Shown here: positions 1 through 64,000 of the stretch, one piece after another | How positions within the stretch are numbered: the stretch's first letter is position 1 | How the letters are laid out: every line of letters begins with the position of its first letter | Assembly: GCA_902518155.1 (NCBI GenBank) | Contig: CABYFA010000005.1 | Coordinates: forward strand, 1-64,000 | Length of the DNA: 64,000 bases | Direction: 5' to 3' | Origin: an uncultured Pelagibacteraceae bacterium | GTDB lineage: Bacteria; Pseudomonadota; Alphaproteobacteria; Pelagibacterales; Pelagibacteraceae | Made by a program: the position numbers and the translations under genes | The notes under the pieces: generated by a model | What the model saw: the letters and a program-made list of their open reading frames with translations, nothing else | What the model was told of the DNA's origin: nothing | Databases searched by the model: none

Positions 1-690
1 TTAGAAGCCTTAGTTTCCACTGCTATTGTTGGGATTGGCTTCATTGCAATACTGCAAATGACGAATTTTTCAGTTCAATCGATTGATAGATCAGCAGATC
101 GGACAAAAGCAAATTACTTGACTGAAATGATTGCTGAAGATGTTCTTGGTAGCAAAAATGCATTATATGGCATTGCCTCTGATAGTGAAGATCTTCAAAT
201 AAGAGGCGATGGAACTATTACATTAAGCGGGGGTGGTGATGCCTCAAATATTCAAAAATTTTCACAACATCTTGCTCAAAATACATGGAGTGCTGGATTG
301 AATTGCCAAGGTACTACCAACACAGCTACCGGGGGAGCTCAGTTTCAAGAAAACATTTATGAAACTCAAGAGGTTGATGCACCCAGAAATAAAGAAGCTA
401 AATGGAACCTGATATTTTCTGAAAATAGATTCTTAAAATGTTTAAGCGATAATGAAACTAAAAGATTACAAATGTTTACAATATGTAGATGGGCTAGTTG
501 TGGCGCATTACAATCAGATTCTGTTTTTGATGATCCACTTTATATTGGAAGAGTTGAAATGTTCTTAAATAATGGAAAAAAAAAGAAATATTTATATTTT
601 CAATCTGATTACAAAATAAAAAGAGAAAACGAACAAGCACCTGGAGGACAAGACGGAGGTGGCGGTATGATAGGAACACCATCAGGTTAA
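1..690 (+). CDS. pilV: PilV-like type IV pilus minor pilin (5' truncated by window)
   Basis: Reading frame is open from base 1 (LEALVSTAIVGIGFIAILQM...), the C-terminal part of a class III prepilin N-terminus; followed by pilW and pilX homologues. Confidence 0.75.
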   Translation, partial: LEALVSTAIVGIGFIAILQMTNFSVQSIDRSADRTKANYLTEMIAEDVLGSKNALYGIASDSEDLQIRGDGTITLSGGGDASNIQKFSQHLAQNTWSAGLNCQGTTNTATGGAQFQENIYETQEVDAPRNKEAKWNLIFSENRFLKCLSDNETKRLQMFTICRWASCGALQSDSVFDDPLYIGRVEMFLNNGKKKKYLYFQSDYKIKRENEQAPGGQDGGGGMIGTPSG

Positions 691-1656
691 ATGAAAAAAA
701 AATTCATCAAAAATATATTAGGCCTCACACTGGTTGAAATTTTAATTAGTCTGGTAGTTTCTTCAATGATGATGGCAGCAATGTATACAACTTATTCAAT
801 AGTTAATTCTACTTATGGTCAAGTGGTAAATAAAGCTCAAATTAGTAGAAACTCTAGAGACTTAGTAGAATTATTAATTCGAGATATCAGAATGGCAGGC
901 TTTAAATATTATTTGGGTACGAATTCATTAAATTATCCTGAAGAAACTTATTTACAAATACCAGATACATCAAGTATTGAAGATAGCCATGCTCCTATAG
1001 TGATACAAGAAGGTTTGGATCATGAAAGTTTTGTTGAAACTGGCACAGCCCATGTAACTAAAAATACAAAAAATAATCCTTTAGATCTATGTTGTGATAA
1101 AATTCATATAGTGTTTGATGATTTTGATCAAACCAATCCGCTTCAGCCCTATAAAAGATATAAGACAACCTATTACGCTAGACCAATGGATGATGGAAAA
1201 GATGCTCAAGGACTCATAAATCCAAGGTATGCAATTTATAAATCTAAAATAAGTTGGAGCCAACCCAGAGGCAATGAGACTGATTCCTTTCCTCCAACTG
1301 GTGAATGGATTGGGCAACTCCAGGGCTGTCAAGAGTGTTACCATGAGCAATTAATTAGAGATTACGTTGAAGACATTGAATTTATAGCTTTAGATCGAAA
1401 TGGTAAAAGATTATTACCGTTTCCAGACCCAACAACTGCCGCTGGTAGAGATAATTTGTATAAAATTCGATCTGTAGATATTAAATTATCATTCAGATCA
1501 GAAAAAGATTTTTTCAGACTTGAGGCAAGAGATGGTCAACCCAGAAAAGTACTTGGGTTTTCAAGAACAAAAGAAGATTATACTGACAGGTACTTAAGAG
1601 ATTCAGTGGTAGTAACAGTTTATACACGAAATATAGTTGATGAAGGACTTTTCTAA
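691..1656 (+). CDS. pilW: PilW-like type IV pilus assembly protein
   Basis: N-terminal prepilin motif GLTLVEILISLVVSSMMMAAMYTTY; syntenic between pilV and pilX. Confidence 0.8.
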   Translation: MKKKFIKNILGLTLVEILISLVVSSMMMAAMYTTYSIVNSTYGQVVNKAQISRNSRDLVELLIRDIRMAGFKYYLGTNSLNYPEETYLQIPDTSSIEDSHAPIVIQEGLDHESFVETGTAHVTKNTKNNPLDLCCDKIHIVFDDFDQTNPLQPYKRYKTTYYARPMDDGKDAQGLINPRYAIYKSKISWSQPRGNETDSFPPTGEWIGQLQGCQECYHEQLIRDYVEDIEFIALDRNGKRLLPFPDPTTAAGRDNLYKIRSVDIKLSFRSEKDFFRLEARDGQPRKVLGFSRTKEDYTDRYLRDSVVVTVYTRNIVDEGLF

Positions 1657-2438
1657 TGAAAAAAAATAATCAAGAAGGTTTTACACTTATATTGTCACTC
1701 GTTCTTTTGTTAGTGATGTCTTTAATGGGTGGTAGTTTAATTGTAATTTCGTCTGGCGACCATCAAAGTAATAATACTAGTGATGAATATCAGCAAACTT
1801 TTTATGTGGCAGAACATGCTTTAGTTGAGGCTGAAAAATATATTATTAACGAAATGATTGGTCCTTGGATAAATCCAGGAGAGTCCACAAGAGTACAACC
1901 ACCAAATCCAGAGACAGCGACAACACAGGAAGAAGAAGCTCATGTAGATTATATGGAGGCTCTTAATGCTGAAGCTACATTGAATGGCGGATTTGCAAGA
2001 CATACCGATACACTCCATCCTTGGCCTGTAGGCAGAGGAACACCAGTTAATGTAGTTACTTTACCAGATACTCCTTGCACAAATAGTTTTCGAAATCTAG
2101 TGAGAAATGATGCAGGTAATGTAATGGTGTCTGTACACCAACCAAATTTAAATTTTGGTAATGTCATAGCACCTATTTTGTTGAGTGAGGGCGCTCTAGA
2201 GGAATTGCAACATATGCAAAGATACAGGTGGGAATTTTTTGCAATTAATGTTGGTAGAAAACAATTTACCGGTGGTGGTTCTAGTATTAAAAAAACTACG
2301 ACCAATGTTCAAAAACAGGGAACAGTATATAAAGTGTATGGTTGTGGTATTTTAATGCCAAAAGGCTCTGCTCTTGATGCAGTTAATAATCCTGACATCT
2401 TGATTCCTTTAGAAACCCTAGTAATATTGTCTACATAA
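1656..2438 (+). CDS. pilX: PilX-like type IV pilus minor pilin/assembly protein
   Basis: N-terminus EGFTLILSLVLLLVMSLMGGSLIVISS typical of PilX; overlaps the pilW stop. Confidence 0.75.
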   Translation: MKKNNQEGFTLILSLVLLLVMSLMGGSLIVISSGDHQSNNTSDEYQQTFYVAEHALVEAEKYIINEMIGPWINPGESTRVQPPNPETATTQEEEAHVDYMEALNAEATLNGGFARHTDTLHPWPVGRGTPVNVVTLPDTPCTNSFRNLVRNDAGNVMVSVHQPNLNFGNVIAPILLSEGALEELQHMQRYRWEFFAINVGRKQFTGGGSSIKKTTTNVQKQGTVYKVYGCGILMPKGSALDAVNNPDILIPLETLVILST

Positions 2439-2506
2439 ACCCAAAATGGTTAAATTAGACAAAATTGATTATTTATTTAATTTGATCACTAGGTAATATT
2501 TTAATA

Positions 2507-3028
2507 ATGAAATTATTTTATAAAATTAATTTAATTTTTTTTCTACTATTTAGTTTCAATTCAATTTCAAATGCTTGTGATTTTACAAAGATAGATATGG
2601 GCACACAGATTTCATCTATTGAGGATAAATATGATGATTTGAGCGTTACAAATACAGATGATTATGGTGACTCAACTGTGATGTATACTTATGACACTTC
2701 ACTATTTTGTGATGATGAACTTTTAAAAAATACTTTTGTAAATATTTATATTAAAGAAAAAAAATTGATAGGAATACAAATTGAGGGAATAGCAAGCGAT
2801 AAAAATACAAATGAAATTTATAAATTTGCAAAAAATAATTTTGGTTTAGATAATGATCAAGCCAAATCAGCAAAATGGGTAGGTGCAGTAGATTTGAGCT
2901 CAGACATTAATTCTATTATATATGGTAAAGTAATGGGCTTTGATGGAATACACGAAGCTCTAGAAATTTCTTCTTTTGAGTATGCAGATTTTTTAATTGA
3001 TGGTGATATTGTTGAGGCATTTCAATGA
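2507..3028 (+). CDS. Secreted hypothetical protein between pilX and pilY1
   Basis: Signal peptide (MKLFYKINLIFFLLFSFNSISNA); stop overlaps the pilY1 start (ATGA). Confidence 0.75.
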   Translation: MKLFYKINLIFFLLFSFNSISNACDFTKIDMGTQISSIEDKYDDLSVTNTDDYGDSTVMYTYDTSLFCDDELLKNTFVNIYIKEKKLIGIQIEGIASDKNTNEIYKFAKNNFGLDNDQAKSAKWVGAVDLSSDINSIIYGKVMGFDGIHEALEISSFEYADFLIDGDIVEAFQ

Positions 3029-6000
3029 TTAGAGGTTTAAAATTAATTTTATTCTTTTTTGCTTTTTGCAGTTTTAATCAAATCTCTTTCTCTAAACCAC
3101 TACCCCCAGGATCAGGTAGCGGAGATGTTCCGGCAAACATATTATTTTTACTAGATAGTTCAGCAAGTATGAATCGTACAATAGGAGCAGGTATACCAAG
3201 AATATCCTCTATGACAATTGATGGAGATGGCAATAAATTTTTAACATCTGTTGATAGAAGAGGAGGAGGGTTATTTCAATTTAATTCAGATGGTGAGCGA
3301 GTAAACATATCAGGAACTAGAGATAATGGCTCCACTTACTCTGTTTGGCCATGGCGAGCAACTAATGCAACTGATAGAACTTGTGATTTTGGTTTATCAG
3401 TTATGGGTGGTCTACAGACAAATGTAACAATTCCAATATTTGGTAGTTTTCATGAAGTCGATTATGTTGCAAGTGTAACTGTTCCTGGCACGACCATTGA
3501 TGATGATCCTTTATTATTTGTTGGAATGTATAACAATACCAGGGCACCGTATATTATTGGTCTTGATACAAATTTTCGATGCCGTTTAGTAGTGTCGAGT
3601 AGCTTAAATAGAGACAGGATTATGGGTTTTGACATTGCTATCAAAGATAGTGAACCGGTTATATACTTTTATGGTTATACAGGAAGAACAAATAGAGGAA
3701 CTTTTTTAGCAACCTGTAGCTTCGCAAATGCATCTTGTGCTGAAATGATAGGTAGAGGCAGAGGCCGGACGGATACGTTTGGACGATTGTGGGGTGGATT
3801 TCGTATTAGGATAACTGCTGAAGCCACAATGATGTATATGAGTCAAGCGGGTAGATTATATGGATATCAACTACCCGATCAGGTAAATGGTCTTCCAACT
3901 AATACCAGCACGCCTTTAAGGCAATGTACGCCTACGGCTAGGGTCTCGCCATATGATATCTCTAGCACAGATGAGGATATTTTTTATGGAGGCGATTGGA
4001 ATGTTGCTCGTCTTAACAAATTTGAATGGACAGATAATAGAACTTGTACAATACTTGATACAATTGGAACTTTTAGCAATGTGAGAAATAGCGGTGATCC
4101 AGGTACTATTGCAGCTGATAGTATAAGAATGCAGGGTCTAAATGGTGTCAGGGTAATTGGCAACAGAATTTTGTATTCAAGCCGTTCTTATGTTGATGAA
4201 TTATCTGAGAGTTTATGGACAGATGCTAATAGAAACACTACTTGGAGAAACCAAGTTGGTGGACCTAAAATAACAAGATGGACTGGTGCAAAAGATGCTC
4301 TTACTGCAGTTTTAAGTGATAGTACTTTAACATCAGGAGCTAATTTTGGCTTTGGACATTGGAACGCTGGTCATGGTAATTTAGGAAGAAGAGCAGTTCC
4401 TTTTGGAGGAGCTTGGTGTCATAGTAATAATAATCCCTGTAATTATTATGGAGGTCTCAGACCCGCTACTGATAGAGATCCAGCCAGAAGTAATATATGC
4501 ACTAGAAACTCATGTTTAAATGTGGGAATAAGCGAGGGAGGTGCAGCAGCTTCCTTAGATGTAATTGAAAGGTTAGGAGTAGAATGGGGAACAGACTCGG
4601 AGGCATTTTCTCAAATAGCTCATGATTATTTCTTTAACGATTTTACGGAATTTGATCCTGATGCAGAGTGTCAATTGAACTATGTAATTGTTATCGGTGA
4701 TGGAGAAATGACCAAAACAGGGACCAATGGTCAACGAGGAAGAACTGCCGCAAGGCTCGAGCGATTAAGACAAGCAGGGGTTCAAACATTAATGGTTGCT
4801 TATGGAGGTGGAATTAGAGCAAGAGGAATGAATTTATTTAACTCCCTAGCCCGAATTGGATCATGCGAAAATGCTGGCGACGCAGATTGTAGACCCACAA
4901 TAATAGCAAATACTCCTCAAGAATTACGAACGCAATTACAATCAATTATAAGACAAATCATTGCAGAAAAACTTGCATTTACAGCACCATCAATTACCGC
5001 AACCATTCAAGAGGGAGGTTCATTGTATCAAGCTCAATTTGAGTATATTCAATTTGGAGAATGGCAAGGAAGTATCTTTAGATCAGAATTAAGACCAGAT
5101 AAAGAAGTCATACAAGGACTAGATCATGAAGGTAACTGGAGTTCAGCAGTATCGTTAAGAGAACAAATTTTAGAGAGTAGTTCAGGAGGAACAAATGATG
5201 ATGGAAGAAATATTTGGACTGTATTACCAAATATATCTTATTTAGGTAATTGGAATAATTTTACTACTGCTGATGCAAATCAAGATGCAATAAACTCCTT
5301 AATGGGTAGATTGAATTTTAGTTTGCTCGACTATCATAATTCAAGTTCAGAATGTTCAACAAGCAATAGAGGTACAAATCATCCGTCACCATTGGGGGCA
5401 GATGTAGGCCAAGATGGGACTGCCGATGAAGTAGCGGGTCTAATTAATTTTATAAGAGGTCAAGATTATTTTGATTACGATGGAGATTGTATCATCAATG
5501 AACTTAGACCTCATATTCAAGGAGATATTTATCACTCACAATTAATTGAGATTGGAGCGCCCGATGCTAGCACGCAATTCACTGATAATAATCAAGAAGG
5601 ATATTTTAGGATGGTGAATGGTTACACCAACTTTAAACTACAAAATAAGTCTAGAACAAATATTATTTATGCAGGTTCTAATAGTGGTGTATTGCATGCA
5701 ATAAATGCATCAACAGGCAGAGAAGAGTGGGCATTTGTCCCACCATTTATAGCTGCAAAATTACCAATAGCAATTAATCCTTTGTTTGATGGTCGAGGTC
5801 CCAATGGCGAAGGTGGTAGTAACGCAATGTTTGGGGTTGATGGGTCTCCAGTTGTACACGATGTACTGATGAGAGGTTTAGACTCCCAGGGTGAATTAGA
5901 AGATGACCCGACTTGGCATACAATTCTGTTTATACCGTATGGCAGAGGCGGATCTGGTTTTTCTGTATTAGATGTAACACATCCCATTGTTGAACCATCA

Positions 6001-7833
6001 CGTGGACCCTTACACTTGTTCTCAGTTTATAATGATTATATCAGAAAAATTGTTTACATTGCCGATGAAGAAGGGAATATAACTGAGAGATCTTATGTAA
6101 CTAATTCTGTCAATGTAGAAGAATCTAGAGAAGCTTTACGAGCAGCAGTGAACTTAGAGGAGGTTTTGACTGAAGATGGTTTTTATAATGATCCTCAACC
6201 AGATCCTGAAGTCACAGATGCACAAGATGCTAGAGCAGCCTGTCAAACAAATAGTGATGCAACAAGTGGTGAATTTGCAGTAGATGGCAACAACACTTGC
6301 TATATAGGTAGCACTTTCACTTTTGATAATATTCAATTGGATGTGCCTGATGGGCAAGAAATAGATGCTAGCTTATTAAATGTTTCCAAATTAAATTCTG
6401 ATGGAGATTATGAACCTTTAGGTTTTTCAAGTGCGAGAATGATTAATGGAATATTTGAAATAACATTTAATGATGATTTAATTTACAATCCTGGTGGTAG
6501 TGTAAGTGAAACCAGGTTAACAGATGAATTTTTCATTCAAACTTCCTGTACGGCTGCTACTGGGATACCATTTGAATATGACTATAGTAAATTAGGTGAA
6601 ACTTGGTCAACTCCAAGAATAGTTAGGTTGCCTTCTGATGTGCCTGGTGAAGAGCTTGATAGATCAAATGATAAATATGTAGCGATTATGGGAGCTGGTT
6701 TAGCGGCTACCAATCGTTGTGCTGGATCTGCAGTATATCTGATCGAACTTGATGACATGGAAAATCCAGCAAGAATTTATGGCGCAGAGCAAAATCAAGG
6801 ACCAATTACAATAATTGATACAGAGCCAGGTGAAATAAGCATTGGTGGTAGTTCAATAGAAACTCCTAATGGTAGTAATATTAATAATTCAGTTCCAACG
6901 GATCCAATTGTTATAACACCAGATACAGCTTTTGGCGTCCCTTGGAGAGGTGCAATGGTTTATATCAATGACCATGAAGGAAAAATAACAAAAATTAATT
7001 TAACAGACTCTACAAAGCATGGTGCTAGAATGTTTGATCAAACCACTCTATTTAGGCTAAATGCCAATACAGCGAATGCCCGATACACATTTTTTTCAAT
7101 GGATGCAGGTATAGGAGTTACTACTAAAGATTTCTGGTTGTGGGGTGGAACAGGCAACTTCAATAAGCTAGCATCACGTAGTAGGACCATGGATAACATT
7201 ATTTATGGTGTTCGAGATAGAGACTATCCTTTCTTTAAACATTTAAATGGAGTTATTATTCCTAGAGAAACTGACCCAACATTTGTTGAGATGGCTCACC
7301 AAGGTGCTAATGCAGCAGCTGCAATAGATAATCCAGATGGCTCAGCAACAGCTCAGTGTAAAGACGTTACTGGTGATGCAGACGGGAGTCAATGTCCTAC
7401 CACAGAAGATGCTTGGTACATTAAACTTGATCAACAAGATGGGCTAGATCCAAATGATCTTCGAACAACAAATACAATGAGAAAAACTTCAGCACCACCA
7501 ACATTCTTTCAGGGTCAAGTGTATTTCCCAATTTATGAACCACCTGCGGGAACTGGTGAGGAGAGTTGTAAAATTGGAAATGCATTTATATGTGCATCTG
7601 ATGATGAATGTGGAACGAACAATTCACATAAATTAGTAAAAGGAAGTACAGCTAACGCTGAAGCATGTACGTTTGTTAGAGAAGGTGTTCTCTCAGAATT
7701 AGTTGTCTTTGATAATACACTTTTTGCAAACGTTGCAGGACCAAGTGAAATGGAGCAAACTTTATATAAGATAACAGCAATAGCTGGTGAAGTTTTATCA
7801 AATTCGGGTGGTTGGCGAGATGTTGGCTTTTAA
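3025..7833 (+). CDS. pilY1: PilY1-like pilus tip adhesin/assembly factor
   Basis: 1602 aa; signal peptide, VWA-like MIDAS motif (LFLLDSSASM), PilY1-typical C-terminal propeller segment (HIQGDIYHSQLIEIGAP, YAGSNSGVLHAINASTGREEWAFVPPF). Confidence 0.9.
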   Translation: MIRGLKLILFFFAFCSFNQISFSKPLPPGSGSGDVPANILFLLDSSASMNRTIGAGIPRISSMTIDGDGNKFLTSVDRRGGGLFQFNSDGERVNISGTRDNGSTYSVWPWRATNATDRTCDFGLSVMGGLQTNVTIPIFGSFHEVDYVASVTVPGTTIDDDPLLFVGMYNNTRAPYIIGLDTNFRCRLVVSSSLNRDRIMGFDIAIKDSEPVIYFYGYTGRTNRGTFLATCSFANASCAEMIGRGRGRTDTFGRLWGGFRIRITAEATMMYMSQAGRLYGYQLPDQVNGLPTNTSTPLRQCTPTARVSPYDISSTDEDIFYGGDWNVARLNKFEWTDNRTCTILDTIGTFSNVRNSGDPGTIAADSIRMQGLNGVRVIGNRILYSSRSYVDELSESLWTDANRNTTWRNQVGGPKITRWTGAKDALTAVLSDSTLTSGANFGFGHWNAGHGNLGRRAVPFGGAWCHSNNNPCNYYGGLRPATDRDPARSNICTRNSCLNVGISEGGAAASLDVIERLGVEWGTDSEAFSQIAHDYFFNDFTEFDPDAECQLNYVIVIGDGEMTKTGTNGQRGRTAARLERLRQAGVQTLMVAYGGGIRARGMNLFNSLARIGSCENAGDADCRPTIIANTPQELRTQLQSIIRQIIAEKLAFTAPSITATIQEGGSLYQAQFEYIQFGEWQGSIFRSELRPDKEVIQGLDHEGNWSSAVSLREQILESSSGGTNDDGRNIWTVLPNISYLGNWNNFTTADANQDAINSLMGRLNFSLLDYHNSSSECSTSNRGTNHPSPLGADVGQDGTADEVAGLINFIRGQDYFDYDGDCIINELRPHIQGDIYHSQLIEIGAPDASTQFTDNNQEGYFRMVNGYTNFKLQNKSRTNIIYAGSNSGVLHAINASTGREEWAFVPPFIAAKLPIAINPLFDGRGPNGEGGSNAMFGVDGSPVVHDVLMRGLDSQGELEDDPTWHTILFIPYGRGGSGFSVLDVTHPIVEPSRGPLHLFSVYNDYIRKIVYIADEEGNITERSYVTNSVNVEESREALRAAVNLEEVLTEDGFYNDPQPDPEVTDAQDARAACQTNSDATSGEFAVDGNNTCYIGSTFTFDNIQLDVPDGQEIDASLLNVSKLNSDGDYEPLGFSSARMINGIFEITFNDDLIYNPGGSVSETRLTDEFFIQTSCTAATGIPFEYDYSKLGETWSTPRIVRLPSDVPGEELDRSNDKYVAIMGAGLAATNRCAGSAVYLIELDDMENPARIYGAEQNQGPITIIDTEPGEISIGGSSIETPNGSNINNSVPTDPIVITPDTAFGVPWRGAMVYINDHEGKITKINLTDSTKHGARMFDQTTLFRLNANTANARYTFFSMDAGIGVTTKDFWLWGGTGNFNKLASRSRTMDNIIYGVRDRDYPFFKHLNGVIIPRETDPTFVEMAHQGANAAAAIDNPDGSATAQCKDVTGDADGSQCPTTEDAWYIKLDQQDGLDPNDLRTTNTMRKTSAPPTFFQGQVYFPIYEPPAGTGEESCKIGNAFICASDDECGTNNSHKLVKGSTANAEACTFVREGVLSELVVFDNTLFANVAGPSEMEQTLYKITAIAGEVLSNSGGWRDVGF

Positions 7834-7845
7834 ATAAAAAAAATT

Positions 7846-8610
7846 TTAATTTAAAAATAACTTAATCTGATTATTAAAAAAAAGAAAAATAACACATCCA
7901 ATGATGAGGTATGGGCCAAACGGTATCTGAGAAGAAAGTTTCTTTTTTTTTTTAATCAAATCAGGCATGACACTAATTAAAGCGACTGCGGAAGAAAAAA
8001 ATATTACAAAAGGAATTGAAATCCAACCAAACCAAAAACCAATCACTGAAAGCAACTTCGCATCACCCAAACCCATTCCCTCAATATTTCTTAATTTTTT
8101 ATAAATAAAAATTATTAGCCAAATTAAAATGTAGCCAAAGAAACCACCTATTAATGAGTTGATAAAATTTGGAAATAGATAAACATTAAGATTAGGATCA
8201 AATGATTTTAAAAATCCTACTAACATTAATGGATATGTAATTTCATTTGGGATGATGAAATGTTTTAAATCAATAAAAAATATTATTATAAACCCAATAC
8301 TTAAGATAAAAAATAAGAGACTTGTTAATGTTACACCGAATAAATAAAATATAAATACAAAAATTAAAGCAGCAAATAATTCTACTATAAAATATTTAAA
8401 ATTTATCTTAGCTGAGCAATGACTACATCTAGCTTTGAGGAGTATAAAAGAAAGTAATGGAATATTATCATGCCAACTAATTTGTTTTTTACATTGAGGG
8501 CAGTGTGAACGACCGGTAATTACACTTATATTATCTGGGATTCTGTGAATACATACATTGCTAAAACTCCCCCATATACTTCCAAAGATAAATACTATAA
8601 TATAGAACAC
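7846..8610 (-). CDS. pilD: Prepilin peptidase / N-methyltransferase PilD
   Basis: Two CxxC pairs (CPQC, CSHC), GMGLGDAKLL aspartyl motif, multiple TM segments. Confidence 0.95.
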   Translation of the reverse strand: MFYIIVFIFGSIWGSFSNVCIHRIPDNISVITGRSHCPQCKKQISWHDNIPLLSFILLKARCSHCSAKINFKYFIVELFAALIFVFIFYLFGVTLTSLLFFILSIGFIIIFFIDLKHFIIPNEITYPLMLVGFLKSFDPNLNVYLFPNFINSLIGGFFGYILIWLIIFIYKKLRNIEGMGLGDAKLLSVIGFWFGWISIPFVIFFSSAVALISVMPDLIKKKKKLSSQIPFGPYLIIGCVIFLFFNNQIKLFLN

Positions 8611-8709
8611 AATTTATAGTTTAATTTGAGAGGAAAATTCTATGAGCCCGTTAATGCAGTATTGTATAAACATCATAGCATCTGTTAGGTGCAAATAGAA
8701 ATTAGGCGT

Positions 8710-10059
8710 ATGAATAATGATTTCCATCAAAATCAAAATTATCAAATTACTAATGAATATCAATTTCTAAATAACATGTTTTTTGGCGCAAAAAAAAAGG
8801 AAACAATAAAAACAGACGATACTAGTAGTAAAGATTTAGAGCTAGTAACTAAAATGAACCAAGAGTTTGCTATGTCTCTTGATTTGAAAGAAACATTAAA
8901 TAACGCATTAGAATTAATTATAAAAAGAATTAATGCTCAAGCAGCAAATATTTTTTTGATTGATCAAAAGAATCAATCCTTTCAATGTATTGCTTCAAAA
9001 CATCAGGCTTATCTTGAGGACTTTGAAATACCTATTACCCAAGGAGTCATGGGCAAAGCTGCAATTATGAAAAAATGTATTAGAGTTGGAGATGTTAGAA
9101 AAGATATTAGAGAAATTGCTGAATTTTATTTTGATTTAGATAATAAAACAAATTTTACAACTTACTCGGTCTTATGTTCACCATTAATAGTATCGGATGA
9201 ATGTATTGGTGTTATTCATTGTTTAAATAAAAAAACAAATAATAAACTTTTTGAAGAAAATGACAGGAAACTTTTAGAAACTTTGTCTGGTCCAGCTGCT
9301 TTAGCAATAAATAATGCGAAGATGGCTAAAGACCTTATAGATAAGAATAGAATGCAAAAAGAAATTGAAATTGTTGGAGAGATACAAAAAACTTTACTAT
9401 CCCAAAACAAAAAAGAAAATTTTCCTATTGCAGGAATAAATATCCCAGCCAAAGTTGTCTCAGGAGATTTTTATAATTTTGCAAAACTTACAGATGGAGT
9501 GTATGGTTTTGGTGTTGCAGATGTCTCAGGCAAGGGAATAAAATCTTCTTTGCTTATGTCTAAAGCTTCAAGCTTGTATAGATGTTTAAGTAAAACAAAT
9601 TATTCTGCAGCGGAACTCTTAGATATTTTAAATTCAGAGATCTGTGAAACAACATCAAGAGGAATGTTTGTTACAATGTTAATTGGTGTTTATGATAGTA
9701 ATAAAAAAGAATTAACATTGGCAAACGCTGGGCATGAACCTCCATTAATCTATTCTGATGATGGAAACTTTTCAAATTTCGATGAAGCAGGACCTCCGTT
9801 AGGCATTGCACCTAAATTTAAATTTAAAGAAACAAAAATTAATTTTTCTAATAGCTCAATGTATATATTCACTGATGGTATTACAGAAATAAAAGATACT
9901 AAGGGCAACATGTTAGAGTCTGATGGATTTAAAAATTATATAAAGAAATATCAACAGACACCTAATCATGAAAGATTAAATAAAATTGTAGAAGATATAA
10001 TTAAATCAGGTCGAATTCAGAAAGATGATTTAACTATTGTAGTTGTAGACGGGAAATAG
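8710..10059 (+). CDS. GAF-domain SpoIIE-type (PP2C) serine phosphatase, RsbU-like
   Basis: GAF-like N-terminal region; SpoIIE motifs SGDFYNFAKL, GVADVSGKGIKSSLLMSKA, GMFVTMLIGVYD, ANAGHEPPL, FTDGITE, DDLTIVVV. ATG 8710 preferred over GTG 8689. Confidence 0.9.
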   Translation: MNNDFHQNQNYQITNEYQFLNNMFFGAKKKETIKTDDTSSKDLELVTKMNQEFAMSLDLKETLNNALELIIKRINAQAANIFLIDQKNQSFQCIASKHQAYLEDFEIPITQGVMGKAAIMKKCIRVGDVRKDIREIAEFYFDLDNKTNFTTYSVLCSPLIVSDECIGVIHCLNKKTNNKLFEENDRKLLETLSGPAALAINNAKMAKDLIDKNRMQKEIEIVGEIQKTLLSQNKKENFPIAGINIPAKVVSGDFYNFAKLTDGVYGFGVADVSGKGIKSSLLMSKASSLYRCLSKTNYSAAELLDILNSEICETTSRGMFVTMLIGVYDSNKKELTLANAGHEPPLIYSDDGNFSNFDEAGPPLGIAPKFKFKETKINFSNSSMYIFTDGITEIKDTKGNMLESDGFKNYIKKYQQTPNHERLNKIVEDIIKSGRIQKDDLTIVVVDGK

Positions 10060-10086
10060 TTTTTTGTGTTCTCAATTGGTAAAATA

Positions 10087-10367
10087 ATGATTTTGTTTGC
10101 AATAGTTCTTTCCACTCTGTTATATTGGGCAACTTCAAATGTTTGCAGATATAATTTTATAATTGAAAAAAAACTAACCAGTTAAACATTATTGCTGAAA
10201 GTGTACATCCGACGCTTCCGACAGCTAAAGTATATTATTTTAAAGAATTAAATTGTAATAATGTTAATTTAACATGGGATTATGAAAGAGTTTTAAGTAA
10301 CTTAAACACTATTTCAGTTTTGGTTTATCAAGAATTAACAACTGATATAAGAGGTGATCCTAATTAA
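10087..10367 (+). pseudogene. Small secreted/membrane ORF split by a -1 frame offset at an A8 tract (pseudogene, programmed frameshift or sequencing error)
   Basis: ATG 10087 encodes MILFAIVLSTLLYWATSNVCRYNFIIEKKLTS* (stop 10183-10185); the overlapping frame reads ...KKTNQLNIIAESVHPTLPTAKVYYFKELNCNNVNLTWDYERVLSNLNTISVLVYQELTTDIRGDPN* (stop 10365-10367). Neither is in the supplied ORF track. Confidence 0.45.
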
Positions 10368-10575
10368 TTTAAAAAGTTAGTTATTTTTTTCTAAATTTAT
10401 TAAAAATATTTTATTTTTATAAATTTTAAAAAAATTCACCCTATAAGTGATAAATTTTAAATTTTTTTATAAAAAAACCTCCAATTATGGATTGAAAAGA
10501 TAAATTTTTGAATATTTTACAATTAAATTTTGAATTAACATGAAAAAATAGAATTAAATTAAAAAAATTTTGTTT

Positions 10576-10899
10576 CTCTAACACAAAAAAAATTAACTCT
10601 AACACAAAAAGATAAATTTTAGTAAAAATCAGTTTTTTGTTGATTTTATTGACTTTTTTAATTTTTAAAAAATAAAAAAAACTCTAACACAATTTAAAAA
10701 AAACTCTAACACAAGTGAAATTTCTCTTTTGTGTTAGAATAATGCTAGCCTTTAAAATTTAACTTTAAAATAGAATTTAGACAAAAATGGCTTTTTTATT
10801 AGCTTTTTTGAAATTATTACCCATTTTGAACATAATATTTAATTTTGTGTTAGACTAAATTTGGATTTTGTGTTAGAGATTCGTTAAATTGTGTTAGAG
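10576..10899. repeat. Array of eight 11-bp motifs: 4x CTCTAACACAA then 4x TTGTGTTAGA(G/A/C)
   Basis: Forward copies at 10576-10586, 10597-10607, 10682-10692, 10704-10714; reverse copies at 10729-10739, 10845-10855, 10868-10878, 10889-10899. Confidence 0.9.
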
Positions 10900-10919
10900 A
10901 AAAAATTTATAATTAGTTT

Positions 10920-13394
10920 ATGAGCGATCAAGAAGACGATAAAAAAAATATAAATCAAGATACAACTGACAATGAGTCAGTAAATCAATCTTCAGTTGAT
11001 GAAAATAATCAACCTGAAGGTGTAGATTCTAATAATAATGACTCATCTGGTGATGAAAACAAAAATAATGAGCAAAATAATGACCAATCAGATGTTACGG
11101 CAGCTTCTTCTGAAAAAAAAGAGGAAAATAATAATTTAGAAACCCAAATTAGCGAGTCAAACGTTGAAGAAAACAACGTGCAACAAAGTTCTGATCCTTC
11201 TGATGAAAAAAAAGATGAAGATAATGGATCTAGGCACCAAGTTATACATAAAAAAGATGGTCGACTACACATTTATGTCAGACAAGACAAATATAAGGGT
11301 GAATTAAAATCAAAAAATTGGGTTGGTAGACTTTATATTGATGGAAAACAAAAAATTTCATCGTCAGGTACAACAAATTTAGAAGAAGCAATTCCAATTT
11401 TGGAAAAATGGTTTGATGATATTCAAGAAGAAAGTGAAAGATTAAAAAATCAAACTAGCGAAACACAGGTTGATGAAAATCAAAGTGCACCTGAAGAAAA
11501 TATTTCATCAGAAGAAGACAAACAAAAATCTCAAGATACATTAAGAGAAATAGAAAAAGTTCAAACACCAATTGTTGAGGCTAACAATCAACCACAAGAA
11601 CAAACCTCTTTAAGTACTTCTAATGAAAATATCGAACAAAGTAAACAAGATAAATTAAAAAGTAAAATTACAAATATTTTTGGAAAATTAAAAGATATCA
11701 AATTAAAGAAACCTTCTTTTGCAAATAATCTTGTTAAATCTTCATCCAGTAACTCAAAAGTTGGAAATTTAAAATCAAAGTTTGAAAGTTTCTTTAAATC
11801 AAAATTAGGTAAATCAACTGTACAAGGTGAAGAGATATTAGGAGTGGAACTATCGAATAAAGAAATAAGATTAGTCCAAGTTTCAAGTAATAAAGCAAAT
11901 CAATGGGTGTTAGATAAATTGTATATACACCCAGTTGATATTACTGACGATAGTACTCCAATTGATAATGCTGATAAATTTTCAGAAGAATTAAGATTAG
12001 CAGTGCAAAAATATAAAATATTTTCTCCGAACGTTGCAATATCTATACCAGTCACTAGTGCAATAATAAGAGTTGTCACTGCACCATTAATGAAAGATGA
12101 GGAATTAGAGAAAGCCATTGAAACCAATTCTTTATGGGAAAATTTAGTCCAGTTAACTGATAATTTAGAGGATTATTCAATTTTTCATCAAGTAATCAAT
12201 AGAAATCAAAAAGATAATACAATGGATATTTTGTTTGTTGCATCAAAATTAACCGACATAAATAGTTATACGTCTATAATTAAAAATGCAGGTTTAAATC
12301 CTGTTATTATTGATGTTAAATGTTTTGCTTTAAAATCTGCTGTAGATCAATCAAACCAACTTACCAATAGAGTTGAAGATGCAAACTTAACTGCAGTTTT
12401 AGAATTTGGTCTGGATGAAAATTATTTAATGATTTTATATGATAATAACCCCATAATTACTGATATTTTCATCAGAGGGCAGGATAGAAAAATTTTACAG
12501 GAGTCACAGGATGCTGAGGAAAAAGAAGGTTTGGTAAGGAGATATGTAACACAAGTTAAACAAGCCATTCAGGATTTTGAAACAAAATATGAAAAAAGAA
12601 TTAGGAATGTTAAAGTTGTTTCTGACATCAAGAATGTTGAGGAATATTTAGGAAACTTTAGAAAAAATTTGATGAACGTCGGTTTTAATACGTTCGATCC
12701 ATCTGAGGGATTAAAAATTCCGAGTCAATTTCAGCAAACATTAGATAGTAGAGACAATCGTTCATATTTATCTACATCTATTGGTCTAGCGTTTAGAAAA
12801 CTTGATGTGTTTGGCTATTACAAGTTTGTAACTGCAGTTAAAAACATCAACTTATTACCAGATAGATCAAGTGTGATGAAACAAAAGAAAATGAAAGCTA
12901 TTTCTGGATTTGCTTTTAAGGGAATAACGGCAGCTGTTGCAGCAATTTATTTAGTTTTATTTGGTTTATCATTTTGGAATATTTTTTCATACAATGCAAA
13001 GTTAAAAGATTATGACAATGTATTAGCTGAGCATTCAAAGTTAGTAAAACAGAAGAAAGTTGTTTCAAAAGAACTAAAATTAATGAACACAACTCTAAAA
13101 CTAAGCAGGACTTTAAAATCAAATAAAGAATTAACTTATAGAATTTTAGCTCAGGTAGCTTCAAGTGTACCAAAGAGAGTAAGATTTGATCAAGTTGAGT
13201 TCAATGGAACTACTACCCTTACAATCCAAGGTGTCGCCGCAAGTGATCAAGATATATTAAAATTTATTGAAAATTTAAGTAAACAAAAATTAGTGAAACA
13301 AGCATCATTGTCATCTATGAGATTACCAAAATCTAACGTAGGTGGAGCAACAATGAAAGGTTTTAGAGTTTTTGTAAAAATTAAAAGAGGTTAA
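10920..13394 (+). CDS. PilM-PilN fusion protein with Asn/Asp/Glu-rich N-terminus and a small Arm/AP2-like domain
   Basis: PilM actin-like region (EEILGVELSNKEIRLVQVSS...), then PilN-like region with TM and coiled coil (NINLLPDRSSVMKQKKMKAISGFAFKGITAAVAAIYLVLFGLSFW...). Confidence 0.85.
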   Translation: MSDQEDDKKNINQDTTDNESVNQSSVDENNQPEGVDSNNNDSSGDENKNNEQNNDQSDVTAASSEKKEENNNLETQISESNVEENNVQQSSDPSDEKKDEDNGSRHQVIHKKDGRLHIYVRQDKYKGELKSKNWVGRLYIDGKQKISSSGTTNLEEAIPILEKWFDDIQEESERLKNQTSETQVDENQSAPEENISSEEDKQKSQDTLREIEKVQTPIVEANNQPQEQTSLSTSNENIEQSKQDKLKSKITNIFGKLKDIKLKKPSFANNLVKSSSSNSKVGNLKSKFESFFKSKLGKSTVQGEEILGVELSNKEIRLVQVSSNKANQWVLDKLYIHPVDITDDSTPIDNADKFSEELRLAVQKYKIFSPNVAISIPVTSAIIRVVTAPLMKDEELEKAIETNSLWENLVQLTDNLEDYSIFHQVINRNQKDNTMDILFVASKLTDINSYTSIIKNAGLNPVIIDVKCFALKSAVDQSNQLTNRVEDANLTAVLEFGLDENYLMILYDNNPIITDIFIRGQDRKILQESQDAEEKEGLVRRYVTQVKQAIQDFETKYEKRIRNVKVVSDIKNVEEYLGNFRKNLMNVGFNTFDPSEGLKIPSQFQQTLDSRDNRSYLSTSIGLAFRKLDVFGYYKFVTAVKNINLLPDRSSVMKQKKMKAISGFAFKGITAAVAAIYLVLFGLSFWNIFSYNAKLKDYDNVLAEHSKLVKQKKVVSKELKLMNTTLKLSRTLKSNKELTYRILAQVASSVPKRVRFDQVEFNGTTTLTIQGVAASDQDILKFIENLSKQKLVKQASLSSMRLPKSNVGGATMKGFRVFVKIKRG

Positions 13395-13396
13395 CT

Positions 13397-14089
13397 ATGG
13401 ACATGAATATTGATTTAAAAAATTTGAATATTTCTGATCTTAAAGAACAGATTTTAAAATTAGCTGACAAAAAAACTTTAATAAAAATTGGAATTGTTGT
13501 CGGATCAATTTTATTATTTTTAATAATCTATTACGCAGTTCTAAATCCAATGGTTGACACGAGAAAAGCTAAATTGGATGACATGAATCTTAAAAAAGAG
13601 GAAACTCAGAAATTTATTAATGAAATAAATTCAATGAAGAGAAAGATAAAGAAACTAAAACCACAATACCAACAATATTCAACGCTTTTTCATTCAAAGG
13701 CTGAAGTAGAGGGTTTATATCAAACATTAAGTGAATTTGCTGGCCAAAATGATTTAGTAATTTCAAAAATAGAAAAAAGAAAAATCAAAGAGGTTTTAAA
13801 ATCACAAGCATTAGCGAGTGTGGATGGAAAGAAGTCAAAGAAGAAACAGAAAGTTAAAAAAATTCAGACTCAGGATATCTCGAACATAGCTTATTATTTA
13901 ATTCCAGTAGATTTTGAAATTGATGGTAATTTTATAGGCTATATTAAGTTTAAAAGAGCCCTTTCACTCTCAAAAAAGATGTTAAACTTTGACAAAGAGT
14001 CTATACAAGTGGTAAAAGGGGATACAACTGGAGCGATAAAAGTGCGAGGAACATTAACTATAGTGGGACTACCAGATGAATTTTTTTAA
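13397..14089 (+). CDS. pilO: PilO-like type IV pilus inner-membrane alignment protein
   Basis: Single N-terminal TM then coiled coil; follows pilMN and precedes pilP/pilQ. Confidence 0.85.
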   Translation: MDMNIDLKNLNISDLKEQILKLADKKTLIKIGIVVGSILLFLIIYYAVLNPMVDTRKAKLDDMNLKKEETQKFINEINSMKRKIKKLKPQYQQYSTLFHSKAEVEGLYQTLSEFAGQNDLVISKIEKRKIKEVLKSQALASVDGKKSKKKQKVKKIQTQDISNIAYYLIPVDFEIDGNFIGYIKFKRALSLSKKMLNFDKESIQVVKGDTTGAIKVRGTLTIVGLPDEFF

Positions 14090-14585
14090 GATAATCTTTA
14101 TTTTATTATATTTGATAACAATATCAAATCTATCATTGGCTGATAGTCATACTAAAGAGCAAGATATTATAGATAAAGCCAAAGAGATTAATAAAAAGAT
14201 AAAAGAAAAACAGGCCAACACTCAAGCAAATATCTCATCAGAAATTAATCCTGCAGAGCCACTTCCACTTAACGATCCATTCGTAGGGGATAGTTCTCTT
14301 TCAGGAGGTGGGACCTTATCCTCAATGAGTGATCCTGAGGAGGCTAAAAATGAAATGAGCTTATATAAGTTTAAATTAGCTGGAGTAATGTCCACTGAAA
14401 GTGATACAGGATTTGTGTCATTAATGAATGCAGGTGGAGAAGTAATTACAGTGGGTTTATTTGAAGAATTAAGCCCGGGTGTAAGATTGATTGGCGTAAA
14501 TAATAAAGAAGCAGTCTTTGAAAAAAATGGAGAGTCACTCTTAGTGATTAATTTTAAAAATCAAATCATGGAGAGATCTAGATAG
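14076..14585 (+). CDS. pilP: PilP-like pilus assembly protein
   Basis: Signal peptide and C-terminal HR-like domain (YKFKLAGVMSTESDTGFVSLMNAGGEVITVGLFEELSPGVRLIGVNNKEAVFEKNGE); operon position. Confidence 0.8.
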   Translation: MNFFKIIFILLYLITISNLSLADSHTKEQDIIDKAKEINKKIKEKQANTQANISSEINPAEPLPLNDPFVGDSSLSGGGTLSSMSDPEEAKNEMSLYKFKLAGVMSTESDTGFVSLMNAGGEVITVGLFEELSPGVRLIGVNNKEAVFEKNGESLLVINFKNQIMERSR

Positions 14586-14587
14586 TT

Positions 14588-16144
14588 ATGCTACTTAAAA
14601 AAAAAATTACTATATTTATTTTACCTTTTTTAATTTTGGCTCTGACTGGTTGTGCTGATAAATTAGCAAAAAAATCTAAATCTTTTAAACATGATACGCC
14701 ACTAATAAAAACAGATGTTAAAAAACTTGGAAAAAAGGAAATAGAAAAAAGTGTCGAAATGGGACCTATCCCAATTGAGGGAGATGTAATTAAACTTGAA
14801 AAAAGAAAACAATTATCATCAGTAAAAGAAAAAAATTATTTATTGATTTCTGATGATTATGCAGATCTTAAACAAAATATCTCATTCAAATTTCAAGCAT
14901 TAGATTTTAAAGAAGCAATGAGCTTGATGGCTGATATTGGAAATATTAATATTTTAGTTGGTGATGAAGTAGCAGGATCAGTAACTGCAGAGCTTGATAG
15001 TGTTCCTTGGGACAAGGCATTTAATGCATTATTAGATTTAAAAAGTTATGCTGCTGATATAGATGTGGCTAGCAACATCATAAGAGTATCGACACCATCA
15101 AATTTAACCTCTCAAGAAAGTTATAAGTCTACAAGAGCTTCTGCTGTGAAGAAAAAAGTTGAAATTGAAGATTCAGTGGAACCGATTATTTCAGAAATTT
15201 TCCGACTTTATTATATAACCCCAGCTGAGGCTAAGGCTACAGTTACGGAACTATTTACATCAGTTGGTAGTGGTGGAAGTTTCATGCCAATACAAGTAAC
15301 TGAAGAAATAACAACAAGATCAATTATTGTTAGAGGTAAAGAGAAAGATTTAGATATTGTAGATAAAGTAATACGAGAGATTGACAAGAGAACTCGACAA
15401 GTTTTAATTGAAGCTTTTATTGTTGAAGCGAGCTCTACTTTTGAACAAAGTTTAGGAAAGAGACTTGGATTTGCTTATACAAGAAATCGAGAAAGAGTTG
15501 GTGGTACTCAAGGTGGAAGCACAGTTGGTGCATCAGGAGGAACAGCTGCAGAAATATCAGACAACACTGGAGCTTTCACAAGTGGTGCAGGAACTGATAA
15601 TTTAATCAACCTTGGTTCAGCAGCTTCTACAGCAGGAATTGGAATATTAAAAAGAACAGGTTCAGCAGTTCTTAAAGTAGAACTCGATGCACTGGAAAGT
15701 GAGGGTTTATCAAAAACTGTATCTAATCCAAAATTGTTTACTTTAGACAATCAACAAGCAAGTATTAACCAAGGTGAAACAATCTATATTGATGGGGGAG
15801 ATGGAGAAGATAAACCAGTAGATGCATCACTAAAACTTATTGTAACTCCAAATATAATCGGTGATGGTAATGTAATGCTTCAAATTCAGGTAAATAATGA
15901 CACACCAAATAGATCTAATCCTGGGACACCTGGTGTTAATAAAATGGAGATCAACACTAAATTGCTAGTTGCTGATGGGGATATTGTTGTCATTGGTGGT
16001 ATTAAGAAGAATAATGTTGCAAGTGGTAAAGATGGTGTTCCTGGCGTTTCAAAACTACCTGTTGTCGGCAAGGCATTGAGTGGAACAAGTAAATCTGACA
16101 CTATGAATGAATTACTAGTATTTATCGCACCTAGGATTTTATAA
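14588..16144 (+). CDS. pilQ: Type IV pilus secretin PilQ
   Basis: Lipobox LALTGC; secretin region ISFKFQALDFKEAMSLMADIGNINILV..., VLIEAFIVEAS..., C-terminal PVVGKALSGTSKSDTMNELLVFIAPRIL. Confidence 0.95.
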   Translation: MLLKKKITIFILPFLILALTGCADKLAKKSKSFKHDTPLIKTDVKKLGKKEIEKSVEMGPIPIEGDVIKLEKRKQLSSVKEKNYLLISDDYADLKQNISFKFQALDFKEAMSLMADIGNINILVGDEVAGSVTAELDSVPWDKAFNALLDLKSYAADIDVASNIIRVSTPSNLTSQESYKSTRASAVKKKVEIEDSVEPIISEIFRLYYITPAEAKATVTELFTSVGSGGSFMPIQVTEEITTRSIIVRGKEKDLDIVDKVIREIDKRTRQVLIEAFIVEASSTFEQSLGKRLGFAYTRNRERVGGTQGGSTVGASGGTAAEISDNTGAFTSGAGTDNLINLGSAASTAGIGILKRTGSAVLKVELDALESEGLSKTVSNPKLFTLDNQQASINQGETIYIDGGDGEDKPVDASLKLIVTPNIIGDGNVMLQIQVNNDTPNRSNPGTPGVNKMEINTKLLVADGDIVVIGGIKKNNVASGKDGVPGVSKLPVVGKALSGTSKSDTMNELLVFIAPRIL

Positions 16145-17895
16145 TGCTAAAAATAAGTAGAGAGAGTGAAATTAACTTAGTTAATGTTTTAATTGATAAC
16201 GATATTATTTCTGGGAAAGATTTAATTGATATAAAAAAAATCAGTACAGAAAATAACAAATCACAAATTGATGCGATTTTTGAGCTTAAACTGACCGATG
16301 AACAAAAAATTATTGATCTATTAATTAAAGAACAAAATTTAGAAACTGTGGACTTAAAAAAAGTTGAGGTTACTGATGAAATTAAAACAGTTTTACCGTC
16401 AAATTATATTAAAGTTAACTTTGTAGCACCTTTTAAAATTGATAATAAAACTTTACATATAGCAATTCCAGACAGTTCAAAACTTGGTTTAATGAGAAAT
16501 TTAAAAGCTATTACAAAAAAAAATATTGAATTACATGCTGCTAAAATAACTGACATTTCAGAATTTATTGAGAAGTTATCCAGCGAAACAGATGAAGTTA
16601 CTATTGCATCTATTCGAGATGAAAATAGAAAAAAAATTAAGACTTTTGAATCTGATTTAGGAGAAGCTGGTGAAGTTTTAGAAAAAGCACCAGAAGAAGA
16701 TATTGAAGCAATAGAAAATGAATCTGAAGTTATTAAATTTAGTACTGCAGTTGTTGCTGAGGCAATCAAAATGGGTGTGAGTGATATTCACATTGAGCCT
16801 TACAGATTTAGTTCTCGTGTAAGATATCGTTTAGACGGAATGTTACAAGAACAAGAACAATACAAACAATTTCTTCATGATAATTATGGTGCGGTGGTTA
16901 CTCGATTTAAAATTATGGGTAAACTAGATATTGCTGAAAGAAGATTACCACAGGACGGGGCAATTAATTTTAAAATTGAAAATAAGGTAGTTGATTTACG
17001 TTTATCGATATTGCCAACAGCGAATAACGAGAGAATTGTTATGCGTATACTCAACAAGGATGCAGGAGACATAAAGCTTGAGCAATTAAATTTTGAAGAA
17101 CAAGACTTAAAAAATCTTAGAAAAGCAATTCATAGTACTCAAGGATTGATATTGGTTACTGGTCCGACAGGTTCTGGTAAATCAACCACCTTGTATAGTA
17201 TTTTAAAAGAAGTTAGCAAACCTCATTTAAATATATTAACTGCTGAGGACCCAGTTGAATATGAATTAGATGGAGTAGGACAAGTTCAAATTAAAGACCA
17301 CATTGGTTTAACATTTGCTTCAGCGCTGAGATCTTTTTTAAGACAAGACCCCGAAATTATTCTTGTTGGAGAGATGCGAGATAAAGAAACAGTGGATATA
17401 GGTTTAAAAGCTGCATTAACGGGTCACTTAGTGTTTAGCACACTTCACACGAACGATGCACCAAGTACAATTACCAGATTACAAAATATGGGAACACCTG
17501 ACTATTTAATTAGTGCTGCAACTCAACTGGTTGTCGCTCAAAGATTAGCAAGAAAAAATTGCAAAGATTGCAGAGTGCCTGATGATGATGTTAATCCTAA
17601 AGTTCTTCAAGATTTAGGTTTCAGTGCTGAACAAGCATCAAGAGTTAAAGCTATAAAAGGGAAGGGTTGTGCTAAATGTAGTAATACCGGTTATAAAGGT
17701 CGACAAGGTATTTATGAAATTTTAGTAGTATCAAAACCACTCAAAGAGGCTATATTACGACAAGCAACAACTCCTGAGTTAAGAGAGATAGGTATAAAAG
17801 AAGGTTTTCAGACTATGAAGGATATGGGGAGAAGACTGATTGCATCGGGCGAGTTAAACTTTAGAGAGTACGAGAGAGTTCTTTCAGGCGAATAA
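16144..17895 (+). CDS. pilB: Type IV pilus extension ATPase PilB
   Basis: Walker A GPTGSGKSTT, Asp box AEDPVEYELDGVGQVQI, Walker B DPEIILVGEMRD, tetracysteine CKDC...CAKC. Confidence 0.97.
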   Translation: MLKISRESEINLVNVLIDNDIISGKDLIDIKKISTENNKSQIDAIFELKLTDEQKIIDLLIKEQNLETVDLKKVEVTDEIKTVLPSNYIKVNFVAPFKIDNKTLHIAIPDSSKLGLMRNLKAITKKNIELHAAKITDISEFIEKLSSETDEVTIASIRDENRKKIKTFESDLGEAGEVLEKAPEEDIEAIENESEVIKFSTAVVAEAIKMGVSDIHIEPYRFSSRVRYRLDGMLQEQEQYKQFLHDNYGAVVTRFKIMGKLDIAERRLPQDGAINFKIENKVVDLRLSILPTANNERIVMRILNKDAGDIKLEQLNFEEQDLKNLRKAIHSTQGLILVTGPTGSGKSTTLYSILKEVSKPHLNILTAEDPVEYELDGVGQVQIKDHIGLTFASALRSFLRQDPEIILVGEMRDKETVDIGLKAALTGHLVFSTLHTNDAPSTITRLQNMGTPDYLISAATQLVVAQRLARKNCKDCRVPDDDVNPKVLQDLGFSAEQASRVKAIKGKGCAKCSNTGYKGRQGIYEILVVSKPLKEAILRQATTPELREIGIKEGFQTMKDMGRRLIASGELNFREYERVLSGE

Positions 17896-17897
17896 AA

Positions 17898-19130
17898 ATG
17901 GAAGCTTTTACTTACAAAGGAATATCTGATGGTAAATATGTTACTGGTGACATTGAAGCAATAAATCTAGATGAAGCTTCACACTTATTAAAAGAAAAAA
18001 AAATAATCATTACCAATATAGTAAAAACCAAAAAAAAAGCTGGTGAAAAGAAAAAGTCAAGTGGCTCTTCTTTATTTGGTAAAAGCAAAAAGGTAAAAGT
18101 TGAGGATATTTTAATATTTTCTAAGCAATTTGCAACAATGGTTAAAGCGGGTTTACCAATTTTACAAGTTTTAGCGATGTTAAGAGACCAAATGGAAAGC
18201 CAAGGTATTAAAGAAATTATAGAGGACATTAGAAAGAGTTTAGAGGGGGGTGTGAGTTTGTCTAAATGTTTTGAAAAATACCCACAGCACTTTGATAATG
18301 TATACGTCAACTTAATTAAAGCAGGTGAGGCCAGTGGTAAATTGGATGTTTTTTTACTTAAAATTGTAGACTCACTTGAGAAAAAGGAGAAGATTAAAAA
18401 AAAGATAAAATCGGCATTAATGTATCCTTCAATAATGTTTACAGTGGCAATAACTGTTAGTGCTTTCATGCTTGTGAAAGTGGTGCCAGTTTTTGCGAAA
18501 ATGTACGATGGTATGGGTTTAGAATTACCAGCTGCAACGGCTACGATTATGGCAATGAGCGATTTTCTAAGAGGCGCCGGCGGTAAAGTAATTTTATTTG
18601 GAGGAATTGCTGGTTACTTCTCATTTAGATATATCACTAAAAAAAATGCTGCCATCCGTTTTAGGTGGCACAAACAAGTTTTACGTTTACCAGTTTTTGG
18701 AGACATGATTTTAAAATCTATGTTAGCAAGAATTTCATTAATCATGGGAAATTTAAGTGCAGCCGGAGTAAATTTACTTGAAAGTTTAGAGATTGCAAAA
18801 TCTGTAAGTAACAATGACGTCATTACTGATGCTTTAGAAAATGTTAAGAAAGGGGTTTTCTCTGGTGATACATTAACAAAACTTTTTTTAAAAGAGCCTT
18901 TGTTCCCCCCAACCTTTAGCCAATTAATCTCTGTTGGAGAACAAACTGGTCAATTGGATGAAATGTTTAACTCTGTGGCTTCATATTATGAGGAAGAATT
19001 TGACACAACTGTAGATAATATGTCTAGTTTAATCGAGCCAATAATGATTGTGTTTATGGGAGTGATGATTGGTGGATTAATGATCGCGATGTATTCACCA
19101 ATATTCAACGTTGGTGCTTTAATAGGTTAA
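17898..19130 (+). CDS. pilC: Type IV pilus inner-membrane platform protein PilC
   Basis: T2SSF domains (FSKQFATMVKAGLPILQVLAML; ARISLIMGNLSAAGVNLLESLEIA); directly downstream of pilB. Confidence 0.96.
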   Translation: MEAFTYKGISDGKYVTGDIEAINLDEASHLLKEKKIIITNIVKTKKKAGEKKKSSGSSLFGKSKKVKVEDILIFSKQFATMVKAGLPILQVLAMLRDQMESQGIKEIIEDIRKSLEGGVSLSKCFEKYPQHFDNVYVNLIKAGEASGKLDVFLLKIVDSLEKKEKIKKKIKSALMYPSIMFTVAITVSAFMLVKVVPVFAKMYDGMGLELPAATATIMAMSDFLRGAGGKVILFGGIAGYFSFRYITKKNAAIRFRWHKQVLRLPVFGDMILKSMLARISLIMGNLSAAGVNLLESLEIAKSVSNNDVITDALENVKKGVFSGDTLTKLFLKEPLFPPTFSQLISVGEQTGQLDEMFNSVASYYEEEFDTTVDNMSSLIEPIMIVFMGVMIGGLMIAMYSPIFNVGALIG

Positions 19131-19568
19131 TTACAATTTTTTTGTTAAAACTAAATTATTGATCCAAGGTTTATCACCTTCTTTAAACTTTATTGAATCC
19201 ATTATCTCTTGAATAAAAAAGGTGCCAAGTCCGCCCGGTTTGACATCATCAATTGCTCTATGTTTAACTTTACTTTTTTCAACTGGCTTTCCTTTGTCAA
19301 AAAATGAAATTTCAAGTTCTTTATCTGTACAAGAAATTCTTACAGCCATTCTATCTTGTGTATCAGGATAGTCTTTATAAGCATGTTTAACTATATTTTG
19401 TGCAGCTTCAGCAATTGCTAAAACAAGTTCCTCTCTAAGATCTTCATTAATTTTAAACTTTTCAAAAACTTCTCTAGAAAAACTTCTTACATCCTTCAGG
19501 CTTGAAGAATTTACTAAAAAATCTTTTTTTTCTGATAGATTGGTTTGATCTGAGTTTTCAGTACTCAT
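19131..19568 (-). CDS. RsbW-like serine kinase / anti-sigma factor (HATPase_c_2)
   Basis: N box LREELVLAIAEAAQNIVKHAY, G boxes FFDKGKPV and PGGLGTFFIQEIMD. Confidence 0.9.
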   Translation of the reverse strand: MSTENSDQTNLSEKKDFLVNSSSLKDVRSFSREVFEKFKINEDLREELVLAIAEAAQNIVKHAYKDYPDTQDRMAVRISCTDKELEISFFDKGKPVEKSKVKHRAIDDVKPGGLGTFFIQEIMDSIKFKEGDKPWINNLVLTKKL

Positions 19569-19577
19569 GAAATTTAA

Positions 19578-19877
19578 TTACTCCAGATTTAAAATTTGTT
19601 CTAACTTTGCCATCATAATTACTTTAAGTACCGATTTACTCACATCTTTGATGATAAGTTTAGTACCTTTCTCTAATGCTTTTTGGTGACTTTCGATTAG
19701 AACTGAGATACCCGACGAGTCCATATATTGGACATTACTTAAATTTAAATAAACATCTTTACCAGAGTCTATAATAGGAAAAATAACTTCCTTGGCTCCC
19801 TCAGTTTTGTCCATGTCTATTTCACCATCTAAAAATACAGTGCTAGAATTTCCCTCTTCTGTAACTTTATATGTCAT
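19578..19877 (-). CDS. STAS-domain anti-sigma factor antagonist (RsbV-like)
   Basis: VYLNLSNVQYMDSSGISVLIESHQKA, phosphorylatable-Ser motif DSSG. Confidence 0.93.
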   Translation of the reverse strand: MTYKVTEEGNSSTVFLDGEIDMDKTEGAKEVIFPIIDSGKDVYLNLSNVQYMDSSGISVLIESHQKALEKGTKLIIKDVSKSVLKVIMMAKLEQILNLE

Positions 19878-20158
19878 AAAAATTTCCTTGCCATTGCTAA
19901 AACTTTTTCAACTGGTTGACTAACTTCTTTTAATTCTACTTTGGTATTTTTTTCTTTTGCTCTTTGATTACTTTCAACCAAGACAGATATTCCAGATGAG
20001 TCCATATATTGCACGTCTTTCAGGTTTAGATGCACTTCTTTGCCAGCATCAATTAATGGAAATATGACTTCTCTTACGTTATCTGCGATATCCATATCAA
20101 TTTCTCCGTTAAGAAAAACTGTGCTTATATTCTCGTTTTCTGTAACTTTAAATTTCAT
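19874..20158 (-). CDS. STAS-domain anti-sigma factor antagonist (RsbV-like), tandem paralogue
   Basis: VHLNLKDVQYMDSSGISVLVESNQRA; overlaps the neighbouring STAS gene; start at MKFKV preferred. Confidence 0.93.
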   Translation of the reverse strand: MKFKVTENENISTVFLNGEIDMDIADNVREVIFPLIDAGKEVHLNLKDVQYMDSSGISVLVESNQRAKEKNTKVELKEVSQPVEKVLAMARKFL

Positions 20159-20319
20159 AATTACAATATTAATCAAGCTAATAACAAAAAATATGCGAAA
20201 ATTAAACCCAATTTGATCTACGATAGCAATATTTGAGTTAATTTAAGCAAATTTTTCAGTTTACATCAGAATAATTTATTATAAGTTTTTGGTATTAATT
20301 AATTAATTAAAGAGGAAAT

Positions 20320-20811
20320 ATGAAAAATAATAAAGGTTTCACACTAATTGAACTATTAGTTGTTGTAGCTATTATAGGTATTTTAGCTGCAGTAGGTGTA
20401 GTTGCATATAATGGTTATACTAAAAATGCACAGATAAATGCATCTAAATCTAATCAAGCTGCTGTACTTAAATATGTGGCCGCTGAAATGCAAAAATGTA
20501 ACATGGGAGAGACCACGGCTATGGGTGGTAAGCTAACTTGTACTGATCTTGATGGTACTACCGCAGCATCAAGTTTATCAACTGCAATAATAGATGCACT
20601 TCAAGCAAAATTTAAAAATCCACATAGTTCTAAATGTCCAGGAGTTGTAGCGGACGATGAAACGGCTACTACTGATCCGGTTTGTTCCATGTCTGGTAAA
20701 GGTTATACAATTATAACATCAGCAGAAGCTACTAATACTGATGCTGCAAAAGTTACTATTGCAACTGACACCGGTGGTGACCCCATGACCATGGATATAG
20801 AAATTGAGTAA
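20320..20811 (+). CDS. pilA: Type IV major pilin, PilA-like
   Basis: Class III signal MKNNKG/FTLIELLVVVAIIGILAAVGVVAYNGY; RBS-like aaagagg upstream. Confidence 0.93.
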   Translation: MKNNKGFTLIELLVVVAIIGILAAVGVVAYNGYTKNAQINASKSNQAAVLKYVAAEMQKCNMGETTAMGGKLTCTDLDGTTAASSLSTAIIDALQAKFKNPHSSKCPGVVADDETATTDPVCSMSGKGYTIITSAEATNTDAAKVTIATDTGGDPMTMDIEIE

Positions 20812-20820
20812 TTATCTTAA

Positions 20821-21315
20821 TTGATAGTAAATCAAAAAAAAAAAATTAAAAGCTCTTTAGGGTTTTCCCTAATAGAGCTTTTAGTTGTTGTAGCAATTTT
20901 AGGTATCTTATCAGCTGTTGGCATCACAGCTTACGGAGGGTATATTTCCTCAACTGAAAAAAAAGCAACAAGCAATCTTCTGCAACAAATTTCACTTGCA
21001 CAAACAGAAGAATATTCAAACTCTGGGGCTTTTTATACTCAACAAACTGGTGAATGCTCACCCTCTGCTACAACTAGTTTACAAATTGAAGAAGACTTAC
21101 TAGGCAGAGGTGGTTACACTCTAGAACCTGGTGATAAAAGTCAAACTGCTAAAGATACAGGTTATGAGATCTGTATTGGCGCTTTAACTGGAACAAATAA
21201 TTTTGAAATCAGGGCAATGGAGACTAATGGTCAGGGAGGTGTAAAATCTGTAGCTCAATCATGTGTTATTACACTTAATCGAGTTGGAGTTTCAAACGAG
21301 AGCGATAATTGCTAA
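20821..21315 (+). CDS. Second type IV pilin, PilA/PilE-like
   Basis: Class III signal KKKIKSSLG/FSLIELLVVVAILGILSAVGITAYGGY; TTG start; 9 bp after pilA. Confidence 0.9.
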   Translation: MIVNQKKKIKSSLGFSLIELLVVVAILGILSAVGITAYGGYISSTEKKATSNLLQQISLAQTEEYSNSGAFYTQQTGECSPSATTSLQIEEDLLGRGGYTLEPGDKSQTAKDTGYEICIGALTGTNNFEIRAMETNGQGGVKSVAQSCVITLNRVGVSNESDNC

Positions 21316-21389
21316 AAAATTTTTCTTAAAATCAATTTGGTCACTAAGTTAATTGCTAGTTGAAATTTATTTGCTAGGTAATTAAAAAT

Positions 21390-23552
21390 ATGAATAAAGA
21401 TATGGCGCAAGAAGTAATTGATGTATTAACTAGTAATATAGACACTTTATGGGTTATTGACTGCGCAATATTGGTTTTCATTATGCAGGCGGGTTTTATG
21501 TGTATGGAAACTGGTTTATCTAGACATAAAAATAGTATCAACGTTGCTTTAAAAAATGCTGCAGACTTTGGTGTTTCGGTAGTGATCTTTTGGATCTTTG
21601 GATTTGGTTTGATGTTTGGTACTTCCTATAACGGATTTTTTGGTACTGATTTATTTTTCTTTAAAACTGATAAAGCTGAGTACATGACTTACTTTGTCTT
21701 TCAAGCAATGTTTGTTGCAACAGCGGCAACTATCATCTCAGGCGCTGTTGCAGAGAGAATGAAATTTAATGGGTATTTAATTATGACTGTTTTAGCTACA
21801 GGAATTATTTATCCAATAGTTGGACATTGGGCTTGGTCTTCAAGTTATCTTTCAAAGTATGATACTGTTGATCAATTGTTAGCAATAACAGGTACTGTTA
21901 AAACTACTGGTTGGCTCTCAGATTTGGGTTTTGTTGACTTTGCTGGAAGTACTATAGTTCATTCTGTAGGTGGATGGATCGCGTTAGCAGCAGTGATTAT
22001 ATTAGGACCAAGAATTGGAAAATATTCTGATGCAAACAAAGGTAAGTTTACGGGTTCTAGTTTCCCTTTAGCAGTTTTGGGCACGCTAATATTATGGTTT
22101 GGTTGGTTCGGTTTTAATGGCGGAAGTAATGGTGCGATGGATGAGGCAGTACCTTTAATTTTAATCAATACTTTTTTAGCTGCCGCCTTTGGTTTGTTAA
22201 CTGGACTAAGTATTTCATACTTAAGATTTAAAAAGCCAGATCCATTTTACATTATATTAGGCCCACTAGCAGGGTTAGTTGCAATTACTGCTGGATGCAA
22301 TTCCATGACGTCAGTGACATCTATTTTTGTAGGGATCATTGGTGCAATTATTGCAATTATTGTTAATGAAGTATTGAATAGGTTTGAGATAGATGACGTG
22401 GTTGGTGCAGTTCCAGTTCATTTAGCAGCAGGTGTTTGGGGAACATTAGCGGTTGGTTTATTTAGTGACCTAGGTATTTTAGATACAGGGCTTGATAGAT
22501 TCTCACAAATAAAAATTCAATTAATTGGTATAATTTCTATAGGTGCATTTACATTTATATCCTCATATATAATTTTAAGTTTTTTTAATAAATTTTATCC
22601 ACTCAGAGTAAGCCCTGTTCAAGAAGAACTTGGGTTGAACATTGCAGAACATAACGCGGTATCTATTGAACACGATTTAATTACTATTTTAGATAAACAA
22701 TCAGAGTCTGGTGATCTTAAAATTAGAGGCCCACAAGATCCTTTTACTGCAGGGGGTGTTATTGGTCTTTATTACAATAAGCTTATGAGCAAACTTGAAA
22801 CCAGTGAAGATGAAAAAAATAAATGGCGTGAAAGAATTTCAAAAGAGGTAAAACTTGCAGTAAAAGTTCAAGAAAACTTTTTACCCAAAAGAAATTTAAA
22901 AAATTATCCTGTTCATGGAATTAATATTGCCGCAAGAGAAGTATCAGGTGATTTTTTCAGTTTCTATCCTCATAATGATAGTATTTATTTTATAATTGCA
23001 GACGTAGCTGGCAAAGGAATTCATGCGGGTATGGTGATGGCTAAAGCATCTACTTTATTTGAAGTTTTAGCACAATCAAAAGTTGATCCAGATGAAATGG
23101 TTTTTCATATGAACAATGATTTGAATAATACAAAAACTGCCGGGATGTTTGTAACCTCAATAGTTGGAGAATATAATTTAATTACAGATGAAATACGATG
23201 GGTAAACGCAGGTCATCAGCCTGCAATTTTAAGAAACGAAGAGGGTAAATATGATCAGTTTGAAAGTTCAGCTCCTCCATTAGGTGTTATAAAGCAAAAA
23301 GATAAAACTATATATAATATTCATAAAACAAAATTAAATGGCTCAAGATTTTATGCTTTTACTGATGGATTGTCAGAAAGCTTAAATGATAAAGGTGAGG
23401 AGATAGGGATTGATGGTTCAATTGGTATCATCGAGCAAAATTATAATAAAGATACAATTAAACAATTAGACAGTATTACTCAATCTGTAATAGGAACCAG
23501 CCAAAATAGAAAATTATCTGATGACTTAACATTAATAAGTATTGGAAAATAA
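21390..23552 (+). CDS. Ammonium transporter (Amt) fused to C-terminal SpoIIE/PP2C phosphatase
   Basis: N-terminal Amt (FIMQAGFMCMETGLSRHKNSINVALKN, GAVAERMKFNGYL, GSTIVHSVGGW, PVHLAAGVWGTLAVGLF); C-terminal SpoIIE (VQENFLPKRN, AREVSGDFFSFYP, IADVAGKGIHAGMVMAKA, GMFVTSIVGEY, NAGHQPAIL, FTDGLSE, SDDLTLISI). Confidence 0.95.
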   Translation: MNKDMAQEVIDVLTSNIDTLWVIDCAILVFIMQAGFMCMETGLSRHKNSINVALKNAADFGVSVVIFWIFGFGLMFGTSYNGFFGTDLFFFKTDKAEYMTYFVFQAMFVATAATIISGAVAERMKFNGYLIMTVLATGIIYPIVGHWAWSSSYLSKYDTVDQLLAITGTVKTTGWLSDLGFVDFAGSTIVHSVGGWIALAAVIILGPRIGKYSDANKGKFTGSSFPLAVLGTLILWFGWFGFNGGSNGAMDEAVPLILINTFLAAAFGLLTGLSISYLRFKKPDPFYIILGPLAGLVAITAGCNSMTSVTSIFVGIIGAIIAIIVNEVLNRFEIDDVVGAVPVHLAAGVWGTLAVGLFSDLGILDTGLDRFSQIKIQLIGIISIGAFTFISSYIILSFFNKFYPLRVSPVQEELGLNIAEHNAVSIEHDLITILDKQSESGDLKIRGPQDPFTAGGVIGLYYNKLMSKLETSEDEKNKWRERISKEVKLAVKVQENFLPKRNLKNYPVHGINIAAREVSGDFFSFYPHNDSIYFIIADVAGKGIHAGMVMAKASTLFEVLAQSKVDPDEMVFHMNNDLNNTKTAGMFVTSIVGEYNLITDEIRWVNAGHQPAILRNEEGKYDQFESSAPPLGVIKQKDKTIYNIHKTKLNGSRFYAFTDGLSESLNDKGEEIGIDGSIGIIEQNYNKDTIKQLDSITQSVIGTSQNRKLSDDLTLISIGK

Positions 23553-23612
23553 GAGTAATTTCTAAAATTAATTAATTGAAAAAAATAATAGACTTAATAT
23601 CTTTTCATTTTT

Positions 23613-24917
23613 ATGTTTTTGTATTTCGTAAGATTTAAATTATTTTTGATATCAATAATTCTTTTGATTTCTACATCTGTTTTTTCATCAGAAAAAAATA
23701 TTACTTATATGCAAATCTTGCAGGACCCTAATAACTTAGATTTGAATTTAAAGTATGCACAACAACAAGGAAAAGTTGGTAACTTTAAACAAACAATTTC
23801 AACACTAGAGAGATTGAATATGCTTTATCCAGACAATGTTGAAATCAAATTATATTTGTTATCTGTTTTAGTCCAAGTCGACTCTCCAGAAAAAGCTAAT
23901 ACTATTATAGAAGACATGAAATTAAGAAGAGATCTTTCTGCAGAGGACTTAGAAACTTTACAAGAAATTGAGGAAGAGTTAAAAGATCGTGAACCGAGTT
24001 TGTGGAATTTAACAGCAGATGTTGGTTTTGGAGCTACATTCTCTAATAACGTTAATAGTGTTTCAAAAAATAGATTGAAACTAGATGAAGACTCAGTGGC
24101 TGCTTTTACATCTGCAATGCATGATAGGACTGAAAGTGCATCATTAGGAATAACTGCAACAAGACCTGTTGGTGAAGAGTCATCATTATTATTAAATTTT
24201 GGTCATACCACATCTAATCAATATCAAGAGGCTGATGATGATTTTCAAAGTTATGGTTTAACGATTGGTTTGGATACTACTTTAGGAAATCAAAGTTTAA
24301 GTCCTTATATGATTATGAGTAAGACTGATGCACAGCATGATGCAGATAGTTTTTCATTGATGGCAGGTATAGGAGGTTTCTTCACAGTAGGAGAAAGACA
24401 TTCTTTTAGCTATGGTTATTCTTATTCAGACTCTAAAGCAAATAATAATTCATCCGACACTACTGCAGATGATACTAATTCAATTGGTCATGGTTATACG
24501 TTTGGCTATGATTTAATTATAACTCCAATAATTTCTAGTTCACTCAGTTTAGGTTATAGTGATAGTGATGCGAAAGTTGATGCTGGAAATGATTACGAAA
24601 CTTATGAATTTGGTATTGGTTTAAATTTTGCATTTCCTTGGGCTTATATAGCATGGAGTGCCTCAACAAGTTTCAATGATTATAAAGTTGCAGACTCTTC
24701 AGTAACCTCAGCTAAGTTGAGATCTGATAATGCAACTACAACTGATTTAATGATTACTAAAGCTATAGGAGATATTTTTCCAGGAATTGATCCAAACAGA
24801 TCGCTATTTATAAATTTGTCGTATGAAAAAACGTTTTCCGAAGCAAATATTATGAACTACGACTATTTAGCCGATTCCTTTGCATTAAGTTTTTCTAAAG
24901 CTTTAAGACTAAATTAG
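23613..24917 (+). CDS. TPR-containing outer-membrane beta-barrel protein (DUF560/Slam-like architecture)
   Basis: Signal peptide, TPR-like N-terminus (NLKYAQQQGKVGNFKQTISTLERLNMLYPDNVEIKLYL), then amphipathic beta-strand-rich region. Confidence 0.7.
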   Translation: MFLYFVRFKLFLISIILLISTSVFSSEKNITYMQILQDPNNLDLNLKYAQQQGKVGNFKQTISTLERLNMLYPDNVEIKLYLLSVLVQVDSPEKANTIIEDMKLRRDLSAEDLETLQEIEEELKDREPSLWNLTADVGFGATFSNNVNSVSKNRLKLDEDSVAAFTSAMHDRTESASLGITATRPVGEESSLLLNFGHTTSNQYQEADDDFQSYGLTIGLDTTLGNQSLSPYMIMSKTDAQHDADSFSLMAGIGGFFTVGERHSFSYGYSYSDSKANNNSSDTTADDTNSIGHGYTFGYDLIITPIISSSLSLGYSDSDAKVDAGNDYETYEFGIGLNFAFPWAYIAWSASTSFNDYKVADSSVTSAKLRSDNATTTDLMITKAIGDIFPGIDPNRSLFINLSYEKTFSEANIMNYDYLADSFALSFSKALRLN

Positions 24918-25016
24918 TTATTTTTTTTCTAAAATACCCTTAAAAATTACTTTTTTAGACGTTCAATTTGAGTTTTTAAAGTTTATTTTTTTTATATTTT
25001 TGTTAGTTTTATCTGT

Positions 25017-26285
25017 ATGAAAAAATTAATATCAGTTTTAACAGGTCTAATTTTTATAATTGGCTCAGGTGTCTTTGCTGAGGAAAAATTAACCATAGAA
25101 AAACAATTAGTTGGAATTGTCGGTGCAATTTCAGGAACTGTCAAAACTGAGACAAGAGAATTAAAAGCTGGTGATAAAATTTATCTTAATGAAACAATTG
25201 TTGCCGGTGCAGGATCTGGAACACAGATTTTACTTTTAGATCAATCGACATTTACTATCGGTGAAGACTCAGAAGTTGTAATGGATACATTTATATTCGA
25301 TCCTGCAACAAATGATGGAAAAATAGTTGCAAGTGTTAAACAAGGAAGCTTAAAAGTAATCTCTGGGTTAATTAGTAAAAAAAATCCTGATAGTTTAACT
25401 GTAGAAGTGCCGGAGGGAACACTCGGATCACGAGGAACAGAATTTCAAACAATTGTATCAAAAGGTAAAACTGATACTTTATTAATCGGTCCAGGAAAAA
25501 ATAATACTTTAGGTATGAGACCAGGTGCAGTTTTAGTTGGAAATAACTTAGGTTCAACTTTACTTGATAATCCTTACAGCATGGCTTCGATGACGAAAGG
25601 TAAAGCACCTGGACAGGCAAAAAAAATTACTAAAAATCAGTTAAAGAAATTTAACAAAAAGATGAAAGCTCTAAGAGTCGCTAAGCTCTCACCAGAAGAA
25701 AAAAAAGGTAAGAGAAAGGAAATGAAAAAGCAATTAAGAAAAGAGCTTAAATCTATGGGTTTTGAAAAAGAAGAAATCAAAACTATTATAAGAGAAAATA
25801 TTCAAAAAGATAAAGAGAAGAAGGTAGCTATTAAAAAAGAAAGAGCTGAGAAGAAAAAAGCTAAAAAGAAAAAAGCTAAGGCAGAAAAGAAAAAGAATAA
25901 AAAGAAAAAAGCTAAAAAAGTAGATAAGAAAAAAGCTAAAAAGAAAAAAGCTACTAAAAAAGGTTCTAAAAAGAAAAAAGCTACTAAAAAAGGTTCTAAA
26001 AAGAAAAAAGCAGTTAAGAAAAAAGAGGGTAAAAAGAAAAAAGCAGTTAAGAAAAAAGCTACTAAGAAAAAAGCTAAAAAGAAAAAAGCAGTTAAGAAAA
26101 AAGCGGTCAAAAAGAAAAAAGCAGTTAAAAAGAAAAAAGTAGTTAAGAAGAAAAAGAAAGTAGTCAAAAAGAAAAAACCTAAAAAGAAGGTTAAGAAAAA
26201 AGTAGCTAAGAAAAGAAAGATTGTTAAAAAGAAAAGAGCAGCTAAAAAGAAAAAAGCTAAAAAGAAAAGAAGAAAAAAGAAATAA
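25017..26285 (+). CDS. FecR-domain protein with long Lys/Ala-rich C-terminal tail
   Basis: Signal peptide; FecR-like core (AISGTVKTETRELKAGDKIYLNETIVAGAGSGTQILLLDQSTFTIGEDSEVVMDTFIFDP); C-terminal KKAKKKKA/KKATKKGSKKKKA repeats. Confidence 0.88.
   Translation: MKKLISVLTGLIFIIGSGVFAEEKLTIEKQLVGIVGAISGTVKTETRELKAGDKIYLNETIVAGAGSGTQILLLDQSTFTIGEDSEVVMDTFIFDPATNDGKIVASVKQGSLKVISGLISKKNPDSLTVEVPEGTLGSRGTEFQTIVSKGKTDTLLIGPGKNNTLGMRPGAVLVGNNLGSTLLDNPYSMASMTKGKAPGQAKKITKNQLKKFNKKMKALRVAKLSPEEKKGKRKEMKKQLRKELKSMGFEKEEIKTIIRENIQKDKEKKVAIKKERAEKKKAKKKKAKAEKKKNKKKKAKKVDKKKAKKKKATKKGSKKKKATKKGSKKKKAVKKKEGKKKKAVKKKATKKKAKKKKAVKKKAVKKKKAVKKKKVVKKKKKVVKKKKPKKKVKKKVAKKRKIVKKKRAAKKKKAKKKRRKKK
25830..26282 (+). 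repeat. Degenerate tandem repeat encoding KKAKKKK / KKATKKGSKKKKA
   Basis: Repeated units such as aaaaagaaaaaagctaaaaag and gctactaaaaaaggttctaaaaagaaaaaa. Confidence 0.85.
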
Positions 26286-26344
26286 TTAGCCAGTTCTTAA
26301 TAAGTTTCATTTACATTACTTAAATTAGATATAAATTTCACTTT

Positions 26345-28396
26345 GTGAAAGCTTTTGTACAAAAAAATTTTAATTATTTTATTTTCTTAATTTTACTTAC
26401 ATTATTAATTTTTCTTAAAATTCTAAATCCTGCATTTATTAAGTCTGTTTCGTATTTAAGTTTTGACTTGTATCAAAAAGTATTTGTTCAGGAAAAGGAT
26501 AGTGATGTGGTTATTATAGATATTGACGAACAAAGTTTAGGTAAATTTGGACAATTCCCATGGAACAGAAGAGTTTTTGCAAAAATTCTTGATCAATTAA
26601 ATATCCATAATCCCAAGGCCATAGGTTTTGATATTTTTTTTACTGAAAAAGACAAGCAATCACCTGAGGCAATTATCAAGTCATATGGTTTAATTCCTTC
26701 TGATGTTGCGGATATTCAAAACTTAAAAAGTCCTGATGATATTTTTTCTGAAAAACTAAAAGAGTCTAAATCAATAATTGCTGTTTTGGGTAGCAATGTA
26801 CCCTCACATTCAAATTATAACAGAAAAGCGAAAGCAAGATTTTTATCTAAAGGTGGTGATCCAAAAGATTTTACATACTCTTATCCTCATTCCATAGGAT
26901 CTTTGGAAAAACTGGAGAAGAATGTTAAGGGATTGGGCTCTATATCTTTTTTAGATCAATTAGACGGAATAATACGATCCTTACCATTAATTGTACAATT
27001 TGATAAAAAAATATATCCAACAATGGGACTAGAGATGGTTAGAGTAGGATCAAAACAAAAAAATATTTATGTAGAATTGAATGAAGTAGGCATTCAAAGA
27101 ATTAGTGCTAGACCCCATAAAGTAGACTCTGATCCAAACGGGATTATTTGGATTAAATATAAAAAATCAAATAAAGATCAATTTATATCAGCAGGCGATG
27201 TCTATGATGGAAAATTTCGATCAGATTTTTTTAAAGATAAATACGTTTTAATTGGAGCATCAGCACAAGGACTTTTTGATCTTGTAAAAACTCCACTTGG
27301 TGTAACCATTCCAGGAGTAGAAGTTCACGCAAATGTCATAGAGAATATTCTTGATCAATCATATTTAGTTCGAAATCCAAATACTTATATTTTTGAATTA
27401 ATATTTTCGATTATTATTGCTTTACTTACTTTTGTTTTGTCTCAAAAGATTAAACCAAAATATAGTTTATCCATATTCTTTGGGAATATTTTGGCTATTA
27501 TAATAATTGGTTTTTCTATTTATAAATTTAGATCAGAGTTAGTAGATTTTAGTTATCCTATTTTCATTGTAACACTAACATTTTTAACAGGTCTTTATTT
27601 TAGGTTTATTGAAGAAAACAAAATGGCTTTAGCCAATCTTCAAAAAGAGGCTAAACTTCTAAAAGAACGAGAACTAGCAGCTGGAGTTCAAAAAAGCTTA
27701 TTTCCAGATATTTCGAAATTTGAGAATTTTATTTTTGCAAAAAACGTGCCTGCAAGAGATGTTTCAGGGGATTATTTTGATGTTGTTAGATCTAGTCCTG
27801 AAGAATATTTTTTTACTTTAGCTGATGTATCTGGCAAAGGAGTTAAAGCAGGTATGTATATGGCAAAAGCGTCCTCAATCTTTAGAACTCTTACTAATTT
27901 AAAATTCCCTTTAGAAAAAGTAGTATTTGGTGTCAATAACGAATTAGTTGAAGCAAAATTTAAAGGAATGTTTGTGACAGCTGTATTTGGAAAATTAAAC
28001 ATTAAAACGGGTGAACTAGTGTTTATTAATGCGGGTCATGAAAGTATTTTAACTTTTGATGAAAACAAAAATTATGAATATATAAAATCTGAAATGCCAC
28101 CCATTGGGATTGTAAAATATTTTACAGAGTCAATGGTGAAATCAAATACTATAAATCTTAAAGATAAAACTTTTGTGGTTTACACCGATGGTGTGACCGA
28201 AGGGTACATGAAAAATGGTGAAGAGTTAGGTGCTGAGGGAGTGCAAAAAATCATTAACGAAATGTCACAGGTCACACCAAAGTCCATAGTCGAAGCTATT
28301 GAAAAAGAGCTTAACTGGGGTGCAGAAAAGTTAAGGGATGACATCACTTGTATGGCAATTAACATCAGCAATACCGAGCTTATTAAGAAGAAATAA
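26345..28396 (+). CDS. CHASE2-domain membrane sensor with SpoIIE/PP2C phosphatase
   Basis: CHASE2 motifs (VVIIDIDEQSLGKFGQFPWNRRVFAKILDQL, AIGFDIFF, GASAQGLFDLVKTPLG, PGVEVHANVIENIL), three TMs, SpoIIE motifs (VSGDYFDVV, LADVSGKGVKAGMYMAKA, GMFVTAVFGKL, NAGHES, YTDGVTEG). Confidence 0.95.
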   Translation: MKAFVQKNFNYFIFLILLTLLIFLKILNPAFIKSVSYLSFDLYQKVFVQEKDSDVVIIDIDEQSLGKFGQFPWNRRVFAKILDQLNIHNPKAIGFDIFFTEKDKQSPEAIIKSYGLIPSDVADIQNLKSPDDIFSEKLKESKSIIAVLGSNVPSHSNYNRKAKARFLSKGGDPKDFTYSYPHSIGSLEKLEKNVKGLGSISFLDQLDGIIRSLPLIVQFDKKIYPTMGLEMVRVGSKQKNIYVELNEVGIQRISARPHKVDSDPNGIIWIKYKKSNKDQFISAGDVYDGKFRSDFFKDKYVLIGASAQGLFDLVKTPLGVTIPGVEVHANVIENILDQSYLVRNPNTYIFELIFSIIIALLTFVLSQKIKPKYSLSIFFGNILAIIIIGFSIYKFRSELVDFSYPIFIVTLTFLTGLYFRFIEENKMALANLQKEAKLLKERELAAGVQKSLFPDISKFENFIFAKNVPARDVSGDYFDVVRSSPEEYFFTLADVSGKGVKAGMYMAKASSIFRTLTNLKFPLEKVVFGVNNELVEAKFKGMFVTAVFGKLNIKTGELVFINAGHESILTFDENKNYEYIKSEMPPIGIVKYFTESMVKSNTINLKDKTFVVYTDGVTEGYMKNGEELGAEGVQKIINEMSQVTPKSIVEAIEKELNWGAEKLRDDITCMAINISNTELIKKK

Positions 28397-28459
28397 TTTG
28401 AAACCCAAATTGAATAAATTGATTATTTAAAGTTTTTCAATTTTATGTAAATTGCTTTT

Positions 28460-28744
28460 GTGAAACGAATCTTTTTATTATTATTTTTGTTACCCGTGTT
28501 GAGTAATTGTACTCAATATTCTGCTATGTTAAGCCCTGCTTTAACTCTAGCACATACAGGTAATATCGCTCAAGCTACAAGCTCATTAGCGATTAACAAA
28601 GCTAAAAATGATTACGTTGAAAGTTTAAATTTAAATGCAGAATTAATTTGTCCAACTCATCATTCCTCAGAATTAAATGAAATTTTCTTTGAAACTATAG
28701 AACATATGGATTGTTATTATGATCCTCTTAGCATTCTTCGATAA
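28460..28744 (+). CDS. Small lipoprotein, hypothetical
   Basis: Lipobox LPVLSNC; 94 aa; GTG start. Confidence 0.6.
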   Translation: MKRIFLLLFLLPVLSNCTQYSAMLSPALTLAHTGNIAQATSSLAINKAKNDYVESLNLNAELICPTHHSSELNEIFFETIEHMDCYYDPLSILR

Positions 28745-28808
28745 TCTTAGTTTATTTTTTTCTAATTTTATTTTTGACATTGATTTTCGAAGCCAATAAA
28801 ATTTTTCA

Positions 28809-31028
28809 ATGAATTTTTTTTTACCACTGAAGATAATAACTTATTTAATTATTTTTTTATCTTTTATTTGTAATTCATATGCTGAAGTTAAACCTAATTT
28901 GTTAAGGACAGTTAGTTTAACTAATATTGTCAAATCACCATCAGATGTAAGATTTAATCCTGCGGGAACTAGAATTTTTTTCTCTGATTTTCGTTCTGGC
29001 GCAAATGTTTTGATACAATTTGATGTTGATACCCCTTTTAATATTTCTACGATCGATTTTAATAGTAGAGTAGAATTAGCTACTAATGGAGGAGGTATTG
29101 ACAATATAACTGATCCACAAGGTTTTGAGTTTAATAACGATGGAACAAAAGTTTTTGCTATTAATGATGGAGGTGGATTTAACGCCCATTTGCTTTCAAC
29201 TCCCTATGATTTTTCAAATGCCACCATGGTTGCTGATGATGGTTTTCATTTTAAAACAGATCCGGATCCAGTTATAAATAATAATAGAGCTGTTAAATTT
29301 AATCTTGATGGAACAAAAATGTTTCTTATAGATGCCATAAGTACTAGTTCTAGAGTTATCGAATTTAATTTGTCTACCCCGTATGACACCAGTACAGTTA
29401 CCCAAGGAAATAGTTTTAATATTAGTGAGAATGACACAACCCTTCAAGATTTATCATTTGATGATGATGGTACAAGAATGTATTTAATAGAAACTGCAAA
29501 AACTCCAGCCACGCACTTCATCTATGTTTATAAATTAAGTTCAGGCTTTGATATAACTACAGCAACGTTTGCTGGAAAAGTTGAGCAAGTATTCGAGGAT
29601 GTAGGGAGTGATGGAACTAACGGTACTCCCCTCGGTATGGGCTTTTCTGAAGATGGAATGAAATTTTACCAAGTTACATATCATTCGGGCACAGAAGGTA
29701 ATCGTGATAGAGTGCATGAATATGATTTAGTTTGTCCTTATGGAATTGTGCTTTGTGAAAATGAAACAGCTACCAGTACCAGTGCATCAGTTAATATTGC
29801 TAAAAATGTAATTTATCAAAATTCAAATACAATTTTCAAAAGATTTGATTGGTTACGTAGAAATGAGGAAAAAAGAAATTTAAACAGTCATGATATTAAA
29901 CTAGATATCAATAATCCAATTTTAGCTTCATTTAAGCATAAGTTAGAGAACTCATTAAAACATAATTTAGAAAACTCACTTAATAATAATCAATATATTC
30001 ATGCATCCTTAAAAGATAAAAATCCTTTCAAGAATATGAGAAATTGGTCTCATTGGTCTCATGGAGATATTTCATTTGGCAGAGTAGGAGAAAAAGGTTT
30101 CATTAAACCAACAGACATAAGAACAAGAGGTATTATGTTTGGAGCTGATAAATTAATTGATAATAAAATCTTTGGGCTAGCTTTTCGATATGGCAATGAT
30201 GATGTTAAAATTGATACTGGTCTAGGAAGTAAATTAGATGCACATGCATATACTTTAAATATGTATGCAAGTTTACCTTTAGATGGAAAATCAAATCTTA
30301 ATACTCTAATTGGTGCAAGCTTTTTAAGCATTGATCAATTAATCAAAAATACTGTTACAGGAGATAGATACGGCAGACAAATATTTACATCAATGATTTA
30401 TGAAAATGAAAACGAATATACTAGACATAATTTAACTCCATTTGGTAAATTTGAGATAGGTATCACCCAACTTTCAGAGTATACGGATTTTGGTACTTCT
30501 GCAACAAACAGTGTAGATGTTCACGAAAGACTTACTTTTAAAACTAGTAATGCTTCGGGGGGTTTCAAGTTTGATGACACTTTATATCTTGATAATAAAA
30601 CTCTAAACAGAAATGGTTTTGTAGAATATATTATTGATTTAACTCCAGATATCGATCATTTTTATAAAAATCACATTGATAATACAACAGTAAGAAACAC
30701 TTTAAAAAAACATTCTTTACATAATATTAGAGGAAATATTGGCTTTGAGTATGTAGAAATGAATGGTTATACTTTTGCAATCAACTATGAAAGATTTCAA
30801 AGTCTAAGTGATAGTGCTTACTCAGACAGTTTATTATTTAAGTTAGGAAAAAAAGAAGTTAATAATGCAAATCTGGATGTAATTTATGATCCAATAAATA
30901 ATAATAAAACTGAAATAAGTTATTTAAAAAACTTTGGTAATTTTAACTTAAAATTAAATTCTAATTATAGTTTATTCAGTAAAATCCCTGATTATGGGGC
31001 TAATCTTAAAATTTCTGGCACCTTTTAG
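28809..31028 (+). CDS. Secreted beta-propeller-like passenger with C-terminal autotransporter-type beta-barrel
   Basis: Signal peptide; repeats with FNxDGTKxF (e.g. FEFNNDGTKVFAINDGG, VKFNLDGTKMFLIDA, LSFDDDGTRMYLIE, MGFSEDGMKFYQVT); C-terminal barrel-like strands ending in Phe (SGTF). Confidence 0.75.
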   Translation: MNFFLPLKIITYLIIFLSFICNSYAEVKPNLLRTVSLTNIVKSPSDVRFNPAGTRIFFSDFRSGANVLIQFDVDTPFNISTIDFNSRVELATNGGGIDNITDPQGFEFNNDGTKVFAINDGGGFNAHLLSTPYDFSNATMVADDGFHFKTDPDPVINNNRAVKFNLDGTKMFLIDAISTSSRVIEFNLSTPYDTSTVTQGNSFNISENDTTLQDLSFDDDGTRMYLIETAKTPATHFIYVYKLSSGFDITTATFAGKVEQVFEDVGSDGTNGTPLGMGFSEDGMKFYQVTYHSGTEGNRDRVHEYDLVCPYGIVLCENETATSTSASVNIAKNVIYQNSNTIFKRFDWLRRNEEKRNLNSHDIKLDINNPILASFKHKLENSLKHNLENSLNNNQYIHASLKDKNPFKNMRNWSHWSHGDISFGRVGEKGFIKPTDIRTRGIMFGADKLIDNKIFGLAFRYGNDDVKIDTGLGSKLDAHAYTLNMYASLPLDGKSNLNTLIGASFLSIDQLIKNTVTGDRYGRQIFTSMIYENENEYTRHNLTPFGKFEIGITQLSEYTDFGTSATNSVDVHERLTFKTSNASGGFKFDDTLYLDNKTLNRNGFVEYIIDLTPDIDHFYKNHIDNTTVRNTLKKHSLHNIRGNIGFEYVEMNGYTFAINYERFQSLSDSAYSDSLLFKLGKKEVNNANLDVIYDPINNNKTEISYLKNFGNFNLKLNSNYSLFSKIPDYGANLKISGTF

Positions 31029-31040
31029 TTTTTAAAAATA

Positions 31041-31295
31041 TTATTTTAAAAGATCTTGAAGTTTATTTTCTTTCTCTAGTGCTCTAACCTCATCATACCC
31101 ACCTATATGTTGGTCATCAAAAAAAATTTGAGGAATAGTTCTTTTACCATTTGCTTTTTGAATCATCTCATCTTTTGCACCATCAACCTTCGCAACATCA
31201 ATTTCTTCATAAGGTGCATTATTTCTTGTGAGTAATCTTTTAGCCGCCTCACAATAATTACACATGGGACCTGTATAGATTGTAATTTTTTTCAT
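31041..31295 (-). CDS. grxC: Glutaredoxin (GrxC-like)
   Basis: CNYC active site (YTGPMCNYCEAAKRLL), TIPQIFFDDQHIGGYDEVRALE. Confidence 0.93.
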   Translation of the reverse strand: MKKITIYTGPMCNYCEAAKRLLTRNNAPYEEIDVAKVDGAKDEMIQKANGKRTIPQIFFDDQHIGGYDEVRALEKENKLQDLLK

Positions 31296-31298
31296 AAT

Positions 31299-31595
31299 TT
31301 ATAGATAATCACCTTTTTTTATTTTACTAGTAATTTGTTTTCTTGAATATTCAAATTTTTTTCTGTGTTTGATACTTTTTTGATGAACTCTTTTTCTCCA
31401 TAATCTAAATGAGGATGGTTTGAGAGATTTTCTCATTATCTTAATGACATCAGATTCTCGGTAACCAGTTTTTTTTTCGATATCTTCAAAAGTGATCCTA
31501 TCGGCCCAAGCAGCCCAGATGACCCAATCTGGATCTTCATGATTTGGCTCTGGATTTTTGACGCGGGTAACTGGCCTGTGACCTTTTTTTTTCAT
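31299..31595 (-). CDS. Small conserved protein, TIGR03643-like
   Basis: DPDWVIWAAWADRITFEDIEKKTGYRESDVIKIMRKSLKPSSFRLWRKRV; start at MKKKG preferred. Confidence 0.75.
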   Translation of the reverse strand: MKKKGHRPVTRVKNPEPNHEDPDWVIWAAWADRITFEDIEKKTGYRESDVIKIMRKSLKPSSFRLWRKRVHQKSIKHRKKFEYSRKQITSKIKKGDYL

Positions 31596-31659
31596 AAATC
31601 CTTTATATTTGAAAAAAATCAATAATGCATTTTTTTTAGGATCTGTTATAGTATGATCT

Positions 31660-31715
31660 GATAGTCCTACTTAGCCATCTTTAGCTCCCGGTTTTTTAGG
31701 ACTATCTTTTTTTTT
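31660..31715 (+). terminator. Perfect 10-bp inverted repeat plus T-run immediately upstream of a lysE-family gene; terminator/attenuator-like
   Basis: GATAGTCCTA (31660-31669) ... TAGGACTATC (31697-31706) followed by T9 at 31707-31715; CDS ATG at 31716. Confidence 0.65.
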
Positions 31716-32330
31716 ATGCTCCCCCTAGATTTTATCCTTTTTTTACAGATCATAATTTTTCTATTCATCACACCGGGTACCCCTCGGATAGTAATTATTT
31801 CTTATTCGATGAATTATGGTGTTAAAAATTGTATTTGGACAGCTTTAGGTGATGTTACCGCAAATTTATTTCAAGCAACTTTAGTAATTTTTGTTATAGG
31901 AACTTTTTTGTCTGACAATCCAAACTTTTTAAATTTTTTTAAGTGGGTTGGAGTTTTTTATTTAATGTATTTAGCTTACGATGTGTACAAATCTACACCA
32001 AAAGATGTAAATTCAAAAATAATTAGCACCAAAAGTGTTTTTTCTTTTTATAAAGATGGTTTTTTAGTTGCGGGCACAAGTCCTAAGGCTTGGTTGTTCT
32101 TTCCTCTAATATTTCCACAGTTCATTGATTTTAATACCAATTATATTGTTCAATTCTTTATTTTAATAACAACTTATGTTGTTTTAGATTTTATTTCTTT
32201 AATTGGTTATGCTTTGCTAGCACAAAAATTAATTATGTGGATCAAAGCAAACCCAAAAACAATTAATACAATCTCAGCGAGTGTTTTAGTAATCATTGCG
32301 CTAATTATTATTGTTACACAACAATATTAG
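31716..32330 (+). CDS. LysE family transporter
   Basis: FLFITPGTPRIVIISYSMNYGVKNCIWTALGDVTANL, multiple TMs. Confidence 0.85.
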   Translation: MLPLDFILFLQIIIFLFITPGTPRIVIISYSMNYGVKNCIWTALGDVTANLFQATLVIFVIGTFLSDNPNFLNFFKWVGVFYLMYLAYDVYKSTPKDVNSKIISTKSVFSFYKDGFLVAGTSPKAWLFFPLIFPQFIDFNTNYIVQFFILITTYVVLDFISLIGYALLAQKLIMWIKANPKTINTISASVLVIIALIIIVTQQY

Positions 32331-32420
32331 AATATATCCAAAGTTGTTTTTGCCTCTTGCAATAGCTGAAAATTATTTATTTAATTAAGAATTAATTAAT
32401 TAATAACAGAAGGAAATAAA

Positions 32421-33659
32421 ATGAGAATAAACAAGATAATATTGAGTTTTATTTCTGCAGTAGCAATTTTACTTTCAACTTCAGTTGTTTCATTGGCAAA
32501 AGTAGTTGGTGATAAAATTGTTTTAGGTGCTGCTATTTCATTAACTGGAAAATATTCATCTAATGGTGTTCATACACAAAACGGTTATAATATGGCTGTT
32601 GACAGAATTAATAGCATGGGTGGTGTTAAAGTTGGTGGAAAAACTTATAAGTTTGAAATCATTTATTATGACGATGAATCAAACCCAAAAAGAGCAGCTC
32701 AATTAGCAGAAAGATTAATCTCACAAGATGGTGTTGAGTTTATGCTTGGGCCTTATAGTTCGGGTTTAACAAAAGCAATTGCACCTGTTACAGAAAAATA
32801 TGGTGTACCAATGGTGGAAGCAAATGGTGCGTCTAGATCTTTGTTTACTAAAGGTTACAAATATCTATTTGCAGTTTTAGCTCCAGCTAACTTATATCTT
32901 GATGTAGCTATTAGAACAGCAGTTGAGTTAAATGGCGGAAAAGGTGTAAGAATTGCACAAGCATTTGAGCAAGATGCATTTTCACAAGACGTAAGATTAG
33001 GTATTTTAGATGCAGCGAAGGAAACTGGATCTGAAATTATAATCGACGATAAGCTTCCAAAAGAGCTTAACGATATGGCTGCAACATTAGTTAAAGTGAA
33101 ACAAATGAAGCCAGATGTTCTTGTGGTATCAGGACACACAAAAGGCGCATTAACTGCAATTAGACAAATTGCTGAAATGAAAGTTGATGTTCCAATGTTA
33201 GCAATGACACATTGTGATGCTGCGAAATTATCAAAACAACATGGTAAAAATTCTCAGTATGCGTTATGTGCTTCTCAATGGCATAAAACACTAACGTATA
33301 AAGATAATTTCTTTAAAGATGGTATGACATATGCGGCAGATTTCCAAAAAGAGTTTGGGTATGATCCGCCATATCAATCAGCAGAGTCTTCTGCAGCATT
33401 GTTAGTGTTTAAGGATGCTTTTGAAAGAGCGAATTCTTTCGATCAAAAGAAAGTAAGAGATGCTCTTGCAGCTACGAACATGCAAACATTCTATGGAAAT
33501 ATTAAGTTCGCACCAGGTGGTCAAAATGTTGATAAGCCGATGGTACTTTTCCAAGTAATGTGTGATGGCGCTGGGAAATGTGAAAACAAAGTTGTAGCTC
33601 CACTGAAGTGGGCATCAGCTAAATTGATTCACCCTATTCCTAAGTGGTCTGACAGATAA
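32421..33659 (+). CDS. Branched-chain amino acid/amide-type ABC transporter substrate-binding protein
   Basis: Signal peptide; IVLGAAISLTGKYSSNGVHTQNGYNMAVDRIN, periplasmic-binding family; upstream of livH/M/G/F homologues. Confidence 0.92.
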   Translation: MRINKIILSFISAVAILLSTSVVSLAKVVGDKIVLGAAISLTGKYSSNGVHTQNGYNMAVDRINSMGGVKVGGKTYKFEIIYYDDESNPKRAAQLAERLISQDGVEFMLGPYSSGLTKAIAPVTEKYGVPMVEANGASRSLFTKGYKYLFAVLAPANLYLDVAIRTAVELNGGKGVRIAQAFEQDAFSQDVRLGILDAAKETGSEIIIDDKLPKELNDMAATLVKVKQMKPDVLVVSGHTKGALTAIRQIAEMKVDVPMLAMTHCDAAKLSKQHGKNSQYALCASQWHKTLTYKDNFFKDGMTYAADFQKEFGYDPPYQSAESSAALLVFKDAFERANSFDQKKVRDALAATNMQTFYGNIKFAPGGQNVDKPMVLFQVMCDGAGKCENKVVAPLKWASAKLIHPIPKWSDR

Positions 33660-33671
33660 TAACAAATCTTT

Positions 33672-33705
33672 AAATACCCCCTAAACTCTAGGGGGTATTT
33701 TTTTT
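33672..33705 (+). terminator. Rho-independent terminator-like hairpin between the SBP gene and livH
   Basis: AAATACCCCC-TAAACTCTA-GGGGGTATTT followed by T-run. Confidence 0.9.
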
Positions 33706-33716
33706 AGAGGCAAATT

Positions 33717-34610
33717 ATGGATTTCATGGTTTTTCAGTATCCGATGATAACTGTTCAAGCTTGCTTGGATGGGATACTACTTGGAATTTTATTTGCATTA
33801 ATTGCTTATGGTATGGCTTTGCAATGGGGAGTGATGAATATCATAAACATTGCCCAAGGTGATTTAGTTATTCTTGGTGGCTATATTGCATACTTCATGT
33901 ATCTTTACGGAATTCATCCAGCTTGGGGAGTCATAGTTTCACCGATTATAATGTATTTTGTTGGTGTCGGAATTTATAAATTAGTAATTAATAAAGTCGT
34001 TGATAGAGACTTATTTATCTCAATTCTTGCTACATTCGGCATAAGTATTCTTTTTATGCAGCTAATGAACTTTGCATTTGGTGCGGATGTTGTTTTAGCA
34101 AACTCAGGTTATGGCACAACATTTTTATTTGATAGTGCAGTAGTTTTACCAAACTCAAAAATATTTTCAGCATTCGTTAGTATTGTTTTTGCTATTGGTT
34201 TAGTAATTTATATGAAAAAATCAAAACTTGGTCGAGCGATCAGAGCAACAGCTCAAAATGCAAGAGCTGCAAAGATTTTAGGTGTGGATACAGAAAAAGT
34301 TTATGCAGCAACTTTTGGATTAAATGCTGCTCTTTGTGGTGTTGCAGGAGCACTTATTTCAATAACTTTTACAATTCATCCTTATATGGGATTACCATAT
34401 ACAATTAGATCATTCATGATTGTTATTGTTGCTGGACTTGGCAATTTACCTGGTGTTGCAATGTCAGGGATGGGTCTTGGTGTATTTGAAGAGTTTGCTG
34501 ACTATATATTAGGTACAGAATTTAGAATAGGTTCAGTATTTTTATTATTAGTTTTAATTCTTGTTTACAGACGATTTAAACTTTCAAGAAAAAGAGAGTA
34601 TTTAAAATAA
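33717..34610 (+). CDS. livH: LivH-type ABC permease
   Basis: GMALQWGVMNIINIAQGDLVILGGYIAYF; GRAIRATAQNARAAKILGVD. Confidence 0.9.
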   Translation: MDFMVFQYPMITVQACLDGILLGILFALIAYGMALQWGVMNIINIAQGDLVILGGYIAYFMYLYGIHPAWGVIVSPIIMYFVGVGIYKLVINKVVDRDLFISILATFGISILFMQLMNFAFGADVVLANSGYGTTFLFDSAVVLPNSKIFSAFVSIVFAIGLVIYMKKSKLGRAIRATAQNARAAKILGVDTEKVYAATFGLNAALCGVAGALISITFTIHPYMGLPYTIRSFMIVIVAGLGNLPGVAMSGMGLGVFEEFADYILGTEFRIGSVFLLLVLILVYRRFKLSRKREYLK

Positions 34611-35659
34611 TGAACAAAAATATCTTATTATATGGTGCAATTTTAATATTTGGGCTTGTTGCGCCCTTTGTATTTCCAGCATTTAAAGTTCAATTATCTA
34701 TTTTGTGTGTATTGATTGTTTTAGCCACCACTTGGAATATTCAGGGTGGAGAAATGGGATATAACACATTTGGAAATATTCTTTTCTATGGTTTAGGAAT
34801 GTATTTATGTGCTTCAGTGCAAGTTGGTATGTTTTTCCCTTTAGCAGAGTGGACAGAAAGTGGAGGAGAAAAAACTTTTGTACATACTCCCACACAGTTC
34901 TTTCAAGGAATGGCAGCCGGACTTGTGGTGGCCGCTGTTGTTCCAACTATTGTTGCAGGATTAATTGGTTATGCCATTTTAGGATTAAGAGGACATTATT
35001 TTGCAATTTGTACATTAGGTTTAGGCGTTGCTGCAGGAGAAATTTCTGGTGGTATAGAGATTATTGGAGCAGGGCAAGGTTTTACCACACCACCTTTTCC
35101 AAACGTTGGTGGTTTAGAGGCAAGAGGAGAATTTTTTTACTTTTTAAGTTTTGGTGCACTCGTACTTACATTCATAGCAGTGAGAGCAATTTACTCAACA
35201 CGATTTAAATTAATTCTTAATGCGATCAGGGATAATGAAGATAAAGCTGAGGCGATGGGAATTGAAACGATGAAATATAAAATAATTGGTTGGATGGTAT
35301 CAGCATTTTTCTGTGGTTTAGCTGGAGGTATCATGGGAGGGCTTGTTGGTTACATAGACTCTACCGATGTAGCATTTGATGGAAGAGAGATGGGAGTATT
35401 TATGGTCTTGATGGCAATCCTTGGTGGTAAGGGAACTTTGTGGGGTCCAGTGATTGGAGCGACTGTGTTTCATATTTTTAAAGAGGGGTTTTGGACATTC
35501 TTTTTAGGTTGGCAATATGTGGCCTTAGGAATTTTAATCGTTGTGATTGTTATTTATTTCCCAGAAGGAATTATGGGATGGTTGAGAGAAAAATACCCTG
35601 AAAGATTCGGCGAAGTTGTTGATGAAGCAGATCGAAAAGCACAGGTAGAACTGAAATGA
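34610..35659 (+). CDS. livM: LivM-type ABC permease
   Basis: GLRGHYFAICTLGLGVAAGEI; ILNAIRDNEDKAEAMGIE. Confidence 0.9.
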   Translation: MNKNILLYGAILIFGLVAPFVFPAFKVQLSILCVLIVLATTWNIQGGEMGYNTFGNILFYGLGMYLCASVQVGMFFPLAEWTESGGEKTFVHTPTQFFQGMAAGLVVAAVVPTIVAGLIGYAILGLRGHYFAICTLGLGVAAGEISGGIEIIGAGQGFTTPPFPNVGGLEARGEFFYFLSFGALVLTFIAVRAIYSTRFKLILNAIRDNEDKAEAMGIETMKYKIIGWMVSAFFCGLAGGIMGGLVGYIDSTDVAFDGREMGVFMVLMAILGGKGTLWGPVIGATVFHIFKEGFWTFFLGWQYVALGILIVVIVIYFPEGIMGWLREKYPERFGEVVDEADRKAQVELK

Positions 35660-36396
35660 GTATTTTAGAAGTAAATAATGTGAGTAAATCTTTTGGTGGT
35701 GTTAAGGCTAATGTTGACATTTCAATGTCAGTGGAAAAGGGAAAAATATTTGGACTAATTGGTCCAAATGGTTCAGGAAAAACAACTTTATTTAATTCAA
35801 TTGTTGGTACTTATCCAATAGACCAAGGCTCAATAAAGTTTAATGGTAAAGAAGTGTCTGAATTACCTGTCCCTGTAATTGCTAAACTTGGTTTATTGAG
35901 AACTTTTCAGCAAACAAGAATTTATGGAAAATTAAATTGTGTAGATAATATGTTAATCAGTCACAAAGGTAGTGATGAAAGTATATTAAAAATATTCTCA
36001 AAAATTCCACAAGATTTGACTGAAAAGGCAGAAAGTCTTTTAAATTTTGTCGGACTTTATCAAAAAAGAAAATTAAGAGCTGGTGATTTATCTTTTGGTC
36101 AGCAAAAATTACTTGAGCTGGCAATGGCTTTGATGAATGAGCCAGAAATGCTTTTATTAGATGAACCAACCGCAGGTATTAACCCGACATTAATTAATGG
36201 AATTATAGACAGGTTAATAAAAGTAAATCAAGATTTTGGGATTACTCTTTTAGTTATTGAACATAATATGAGAGTTATTATGCAATTAGCAGAAAGCATT
36301 TATTGTTTAGCTCACGGCAAAATGCTTGCTAATGGATCACCGGATGAGATTAAAAATGATAAAAGAGTAATCGATGCATACCTGGGGGCACAATAA
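35656..36396 (+). CDS. livG: LivG-type ABC ATPase
   Basis: Walker A GPNGSGKTT, LSFGQQKLLELAMALMNEPEMLLLDEPTAG. Confidence 0.93.
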   Translation: MSILEVNNVSKSFGGVKANVDISMSVEKGKIFGLIGPNGSGKTTLFNSIVGTYPIDQGSIKFNGKEVSELPVPVIAKLGLLRTFQQTRIYGKLNCVDNMLISHKGSDESILKIFSKIPQDLTEKAESLLNFVGLYQKRKLRAGDLSFGQQKLLELAMALMNEPEMLLLDEPTAGINPTLINGIIDRLIKVNQDFGITLLVIEHNMRVIMQLAESIYCLAHGKMLANGSPDEIKNDKRVIDAYLGAQ

Positions 36397-37181
36397 TGTC
36401 TAATCAATATGAAGTATTAGGAAAGGCTCCTCAAGCAAATGATTTAAAAAAACTTTCACCTAATGATATTCATCTTACGATTAAAAATATGAATGCTGGT
36501 TATGGGAAAATGGAAATTTTACATAATTTTGATCTTTATGTTAGTAAGGCTCAATCACTTTGTTTAATAGGTCCAAATGGTGCTGGTAAATCAACTATTC
36601 TTCACTCAATTTATGGATTTACCAATATTTTTTCTGGAAAAATAGAAATTGATGGAAAAGAAATAACCAATTTATCACCAGCTGAAAAATTAAAATCAGT
36701 TGGTATTGCATATATTTTACAAGATAATTCTGTTTTCCCTGATATGACAGTTGAGGAAAACCTTTTAATGGGTGGATTTATCAAAGATAAAACAGAAGAA
36801 TCATTTCAAGAAGCTGAAAGAATTCTTGAGAAGTATGAAAGATTAAGAAATAGAAGAAATCAACCTGCAAAAGTTTTGTCTGGTGGTGAAAGAAGGTTAT
36901 TGGAAATTTCAAGAGCGCTTGTTATGAAACCATCAGTTTTATTAGTTGATGAACCTTCGATTGGCTTAGAGCCAAGATATATTGAAATGGTATTTGAAAT
37001 TTTAAGAGACCTTCAACAAAATGAAAAAAAAACAATTATACTGGTTGAGCAAAATGCAAAGAAAGGCTTAGAGTTTGCTGATATTGGTTATGTTTTGGTA
37101 TCAGGACAAACTGCAATAGCAGGTAAAGGAGATGAACTTTTAAATAATCCTGATGTGGGTCGCCTATTCCTAGGCGGTTAA
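36396..37181 (+). CDS. livF: LivF-type ABC ATPase
   Basis: Walker A GPNGAGKST, LSGGERRLLEISRALVMKPSVLLVDEPSIGL. Confidence 0.93.
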   Translation: MSNQYEVLGKAPQANDLKKLSPNDIHLTIKNMNAGYGKMEILHNFDLYVSKAQSLCLIGPNGAGKSTILHSIYGFTNIFSGKIEIDGKEITNLSPAEKLKSVGIAYILQDNSVFPDMTVEENLLMGGFIKDKTEESFQEAERILEKYERLRNRRNQPAKVLSGGERRLLEISRALVMKPSVLLVDEPSIGLEPRYIEMVFEILRDLQQNEKKTIILVEQNAKKGLEFADIGYVLVSGQTAIAGKGDELLNNPDVGRLFLGG

Positions 37182-37885
37182 TGATTGACTCAAAATATTT
37201 TTTAAAAGGTTTCGCATCTATCAAAGGTGTTGGAAGTCCAGCTATAGCCTTGGGAGCTAGCTTTATAGCAATTGGAGCTCTTTTAAAAAATATTGGTTTT
37301 ACAATTCAAGAAAGTCTTTTTTCAACTTTTTTAACTTATGCCTTACCTGGTTCATTGGTGATGGCAGAGTCACTTATAATTGGATCATCATTAATAAATA
37401 TCTTCATTGCTGTTTGGTTAGTGAATGCAAGACTTTATCCAATGACTGTTTCCTTAATGCCTTTGTTGATGCACCATAAACAACCTAAATGGAAATATTA
37501 TTTATCATGTCACTTCATTGCCGTCTCATCGTGGCTAATAATGAAAGATAATTATGAACAAATAAAAAAAGAAGCAAGGATAGATTTTTGGATTGGTATT
37601 GGCACAGCAACCTGGTCGGTAGCAATTTTCTCTACATTTATTGGCTACATTACGTCAGACTTTTTAAATAGAGATATGTTAATTGGGTTAGCAATAATTA
37701 ATCCAATTTATTTCACTTGTATGATGGTGGGGGCGATGAAAACTATTAAAATCAGTTTATCAATCATCCTGGGTGCAATTTTAGGTCCAGCTTTTTATTT
37801 TATATCTCCAGAGTGGTGTATTTTATTTGGTGGTTTTGTGGCTGGAACAATTGCATTTTTTATTGGAGAAATTAATGACAGGTAA
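37181..37885 (+). CDS. azlC: AzlC-type branched-chain amino acid exporter subunit
   Basis: FIAIGALLKNIGFTIQESLFSTFLTYALPGSLVMAESLIIGSS; paired with azlD-like gene. Confidence 0.85.
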   Translation: MIDSKYFLKGFASIKGVGSPAIALGASFIAIGALLKNIGFTIQESLFSTFLTYALPGSLVMAESLIIGSSLINIFIAVWLVNARLYPMTVSLMPLLMHHKQPKWKYYLSCHFIAVSSWLIMKDNYEQIKKEARIDFWIGIGTATWSVAIFSTFIGYITSDFLNRDMLIGLAIINPIYFTCMMVGAMKTIKISLSIILGAILGPAFYFISPEWCILFGGFVAGTIAFFIGEINDR

Positions 37886-38198
37886 TATTTTTTTAGTAAT
37901 CTTAATAACTTCATTAGCGACATTTTTGTCTAGACTTTTAGGTGTTGTAAGTTCAGAAAATATTAAAGAAACTTCCAAAATATTTAGATGGTTTAATTGC
38001 TTGGCATACTCGACGTTGGCAGCATTAATAGCTAGGATTGTAATTTTTCCATCAGGATTATTATCTGAAATAGATTACTTAGTAAGACTAATTGTAATAA
38101 TTTTATCAATTGGGCTTTTTTTTATCACTAAAAAAAATTTAGTTTACCCAACAATTTTCTCTGCTATCATACTTACACTTTTTAGCAGTTATTTATGA
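37875..38198 (+). CDS. azlD: AzlD-type transporter subunit
   Basis: Small ~107 aa TM protein overlapping azlC; start at MTGNIF preferred. Confidence 0.75.
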   Translation: MTGNIFLVILITSLATFLSRLLGVVSSENIKETSKIFRWFNCLAYSTLAALIARIVIFPSGLLSEIDYLVRLIVIILSIGLFFITKKNLVYPTIFSAIILTLFSSYL

Positions 38199-39109
38199 TT
38201 GAAAAAATTGAAGGATTTGAAATTTATGAAAATAAGCAATCTCCAAGGATAATTAATATAGATATAGGAGATGAAATTTTAAATAAACTTATCTTTCCTT
38301 TTAATAAGTTTGATATTACTGCATTAGAATACAAACCGTTTACCAGATTTACTATCGCAAAAAGTTTAGATGATTTAAGTAATAATAAATTATCTAAATT
38401 AATTAATAAAATTATTAGAGATCGAAATACTGGTTGTTTTATTATTAAACCTAAAAATTTAATTTCTAAAATTGATGATGGTTTTTTAGTAAAGCTTTCA
38501 ACTGCTGTTGCACATCTTATTGGAAACCCTAATCATGATGCAATGGCTGGTAAATACTATGCTAGATTTCATGTTAAGCATGAGGATAGAAGTGACTCTT
38601 ATTTAAGAAAGGCTTATAAAAATATGGATCTTCATACTGATGGAACCTATGTAAAAGAAAAAACTGACTGGTTGTTAATGTCAAAAATAGAGGAAAAAAA
38701 TGTTGAGGGTGGAGAAACTGCTATGCTTCATCTCGATGATTGGGAACATTGTGATGAATTATTTAACGATCCTGTTGGAAAAGAAGATTTTCTTTGGAGT
38801 TCTCCTAAAAGTAAAAATATTGATTATAAAGTTCAACATCCAGTTTTTTCATCTGATAAAGAGGGAAGGGCTCAAATTTCATATATTGATCAATTTCCTG
38901 AACCAAAAAATATGAAACAAGGTACTTTTCTACAAAAATTATCTGATAGTTTAGAGGAAAGTAATAAGAAGATTATAACTAAACTTCCGGTGGGATCATC
39001 TGTAGTAGCAAATAATTATTTTTGGCTTCATGGGAGGAAAGCTTTTAAAGAACATAAAGATTTAAGTAGAGAGTTATTGCGAATTAGAGGTTCTTTTTTT
39101 ATTAATTAA
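38195..39109 (+). CDS. glaH: CsiD/GlaH-like Fe(II)/2-oxoglutarate-dependent glutarate 2-hydroxylase
   Basis: Recalled similarity to E. coli CsiD: ALEYKPFTRF, LSTAVAHLIGNPNHDAMAGKYYARFHVKHEDRSDSYLRKAYKNMDLHTDGTYVKE, HLDDWEH, FWLHGR, ELLRIRG. Confidence 0.88.
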   Translation: MIEKIEGFEIYENKQSPRIINIDIGDEILNKLIFPFNKFDITALEYKPFTRFTIAKSLDDLSNNKLSKLINKIIRDRNTGCFIIKPKNLISKIDDGFLVKLSTAVAHLIGNPNHDAMAGKYYARFHVKHEDRSDSYLRKAYKNMDLHTDGTYVKEKTDWLLMSKIEEKNVEGGETAMLHLDDWEHCDELFNDPVGKEDFLWSSPKSKNIDYKVQHPVFSSDKEGRAQISYIDQFPEPKNMKQGTFLQKLSDSLEESNKKIITKLPVGSSVVANNYFWLHGRKAFKEHKDLSRELLRIRGSFFIN

Positions 39110-39135
39110 TATAAATTAATCACTATAAGATATTT

Positions 39136-39903
39136 ATGAAATTAGGTTTTATAGGAACTGGAAAAATAACATCATCAGTTATATCTGGAATATGTTCCTC
39201 AAAGATAAATTATAAAAAGATATTTATTTCATCACGAAATACTCTTATTGCAAAAAGACTAAAAAAAAAGTTTAAAAAGATTTTTATTGAAAGGGATAAT
39301 CAAAAAATTATTGATAGCTGTGATTGGATTTTTTTAGCAGTCACACCAACTGTTGGGGAGAAAATTATTAAAAATTTAAGATTTAGATCTAGTCAAACAA
39401 TAATAAGTTTTATCTCAACTATAAATCTATCAGAGCTTCGAAAAATGATAAAAGTAAGGGCAGACTTAGTAAGAGCTATACCTCTTCCGCCAATTTCTCT
39501 TAAAAAAGGACCGGTGCCTATCTGCCCACCAAATAAAAAGGTTAAGAATTTTTTCAATAAAATTGGATCAACAATTGAAATTAAAAATGAAAAATTATCA
39601 ATTAACTTCTGGTCAACATCAGGGATGATGGCATCTTATTATGAAATATTAAACGTGATGAGTAATTGGTTGATTAAAAAAGGTATTAAACGATCTGATG
39701 CACAAAAATATATAACCACTTTATTTTTGGCTTTATCTGAGGATGCAGTAGTAAATTCAAAAAAAGATTTAAGTCATTTAGTTAAAGAGTCTCAAACTCC
39801 AAAAGGTTTAAATGAACAAGGTTTAAGGGAAATGAGTAGGGGAGGCGCTTATAAATCTTTAGTAAACGCATTAAATAAAATTTACAAAAGACTTAACAAA
39901 TAA
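39136..39903 (+). CDS. Pyrroline-5-carboxylate reductase-like oxidoreductase
   Basis: N-terminal MKLGFIGTGKITSSVISGI NAD(P)-binding motif; VRAIPLPPI; ESQTPKGLNEQGLREM. Confidence 0.8.
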   Translation: MKLGFIGTGKITSSVISGICSSKINYKKIFISSRNTLIAKRLKKKFKKIFIERDNQKIIDSCDWIFLAVTPTVGEKIIKNLRFRSSQTIISFISTINLSELRKMIKVRADLVRAIPLPPISLKKGPVPICPPNKKVKNFFNKIGSTIEIKNEKLSINFWSTSGMMASYYEILNVMSNWLIKKGIKRSDAQKYITTLFLALSEDAVVNSKKDLSHLVKESQTPKGLNEQGLREMSRGGAYKSLVNALNKIYKRLNK

Positions 39904-39906
39904 TTA

Positions 39907-40692
39907 ATGTCAGAAAATATTTTAGAAATAAATAATCTATCAAAATATTTTGGTGGATTAGCAGCGGTATCAGATTGTTCACTCAAAGTTAAGAAGGGAA
40001 CTATAACTGGAATAATTGGTCCTAACGGATCCGGAAAAACTACTTTATTTAATTTGATTGCTGGAAATCTAAAATGTTCAGCTGGTAGTGTCATGTTTAA
40101 CAATGAAAATATAACTGATGTGCCTGCGTATGAATTATTTTCAAAAGGTTTACTTAGAACCTTTCAAATTGCACATGAATTTACAAATTTATCAGTTTTA
40201 GAAAATTTAATGATGGTTCCTGGTAACCAGTCAGGTGAACAATTGATAAATGCAATATTTAAACCTTCATTAATCATGAAAGAAGAAAATATTATTAAGC
40301 GAAAAGCTATTGAAGTCATAGAGTTTTTAAATTTAGGGCATTTAAGAAATGAGCTAGCAGGAAATTTATCTGGTGGTCAAAAAAAATTGTTAGAGCTTGG
40401 TCGAACAATGATGGTAGATGCAAAATTAGTTTTGTTAGATGAAGTGGGTGCAGGCGTGAATAGAACACTTCTGAAAGATCTTGGTACAGCGATTGAAAAG
40501 CTAAATAAAGAAAAGGGATATACATTTTGTATGATTGAACATGACATGGATTTCATCGGAAGATTATGTGATCCTGTGATTGTGATGGCTGAAGGATCAG
40601 TATTATTTGAAGGTTCAGTGGAGGATGCAAAAAAAGATGAAAAAGTAATTGAAAGTTATTTAGGCAGGGGATCAAAAATTAAGGATAATTGA
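39907..40692 (+). CDS. livG: LivG-type ABC ATPase (second set)
   Basis: GPNGSGKTT, LSGGQKKLLELGRTMMVDAKLVLLDEVGAGV. Confidence 0.93.
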   Translation: MSENILEINNLSKYFGGLAAVSDCSLKVKKGTITGIIGPNGSGKTTLFNLIAGNLKCSAGSVMFNNENITDVPAYELFSKGLLRTFQIAHEFTNLSVLENLMMVPGNQSGEQLINAIFKPSLIMKEENIIKRKAIEVIEFLNLGHLRNELAGNLSGGQKKLLELGRTMMVDAKLVLLDEVGAGVNRTLLKDLGTAIEKLNKEKGYTFCMIEHDMDFIGRLCDPVIVMAEGSVLFEGSVEDAKKDEKVIESYLGRGSKIKDN

Positions 40693-41402
40693 TAATGGCA
40701 TTTTTTGAGGGAAATAAGATGACTGGTGGATATGGAAACGGTCCAGATATTATTAATTCGTGCTCAGTGAATGTAGATAAAGGAGAAATTGTTTCAATCT
40801 TAGGTCCTAATGGTGCAGGAAAATCGACTGCAATGAAAGCAATGCTAGGTTTATTAAATTTAAAATCTGGCTCGGTTATAATTGATGGTAGGGATATTAC
40901 ACAATTATCTCCACAAGATAGAGTTAAGTCAGGAATTTCATTTGTACCTCAAACAAAAAATGTTTTTGCAGGAATGACTGTTGAGGAAAATTTAGAAATG
41001 GGAGCCTTCTTAATTGATGAGAGTTATAATTCAGTAATCAATGAGATCTACGAATTGTTTCCAATATTAAGTGAAAAAAGAAATCAATTAGTTGGTGAAT
41101 TATCAGGAGGACAAAGACAACAAGTTGCTCTAGGTAGGGCACTAATGATTAAGCCATCAGTTTTAATGTTAGATGAACCAACCGCAGGAGTTTCACCAAT
41201 TGTAATGGATGAATTGTTTGAACATATTGTAAAAGTTAAACGTACAAATGTTGCAATATTGATGGTCGAACAAAATGCCAAACAAGCTTTAAGTATTTCA
41301 GACAGAGGTTATGTATTGGTTACAGGAGAAAATCGTTATTCAGGATCAGGAAAAGAATTACTGAATGATCCAAGAGTAAGAAGTTCATTTTTAGGCGGTT
41401 GA
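40689..41402 (+). CDS. livF: LivF-type ABC ATPase (second set)
   Basis: GPNGAGKST, LSGGQRQQVALGRALMIKPSVLMLDEPTAG. Confidence 0.93.
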   Translation: MIMAFFEGNKMTGGYGNGPDIINSCSVNVDKGEIVSILGPNGAGKSTAMKAMLGLLNLKSGSVIIDGRDITQLSPQDRVKSGISFVPQTKNVFAGMTVEENLEMGAFLIDESYNSVINEIYELFPILSEKRNQLVGELSGGQRQQVALGRALMIKPSVLMLDEPTAGVSPIVMDELFEHIVKVKRTNVAILMVEQNAKQALSISDRGYVLVTGENRYSGSGKELLNDPRVRSSFLGG

Positions 41403-41403
41403 T

Positions 41404-42414
41404 ATGGATTATATAAACGCGATCGTACTTTTATTAAATTATATTTTTGTACCAGCATTAACTTATGGTTCTCAATTAGCTTTAGGTGCAATTTTTGTAA
41501 CTTTGATATATGGGATTTTAAGGTTCGCAAACTTTGCTACAGGAGATATGATGTCTTTTGGAACCATGGTCACAATTTTGTTCACATGGTATTTTCAATC
41601 TTTAGGAATAAGCTTGGGTATTTTACCTACTGCTCTTATCGCAATTCCTTTTGCTATAATATTCATGGTTGGTTATATGCTTTTAATAGATAAATTTGTT
41701 TTCAAATATTATAGAATAAGCAAAAGCCCCCCTGTTCAATTAGCAATGGTGAGTATTGGAGTAATGTTCGTCACACAAGCAGTTGTTCGAATAATCATTG
41801 GTCCATCTGACAGAAGATTTTTTGATGGTGAAAAATTTTTGATTAAAGCTAGTGAGTTTAAAGAAATGACAGGTCTTAACGAAGGCTTGGCAATTAAATC
41901 CACTCAAGTAATTACAATTATTGTAACATTAATTTTAGTTTCTGCTCTTTTTTTGTTCTTAAATAAAACAAAAACAGGAAAAAGTATGAGGGCTTATTCT
42001 GATAATGAAGATCTTGCTTTGTTGTCTGGAATTGACCCAAAAAAGATTGTTATGATTACTTGGATAATAGCAGGGGTGTTGGCAACAATTGGTGGAGCAT
42101 TATATGGTTTAGATAAAAGTTTTAAACCATTTACTTATTTCAATAATATGCTTCCAATTTTTGCTGCAGCTATTGTTGGGGGTATAGGAAATCCTTTTGG
42201 TGCATTTTTAGGTGGATATGTAATTGCGTTTTCTGAAATTCTTTTAACCTATGCGTATAAAAAATTTTTTATGTATCTATTGCCAGAAAGTTTAGAGCCA
42301 AATACTTTAGTACAATTACTATCAACAGATTATAAATTTGCAGTATCATTTTCAATTCTAGTTATTGTACTGCTTTACAGACCATCTGGAATTTTTAAAG
42401 GGAAAATATTGTGA
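41404..42414 (+). CDS. livH: LivH-type ABC permease (second set)
   Basis: LALGAIFVTLIYGILRFANFATGDMMSFG; KSMRAYSDNEDLALLSGID. Confidence 0.9.
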   Translation: MDYINAIVLLLNYIFVPALTYGSQLALGAIFVTLIYGILRFANFATGDMMSFGTMVTILFTWYFQSLGISLGILPTALIAIPFAIIFMVGYMLLIDKFVFKYYRISKSPPVQLAMVSIGVMFVTQAVVRIIIGPSDRRFFDGEKFLIKASEFKEMTGLNEGLAIKSTQVITIIVTLILVSALFLFLNKTKTGKSMRAYSDNEDLALLSGIDPKKIVMITWIIAGVLATIGGALYGLDKSFKPFTYFNNMLPIFAAAIVGGIGNPFGAFLGGYVIAFSEILLTYAYKKFFMYLLPESLEPNTLVQLLSTDYKFAVSFSILVIVLLYRPSGIFKGKIL

Positions 42415-43781
42415 GAAAAAATTTAAACGTAATTGTAGCTTATACTATAATGATGGGATTGATTATTCTTGTTGGTATTTTTCAATCTTGGAATATAGCT
42501 TTATCGATTTTTAATCTTTGTTTGATTTCAGCCGTCATGACAATGGGAGCCAATATTCAATGGGGTTATGCTGGTCTTATTAACTTTGGTATAATGGGAT
42601 ATACTGCTCTAGGTGGTTTAGCAGCAGTATTAATCTCAGTTGATCCGGTTCAGGAAGCATGGAGCGCAGGCGGATCTAATATTCTTTTAAGTTTTTTACT
42701 AATAATAGGAATGGTATTATTGGTTAGATACGTATTAAAAAAATATGAAAAATCAAAAGTTAGAACCTATATTGTTGCAACTATTATAATTGCAGGAATA
42801 ATAATCATTAGATTTGTATCTGAACCTGGGATTGAGGCAATAGAGGAAGTAGATCCTGCAAAAACAGGATTTCTTGGTGGATTTGGTCTTCCAATTATTT
42901 TTTCTTGGATCGTTGGTGCTCTATTTGCTGGTGGGTTAGCATTTGTAATTGGTAAAGTTGCATTAGGTTTAAGGGCAGACTATCTGGCAATAGCCACTTT
43001 ATTAATATCAGAAATTGTTATAGCAATAATTAAACACGAAGATTGGCTCACGAGAGGTGTAAAAAATGTTATTGGATTGAAGCGCCCTGCACCTTATGAG
43101 GTTAATTTACAACAAACAGATTGGTTTATAAATCTAGTAGAAAAATTTAATTTAAGTAAATTGAATTTAATTACAGATTTAACGGAGAGGCAAACTGCAC
43201 TAAATCAATTTGTCATTGAAGGATCATCAATTTTTGTAAAACTTTGTTATTCAGCTTTGTTTTTAATTGTTGTTATCATTCTATTAATTTTAACTCAAAA
43301 AGCTCTTTATTCTCCATGGGGTAGAATGATGAGAGCTATTAGAGATAATGAAGAGGCAGCAAATGCGATGGGCAAAAATGTGGTGAAACAACATTTGCTA
43401 ATTTTTGTTTTAGGTTCAGCTATAGTTGGGATAGCTGGTGCCATGTTAGTAACCCAAGATGGATTATTTACACCTGGCAGCTACAGACCTATGCGTTATA
43501 CTTTTTTAATTTGGGTGATGGTGATAGTAGGTGGCAGTGGTAATAATTTTGGTGCAATTCTAGGAGGCTTTGTGGTTTGGTTTTTATGGATTGAATCAGC
43601 ACCTATTGGATTATATTTAGTTAATTTAACAACAGCTGGTTTAGCTGATACTCACTTTTTAAAAGTTCATTTAATTGAAAGTGTACCATATTTTAGATTT
43701 TTAATGATGGGAATAGGATTGTTATTAATAATGAGATATAGACCAAAAGGTATACTTCCAGAAAAAATAGAAATAAAATAA
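42411..43781 (+). CDS. livM: LivM-type ABC permease (second set)
   Basis: LGLRADYLAIATLLISEIVIA; MRAIRDNEEAANAMGKNV; longer than usual (456 aa). Confidence 0.9.
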   Translation: MRKNLNVIVAYTIMMGLIILVGIFQSWNIALSIFNLCLISAVMTMGANIQWGYAGLINFGIMGYTALGGLAAVLISVDPVQEAWSAGGSNILLSFLLIIGMVLLVRYVLKKYEKSKVRTYIVATIIIAGIIIIRFVSEPGIEAIEEVDPAKTGFLGGFGLPIIFSWIVGALFAGGLAFVIGKVALGLRADYLAIATLLISEIVIAIIKHEDWLTRGVKNVIGLKRPAPYEVNLQQTDWFINLVEKFNLSKLNLITDLTERQTALNQFVIEGSSIFVKLCYSALFLIVVIILLILTQKALYSPWGRMMRAIRDNEEAANAMGKNVVKQHLLIFVLGSAIVGIAGAMLVTQDGLFTPGSYRPMRYTFLIWVMVIVGGSGNNFGAILGGFVVWFLWIESAPIGLYLVNLTTAGLADTHFLKVHLIESVPYFRFLMMGIGLLLIMRYRPKGILPEKIEIK

Positions 43782-43785
43782 AAAA

Positions 43786-43857
43786 ATGAAATATATAATT
43801 TTAGGTGCAGCTTTTGCTTGGGCTTTATATATGGCTGATAAATATTTATTTTTTTAA
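43786..43857 (+). CDS. Candidate 23-aa single-TM microprotein downstream of livM
   Basis: ATG..TAA encodes MKYIILGAAFAWALYMADKYLFF; 4 bp after the livM stop and directly before a terminator; below the supplied ORF size cutoff. Confidence 0.45.
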   Translation: MKYIILGAAFAWALYMADKYLFF

Positions 43858-43893
43858 AAAAAACCCCCAACACAAAAATGTCAGGGGTTTTAA
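43858..43893. terminator. Bidirectional terminator between convergent livM and SBP gene
   Basis: AAACCCC ... GGGGTTTT inverted repeat flanked by A- and T-rich runs. Confidence 0.75.
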
Positions 43894-43905
43894 TTTTAAG
43901 ACAAA

Positions 43906-45087
43906 TTATCTTTGTTTTTTAGTTTTGAATTTTCCGCCTTTGACTTCTTGTTCTAAGAAAGAACCTTCAGCTTCACCGACGTTAGTAAAAGTAACACCTG
44001 TTGCACCTTCGTAGTCAACTTTTTTACCTTTAGCTAATAAATCTAAACCTTTTTTAAGTTCACCTGGATAAATTTTTGTTCCAGGGCCGTTAGCAACATC
44101 CATCACATTTTTTGCAATTGATGCTCTATCAGCTGAATTACCTGCTTGCATTGCTAAGACAATTAAAGCAGCTGCATCGTATGACTCACCAGTGTATGGA
44201 CCAGAACTGTCAATACCAGCGGCTTTTGCCACATCAGCAAAAACTCCAGCACCTTTTCCAGTTGATCCAGGCATTGAACCAAAAGACTTTCTTAAATCTT
44301 TTCCAAATGCATCAACTAATGATTGACCAATCATACCATCTGATAAAATAAATCTGTCAAATGCACCAGAGTCCAAAGAAGCTTGAATAATACCTTTTCC
44401 ACCTTGGTCAAGATATCCAATAACAGCTACAGCATCACCACCTGCTGAGGCTAGTGTTGCTACCTCAGAAGAATAATCTGCTTTTCCATCTTCATGAGCA
44501 TTTACTGTAGTTACTTTTATTCCGTGAGCTTCTACTGCTGCTTTATAAACATCAGCTAAACCTTTACCATAATCATTATTTGTATAAGTGATAGCTACAC
44601 TTTTTACTTTTCTATCTTTAGTAATATCTGCAAGTATTTGTCCACCTCTAGCATCTGATGGAGCAGTTCTAAAAAAATACCCTTTATCATCTAAAGTTGT
44701 TAATCCTGGAGATGTTGCAGAAGGTGAAATCATTACCACACCATTTGGTACAGCAACGTTTGATGCAATAGCACCTGTTACACCTGAACAATCAGCACCC
44801 ATGATTGCAGCTACACCTTGTGCAATAACACCTTCAGCTGCTGCTGTTGCTGCCGCTGAGTCAACACAAGTTGAGTCTGCTCTCACTACTGAAATTTTTT
44901 CTCCATCTAATAATGAACCTGAGTCAGATGCTTCTTTGAAAGCAAGCTCTGCAGATGCAGCCATAGCAGGTGTAAGAGATTCTATAGGACCAGTGAACCC
45001 TAAAATTATTCCCATTTTTACCTCTGCAAAAATATTTGTTGTAAAACTTGATACAAATATAAATGCAGCAATAATTAATTTTCTCAT
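43906..45087 (-). CDS. livK: Branched-chain amino acid-type ABC transporter substrate-binding protein (LivK-like)
   Basis: Signal peptide; VKMGIILGFTGPIESLTPAMAASAELAFKEA; adjacent to the second Liv set. Confidence 0.92.
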   Translation of the reverse strand: MRKLIIAAFIFVSSFTTNIFAEVKMGIILGFTGPIESLTPAMAASAELAFKEASDSGSLLDGEKISVVRADSTCVDSAAATAAAEGVIAQGVAAIMGADCSGVTGAIASNVAVPNGVVMISPSATSPGLTTLDDKGYFFRTAPSDARGGQILADITKDRKVKSVAITYTNNDYGKGLADVYKAAVEAHGIKVTTVNAHEDGKADYSSEVATLASAGGDAVAVIGYLDQGGKGIIQASLDSGAFDRFILSDGMIGQSLVDAFGKDLRKSFGSMPGSTGKGAGVFADVAKAAGIDSSGPYTGESYDAAALIVLAMQAGNSADRASIAKNVMDVANGPGTKIYPGELKKGLDLLAKGKKVDYEGATGVTFTNVGEAEGSFLEQEVKGGKFKTKKQR

Positions 45088-45225
45088 TATATTCCTCTAT
45101 TTGTTAACAATTTATAAAAGGGTAAATTAAATCTTATTTAAATAGATTTTCAACTGCCAAATTATCTTATTTTATAATGTCTTTATTTAAACTAGACTAA
45201 CAAATAAAGATTTTTAAGGATTTTA

Positions 45226-45975
45226 ATGAAGTCTAATAAAATTCAACCACAATTTATAAAGAAATATAATCCCAGAATAGGATTAATTGCTTTAGCTACT
45301 GATTTTATAATTGAAAAAGATTTTATCAAAATAATTAAAGATAAAGATATAGATTTTTTTGTAAATAGAATTGAAAGTTACAATCCTTTATCAAAAGAAA
45401 ATTTAATTAAAATGTCAGAAAAAGTTACGGATGTTACTAAAAATATTTTACCAGATGAAAATATAGATTGCGTTGTATACGGATGTACTTCTGGAACTAT
45501 AGCTGTTGGACATGATATTATTGAAAGAAAAGTTAAAGATGCGAAACCAAAAGCAAAAATTACAACACCAAGTACTGCAGCTATTAAAGCACTAAAAAAG
45601 TTTAATATAAAAAAAATAGCAATATTTACCCCATATAGTAAAAAATTGAATGATGAGGTTATAGATTATTTTTCAAGTCAAGGTTTTGATATTGTTGCTA
45701 ATACTTATCTAGATATCGCAGCTGATTATGATATCGGAAAAGTAGATCAAAATTTTTTATTTGAAACCTTATCGAAAGTAGAAATCAAAAATGCTGATGC
45801 CTTATTTATTTCATGTACAGCTTTACCAGTGTTAAACATAATTGAAAGATTAGAGAAAAAATTAGGTAAGCCTGTTATTACAAGTAATCAATCATTAATT
45901 TGGGATACTTTAGAAAGCATTGGAATGAACAAAAATATTCTAGGCTTTGGAAAATTGTTTAATTTAAATCAATGA
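45226..45975 (+). CDS. Asp/Glu racemase / maleate isomerase superfamily protein, EutA-like
   Basis: RIGLIALATDF, DCVVYGCTSGT, DALFISCTALPVLNIIERLEKKLGKPVITSNQSLIW; paired with doeA-like gene. Confidence 0.8.
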   Translation: MKSNKIQPQFIKKYNPRIGLIALATDFIIEKDFIKIIKDKDIDFFVNRIESYNPLSKENLIKMSEKVTDVTKNILPDENIDCVVYGCTSGTIAVGHDIIERKVKDAKPKAKITTPSTAAIKALKKFNIKKIAIFTPYSKKLNDEVIDYFSSQGFDIVANTYLDIAADYDIGKVDQNFLFETLSKVEIKNADALFISCTALPVLNIIERLEKKLGKPVITSNQSLIWDTLESIGMNKNILGFGKLFNLNQ

Positions 45976-47144
45976 GTCTTTTTACAAAAGAAGAATATAG
46001 CAATAGATTAAAAAAAGTTCAAAAAATGATGCAAGATAAAGGCATCGAATTATTAATTTCTCATGATACGAATAACATAAATTACTTAACAGGTTATGAT
46101 GCTTGGTCTTTTTACTATGCTCAATGTGCAATAGTTCATGTCGATGCTGATGAACCTTTATGTTTTGTTAGAGATCAAGATGCAGGGGGAGCTTATCTAA
46201 AAACATATTTAAAGAGAGAGAATATAATCGTATATGATGAACACTACATTCATACTTGGCCTAAACATCCTTATGATTATTTAGTAGAAATAATTAAGAG
46301 TAAAAAATGGGATAAGCTTTCTATTGGTTTAGAGATGGATGCACATTATTTTACCGCATTCTGTTATCAGAAAATTAGGGATGGTTTACTCGATGCCAAG
46401 ATCAAAGACTCTGAAAGATTAGTTAATTGGGCTCGTCTAGTAAAATCAAATACTGAAATAAATTTTATGAAATCTGCTGCAAAAATTTCAGAGGTTGGAA
46501 TGAAAAAAGCTTACGAAGTAATAAGTCCTGGGGTTAGACAATGTGATGCTGTTGGAGAAATTCAAAAAGCTTTGTTTTATGGAACACCTGAATTTGGTGG
46601 AGAATACGCCAGTATTGCAACATTGCTTCCTACTGGAAAAGGAACATCTGCTTCACATCTAACCGCAACGCAAGATAAATTTATTGATGGTGAGGCTACA
46701 ATTGTTGAACTTTCTGGAGTGTATAAGCGTTATCATGCACCGATGGCCAGAACTATTTTGCTTGGAAAACCTGATCAACTTAAAATTGATACGATGAAAA
46801 AAACAATTGAGGCGCTTCAAGCTGGAATTGATGCAACCAAACCCGGAAATACTGTAGATCACGTTGCCCAAGCATTTTGGAAAATATTAGATAAATATGG
46901 AATAGAAAAAAAATCTAGGACCGGTTATTCGATTGGAATTGGTTATCCACCAGATTGGGGAGAACATACATTAAATATTTATAAAGGTGATATGACAATT
47001 TTGGAACCTAACATTTGTTTTCACATGATAGCGGTTATGCAATTTGGTGAATGGGGTGTTGAAGCATCAGAAGCAATAAGAGTTACAGATCAAGGAGCAG
47101 AATTATTTTGTAATATGTCTAAAGAACTTCACGTTAAAAGCTAG
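45972..47144 (+). CDS. doeA: M24 family hydrolase, ectoine hydrolase (DoeA/EutD)-like
   Basis: ISHDTNNINYLTGYDAWSFYYAQCAIV, DQDAGGAYLKTYL, KKSRTGYSIGIGYPPDWGEHTLNI, LEPNICFHMI; resembles DoeA from memory. Confidence 0.78.
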   Translation: MSLFTKEEYSNRLKKVQKMMQDKGIELLISHDTNNINYLTGYDAWSFYYAQCAIVHVDADEPLCFVRDQDAGGAYLKTYLKRENIIVYDEHYIHTWPKHPYDYLVEIIKSKKWDKLSIGLEMDAHYFTAFCYQKIRDGLLDAKIKDSERLVNWARLVKSNTEINFMKSAAKISEVGMKKAYEVISPGVRQCDAVGEIQKALFYGTPEFGGEYASIATLLPTGKGTSASHLTATQDKFIDGEATIVELSGVYKRYHAPMARTILLGKPDQLKIDTMKKTIEALQAGIDATKPGNTVDHVAQAFWKILDKYGIEKKSRTGYSIGIGYPPDWGEHTLNIYKGDMTILEPNICFHMIAVMQFGEWGVEASEAIRVTDQGAELFCNMSKELHVKS

Positions 47145-47196
47145 TTATTAAAGGTTGAAATTTATTCTTACAAATGTTTAAAAGTTGATTAAAATT

Positions 47197-48282
47197 ATGT
47201 CTCTTAAAAAAGATTTCGTTAAATTCGATAAAGTAGATAAAAGCTATGACGGCAAAGTTTTAGTTGTTAAGGATCTTCAATTAGATATTGAAGAAGGCGA
47301 GTTTGTTACTATGTTAGGACCTTCTGGTTCTGGAAAAACAACTTGCTTAATGATGCTAGCAGGATTTGAAACCCCAACAAATGGGGAAATATATTTAGAT
47401 GGAAAAGCTATCTCGAGTATACCTCCACACAAAAGAGGTATTGGAATGGTATTTCAGAATTATGCGTTATTTCCTCATATGACAGTTTATGAAAACCTTG
47501 CCTTTCCATTAAGAGTTAGAAAAATTCCAAAAGACGAGGCAGATAAAAAAATTGATAAAGCGTTGTCAATGGTTTCACTTCAAGGTTTCGCATCAAGGAT
47601 GCCGGGGCAATTATCAGGTGGTCAACAACAAAGGGTAGCTGTTGCAAGGTCATTAGTATTTGATCCTCAGCTAGTTTTAATGGATGAACCTCTGGGAGCT
47701 TTAGATAAAAACTTAAGGGAGAGTATGCAATATGAAATTAAACACATACATGAAAATATTGGGGTAACTGTTGTTTATGTAACTCATGATCAAAGTGAAG
47801 CATTAACCATGTCTAATCGTATTGCTGTTTTTAATGACGGAAAAGTTCAGCAGCTTTCAAGTCCGGATGAGCTTTATGAAAAACCAGTAAACTCTTTTGT
47901 TGCTGAATTTATTGGAGAAAATAATACCTTCGTGGGTGAGGTTTCAGATATTTCAGGTGGTAAGTGTAAGGTTAAAATAGCTAACACAGATATACTTGCA
48001 AATCCTATTTCCGTAAAAGGTAAGGGGGAAAAAACTAAGATTTCATTAAGACCTGAAAGAGCGTTAATTAATCCAAGTGATCAAATGGACAATATACATT
48101 CTGGAAAGATTGAAGAAGTAATATATCACGGAGATCATACAAGAGTTAGAATAAATCTTTTAGGCAACAATCAATTTATCTTAAAGGTTCCTAATAGTTC
48201 AGCCAATTTGGATATCAAGCTTGGCAAAGATATCAAGATAGGTTGGAACAGTGAGGATGCTAGAGCCTTAGATCCTTCTTAG
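47197..48282 (+). CDS. potA: PotA-like spermidine/putrescine ABC ATPase
   Basis: GPSGSGKTTCLMMLAGFETPTNGEI, LSGGQQQRVAVARSLVFDPQLVLMDEPLGALDKNLRE, C-terminal TOBE-like region. Confidence 0.9.
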   Translation: MSLKKDFVKFDKVDKSYDGKVLVVKDLQLDIEEGEFVTMLGPSGSGKTTCLMMLAGFETPTNGEIYLDGKAISSIPPHKRGIGMVFQNYALFPHMTVYENLAFPLRVRKIPKDEADKKIDKALSMVSLQGFASRMPGQLSGGQQQRVAVARSLVFDPQLVLMDEPLGALDKNLRESMQYEIKHIHENIGVTVVYVTHDQSEALTMSNRIAVFNDGKVQQLSSPDELYEKPVNSFVAEFIGENNTFVGEVSDISGGKCKVKIANTDILANPISVKGKGEKTKISLRPERALINPSDQMDNIHSGKIEEVIYHGDHTRVRINLLGNNQFILKVPNSSANLDIKLGKDIKIGWNSEDARALDPS

Positions 48283-48382
48283 ACCACCAATATATTGCTA
48301 AATTAACTAAAATGGGCTGTTGACTCTCATTATCGATCTTGTTGTAATTGATTTTTATAAAAAACGTTTAAACGGAGGAAAA

Positions 48383-49510
48383 ATGAAAAAACTAAGTAAA
48401 GTATTACTAGCTATTTCTTTTGTGCTTTCACTAACTACTTCAGCATTTGCAACAACAGTAACTGCAGTGTCATGGGGTGGGGCTTATACTGAGTCTCAAA
48501 AGTTAGGTTATGGTGATCCTACAGCTAAAAAACTTGGCATAAATATTGCCTGGGTTGACTATTCTGGTGGATTATCTGAGATTAAAGCACAGAAAGAAGC
48601 TGGTAAAATCACGTGGGATATAATCGACGTGTTTGCAATGGATACTATTACTGGATGTGATGAAGGATTATTTGTTGAATTTGATTTCGACAAAGACTTC
48701 CCACCAGCTCCAGATGGAACTCCAGCAAGTAAAGATTTCTTTACTGCAATGCCTAGTAAGTGTGCTGTAGGAAATATTTTATATTCTTGGAATTATGCTT
48801 ATAACACTAATAATGTTAAAGGGACTCCAAAGACTATCAAAGATTTCTTTAACACTAAAAAATTCCCTGGAAAAAGAGCTATCTACAAAAGCGCTTTAAC
48901 AAACTTAGAGATCGCTTTAGCAGCAGATGGTATTAAACCAGGAAAAGGTGGAGCAAAAATCTACAAAGCTTTAGAAACAGAAAAAGGTGTTGAAAGAGCA
49001 ATGAACAAGATTAAAGAACTATGCACAGACCCTAAAGGTGGATGTGTATTTTGGTCTGCAGGTGCTCAACCACCAGAACTGTTAGTATCAGGTGAAGTAG
49101 TAATGGCTACTGGTTGGAATGGTAGATTCTTCAATGCTGAAATTGGAGAAGGTGCACCAATCAAACAAGTTTGGGATGCCCAAGGTCTTGACTACGAGTA
49201 TTTCGTACAAGTTAAAGGTGGACCAAACGATGCTAATGGTATGGCTAAAAAAGCTTTAGCTATGATGACTAGCTCAGAGATGTTAGCAGGAAGTGCTAAA
49301 TACATCGCATATGCTCCTTGGAGAAAATCTTCAATTGGTATTATGGAAAAAGGTGAGCCTTGGTATAAAGATGGTAAGACTAACATGGTACCACAAATGC
49401 CAACTGCACCAGCTAACACTAAAAACTACTTCTTAGTAGATCCAATTTTCTGGGCTGACAACGGCACAGAGCTTGGTGAAAAATGGGAAGCTATGAAAGC
49501 TGGTCTATAA
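48383..49510 (+). CDS. PotD/PotF-like polyamine ABC substrate-binding protein
   Basis: RBS ggagg then ATG 48383; signal peptide; TVTAVSWGGAYTESQKLGYGDPTAKKLGINIAWVDYSGGLSEIKAQ. Confidence 0.88.
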   Translation: MKKLSKVLLAISFVLSLTTSAFATTVTAVSWGGAYTESQKLGYGDPTAKKLGINIAWVDYSGGLSEIKAQKEAGKITWDIIDVFAMDTITGCDEGLFVEFDFDKDFPPAPDGTPASKDFFTAMPSKCAVGNILYSWNYAYNTNNVKGTPKTIKDFFNTKKFPGKRAIYKSALTNLEIALAADGIKPGKGGAKIYKALETEKGVERAMNKIKELCTDPKGGCVFWSAGAQPPELLVSGEVVMATGWNGRFFNAEIGEGAPIKQVWDAQGLDYEYFVQVKGGPNDANGMAKKALAMMTSSEMLAGSAKYIAYAPWRKSSIGIMEKGEPWYKDGKTNMVPQMPTAPANTKNYFLVDPIFWADNGTELGEKWEAMKAGL

Positions 49511-49547
49511 TTTAAGTTTTAAACAACTTAATTATATATTATAATTT

Positions 49548-49576
49548 AAGGGCGGTTATTATTAACCGCCCTTTTT
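49548..49576 (+). terminator. Rho-independent terminator-like hairpin after the SBP gene
   Basis: AAGGGCGGTTA-ttat-TAACCGCCCTTTTT. Confidence 0.92.
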
Positions 49577-49580
49577 ATTT

Positions 49581-50834
49581 ATGAGCTCTGAAACAAAACA
49601 AATTCTAACAACAGATGGGATACCTTTAGAGGTAAGTCTTAAAAAAGCAGAGAGAAAGAATAAAATCAAAGCTTTTTTACTTGTTGCTCCTTTATTATTA
49701 TTTTTAATTATTACTTATGTATTTCCTATAGGCGATATGTTGTTCAGAAGTGTTGACGATAAGATGGTAACACAAATGCTTCCAAAAACTTTTAAAGCAA
49801 TGGAGAACTGGGATGGTCAAGAGTTACCGGAGGAAGAGGTTTTTGCTGCTTTTCATGAAGATTTTATAAAATTAGTTGAAGATAAACGTGAGGGTAAGTT
49901 ATCTACCCAGTTAAACTACACAAAAAATGGATTTAAAAGTATTATTAAAAAATTAAGAAGAAAATCAAAATCATTTGAAGAAGGAAACTACAAGGAACAA
50001 ATAATGTCAGTTCACAAAAGATGGGCTAATGTCGAGTACTGGAGGGCAATTAAAAGAAGAGCTCCTGAGTTTACAGGTCAAAAATATCTAAAGGGTATGG
50101 ACATGTACGTAAATGAAGAAGGAAAAATAGTAAGTGTAGAGGAAGATAGAAGAATTCATAGAGTGTTATGGTTGAGAACTCTTGAAATTGCATTTTTTGT
50201 AACAGTTTTTTGTTTCTTAATGGCTTATCCAATAGCCCATCTATTAGCTACTTTACCTATGAAGTATAGTAACTTATTAATGATCTGTGTACTGCTGCCT
50301 TTCTGGACTTCATTGCTTGTGAGAACTGCAAGTTGGATGATTTTGTTGCAACAACAAGGAATTGTAAATGACTTCTTTGTCGGAATAGGATTAGTAGCTG
50401 ACGATAATAGACCCGAGATGATGTACAACAAAACTGGAAGTTACGTTGCGATGACACAAATATTGCTGCCATTCATGGTTTTACCACTTTACAGTGTCAT
50501 GAAAACTATCTCACCTAGCTTAATGAGGGCAGGAAAATCATTAGGTGGAACGCCATTTGTGGCATTTTGGAAAGTTTATTTTCCATTAACAATCCCAGGA
50601 ATAGGTGCGGGCTGTTTATTAGTATTTATTTTAGCGATAGGTTATTACATTACCCCAGCCTTAGTTGGTGGTGCATCTGGAACTTTAATAAGTAACCAAA
50701 TTGCTTTCCACATGAAAAGCACTCTTGATTGGAGCTTTGCATCAGCCATGGGATTAATGTTGTTGAGTGGAGTATTGGTAATTTATTGGCTTTATAACAA
50801 ACTAGTTGGAATTGATAATATTAAATTAGGATAA
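49581..50834 (+). CDS. potB: PotB-type ABC permease with large loop after first TM
   Basis: BPD permease motif AGKSLGGTPFVAFWKVYFPLTIPGIGAG; operon context. Confidence 0.88.
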   Translation: MSSETKQILTTDGIPLEVSLKKAERKNKIKAFLLVAPLLLFLIITYVFPIGDMLFRSVDDKMVTQMLPKTFKAMENWDGQELPEEEVFAAFHEDFIKLVEDKREGKLSTQLNYTKNGFKSIIKKLRRKSKSFEEGNYKEQIMSVHKRWANVEYWRAIKRRAPEFTGQKYLKGMDMYVNEEGKIVSVEEDRRIHRVLWLRTLEIAFFVTVFCFLMAYPIAHLLATLPMKYSNLLMICVLLPFWTSLLVRTASWMILLQQQGIVNDFFVGIGLVADDNRPEMMYNKTGSYVAMTQILLPFMVLPLYSVMKTISPSLMRAGKSLGGTPFVAFWKVYFPLTIPGIGAGCLLVFILAIGYYITPALVGGASGTLISNQIAFHMKSTLDWSFASAMGLMLLSGVLVIYWLYNKLVGIDNIKLG

Positions 50835-50838
50835 TCTA

Positions 50839-51693
50839 ATGGCTTTACCAAAATATACTGAACCACATTATAGAATTTGGCATTATATTTACCTCACAAT
50901 CTGTGGTGCTGTTTTCTTTTTTCTAATTGCACCTTTGTTTGTAATATTTCCACTATCATTTAATGCAGAAGAATTTTTAAGTTTTTCTGATGGAATGAAA
51001 CGTTTAGATCCAGATGCGTTTTCTTTAAGATGGTATAAGGATATGATTTATGGAACAAAAAATCCATGGGGATTAGCAGCTAAGAATAGTTTTATTATTG
51101 CAATTTTTGCAACAATCGGATCAGTAATACTTGGAACTGTTGCAGCTTTAGGATTAAGCAGCAGACATATGCCTTATAAAGGATTAATAATGGCTGTGTT
51201 AATTTCACCAATGATTGTTCCATTAATTATTTCTGGTGTTGCAATATTTTTCTTTATGGCAAAAGCGGGTTTAGCAGCAACTCATACAGGAATAGTACTA
51301 GCTCATATTATATTAGGAACACCTTTTGTGGTAATTACAGTCACAGCTACTTTGTCGGGGTTTGATCATAGTGTAACTCGAGCAGCTGCAAGCTTAGGAA
51401 GTGATCCAGTAAATACTTTTATGAAAATTACCTTACCATTGATTTTACCTGGAGTAATTTCAGGTGGGTTATTTGCATTTGTAACTTCATTTGATGAAGT
51501 TGTGGTTGTTTTATTTTTAGCAGGATTAGAAAATACGACAATCCCAATTCAAATGTGGACAGGTTTACGAGAGCAATTAAGTCCAACAATATTAGCTGTT
51601 GCGACTTGTCTTATTATACTATCAACATTAATATTAGTGACTGCTGAGCTTTTACGAAGAAGATCTGAAAGACTCAGAGGTATTAATCGTTAG
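50839..51693 (+). CDS. potC: PotC-type ABC permease
   Basis: RAAASLGSDPVNTFMKITLPLILPGVISGGLFAFVTSFDEVVV. Confidence 0.9.
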   Translation: MALPKYTEPHYRIWHYIYLTICGAVFFFLIAPLFVIFPLSFNAEEFLSFSDGMKRLDPDAFSLRWYKDMIYGTKNPWGLAAKNSFIIAIFATIGSVILGTVAALGLSSRHMPYKGLIMAVLISPMIVPLIISGVAIFFFMAKAGLAATHTGIVLAHIILGTPFVVITVTATLSGFDHSVTRAAASLGSDPVNTFMKITLPLILPGVISGGLFAFVTSFDEVVVVLFLAGLENTTIPIQMWTGLREQLSPTILAVATCLIILSTLILVTAELLRRRSERLRGINR

Positions 51694-51705
51694 AAAAATA
51701 ATTTC

Positions 51706-53928
51706 ATGAAGATAAAGAATGTAGTGGTGATTGGGTCTGGAACAATGGGCAGTGGAATAGCAGCTCATTTGTGTAATGCAAATATACCCGTAACTCTTTT
51801 AGATTTAAAAACTGAAATAAGTGAAAATGCCAGAGAAAGAATTCACAAATCTAGACCACCTTTATTAATTGATAAGTCTAAAATAAAAAATATTAAAGTT
51901 GGAAATATTGAAGATGACTTCTCAGTAGTTGAACAAGCTGACTGGGTTGTTGAAGCAGTAGTGGAGAGAATTGATATCAAACACCAAATTTATGAAAAAA
52001 TTTTTAAAAGTAGAAAAGATGGTGCGATTGTTTCCTCCAACACTTCTTCAATACCAATTAAAGTTTTATCTCAAAATTTAAATAAAGAACAAAAGAAAGA
52101 TTTTTGTATTACTCATTTTTTTAATCCTGTCAGATATATGGGGCTCTTGGAAATTGTTAAAAATGAGGATAATGACTTAAATAAGATAAATCAATTAAAA
52201 GAGTTTTGTGAATTTGAGCTTGGAAAAGGAGCTATTGTTTGTAATGACACTCCAGGGTTTTTAGGTAACAGAGTTGGTGTTTATGCTATGCAAATTGCAA
52301 TGACCGAAGCATTCAAAATGAAACTTTCTGTTGAGGAAGCGGATGCAATATTTGGTAGACCAATGGGCATTCCAAAAACAGGAGTTTTTGGACTTTATGA
52401 TTTAATTGGCATTGATCTAATGGCTGATGTTTTAAAAAGTTTTATCAAAGAGTTACCTGAAACAGATGAATTTCATAAGGTCGCAAAAGAAATTCCTTTA
52501 GTAAAAAAATTAATTGAAACTGGTTATACAGGTAGAAAAGGTAAAGGTGGTTTTTACAGAATGAAGAAAACTGATAGTGGCAAAGTAATGGAAGCTATCA
52601 ATCTGCAAACTGGTGACTATTCTCCAAGTAAAAAAATTGATATTAAATCTGATAAAGTTGATCTGAAAGGTCTTATTAACAGGAATGATAAATATGGAGA
52701 ATATGCTTGGTCAGTATTAGAAAAGATAATTAAATATGCTTCATCATTAGTTCCTGAAATAACAAAGGAGTTTAATGATATTGATGAGGCTATGAGATTA
52801 GGGTTTAACTGGGCTAAAGGACCCTTTGAAATGCTAGAGGAGATTGGCGTTAAAAACTTTTTCGAAAAAGTTGAAAATTTTAAGGGAAATAATTTTTTAG
52901 AAAATCTAAGTAAAACAAAAAATGAAAATTTTTATGGTGAAAGGCAAAAATATACATCAATAGAAACTTTGGGTAAGATTAAGAAAACAGCAACGAATGT
53001 TGATGGAAATAGTTCAGCATCTATTTATAGATTTAATGATTATAATATAGTTGAATTTACCACCAAAGCTAATGCATTAGATTATGATTCAATGGATGCT
53101 TTAAAGAAAGCAACCGATAAGCCTTTAATTATAATTAATGAAAGTATGCAATTTTCTGCAGGCGTAAATTTAACCTATACAATGGAATTCGCTAATAAAA
53201 ATGATTTTAAATCAATTGAGAAATTTATTAAATATTTCCAAGAAACATGTAAACATCTTAAGTACTCTAAACACCCAGTTATATCTGCACCATCAGGACT
53301 TACTTTAGGAGGTGGATTTGAAGTTTTAGTACAAAGTAATTTTGTTGCTTCACATACAAATATTGTAATTGGCTTAGTAGAAACTATCGTAGGTTTAATT
53401 CCAGCTGGTGGAGGATGTAAAGAAATGTTAGCTAGATGGCTAGATACAGAAGAGGCAAAAAAAGATCCAAATTATGCACCATTAAAAGTTTTTGATATCA
53501 TTGGCTATGGAAAAACAGCAACGTCACCTGTTGAAGCTGAGCCATTGAAATACTTACTGCCTGAAAATAAAAAAATTATGAATAGAAATAGTTTATTAGA
53601 AGTTTCAAAAAAAATCTTAGGTGAAAATAAAGATTTTAAAGCGCCTAACGAACTTAAGTTTAACTTACCTGGGAAAGCAGTTATTGGAGAAATGAATAAA
53701 ATTTTAGAAAAACTCTATAATGATAAAATAATTTTAGATCACGGAGTAGAGGTTGCAAAAGAATTAGCTTTTGTTTTAAGTGGTGGAGATACGACTATGG
53801 ATAAAGATTTGACAGAAGATGATTTATTTAAATTAGAGCTAGATGCTTTTATGAGATTAATTGAAACTAAAAATACTCAAGACAGAATTAAACACACTTT
53901 GGCTACTGGTAAACCTTTAGTCAATTAA
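51706..53928 (+). CDS. 3-hydroxyacyl-CoA dehydrogenase / enoyl-CoA hydratase bifunctional protein (FadN-type domain order)
   Basis: N-terminal VVVIGSGTMGSGIAAHLCNANIPVTLLDL, ITHFFNPVRYM; C-terminal crotonase-like APSGLTLGGGFEVLVQSNF. Confidence 0.9.
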   Translation: MKIKNVVVIGSGTMGSGIAAHLCNANIPVTLLDLKTEISENARERIHKSRPPLLIDKSKIKNIKVGNIEDDFSVVEQADWVVEAVVERIDIKHQIYEKIFKSRKDGAIVSSNTSSIPIKVLSQNLNKEQKKDFCITHFFNPVRYMGLLEIVKNEDNDLNKINQLKEFCEFELGKGAIVCNDTPGFLGNRVGVYAMQIAMTEAFKMKLSVEEADAIFGRPMGIPKTGVFGLYDLIGIDLMADVLKSFIKELPETDEFHKVAKEIPLVKKLIETGYTGRKGKGGFYRMKKTDSGKVMEAINLQTGDYSPSKKIDIKSDKVDLKGLINRNDKYGEYAWSVLEKIIKYASSLVPEITKEFNDIDEAMRLGFNWAKGPFEMLEEIGVKNFFEKVENFKGNNFLENLSKTKNENFYGERQKYTSIETLGKIKKTATNVDGNSSASIYRFNDYNIVEFTTKANALDYDSMDALKKATDKPLIIINESMQFSAGVNLTYTMEFANKNDFKSIEKFIKYFQETCKHLKYSKHPVISAPSGLTLGGGFEVLVQSNFVASHTNIVIGLVETIVGLIPAGGGCKEMLARWLDTEEAKKDPNYAPLKVFDIIGYGKTATSPVEAEPLKYLLPENKKIMNRNSLLEVSKKILGENKDFKAPNELKFNLPGKAVIGEMNKILEKLYNDKIILDHGVEVAKELAFVLSGGDTTMDKDLTEDDLFKLELDAFMRLIETKNTQDRIKHTLATGKPLVN

Positions 53929-54564
53929 CATTTTAATAGAATTTATAAAGTCAGGCCTTAGAACATACTCAGATTTATTTAGATATTTTATTTTTTCTAA
54001 TGCTTCTATCCCATAAATCACTTTTCCAATCGGTGTATATTCACTCTCATACAATGGTTCATCTTTAAGTGTGATGAAAAATTGACTATCTTCAGTATTA
54101 TATTTTTGCGTTCTTGCAAGACCCACACTTCCTCTTTCATAGTTAAATGGGACATCTATTTCTGAGTTTATGGTTCCTAATCCTGATTGTCCTGTTCCGA
54201 TTTTTCCATAATCAATGTTTCCTTTTTTACCAAATTCCAAATCACCTGTCTGCACAAGGCTGTCTTTAATTACTCTATGAAATGCAACATCATCGTAAGC
54301 TTTAGACCTCACCAATGTTTTAAATCTTTCAACCGCGTTTGGAGAAATATTTGGATATAATTCAATGATTACATTTCCACATTCAACATTCAAAATCGCA
54401 ATATTATTTGGTTTATCAAAAGAAAGTTTTTCTGGATTATAATTTTTCACAAATAAGCATTTATTCTTTATCAAAAAAAAAGAACTTAAAGAAAAAATAG
54501 CTAAAGATATTACGAAAAAAAAAATTATCTTTTCTGACTTTGAAGCTTTTATTTTTTTAATCAT
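53917..54564 (-). CDS. Peptidyl-prolyl cis-trans isomerase, cyclophilin type (membrane anchored)
   Basis: NVECGNVIIELYPNISPNAVERFKTLVRSKAYDDVAFHRVIKDSLVQTGD. Confidence 0.93.
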   Translation of the reverse strand: MIKKIKASKSEKIIFFFVISLAIFSLSSFFLIKNKCLFVKNYNPEKLSFDKPNNIAILNVECGNVIIELYPNISPNAVERFKTLVRSKAYDDVAFHRVIKDSLVQTGDLEFGKKGNIDYGKIGTGQSGLGTINSEIDVPFNYERGSVGLARTQKYNTEDSQFFITLKDEPLYESEYTPIGKVIYGIEALEKIKYLNKSEYVLRPDFINSIKMLID

Positions 54565-55283
54565 AAATTGAAACTTTGATCAATTTTAAGCAACCCAGAT
54601 TTGATAAAATCTATCTTTTTTTGAAGAATAGGATCAATTTGTTTTGGTAAATTCCCATGCATTAAATGAGAAAAAACTTCTGCCATATCTTCAGAAGCGG
54701 TTGATTTTGAATATTCAGTAATAAAACCATCAGTTTTAGAATAAGTATCAAGACCTATTTTTTTTGTGCAAGTCGAACATTCCGCATAATTAAAGCTCTG
54801 TGAATTGAAATTCGACCAAGTTTTTTCATCAAAAATTTCTTTGAAACTATCATTGATTATATGAAAGATTTCATGATGTAATACTCTTTCAAAATATTTA
54901 TTATTAAATTTAATATCAACAATAAGAGTTTTCATCACATTATCAGGTATTCCTGCAGTATTAATTCCTGAAATTGATAAATCTTCACAAAGAACAATAT
55001 ATTTTAAATTTATTTTTTTTAAAAAACTTCGAGAATATCTTTTTAAATTCTTTTCTATAATTTGATACTTTTTGTCTAAATTTTTTTTTGATGATTTAAA
55101 ACAATTAATATTATTATCTACCCCAATCGTAAAAGGTTGTTTAGCGTAAAGATATCTCAGACTATTAGTAGTTTTAATATTATAAATTTCTAGATTTGGG
55201 ATTTTAATTAATTGATAAATCGTATCTGCTTGCACAGAAGAAATTAAAAATAAATATAATAAAATGAACTTAAATAATTTCAT
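54561..55283 (-). CDS. Secreted putative zinc metallopeptidase-like protein
   Basis: Signal peptide MKLFKFILLYLFLISSVQA; HEIFH (HExxH) in RVLHHEIFHIINDSF; start at 55283 avoids overlap with divergent agmatinase gene. Confidence 0.65.
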   Translation of the reverse strand: MKLFKFILLYLFLISSVQADTIYQLIKIPNLEIYNIKTTNSLRYLYAKQPFTIGVDNNINCFKSSKKNLDKKYQIIEKNLKRYSRSFLKKINLKYIVLCEDLSISGINTAGIPDNVMKTLIVDIKFNNKYFERVLHHEIFHIINDSFKEIFDEKTWSNFNSQSFNYAECSTCTKKIGLDTYSKTDGFITEYSKSTASEDMAEVFSHLMHGNLPKQIDPILQKKIDFIKSGLLKIDQSFNL

Positions 55284-55333
55284 AATAAGTATTATTGAAG
55301 ATATTCCAAATTGTGAGAATGTGATAGAGTTTT

Positions 55334-56308
55334 GTGATGAAAAAAAAAAGTTCCAATGAACCAATCCAACCAGTAAGTGGAACCAAAGTACCACGATTTG
55401 CTGGACCCTCGACTTTTGCACGATTACCAGAACTGAGAGATGTTGAATATTGTGATGTTGCAATAGTTGGTATCCCTTTTGATGCAGGTACAAGTTATAG
55501 ACCAGGAGCAAGGTTTGGTCCTCAAAGCATTAGACAAGCTTCAAGACACCTAAGAACAAATTATCATCCAAGTTATGATGTAGAACCATTTAAAGTACAA
55601 CAAGTTGCTGATGCTGGAGATATTACGTGTAATCCTTTTAATATTAATGAAGCGATAAAACAAATTGAAGAAGGTGCTGTGGATTTACTGAAAAAAACTG
55701 GAGGCATAATTAGTTTAGGTGGTGACCATACAATTGCATTTCCTTTATTAAAAGCAGTTAACAAAATTAATAAAGGCCCAGTTGCTTTAGTTCATTTTGA
55801 TGCTCATTTAGATACATGGGATACTTATTTTGGGGCACCTTATACGCACGGAACTCCATTTAGACGTGCAAGAGAAGAGAATTTATTTTTAGACGATGCC
55901 TCTATGCATGTAGGTATTAGAGGACCTTTGTATAGTAGAGATGATATTAAAAATGATGAAAGTTTTGGATTTAAAATAATTCATTGTGATGAATTTCAAA
56001 CAGAGGGAACTGATAAAATAGCTGAAAGAATTAAAAAAAGAGTTGGAGATAATCCATTATACTTATCAATTGATATTGATGTTTTAGACCCAGCTTTTGC
56101 TCCAGGAACAGGTACTCCAGAAATTGCAGGAATGACTTCAAGAGAAATGGTCAATGTAATTCGAGGCTTGTCAGGAATGAATTTAATCTCAGCAGATGTA
56201 GTTGAAGTGTCCCCAGCATATGATCATGCAGAGGTGACATCTTTAGCTGCCGCAACAATTGTTTATGAACTTACTAATTTATTTGCAAAAAAAATAAGGA
56301 AAGGTTAG
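55334..56308 (+). CDS. Agmatinase-family ureohydrolase (SpeB-like)
   Basis: GGDHTIAFPLL, HFDAHLDTWD, SIDIDVLDPAFAPGTGTPEIAGMTSREM. Confidence 0.93.
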   Translation: MMKKKSSNEPIQPVSGTKVPRFAGPSTFARLPELRDVEYCDVAIVGIPFDAGTSYRPGARFGPQSIRQASRHLRTNYHPSYDVEPFKVQQVADAGDITCNPFNINEAIKQIEEGAVDLLKKTGGIISLGGDHTIAFPLLKAVNKINKGPVALVHFDAHLDTWDTYFGAPYTHGTPFRRAREENLFLDDASMHVGIRGPLYSRDDIKNDESFGFKIIHCDEFQTEGTDKIAERIKKRVGDNPLYLSIDIDVLDPAFAPGTGTPEIAGMTSREMVNVIRGLSGMNLISADVVEVSPAYDHAEVTSLAAATIVYELTNLFAKKIRKG

Positions 56309-56317
56309 GAGTCTGGT

Positions 56318-57751
56318 ATGGAAAATAAAAAAAATTTTTACATTGATGGCAAATGGGTTACTCCGAAAAGTAAACATGAAATAAAAGTAATTAATCCTGC
56401 TACAGAGGAAAATTGTGCGGTTATTTCTTTAGGCAATAAAGAAGATATTGATTATGCAGTAAGTTCAGCGAAAAAAGCTTATAGCACTTGGGCATTTTCC
56501 CCTAAAGAAGAAAGAATAAGATTATTAGAAAAATTGTACGAAAATTATAAGAAAAGATGGGCAGATATTGCTGCAGCTATTACTACAGAAATGGGGGCTC
56601 CCAAAGACTTTGCAACAAAACTACAAGCAGGTACAGGTGCGGCACATCTAAAATCATTTATTAGATATCTTAAAAATTTTGAATTTGAAAAACCTTTAGG
56701 TGAGCATGCTCCAAATCAAAGATTAATTTACGAGCCAAAAGGTGTGTGTGCTTTGATTACACCATGGAACTGGCCAATGAACCAAGTTTGTCTTAAAGTT
56801 GCACCAGCTTTAGCTTCTGGCTGTACTATGATTTTAAAACCATCTGAGCTTGCTCCTTTATCTTCAATGATTCTAGCAGAATTAATTGATGAAACAAAAT
56901 TTCCTGCTGGAGTATTCAATTTAGTAAATGGAGATGGTGAAACTACTGGTAATGCACTCACAAGTCATCCTGACGTCAACATGATTTCATTTACTGGCTC
57001 TACTCGAGCTGGAGCATTAATTTCACAAAATGCAGCCAAAGATTTTAAAAGAGTAAGTTTAGAGTTAGGAGGTAAGGGAGCAAATATAATTTTTAAAGAC
57101 GCTGATCCAGATGCTATTGAAAGAGGAGCTTTAAGATGTTTTAGGAATTCTGGTCAGTCGTGTAATGCTCCAACTAGAATGCTTGTTGAAAAATCAATGT
57201 ATAATGAAGCTGTAGAAAGATTAAAAAAATATACTGAAAATTTCGAAGTTGGTGATCCAGAGAAGGAAGGTGAGCATATTGGTCCTGTTATTTCTGAAAG
57301 TCAATACAATAAAATCCAAACTTTAATTAAAAAGGGTGTAGATGAGGGTGCAAAATTAGTTGCAGGAGGTGCTGGCAAACCAGAAGGATTTGAAAAAGGA
57401 TACTTTGTCAAACCAACAGTTTTTGTTGATGTTAAAAATGATATGGAAGTTGCAAGAACAGAAATTTTTGGTCCAGTATTATCAGTAATGCCGTTTGAAA
57501 ATGAAGAGGAAGCAATCAAAATTGCTAATGATACTCCTTACGGATTGACTAATTACATTCAAACACAAGACAAAGAAAAAGTTAAAAGAGTTGCGAGAAA
57601 GTTAAGATCCGGAATGGTAGACGTAAATGGAGCTGGTATTGCCGTAGATGCACCATTTGGTGGTTTCAAACATTCTGGAATTGGTAGAGAAGCTGGTGAA
57701 CATGGTCTTGAAGAATTTTTAGAAGTGAAAGCAGTTGGTGGCTGGAATTAA
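56318..57751 (+). CDS. NAD(P)-dependent aldehyde dehydrogenase
   Basis: PWNWPMNQVCLKVAPALASGCTMILKPSE, FTGSTRAGALI, LELGGKGANIIFKDAD, RNSGQSCNAPTR. Confidence 0.95.
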   Translation: MENKKNFYIDGKWVTPKSKHEIKVINPATEENCAVISLGNKEDIDYAVSSAKKAYSTWAFSPKEERIRLLEKLYENYKKRWADIAAAITTEMGAPKDFATKLQAGTGAAHLKSFIRYLKNFEFEKPLGEHAPNQRLIYEPKGVCALITPWNWPMNQVCLKVAPALASGCTMILKPSELAPLSSMILAELIDETKFPAGVFNLVNGDGETTGNALTSHPDVNMISFTGSTRAGALISQNAAKDFKRVSLELGGKGANIIFKDADPDAIERGALRCFRNSGQSCNAPTRMLVEKSMYNEAVERLKKYTENFEVGDPEKEGEHIGPVISESQYNKIQTLIKKGVDEGAKLVAGGAGKPEGFEKGYFVKPTVFVDVKNDMEVARTEIFGPVLSVMPFENEEEAIKIANDTPYGLTNYIQTQDKEKVKRVARKLRSGMVDVNGAGIAVDAPFGGFKHSGIGREAGEHGLEEFLEVKAVGGWN

Positions 57752-58938
57752 TTTAAAGAGGACTTTTTTTTAAGACCATCTAAAAATTTTAAACATTTCT
57801 TTATTTCATTTAACTCGATAAATTCATCAACTTTGTGAGCCTGTTCAATCGAACCAGGACCACAGACAACAGTACTCATCCCAATTTCCTGAAACAAGCC
57901 AGCCTCAGTGCCAAAAGAAACAACCTCTCTTAAATTGTCTCCAGTTAAACTTGAAACTAACTCACATGCCTCTGAGTTTTTAACTCGATCAAAACCAGTT
58001 ACTTCACCAATTATTTTTTTTGTTATTTTTGAATTTGCAAATACTTTTCTCATTTCTGGTAATAAAATTTCATTGGCATACTTATCTATTTCTTGATTTA
58101 AAAAAACTCCATCTTCTTTAACCACTGGCCTAGTCTCCCATTCGATATAACATTTATCAGCTATAACATTGTGTGCTATGCCACCAAATATTCCTCCTAC
58201 TTGCAAAGTTGAAAAGGGCGGATCAAATATCGAGTCTTTGGGGGCTCTTTTTTTTAAGTCCTGTCTTAATTCAATGAGTTTGTTTGCGTAGCGTGAAGCA
58301 AACTCAACAGCACTAACCCCTTTATGTGGCATTGAGCTATGACCAGCTAGACCTTCAAAATAAGTTGTATACTCATAACAACCTTTGTGAGCATCTATAA
58401 TTTTCATTTTAGTTGGCTCACCAATTATGCATATGCCGTCTTGAATTTTTCTTTTTTTTAACTCCTCAATCAAGATAGGCGCACCAAGACAAGCGGTTTC
58501 TTCATCAAATGTAAATGAAAAATGGATATCTCTATTTAATTCCACTTTTGAATAAATTGGTGCATAAGCCAAAACACACGCAATAAAACCTTTCATATCA
58601 CATGCACCTCTGCCATAAAGTTTATCATCTTTGATTGTAGCTTTAAAAGGATCAGTGTTCCAACTTTTTGAAACTGGAACTGTATCAGTGTGACCAGATA
58701 AGATAATTGGTTTTATTCCATTTGTTTTTTTTGCTTTGAATGTAGCAAAAAGATTAACTCTTTTCTTTTCTTGATCAAAAGTTTTAAATGAGGTTGCACC
58801 CAATTTATGAAGATACTCTTCACAATAATTAATTAAATTACTATTATCATCTCCAGAAATTGTTTTGAAACCGATTAAATCAGTCAAAATTCTGATGCAA
58901 TTTTCATATAATTTTTCAATATTAATTTCTGTACTCAT
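57748..58938 (-). CDS. argE: M20 family deacylase, acetylornithine deacetylase (ArgE)-like
   Basis: ILSGHTDTVPVSKSWNTDPFKATIKDDKLYGRGACDMKGFIA, EETACLGA, GTEAGLFQEIGMSTVVCGPGSIEQAHKVDEFI. Confidence 0.9.
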   Translation of the reverse strand: MSTEINIEKLYENCIRILTDLIGFKTISGDDNSNLINYCEEYLHKLGATSFKTFDQEKKRVNLFATFKAKKTNGIKPIILSGHTDTVPVSKSWNTDPFKATIKDDKLYGRGACDMKGFIACVLAYAPIYSKVELNRDIHFSFTFDEETACLGAPILIEELKKRKIQDGICIIGEPTKMKIIDAHKGCYEYTTYFEGLAGHSSMPHKGVSAVEFASRYANKLIELRQDLKKRAPKDSIFDPPFSTLQVGGIFGGIAHNVIADKCYIEWETRPVVKEDGVFLNQEIDKYANEILLPEMRKVFANSKITKKIIGEVTGFDRVKNSEACELVSSLTGDNLREVVSFGTEAGLFQEIGMSTVVCGPGSIEQAHKVDEFIELNEIKKCLKFLDGLKKKSSLN

Positions 58939-58967
58939 GAATAATAACTAATATATATACTGAATTT

Positions 58968-59309
58968 ATGAAAGAACAAATAACATACGATATATTTGAT
59001 AAAGTTGACATACGAGTAGGGACAGTAATTTCTGTAAAAAAAAATGAGAAAGCAAGAAAACCATCTTTAGTAGTTAAGGTGGATTTTGGAAAAGAGATAG
59101 GAATTAAACAATCTTCAGCACAAATTACTCATTATTACAACGAGGATAATTTAAAAGGTAAACAAGTAATTGGAGTTTGTAATTTTCCTGAAAAAAACAT
59201 TGCTGGAGTGGTGTCTCAAGTTTTGATTTTAGGTTCGATTGATAAGGAAGGCAGAGTGATTCTCGTTCATCCATCTCAACAATCAGAAAATGGTCTTCCA
59301 ATAGCTTAA
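58968..59309 (+). CDS. csaA: CsaA-like tRNA-binding-domain protein
   Basis: FDKVDIRVGTVISVKKNEKARKPSLVVKVDFGKEIGIKQSSAQIT. Confidence 0.93.
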   Translation: MKEQITYDIFDKVDIRVGTVISVKKNEKARKPSLVVKVDFGKEIGIKQSSAQITHYYNEDNLKGKQVIGVCNFPEKNIAGVVSQVLILGSIDKEGRVILVHPSQQSENGLPIA

Positions 59310-59311
59310 GT

Positions 59312-59902
59312 ATGCATCCTGAAATATTGTCAATTTCTTTATTTTGGTTTGTCACAGCGTATACGCCGGGTCCAAATAATGTAGTCGCATCTTACTCTGG
59401 ATTTAATTTTGGGATAAAAAAAACAATTCCTCATATTCTTGGTGTGACTTTAGGATTCACTTCATTAGTTTTGTTTTTATCGATAGGTTTAATTAATGTT
59501 TTTAAATTATTTCCCATCATCCAAATAGTCATTAGATATCTTGGGACTTTATTTTTGATATATCTAGCTTATAAGATTGCGTTTTCAACTTCTTCAAATG
59601 AAACCCAAAAGGAAAACCCTGTAAAATTTATTGAAACCTTTTTATTTCAATATTTAAATCCTAAAGGCGTGACTGTTGCAATTATTGTTGTCTCTACTTA
59701 TGTTGAATTAGGGGTAAATTATATAAGTTATGCGACTCAAGTAGTTGTTCTTGCTTTTCTATTTTCTGTCACAAGTATTACTTTGTGGACAATTGTTGGT
59801 AAATTTTTGAGGAAATTTGCGACAAATGATAAATTTATTAAGTACTTTAATTATGTTATGTCAGGACTTCTTTTATTAAGCATAATTACATTTTATATAT
59901 AA
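59312..59902 (+). CDS. LysE/RhtB family transporter
   Basis: FWFVTAYTPGPNNVVASYSGFNFGIKKTIPHILGVTLGF. Confidence 0.9.
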   Translation: MHPEILSISLFWFVTAYTPGPNNVVASYSGFNFGIKKTIPHILGVTLGFTSLVLFLSIGLINVFKLFPIIQIVIRYLGTLFLIYLAYKIAFSTSSNETQKENPVKFIETFLFQYLNPKGVTVAIIVVSTYVELGVNYISYATQVVVLAFLFSVTSITLWTIVGKFLRKFATNDKFIKYFNYVMSGLLLLSIITFYI

Positions 59903-59906
59903 AAAT

Positions 59907-62576
59907 ATGAAACCAGGCAAAATTAACTCTTACAAAACTTTCTCTGATATAGAAATAAATAATAAAAGATTTAAATTTTATTCATTAAAGAAAGCAGAAG
60001 AAAATGGTTTGGATGGTATTTCTAAATTACCAAAATCCATTAAGGTTTTGTTAGAAAATTTGTTAAGATATGAGGATGATGTATCGGTTACAAAAAATCA
60101 AATTGAGGCAATTAAAAGTTGGCTAAAAACAAAAAAATCTAAAAAAGAAATTGCTTATCGACCCGCGAGAGTGTTACTTCAAGATTACACTGGAATTCCT
60201 GCAGTGGCTGACTTGGCAGCTATGAGAGAAGCTGTGAAAGAAAAAAATAAAGATCCTAATAAAATTAATCCACTTTCTGCAGTAGATCTTGTTATTGACC
60301 ATTCAGTCCAAGTTGATCAGTCTGCTAAAGCAGATTCGTTCGATAAAAATGTTGAAATTGAATTTAATAGAAATGGTGAGAGATATTCCTTTTTGAAATG
60401 GGGTCAGCAAGCATTCAACAACTTTAGAATAGTTCCTCCTGGAACTGGAATTTGTCATCAGGTAAATTTAGAATATTTATCCAAAGTAGTATGGAGTGAA
60501 GAATTTGAAGGACAAAAATATCTTTTTCCAGATACATTGGTAGGAACTGATAGTCATACTACCATGGTTAATGGACTTTCAGTTTTAGGATGGGGAGTAG
60601 GTGGTATTGAAGCTGAGGCGGGTATGTTAGGTCAGCCCATTTCAATGCTTATTCCTGAAGTAATAGGTTTTGAAGTAAAAAATAAAATGCCAGAGGGTAC
60701 TACTGCAACAGACTTAGTTTTAACGGTTGTTAAAATGTTGAGAGACAAGGGTGTAGTTGGAAAGTTTGTAGAATTTTATGGTGATGGTTTAAAGAATTTA
60801 ACTTTAGCTGATCGTGCAACAATTGCAAATATGGCTCCAGAGTATGGAGCTACTTGTGGTTTTTTTCCAATAGATGAAGAAACTTTAAAGTATTTAAGAT
60901 TTTCTGGTAGAGATGAAATGACTGTAAAGATAGTTGAGGAATATGCAAAAGCTCAGGGTTTGTGGTCTAGTGAAGATATTGAATTTACTGATACTTTGAC
61001 TTTAGATATGACAACTATTGTTCCTACTATCTCGGGACCGAAAAGACCACAAGACAAGGTTTTATTAACTGATGCTTCAACTAGTTTTAAGAAAAGTTTT
61101 TCTGGAGTAACTGGTAAAAAAGATTTTTCAGTTTCAAAAGTTAAAGATAAAGAATATTCAATAAAAGATGGGTCTATTTTAATTGCAGCAATTACATCTT
61201 GTACAAATACTTCTAATCCAAATGTATTGATTGGAGCAGGACTTTTAGCTAAGAAAGCAGTAGAGTTAGGATTGGAAGTAAAACCTTGGGTTAAAACTTC
61301 ATTAGCTCCAGGGTCACAAGTTGTAACTGACTATCTGGAAAAAGCAGGTTTAAACACTTATTTAGATAAACTTGGGTTTCATCTAGTTGGTTATGGTTGC
61401 ACTACGTGTATCGGAAATTCAGGTCCATTAGCTGATGAGATTGTTGACTCTATACAAAAAGAAAATATCTATGCTGTTTCGGTATTGTCTGGTAATAGAA
61501 ATTTTGAGGGTAGGATTTCTCCACATATAAAAGCAAATTATCTTGCCTCACCTCCATTAGTCGTTGCTTATGCTCTTGCCGGTCACATGAATTTTGATTT
61601 GTATAAAGATAGTTTCGGCAAAGATAAAAATGGCAAAGATATTTTTATGAAAGATATTTGGCCATCAAATAAAGAAATTGAAGATGTATTAAAATCATCT
61701 TTAAACCCAGAAATGTTTGTGAAAAGATATTCAAATGTTTCAGAGGGACCAAAACAATGGCAACAAATTAAAACAGAAAAAAGTAGTATTTACAATTGGG
61801 AAGAAAATTCTACATATGTAAAAAAACCACCTTTTTTTGAAAATCTTCCAGATCAACCAGAAGGTTTTAAAAAAATCCATGATGCTCGTCCATTATTAAT
61901 TTTGGGCGATATGGTAACTACAGATCATATCTCTCCTGCAGGTAACATTCAAAAAGAGAGTCCTACTGGAGAATATTTTATGAAACACCAAATTTTACCT
62001 AAAGATTATAATTCTTATGGTGCCAGAAGAGGAAATCACGAAGTAATGATGAGAGGAACATTTGCTAATATTAGAATACGAAATGAAATGGCACCAGGCA
62101 CAGAAGGTGGATTTACAACACTTTACCCAGAAAAAAAAGTGATGCCAATTTATGATGCAGTAGTTGAATATAAAAAACGAGGCACTGATTTAGTTGTAAT
62201 AGGTGGTAAAGAATATGGAACAGGCTCGTCAAGAGACTGGGCAGCGAAAGGAACCAAACTTTTAGGGGTAAAGACTGTAATTGCTGAAAGTTTTGAGAGA
62301 ATTCATAGATCTAACTTAATTGGAATGGGTATTTTACCATTACAATTTATTGATAATATTGATAGGAAAAAATTAAAATTAATTGGTTCAGAATTGATAA
62401 GTGTCATCAATCTTGAAAATGGAATTAATCCTTCTGATAAAGTTAAAGTAGAAATTAAGTATGCTTCAGGTGAGATTAAAACAATCCAAGCACTCTGTAG
62501 AATAGATACTAAAAATGAGCTAGAGTATTATAAAAATGGAGGCATATTACAATACGTCCTTCGAAATATGATTTAA
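59907..62576 (+). CDS. acnA: Aconitate hydratase AcnA
   Basis: RVLLQDYTGIPAVADLAAMREA, DSHTTMVNGLSVLGWGVGGIEAEAGMLGQP, TSCTNTSNPNVLIGAGLLAKKA, GSSRDWAAKGTKLLG. Confidence 0.98.
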   Translation: MKPGKINSYKTFSDIEINNKRFKFYSLKKAEENGLDGISKLPKSIKVLLENLLRYEDDVSVTKNQIEAIKSWLKTKKSKKEIAYRPARVLLQDYTGIPAVADLAAMREAVKEKNKDPNKINPLSAVDLVIDHSVQVDQSAKADSFDKNVEIEFNRNGERYSFLKWGQQAFNNFRIVPPGTGICHQVNLEYLSKVVWSEEFEGQKYLFPDTLVGTDSHTTMVNGLSVLGWGVGGIEAEAGMLGQPISMLIPEVIGFEVKNKMPEGTTATDLVLTVVKMLRDKGVVGKFVEFYGDGLKNLTLADRATIANMAPEYGATCGFFPIDEETLKYLRFSGRDEMTVKIVEEYAKAQGLWSSEDIEFTDTLTLDMTTIVPTISGPKRPQDKVLLTDASTSFKKSFSGVTGKKDFSVSKVKDKEYSIKDGSILIAAITSCTNTSNPNVLIGAGLLAKKAVELGLEVKPWVKTSLAPGSQVVTDYLEKAGLNTYLDKLGFHLVGYGCTTCIGNSGPLADEIVDSIQKENIYAVSVLSGNRNFEGRISPHIKANYLASPPLVVAYALAGHMNFDLYKDSFGKDKNGKDIFMKDIWPSNKEIEDVLKSSLNPEMFVKRYSNVSEGPKQWQQIKTEKSSIYNWEENSTYVKKPPFFENLPDQPEGFKKIHDARPLLILGDMVTTDHISPAGNIQKESPTGEYFMKHQILPKDYNSYGARRGNHEVMMRGTFANIRIRNEMAPGTEGGFTTLYPEKKVMPIYDAVVEYKKRGTDLVVIGGKEYGTGSSRDWAAKGTKLLGVKTVIAESFERIHRSNLIGMGILPLQFIDNIDRKKLKLIGSELISVINLENGINPSDKVKVEIKYASGEIKTIQALCRIDTKNELEYYKNGGILQYVLRNMI

Positions 62577-62578
62577 TT

Positions 62579-63223
62579 ATGGATGAAGATATAGCAATTA
62601 TAAATAGCAATACCAGAAATCAGAGAATTAAAGATTTTTTTATAAAAAATAAAAAATTTCTCATATCTGTTCTAATATTTTCGTTATTAATTCTGCTCGG
62701 TTTTTACTCATATCAAATCTATCAAGATAGAAATAAGATTAAAATTTCAGACAAATATAATAGCTCAATCATTAAACATAAGAATGGAGATAACTCTGGG
62801 ATAGTATCGGCGATGCAAGAAATAGTAGAAAATAAAGATCCAACCTATTCTCCATTGGCTTTATATTATTTGATAGATAATGAGCTAGTGAGTGATAAAA
62901 ATCAGATTAATAGCTTGTTTGATATATTGATTAACAAAACTTCATTGGATAGTGAAATTAAGTATCTTATTATTTATAAAAAAGCTCTTTATAATGCCGA
63001 TATAATCAATGAAGCTCAAATTTTAGAAATTTTAAATCCGGTAATTAATTCAAAAAGTGTTTGGAAGTCTCATGCTTTATATTTGATAGCAGAGTATTTT
63101 TACTCTAAAGGTGAAAAGCAAAAATCCAAAGAATTTTTCAGTCAAATAATTACTTTAGAAAATGCTAATTTGGATATACTCAAGGAAACACAAAAAAGAC
63201 TAAACAGAGATTTGAGTGAATAA
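62579..63223 (+). CDS. YfgM-like TPR membrane protein
   Basis: N-terminal TM (FLISVLIFSLLILLGFYSYQIYQD) with TPR-like helices; directly before bamB-like gene. Confidence 0.75.
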   Translation: MDEDIAIINSNTRNQRIKDFFIKNKKFLISVLIFSLLILLGFYSYQIYQDRNKIKISDKYNSSIIKHKNGDNSGIVSAMQEIVENKDPTYSPLALYYLIDNELVSDKNQINSLFDILINKTSLDSEIKYLIIYKKALYNADIINEAQILEILNPVINSKSVWKSHALYLIAEYFYSKGEKQKSKEFFSQIITLENANLDILKETQKRLNRDLSE

Positions 63224-64000
63224 AGTATTTGTAATATTAATATTTTCAATTTTTTTATCTAATTGCTCTCTTAATGAAAATTCAAAAATATGGAATAAAA
63301 AAGAAAAAATTGAAAATGAAAAAAGGGTCTCAAAAAAAATTCTTTCAGAAAAAGAGGTAATTTCCAGAGAATTTAATCCTTTATTAAAATTAGACTTATC
63401 AAAAAATGAGCAAAACAATAAAATTTTTGATCCACTAAATAACTTTGGATCATCAAAATATAACGGCCAGATTAATAAAATTAACAATTATAAATTTTCA
63501 AAACTAGAAAATTTTAATCAATTTAATTTTGAACCACTGATTTTAAATAACGGCGTAATAGTCTTTGAAAAGAAAGGAACTATTATTAGGTTTAATGATG
63601 ATAAAAAAATTGTTTGGAAAAATAACTTTTATTCAAAAACAGAAAAGAAAATTCATCCCACCTTATCATTCGCAATGAAAGATAAAAATTTGTTAGTTGC
63701 AGATAGTATAGCTAAAATTTCAAATATTAATTTAGAAACTGGAAATTTAATTTGGTCAAAAAAAAGTGAATATCCATTTAATTCAGAAATCAAAATTTTT
63801 AAAGACAAATTTTTTGTAGTTGATTTCAAAAATACTTTGAGATGTTTTTATATAAAAGATGGTACAGAGTGCTGGAATATAAAAACTGAAGATTCTTTTA
63901 TAGTTTCTAATTCAAAATTCTCAATGTTAATAAAAGATAATTTAGTGATATATAATAATTCTCTTGGGGATATAACTGCAGTAGATATTTTATCTGGTTT
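63216..64000 (+). CDS. bamB: BamB-like outer-membrane assembly lipoprotein (3' truncated by window)
   Basis: GTG start 63216; MNKVFVILIFSIFLSNCSLNENSKIWNKKEK with lipobox LSNC; propeller-like strands; open to the window end and absent from the ORF track because no stop. Confidence 0.75.
   Translation, partial: MNKVFVILIFSIFLSNCSLNENSKIWNKKEKIENEKRVSKKILSEKEVISREFNPLLKLDLSKNEQNNKIFDPLNNFGSSKYNGQINKINNYKFSKLENFNQFNFEPLILNNGVIVFEKKGTIIRFNDDKKIVWKNNFYSKTEKKIHPTLSFAMKDKNLLVADSIAKISNINLETGNLIWSKKSEYPFNSEIKIFKDKFFVVDFKNTLRCFYIKDGTECWNIKTEDSFIVSNSKFSMLIKDNLVIYNNSLGDITAVDILSG

Follow-up and report, generated by a model that had tools for sequence, protein, structure and literature searches.

The 11-bp repeat array upstream of pilMN

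The window analysed here is a stretch of 64,000 nt of contig CABYFA010000005.1 (assembly GCA_902518155.1), from the 1.14-Mb genome of an uncultured member of the Pelagibacteraceae (SAR11). SAR11 bacteria rank with the most abundant of the sea, and very few regulators are known in them. At 10920-13394 (+) the window carries pilMN, a fusion gene encoding 824 aa with Pfam matches to PilM_2 and PilN, and upstream of this gene lies an array of eight copies of an 11-bp motif, six of them perfect and two with one mismatch. Four forward copies of CTCTAACACAA (F1 to F4, at 10576-10586, 10597-10607, 10682-10692 and 10704-10714, all +) are followed by four copies on the minus strand: an inner copy at 10729-10739 (TTCTAACACAA); R1 at 10845-10855 (GTCTAACACAA, which reads TTGTGTTAGAC on the plus strand and is a conserved variant); R2 at 10868-10878, after which the plus strand has a conserved ATTCGT; and R3 at 10889-10899, with the ATG 20 bp further on. 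The inner reverse copy and R1 are the two inexact ones, each mismatched at position 1. The original prediction had the starts and orientations of all eight copies right.

The array spans 324 bp with its eight sites, and there is one such large array per genome. A whole-genome search returned six perfect copies of the motif, all of them inside the array, while copies with one mismatch elsewhere in the genome are scattered and no more frequent than those of a reversed-pattern control. In the 860-bp gap that holds the array, eight copies with at most one mismatch were observed against 0.0135 expected under a first-order Markov null, which in 2000 trials gave one copy at most. A DNA uptake sequence was rejected, as the motif is not dispersed around the genome. 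The suggestion of an origin-like iteron set is not supported either: paired copies occur at pilMN only, and the window shows no turn in GC skew.

The array had also been placed in the largest intergenic gap of the window. This gap of 860 bp is in fact partly coding, as it contains a small conserved gene at about 10088-10366, and the true gap measures ~550 bp. The small gene (10088-10366, +; ~100 residues) lies between a SpoIIE gene and the array and is intact in 88 of the 102 loci with a match, many of which are the same gene repeated and some of which are cut. Its copy in the window has a frameshift at an A-run near 10166, which is either a real pseudogene mutation or an assembly error. Six contigs from several SAR11 genomes stop inside or just past the array, which might reflect difficult assembly or variability of the array.

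Conservation and geometry of the array

In a comparison with 60 relatives, which in named collections are single-cell and metagenome genomes of Pelagibacteraceae, the array was found to recur upstream of pilMN orthologues (61-74% identical). Its footprint extends across the genus and to further genera of the family, and its layout is shared by dozens of species. Among 92 distinct upstream regions, 72 of them covering at least 1000 bp, the commonest layouts are FFFFRRRR (22), FFFRRRRR (20) and FFFRRRR (13), where F and R denote forward and reverse copies. The dyad symmetry proposed earlier stands only in the sense that all forward copies precede all reverse copies; the middle trio is F-F-R or F-R-R depending on the species, and distant lineages are ordered otherwise. 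An invertible (fimS-like) element was provisionally rejected, as the F-to-R polarity is constant in most species of the main lineage. All-forward arrays (FFFFF) stand upstream of domain-bearing pilMN genes in three genomes (G305, G284 and G117), with the same motif in a different geometry.

Alignment of 615 copies shows very little variation in the 11-bp core CTCTAACACAA, apart from its first base, and flanks near background; as the copies were picked at no more than one mismatch in ten bases, the sharpness of the core is partly a product of selection, but the flatness of the flanks is not. Neighbouring copies on the same strand are mostly 19-23 bp apart, the spacing across the F-R switch is 24-25 or 34-35 bp, and that between the reverse groups takes values of 116, 127-128, 139, 150 and 161 bp, i.e., steps of ~11 bp. 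Insertions and deletions are therefore accepted mostly as whole helical turns, as expected for DNA that is bound by protein and looped, with the proviso that the genomes are related and that formal statistics overstate their independence. The sharp core between flat flanks, the helical-turn steps and the footprint in relatives all support the original prediction of a cooperative operator or nucleoprotein site. In most species the proximal three copies lie within 75 bp of the ATG; typical positions of these final reverse copies are about -75, -52 and -31 relative to the presumed start.

These data bear on whether the copies might act in RNA, with forward and reverse copies pairing as hairpins in the leader transcript to form an attenuator or to exert antisense control. 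F4 and the inner reverse copy are indeed inverted relative to each other, with a 14-nt loop between them; on the other hand, direct repeats and spacing in helical-turn steps fit DNA, a few genomes have forward copies only, and neither a terminator-like site nor an Rfam match was found at the array. We regard action in RNA as highly improbable.

A second conserved element, CCCATTTTGAACAT (consensus CYCAnnwTGrnCAy), lies at 10820-10833 (+), ~17-28 bp upstream of R1. By eye, a similar sequence, CCCA-wwTTGAAyA, can be seen upstream of pilM in a clade that has neither the array nor the N-terminal domain of PilMN described below. This element is probably a promoter or activator site, onto which the array may have been laid. 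A consensus promoter scan gave matches at chance level and, in DNA so rich in A+T, was uninformative.

The N-terminal domain of PilMN

In this lineage PilMN has a long N-terminal extension, in which a 71-residue domain (residues 106-176; 11235-11447, +) is enclosed by disordered sequence, an acidic stretch on its N-terminal side and a linker leading to PilM on the other. The 71-residue domain is the most conserved part of the protein: over 50 proteins its mean pairwise identity is 96%, compared with 81% for the PilM core, 31% for the linker and 21% for the tail. The strongest hydrophobic segment of PilMN on the Kyte-Doolittle scale, at about residues 671-689 (12930-12986, +), is the expected membrane anchor of the PilN part.

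The domain matched none of the Pfam families searched, and on the whole of PilMN Pfam reports PilM_2 and PilN only, with no winged helix (Trans_reg_C). A PDB sequence search with the domain found nothing, and a structure search of PDB and BFVD gave no confident match (best viral hit, E 0.06; phage Mx8 integrase, E 0.5). An AlphaFold2 model of the domain (pLDDT 86) has strands at its positions 13-17, 31-37 and 40-45, a helix at 51-73 and a short edge strand. Arm-binding domains consist of three strands and one helix (PMC8138268), and the three main strands and C-terminal helix of the model show this same arrangement. Since no confident match to a fold or family was obtained, the predicted membership among DNA-binding arm-binding domains rests on homology to the N-termini of SAR11 tyrosine integrases and not on a known arm-binding family.

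Tyrosine integrases that share the domain and a nearly identical motif

The only other homologues of the domain that we found are N-terminal domains of tyrosine integrases. Two SAR11 integrases of 418-423 aa, which pass the Pfam Phage_integrase threshold, have N-termini 50-61% identical to the PilMN domain, with 30 invariant columns. The integrase of genome G146 (423 aa) is the one at 61%, while genome G361 carries the second domain-bearing integrase together with a domain-bearing PilMN and its array. A sample of the class yielded one further homologue, the N-terminus of an integrase-like protein (E 3e-4). In a three-way integrase alignment, read by eye, the catalytic R, S-x-R and Y are invariant. 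An AlphaFold model of the whole integrase, built from three sequences, reached a pLDDT of 39 and was uninformative. Domain matches with stops near ribosomal-protein and RNA-polymerase genes in two genomes were set aside as noise. From the one remote integrase outside SAR11 and the general role of such domains, we infer that the domain passed from an integrase and not the reverse.

Both integrase genes belong to elements inserted at the same site, a tRNA-Leu gene split at the anticodon loop, and the genome of the window has an uninterrupted tRNA-Leu at the corresponding place. The core repeat ATTTTGAGT of the G361 element is found near 4422 and 9479 of its contig (L238), and the element also contains an entire tRNA-Leu. 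The elements (L238, ~4422-9488; L128, ~6270-11355) are ~5 kb long, occur in 2 of several hundred SAR11 genomes, and carry a complete tRNA-Leu(CAA), a serine resolvase and the tyrosine integrase.

About 60-80 bp inside each att core, two 11-mers stand in tandem; they read CTCTTACACAA CTCTTACACTA in G361, and G146 has close variants of them. In both elements the sites are CTCTTACACAA or forms with one or two mismatches, arranged in 11-bp tandem pairs. The 24-mer that holds the tandem pair is repeated exactly at both ends of the G361 element. CTCTTACACAA is one base away from the pilMN motif, with A changed to T at position 5. Two genes that have this domain in common thus each adjoin nearly identical 11-mer repeats. 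Arm-type sites are the targets of the N-terminal arm-binding domain of integrases (PMC8138268), and in place and form the tandem pairs stand as putative arm-type sites. The likeness of the pilMN motif to such sites, with the protein encoded downstream as its probable binder, lies beyond what the original prediction had envisaged.

The arm-binding domain of tyrosine integrases such as lambda Int and Tn916 Int, with its arm-type sites, offers a parallel: the PilMN domain is homologous to the N-terminus of tyrosine integrases, its model has three strands and one helix, and near-identical 11-bp sites flank the att cores of the SAR11 elements that encode the domain-bearing integrases. PilMN departs from this in that the domain belongs to a pilus assembly protein without recombinase domains, and in that the sites are spaced 21-23 bp apart and not in tandem, and lie in the 5' region of a gene and not in att arms. 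The direction of the copies differs as well, a point against the operator reading proposed below: those proximal to pilMN are opposite to the gene, while those near int in the elements have the same direction as int.

We also considered that the array was left behind by an ancient integrative element next to pilM and that the domain is a fused integrase remnant, both functionless. In the living elements int begins ~45 bp from the tandem site pair, and a deletion could thus have fused int to pilM close to arm sites. Remnants would, however, decay in a streamlined genome, whereas here conservation is higher in the domain than in the PilM core, the 11-mers hardly vary over the 92 upstream regions when their flanks do, and helical phase is kept in the spacing. 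There is very little chance, in our judgement, that the two are functionless.

A phage or viral origin of the array was rejected, as a search of 50,697 phage records and of IMG/VR found no homologue of the domain. The motif pair is present in 47 viral contigs, most of which have a few scattered weak copies. Of the seven clustered cases that were inspected, six resemble repeats of low-complexity or coding type, and the remaining contig (L282) has a tandem repeat of its own at 8823-8938, with six 21-bp copies containing TCCTAACACAA, that is probably unrelated to the SAR11 array.

Co-occurrence of the domain and the array

In a survey of 300 genomes of the genus, paired copies of the motif were found in 57 and the domain in 62, with all 57 contained within the 62; the paired copies sit at pilMN, and not one genome without the domain has them. 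The other five domain-positive genomes comprise three with arrays that have variant copies or spacing (G154, G175 and G236), one in which the pilMN gene is cut by the contig end (G285), and G146, where the domain is on the integrase. Seven genomes of the genus (G011, G013, G018, G023, G027, G032 and G035) encode a PilM without the domain, and the array is present in none of the seven.

The PilM core of this domain-less clade is 69-73% identical to that of the window, while that of a second domain-bearing lineage (lineage B: G175, G236, G462, G445, G522 and G130), which has both domain and array, is 52-53% identical. The domain-less clade groups with the domain-bearing lineage of the window (lineage A) and not with lineage B; the tree, several forks of which are weak, needs at least two label changes. 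The domain and the array have changed together, whether they were lost jointly or gained twice. In lineage B a divergent pilT-like gene takes the place of SpoIIE upstream, and the array is still beside a domain-bearing pilMN. The strength of this association is bounded by the number of independent coupled changes, only about two, and by the adjacency of domain and array, which could be co-inherited without interacting.

These results weigh on the possibility that a different transcription factor, such as a LytTR-type response regulator, uses the array as its operator and that the PilMN domain has another function. Response regulators of this type use direct repeats ~21 bp apart, and the direct-repeat spacing of 20-23 bp resembles LytTR sites. 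Further pil regulation may exist, since the window encodes a SpoIIE phosphatase, an RsbW-like kinase and a STAS protein. Nevertheless, the LytTR domain (PF04397) is present in none of 61 related genomes, while control genomes were positive, and a LytTR regulator was rejected for this reason. More generally, the array is missing from genomes that lack the domain and is found under differing upstream neighbours, of SpoIIE type or pilT-like and divergent, and the same motif with one base changed stands at the arms of elements whose integrase bears the PilMN domain. A separate factor thus appears distinctly unlikely to be the binder.

The three proteins just mentioned flank the pil operon as a GAF-SpoIIE phosphatase (8689-10059, +), an RsbW-like HATPase (19131-19568, -) and a STAS protein (19874-20176, -), and form a full partner-switching module in a regulator-poor genome.

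A proposed operator for PilMN

Taken with the homology of the domain to integrase N-termini, the single-base difference between the motifs strongly suggests that the 11-bp copies are binding sites of the PilMN domain. We propose that the array is the operator of PilMN, that the domain is an exapted integrase arm-binding domain, and that PilMN is a membrane-bound regulator of its own operon, most likely a repressor; on the sequence data we put the probability of this reading at roughly 70%. The domain, taken over from a tyrosine integrase, would grip the array at its own promoter, and the 11-bp copies would be the descendants or the equivalents of integrase arm-type sites.

The predicted topology of PilMN places the domain on the cytosolic side of a single membrane segment. 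One such segment together with a cytosolic domain would make PilMN a membrane-bound regulator in the manner of ToxR and CadC, which have a cytosolic N-terminal DNA-binding domain, one membrane segment and a periplasmic part, and act from the membrane. The likeness would lie in the N-terminal position of the predicted DNA-binding domain (106-176) and in the one strong hydrophobic segment (~671-689); the difference is that ToxR and CadC use a winged helix, whereas PilMN would use an integrase-type domain on a structural PilM-PilN platform protein.

Repression is suggested by the three copies that lie within 75 bp of the ATG, where bound protein would block initiation or elongation; DNA looping is suggested by the phased distal copies, which lie on one face of the helix and would permit it. 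Control would then most likely be a negative feedback, in which the pil operon is shut off by PilMN in excess but not by PilMN that is engaged in the pilus base. That the sign of control is repression is a guess on our part, and so is its signal. We lean towards the fuller picture in which a pilus platform protein became a membrane-anchored regulator by way of an integrase domain and its sites, with the state of assembly gating the operon and the promoter held at the membrane.

A related alternative accepts that the PilMN domain binds the array and holds that it does so mainly to tether or position the locus at the membrane, at the pilus base, with transcription unaffected or affected secondarily. 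PilMN is an inner-membrane platform protein with a single membrane segment, and the single large array per genome would suit a tether. The array nevertheless occupies the 5' region of the gene of its presumed binder, where operators are usually found; in most species three of its copies are within 75 bp of the ATG, and no other tether-like locus was found. Tethering as the main function is in our opinion unlikely, though it is the most credible of the alternatives, and we favour the operator.

In Pseudomonas, feedback through PilS-PilR on pilA provides a precedent for a pilus component that reports on itself and sets the transcription of pilus genes (PMC6058289). That system employs a sensor kinase and a separate sigma-54 activator, while in our proposal the PilMN component is itself the regulator. 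Our literature search found no report of a domain-bearing PilM, of the array or of pil regulation in SAR11. If the proposal is true, a component of the pilus platform acts directly on DNA, as a regulator that any domain search would miss, and a domain of a mobile element has been absorbed with its DNA sites into a host machine, where it is more constrained than the core of the machine.

Elsewhere in the window, a member of the rhtB sRNA family (RF01814) was detected at 31642-31724 (+), with a score of 76 against a cut-off of 55.
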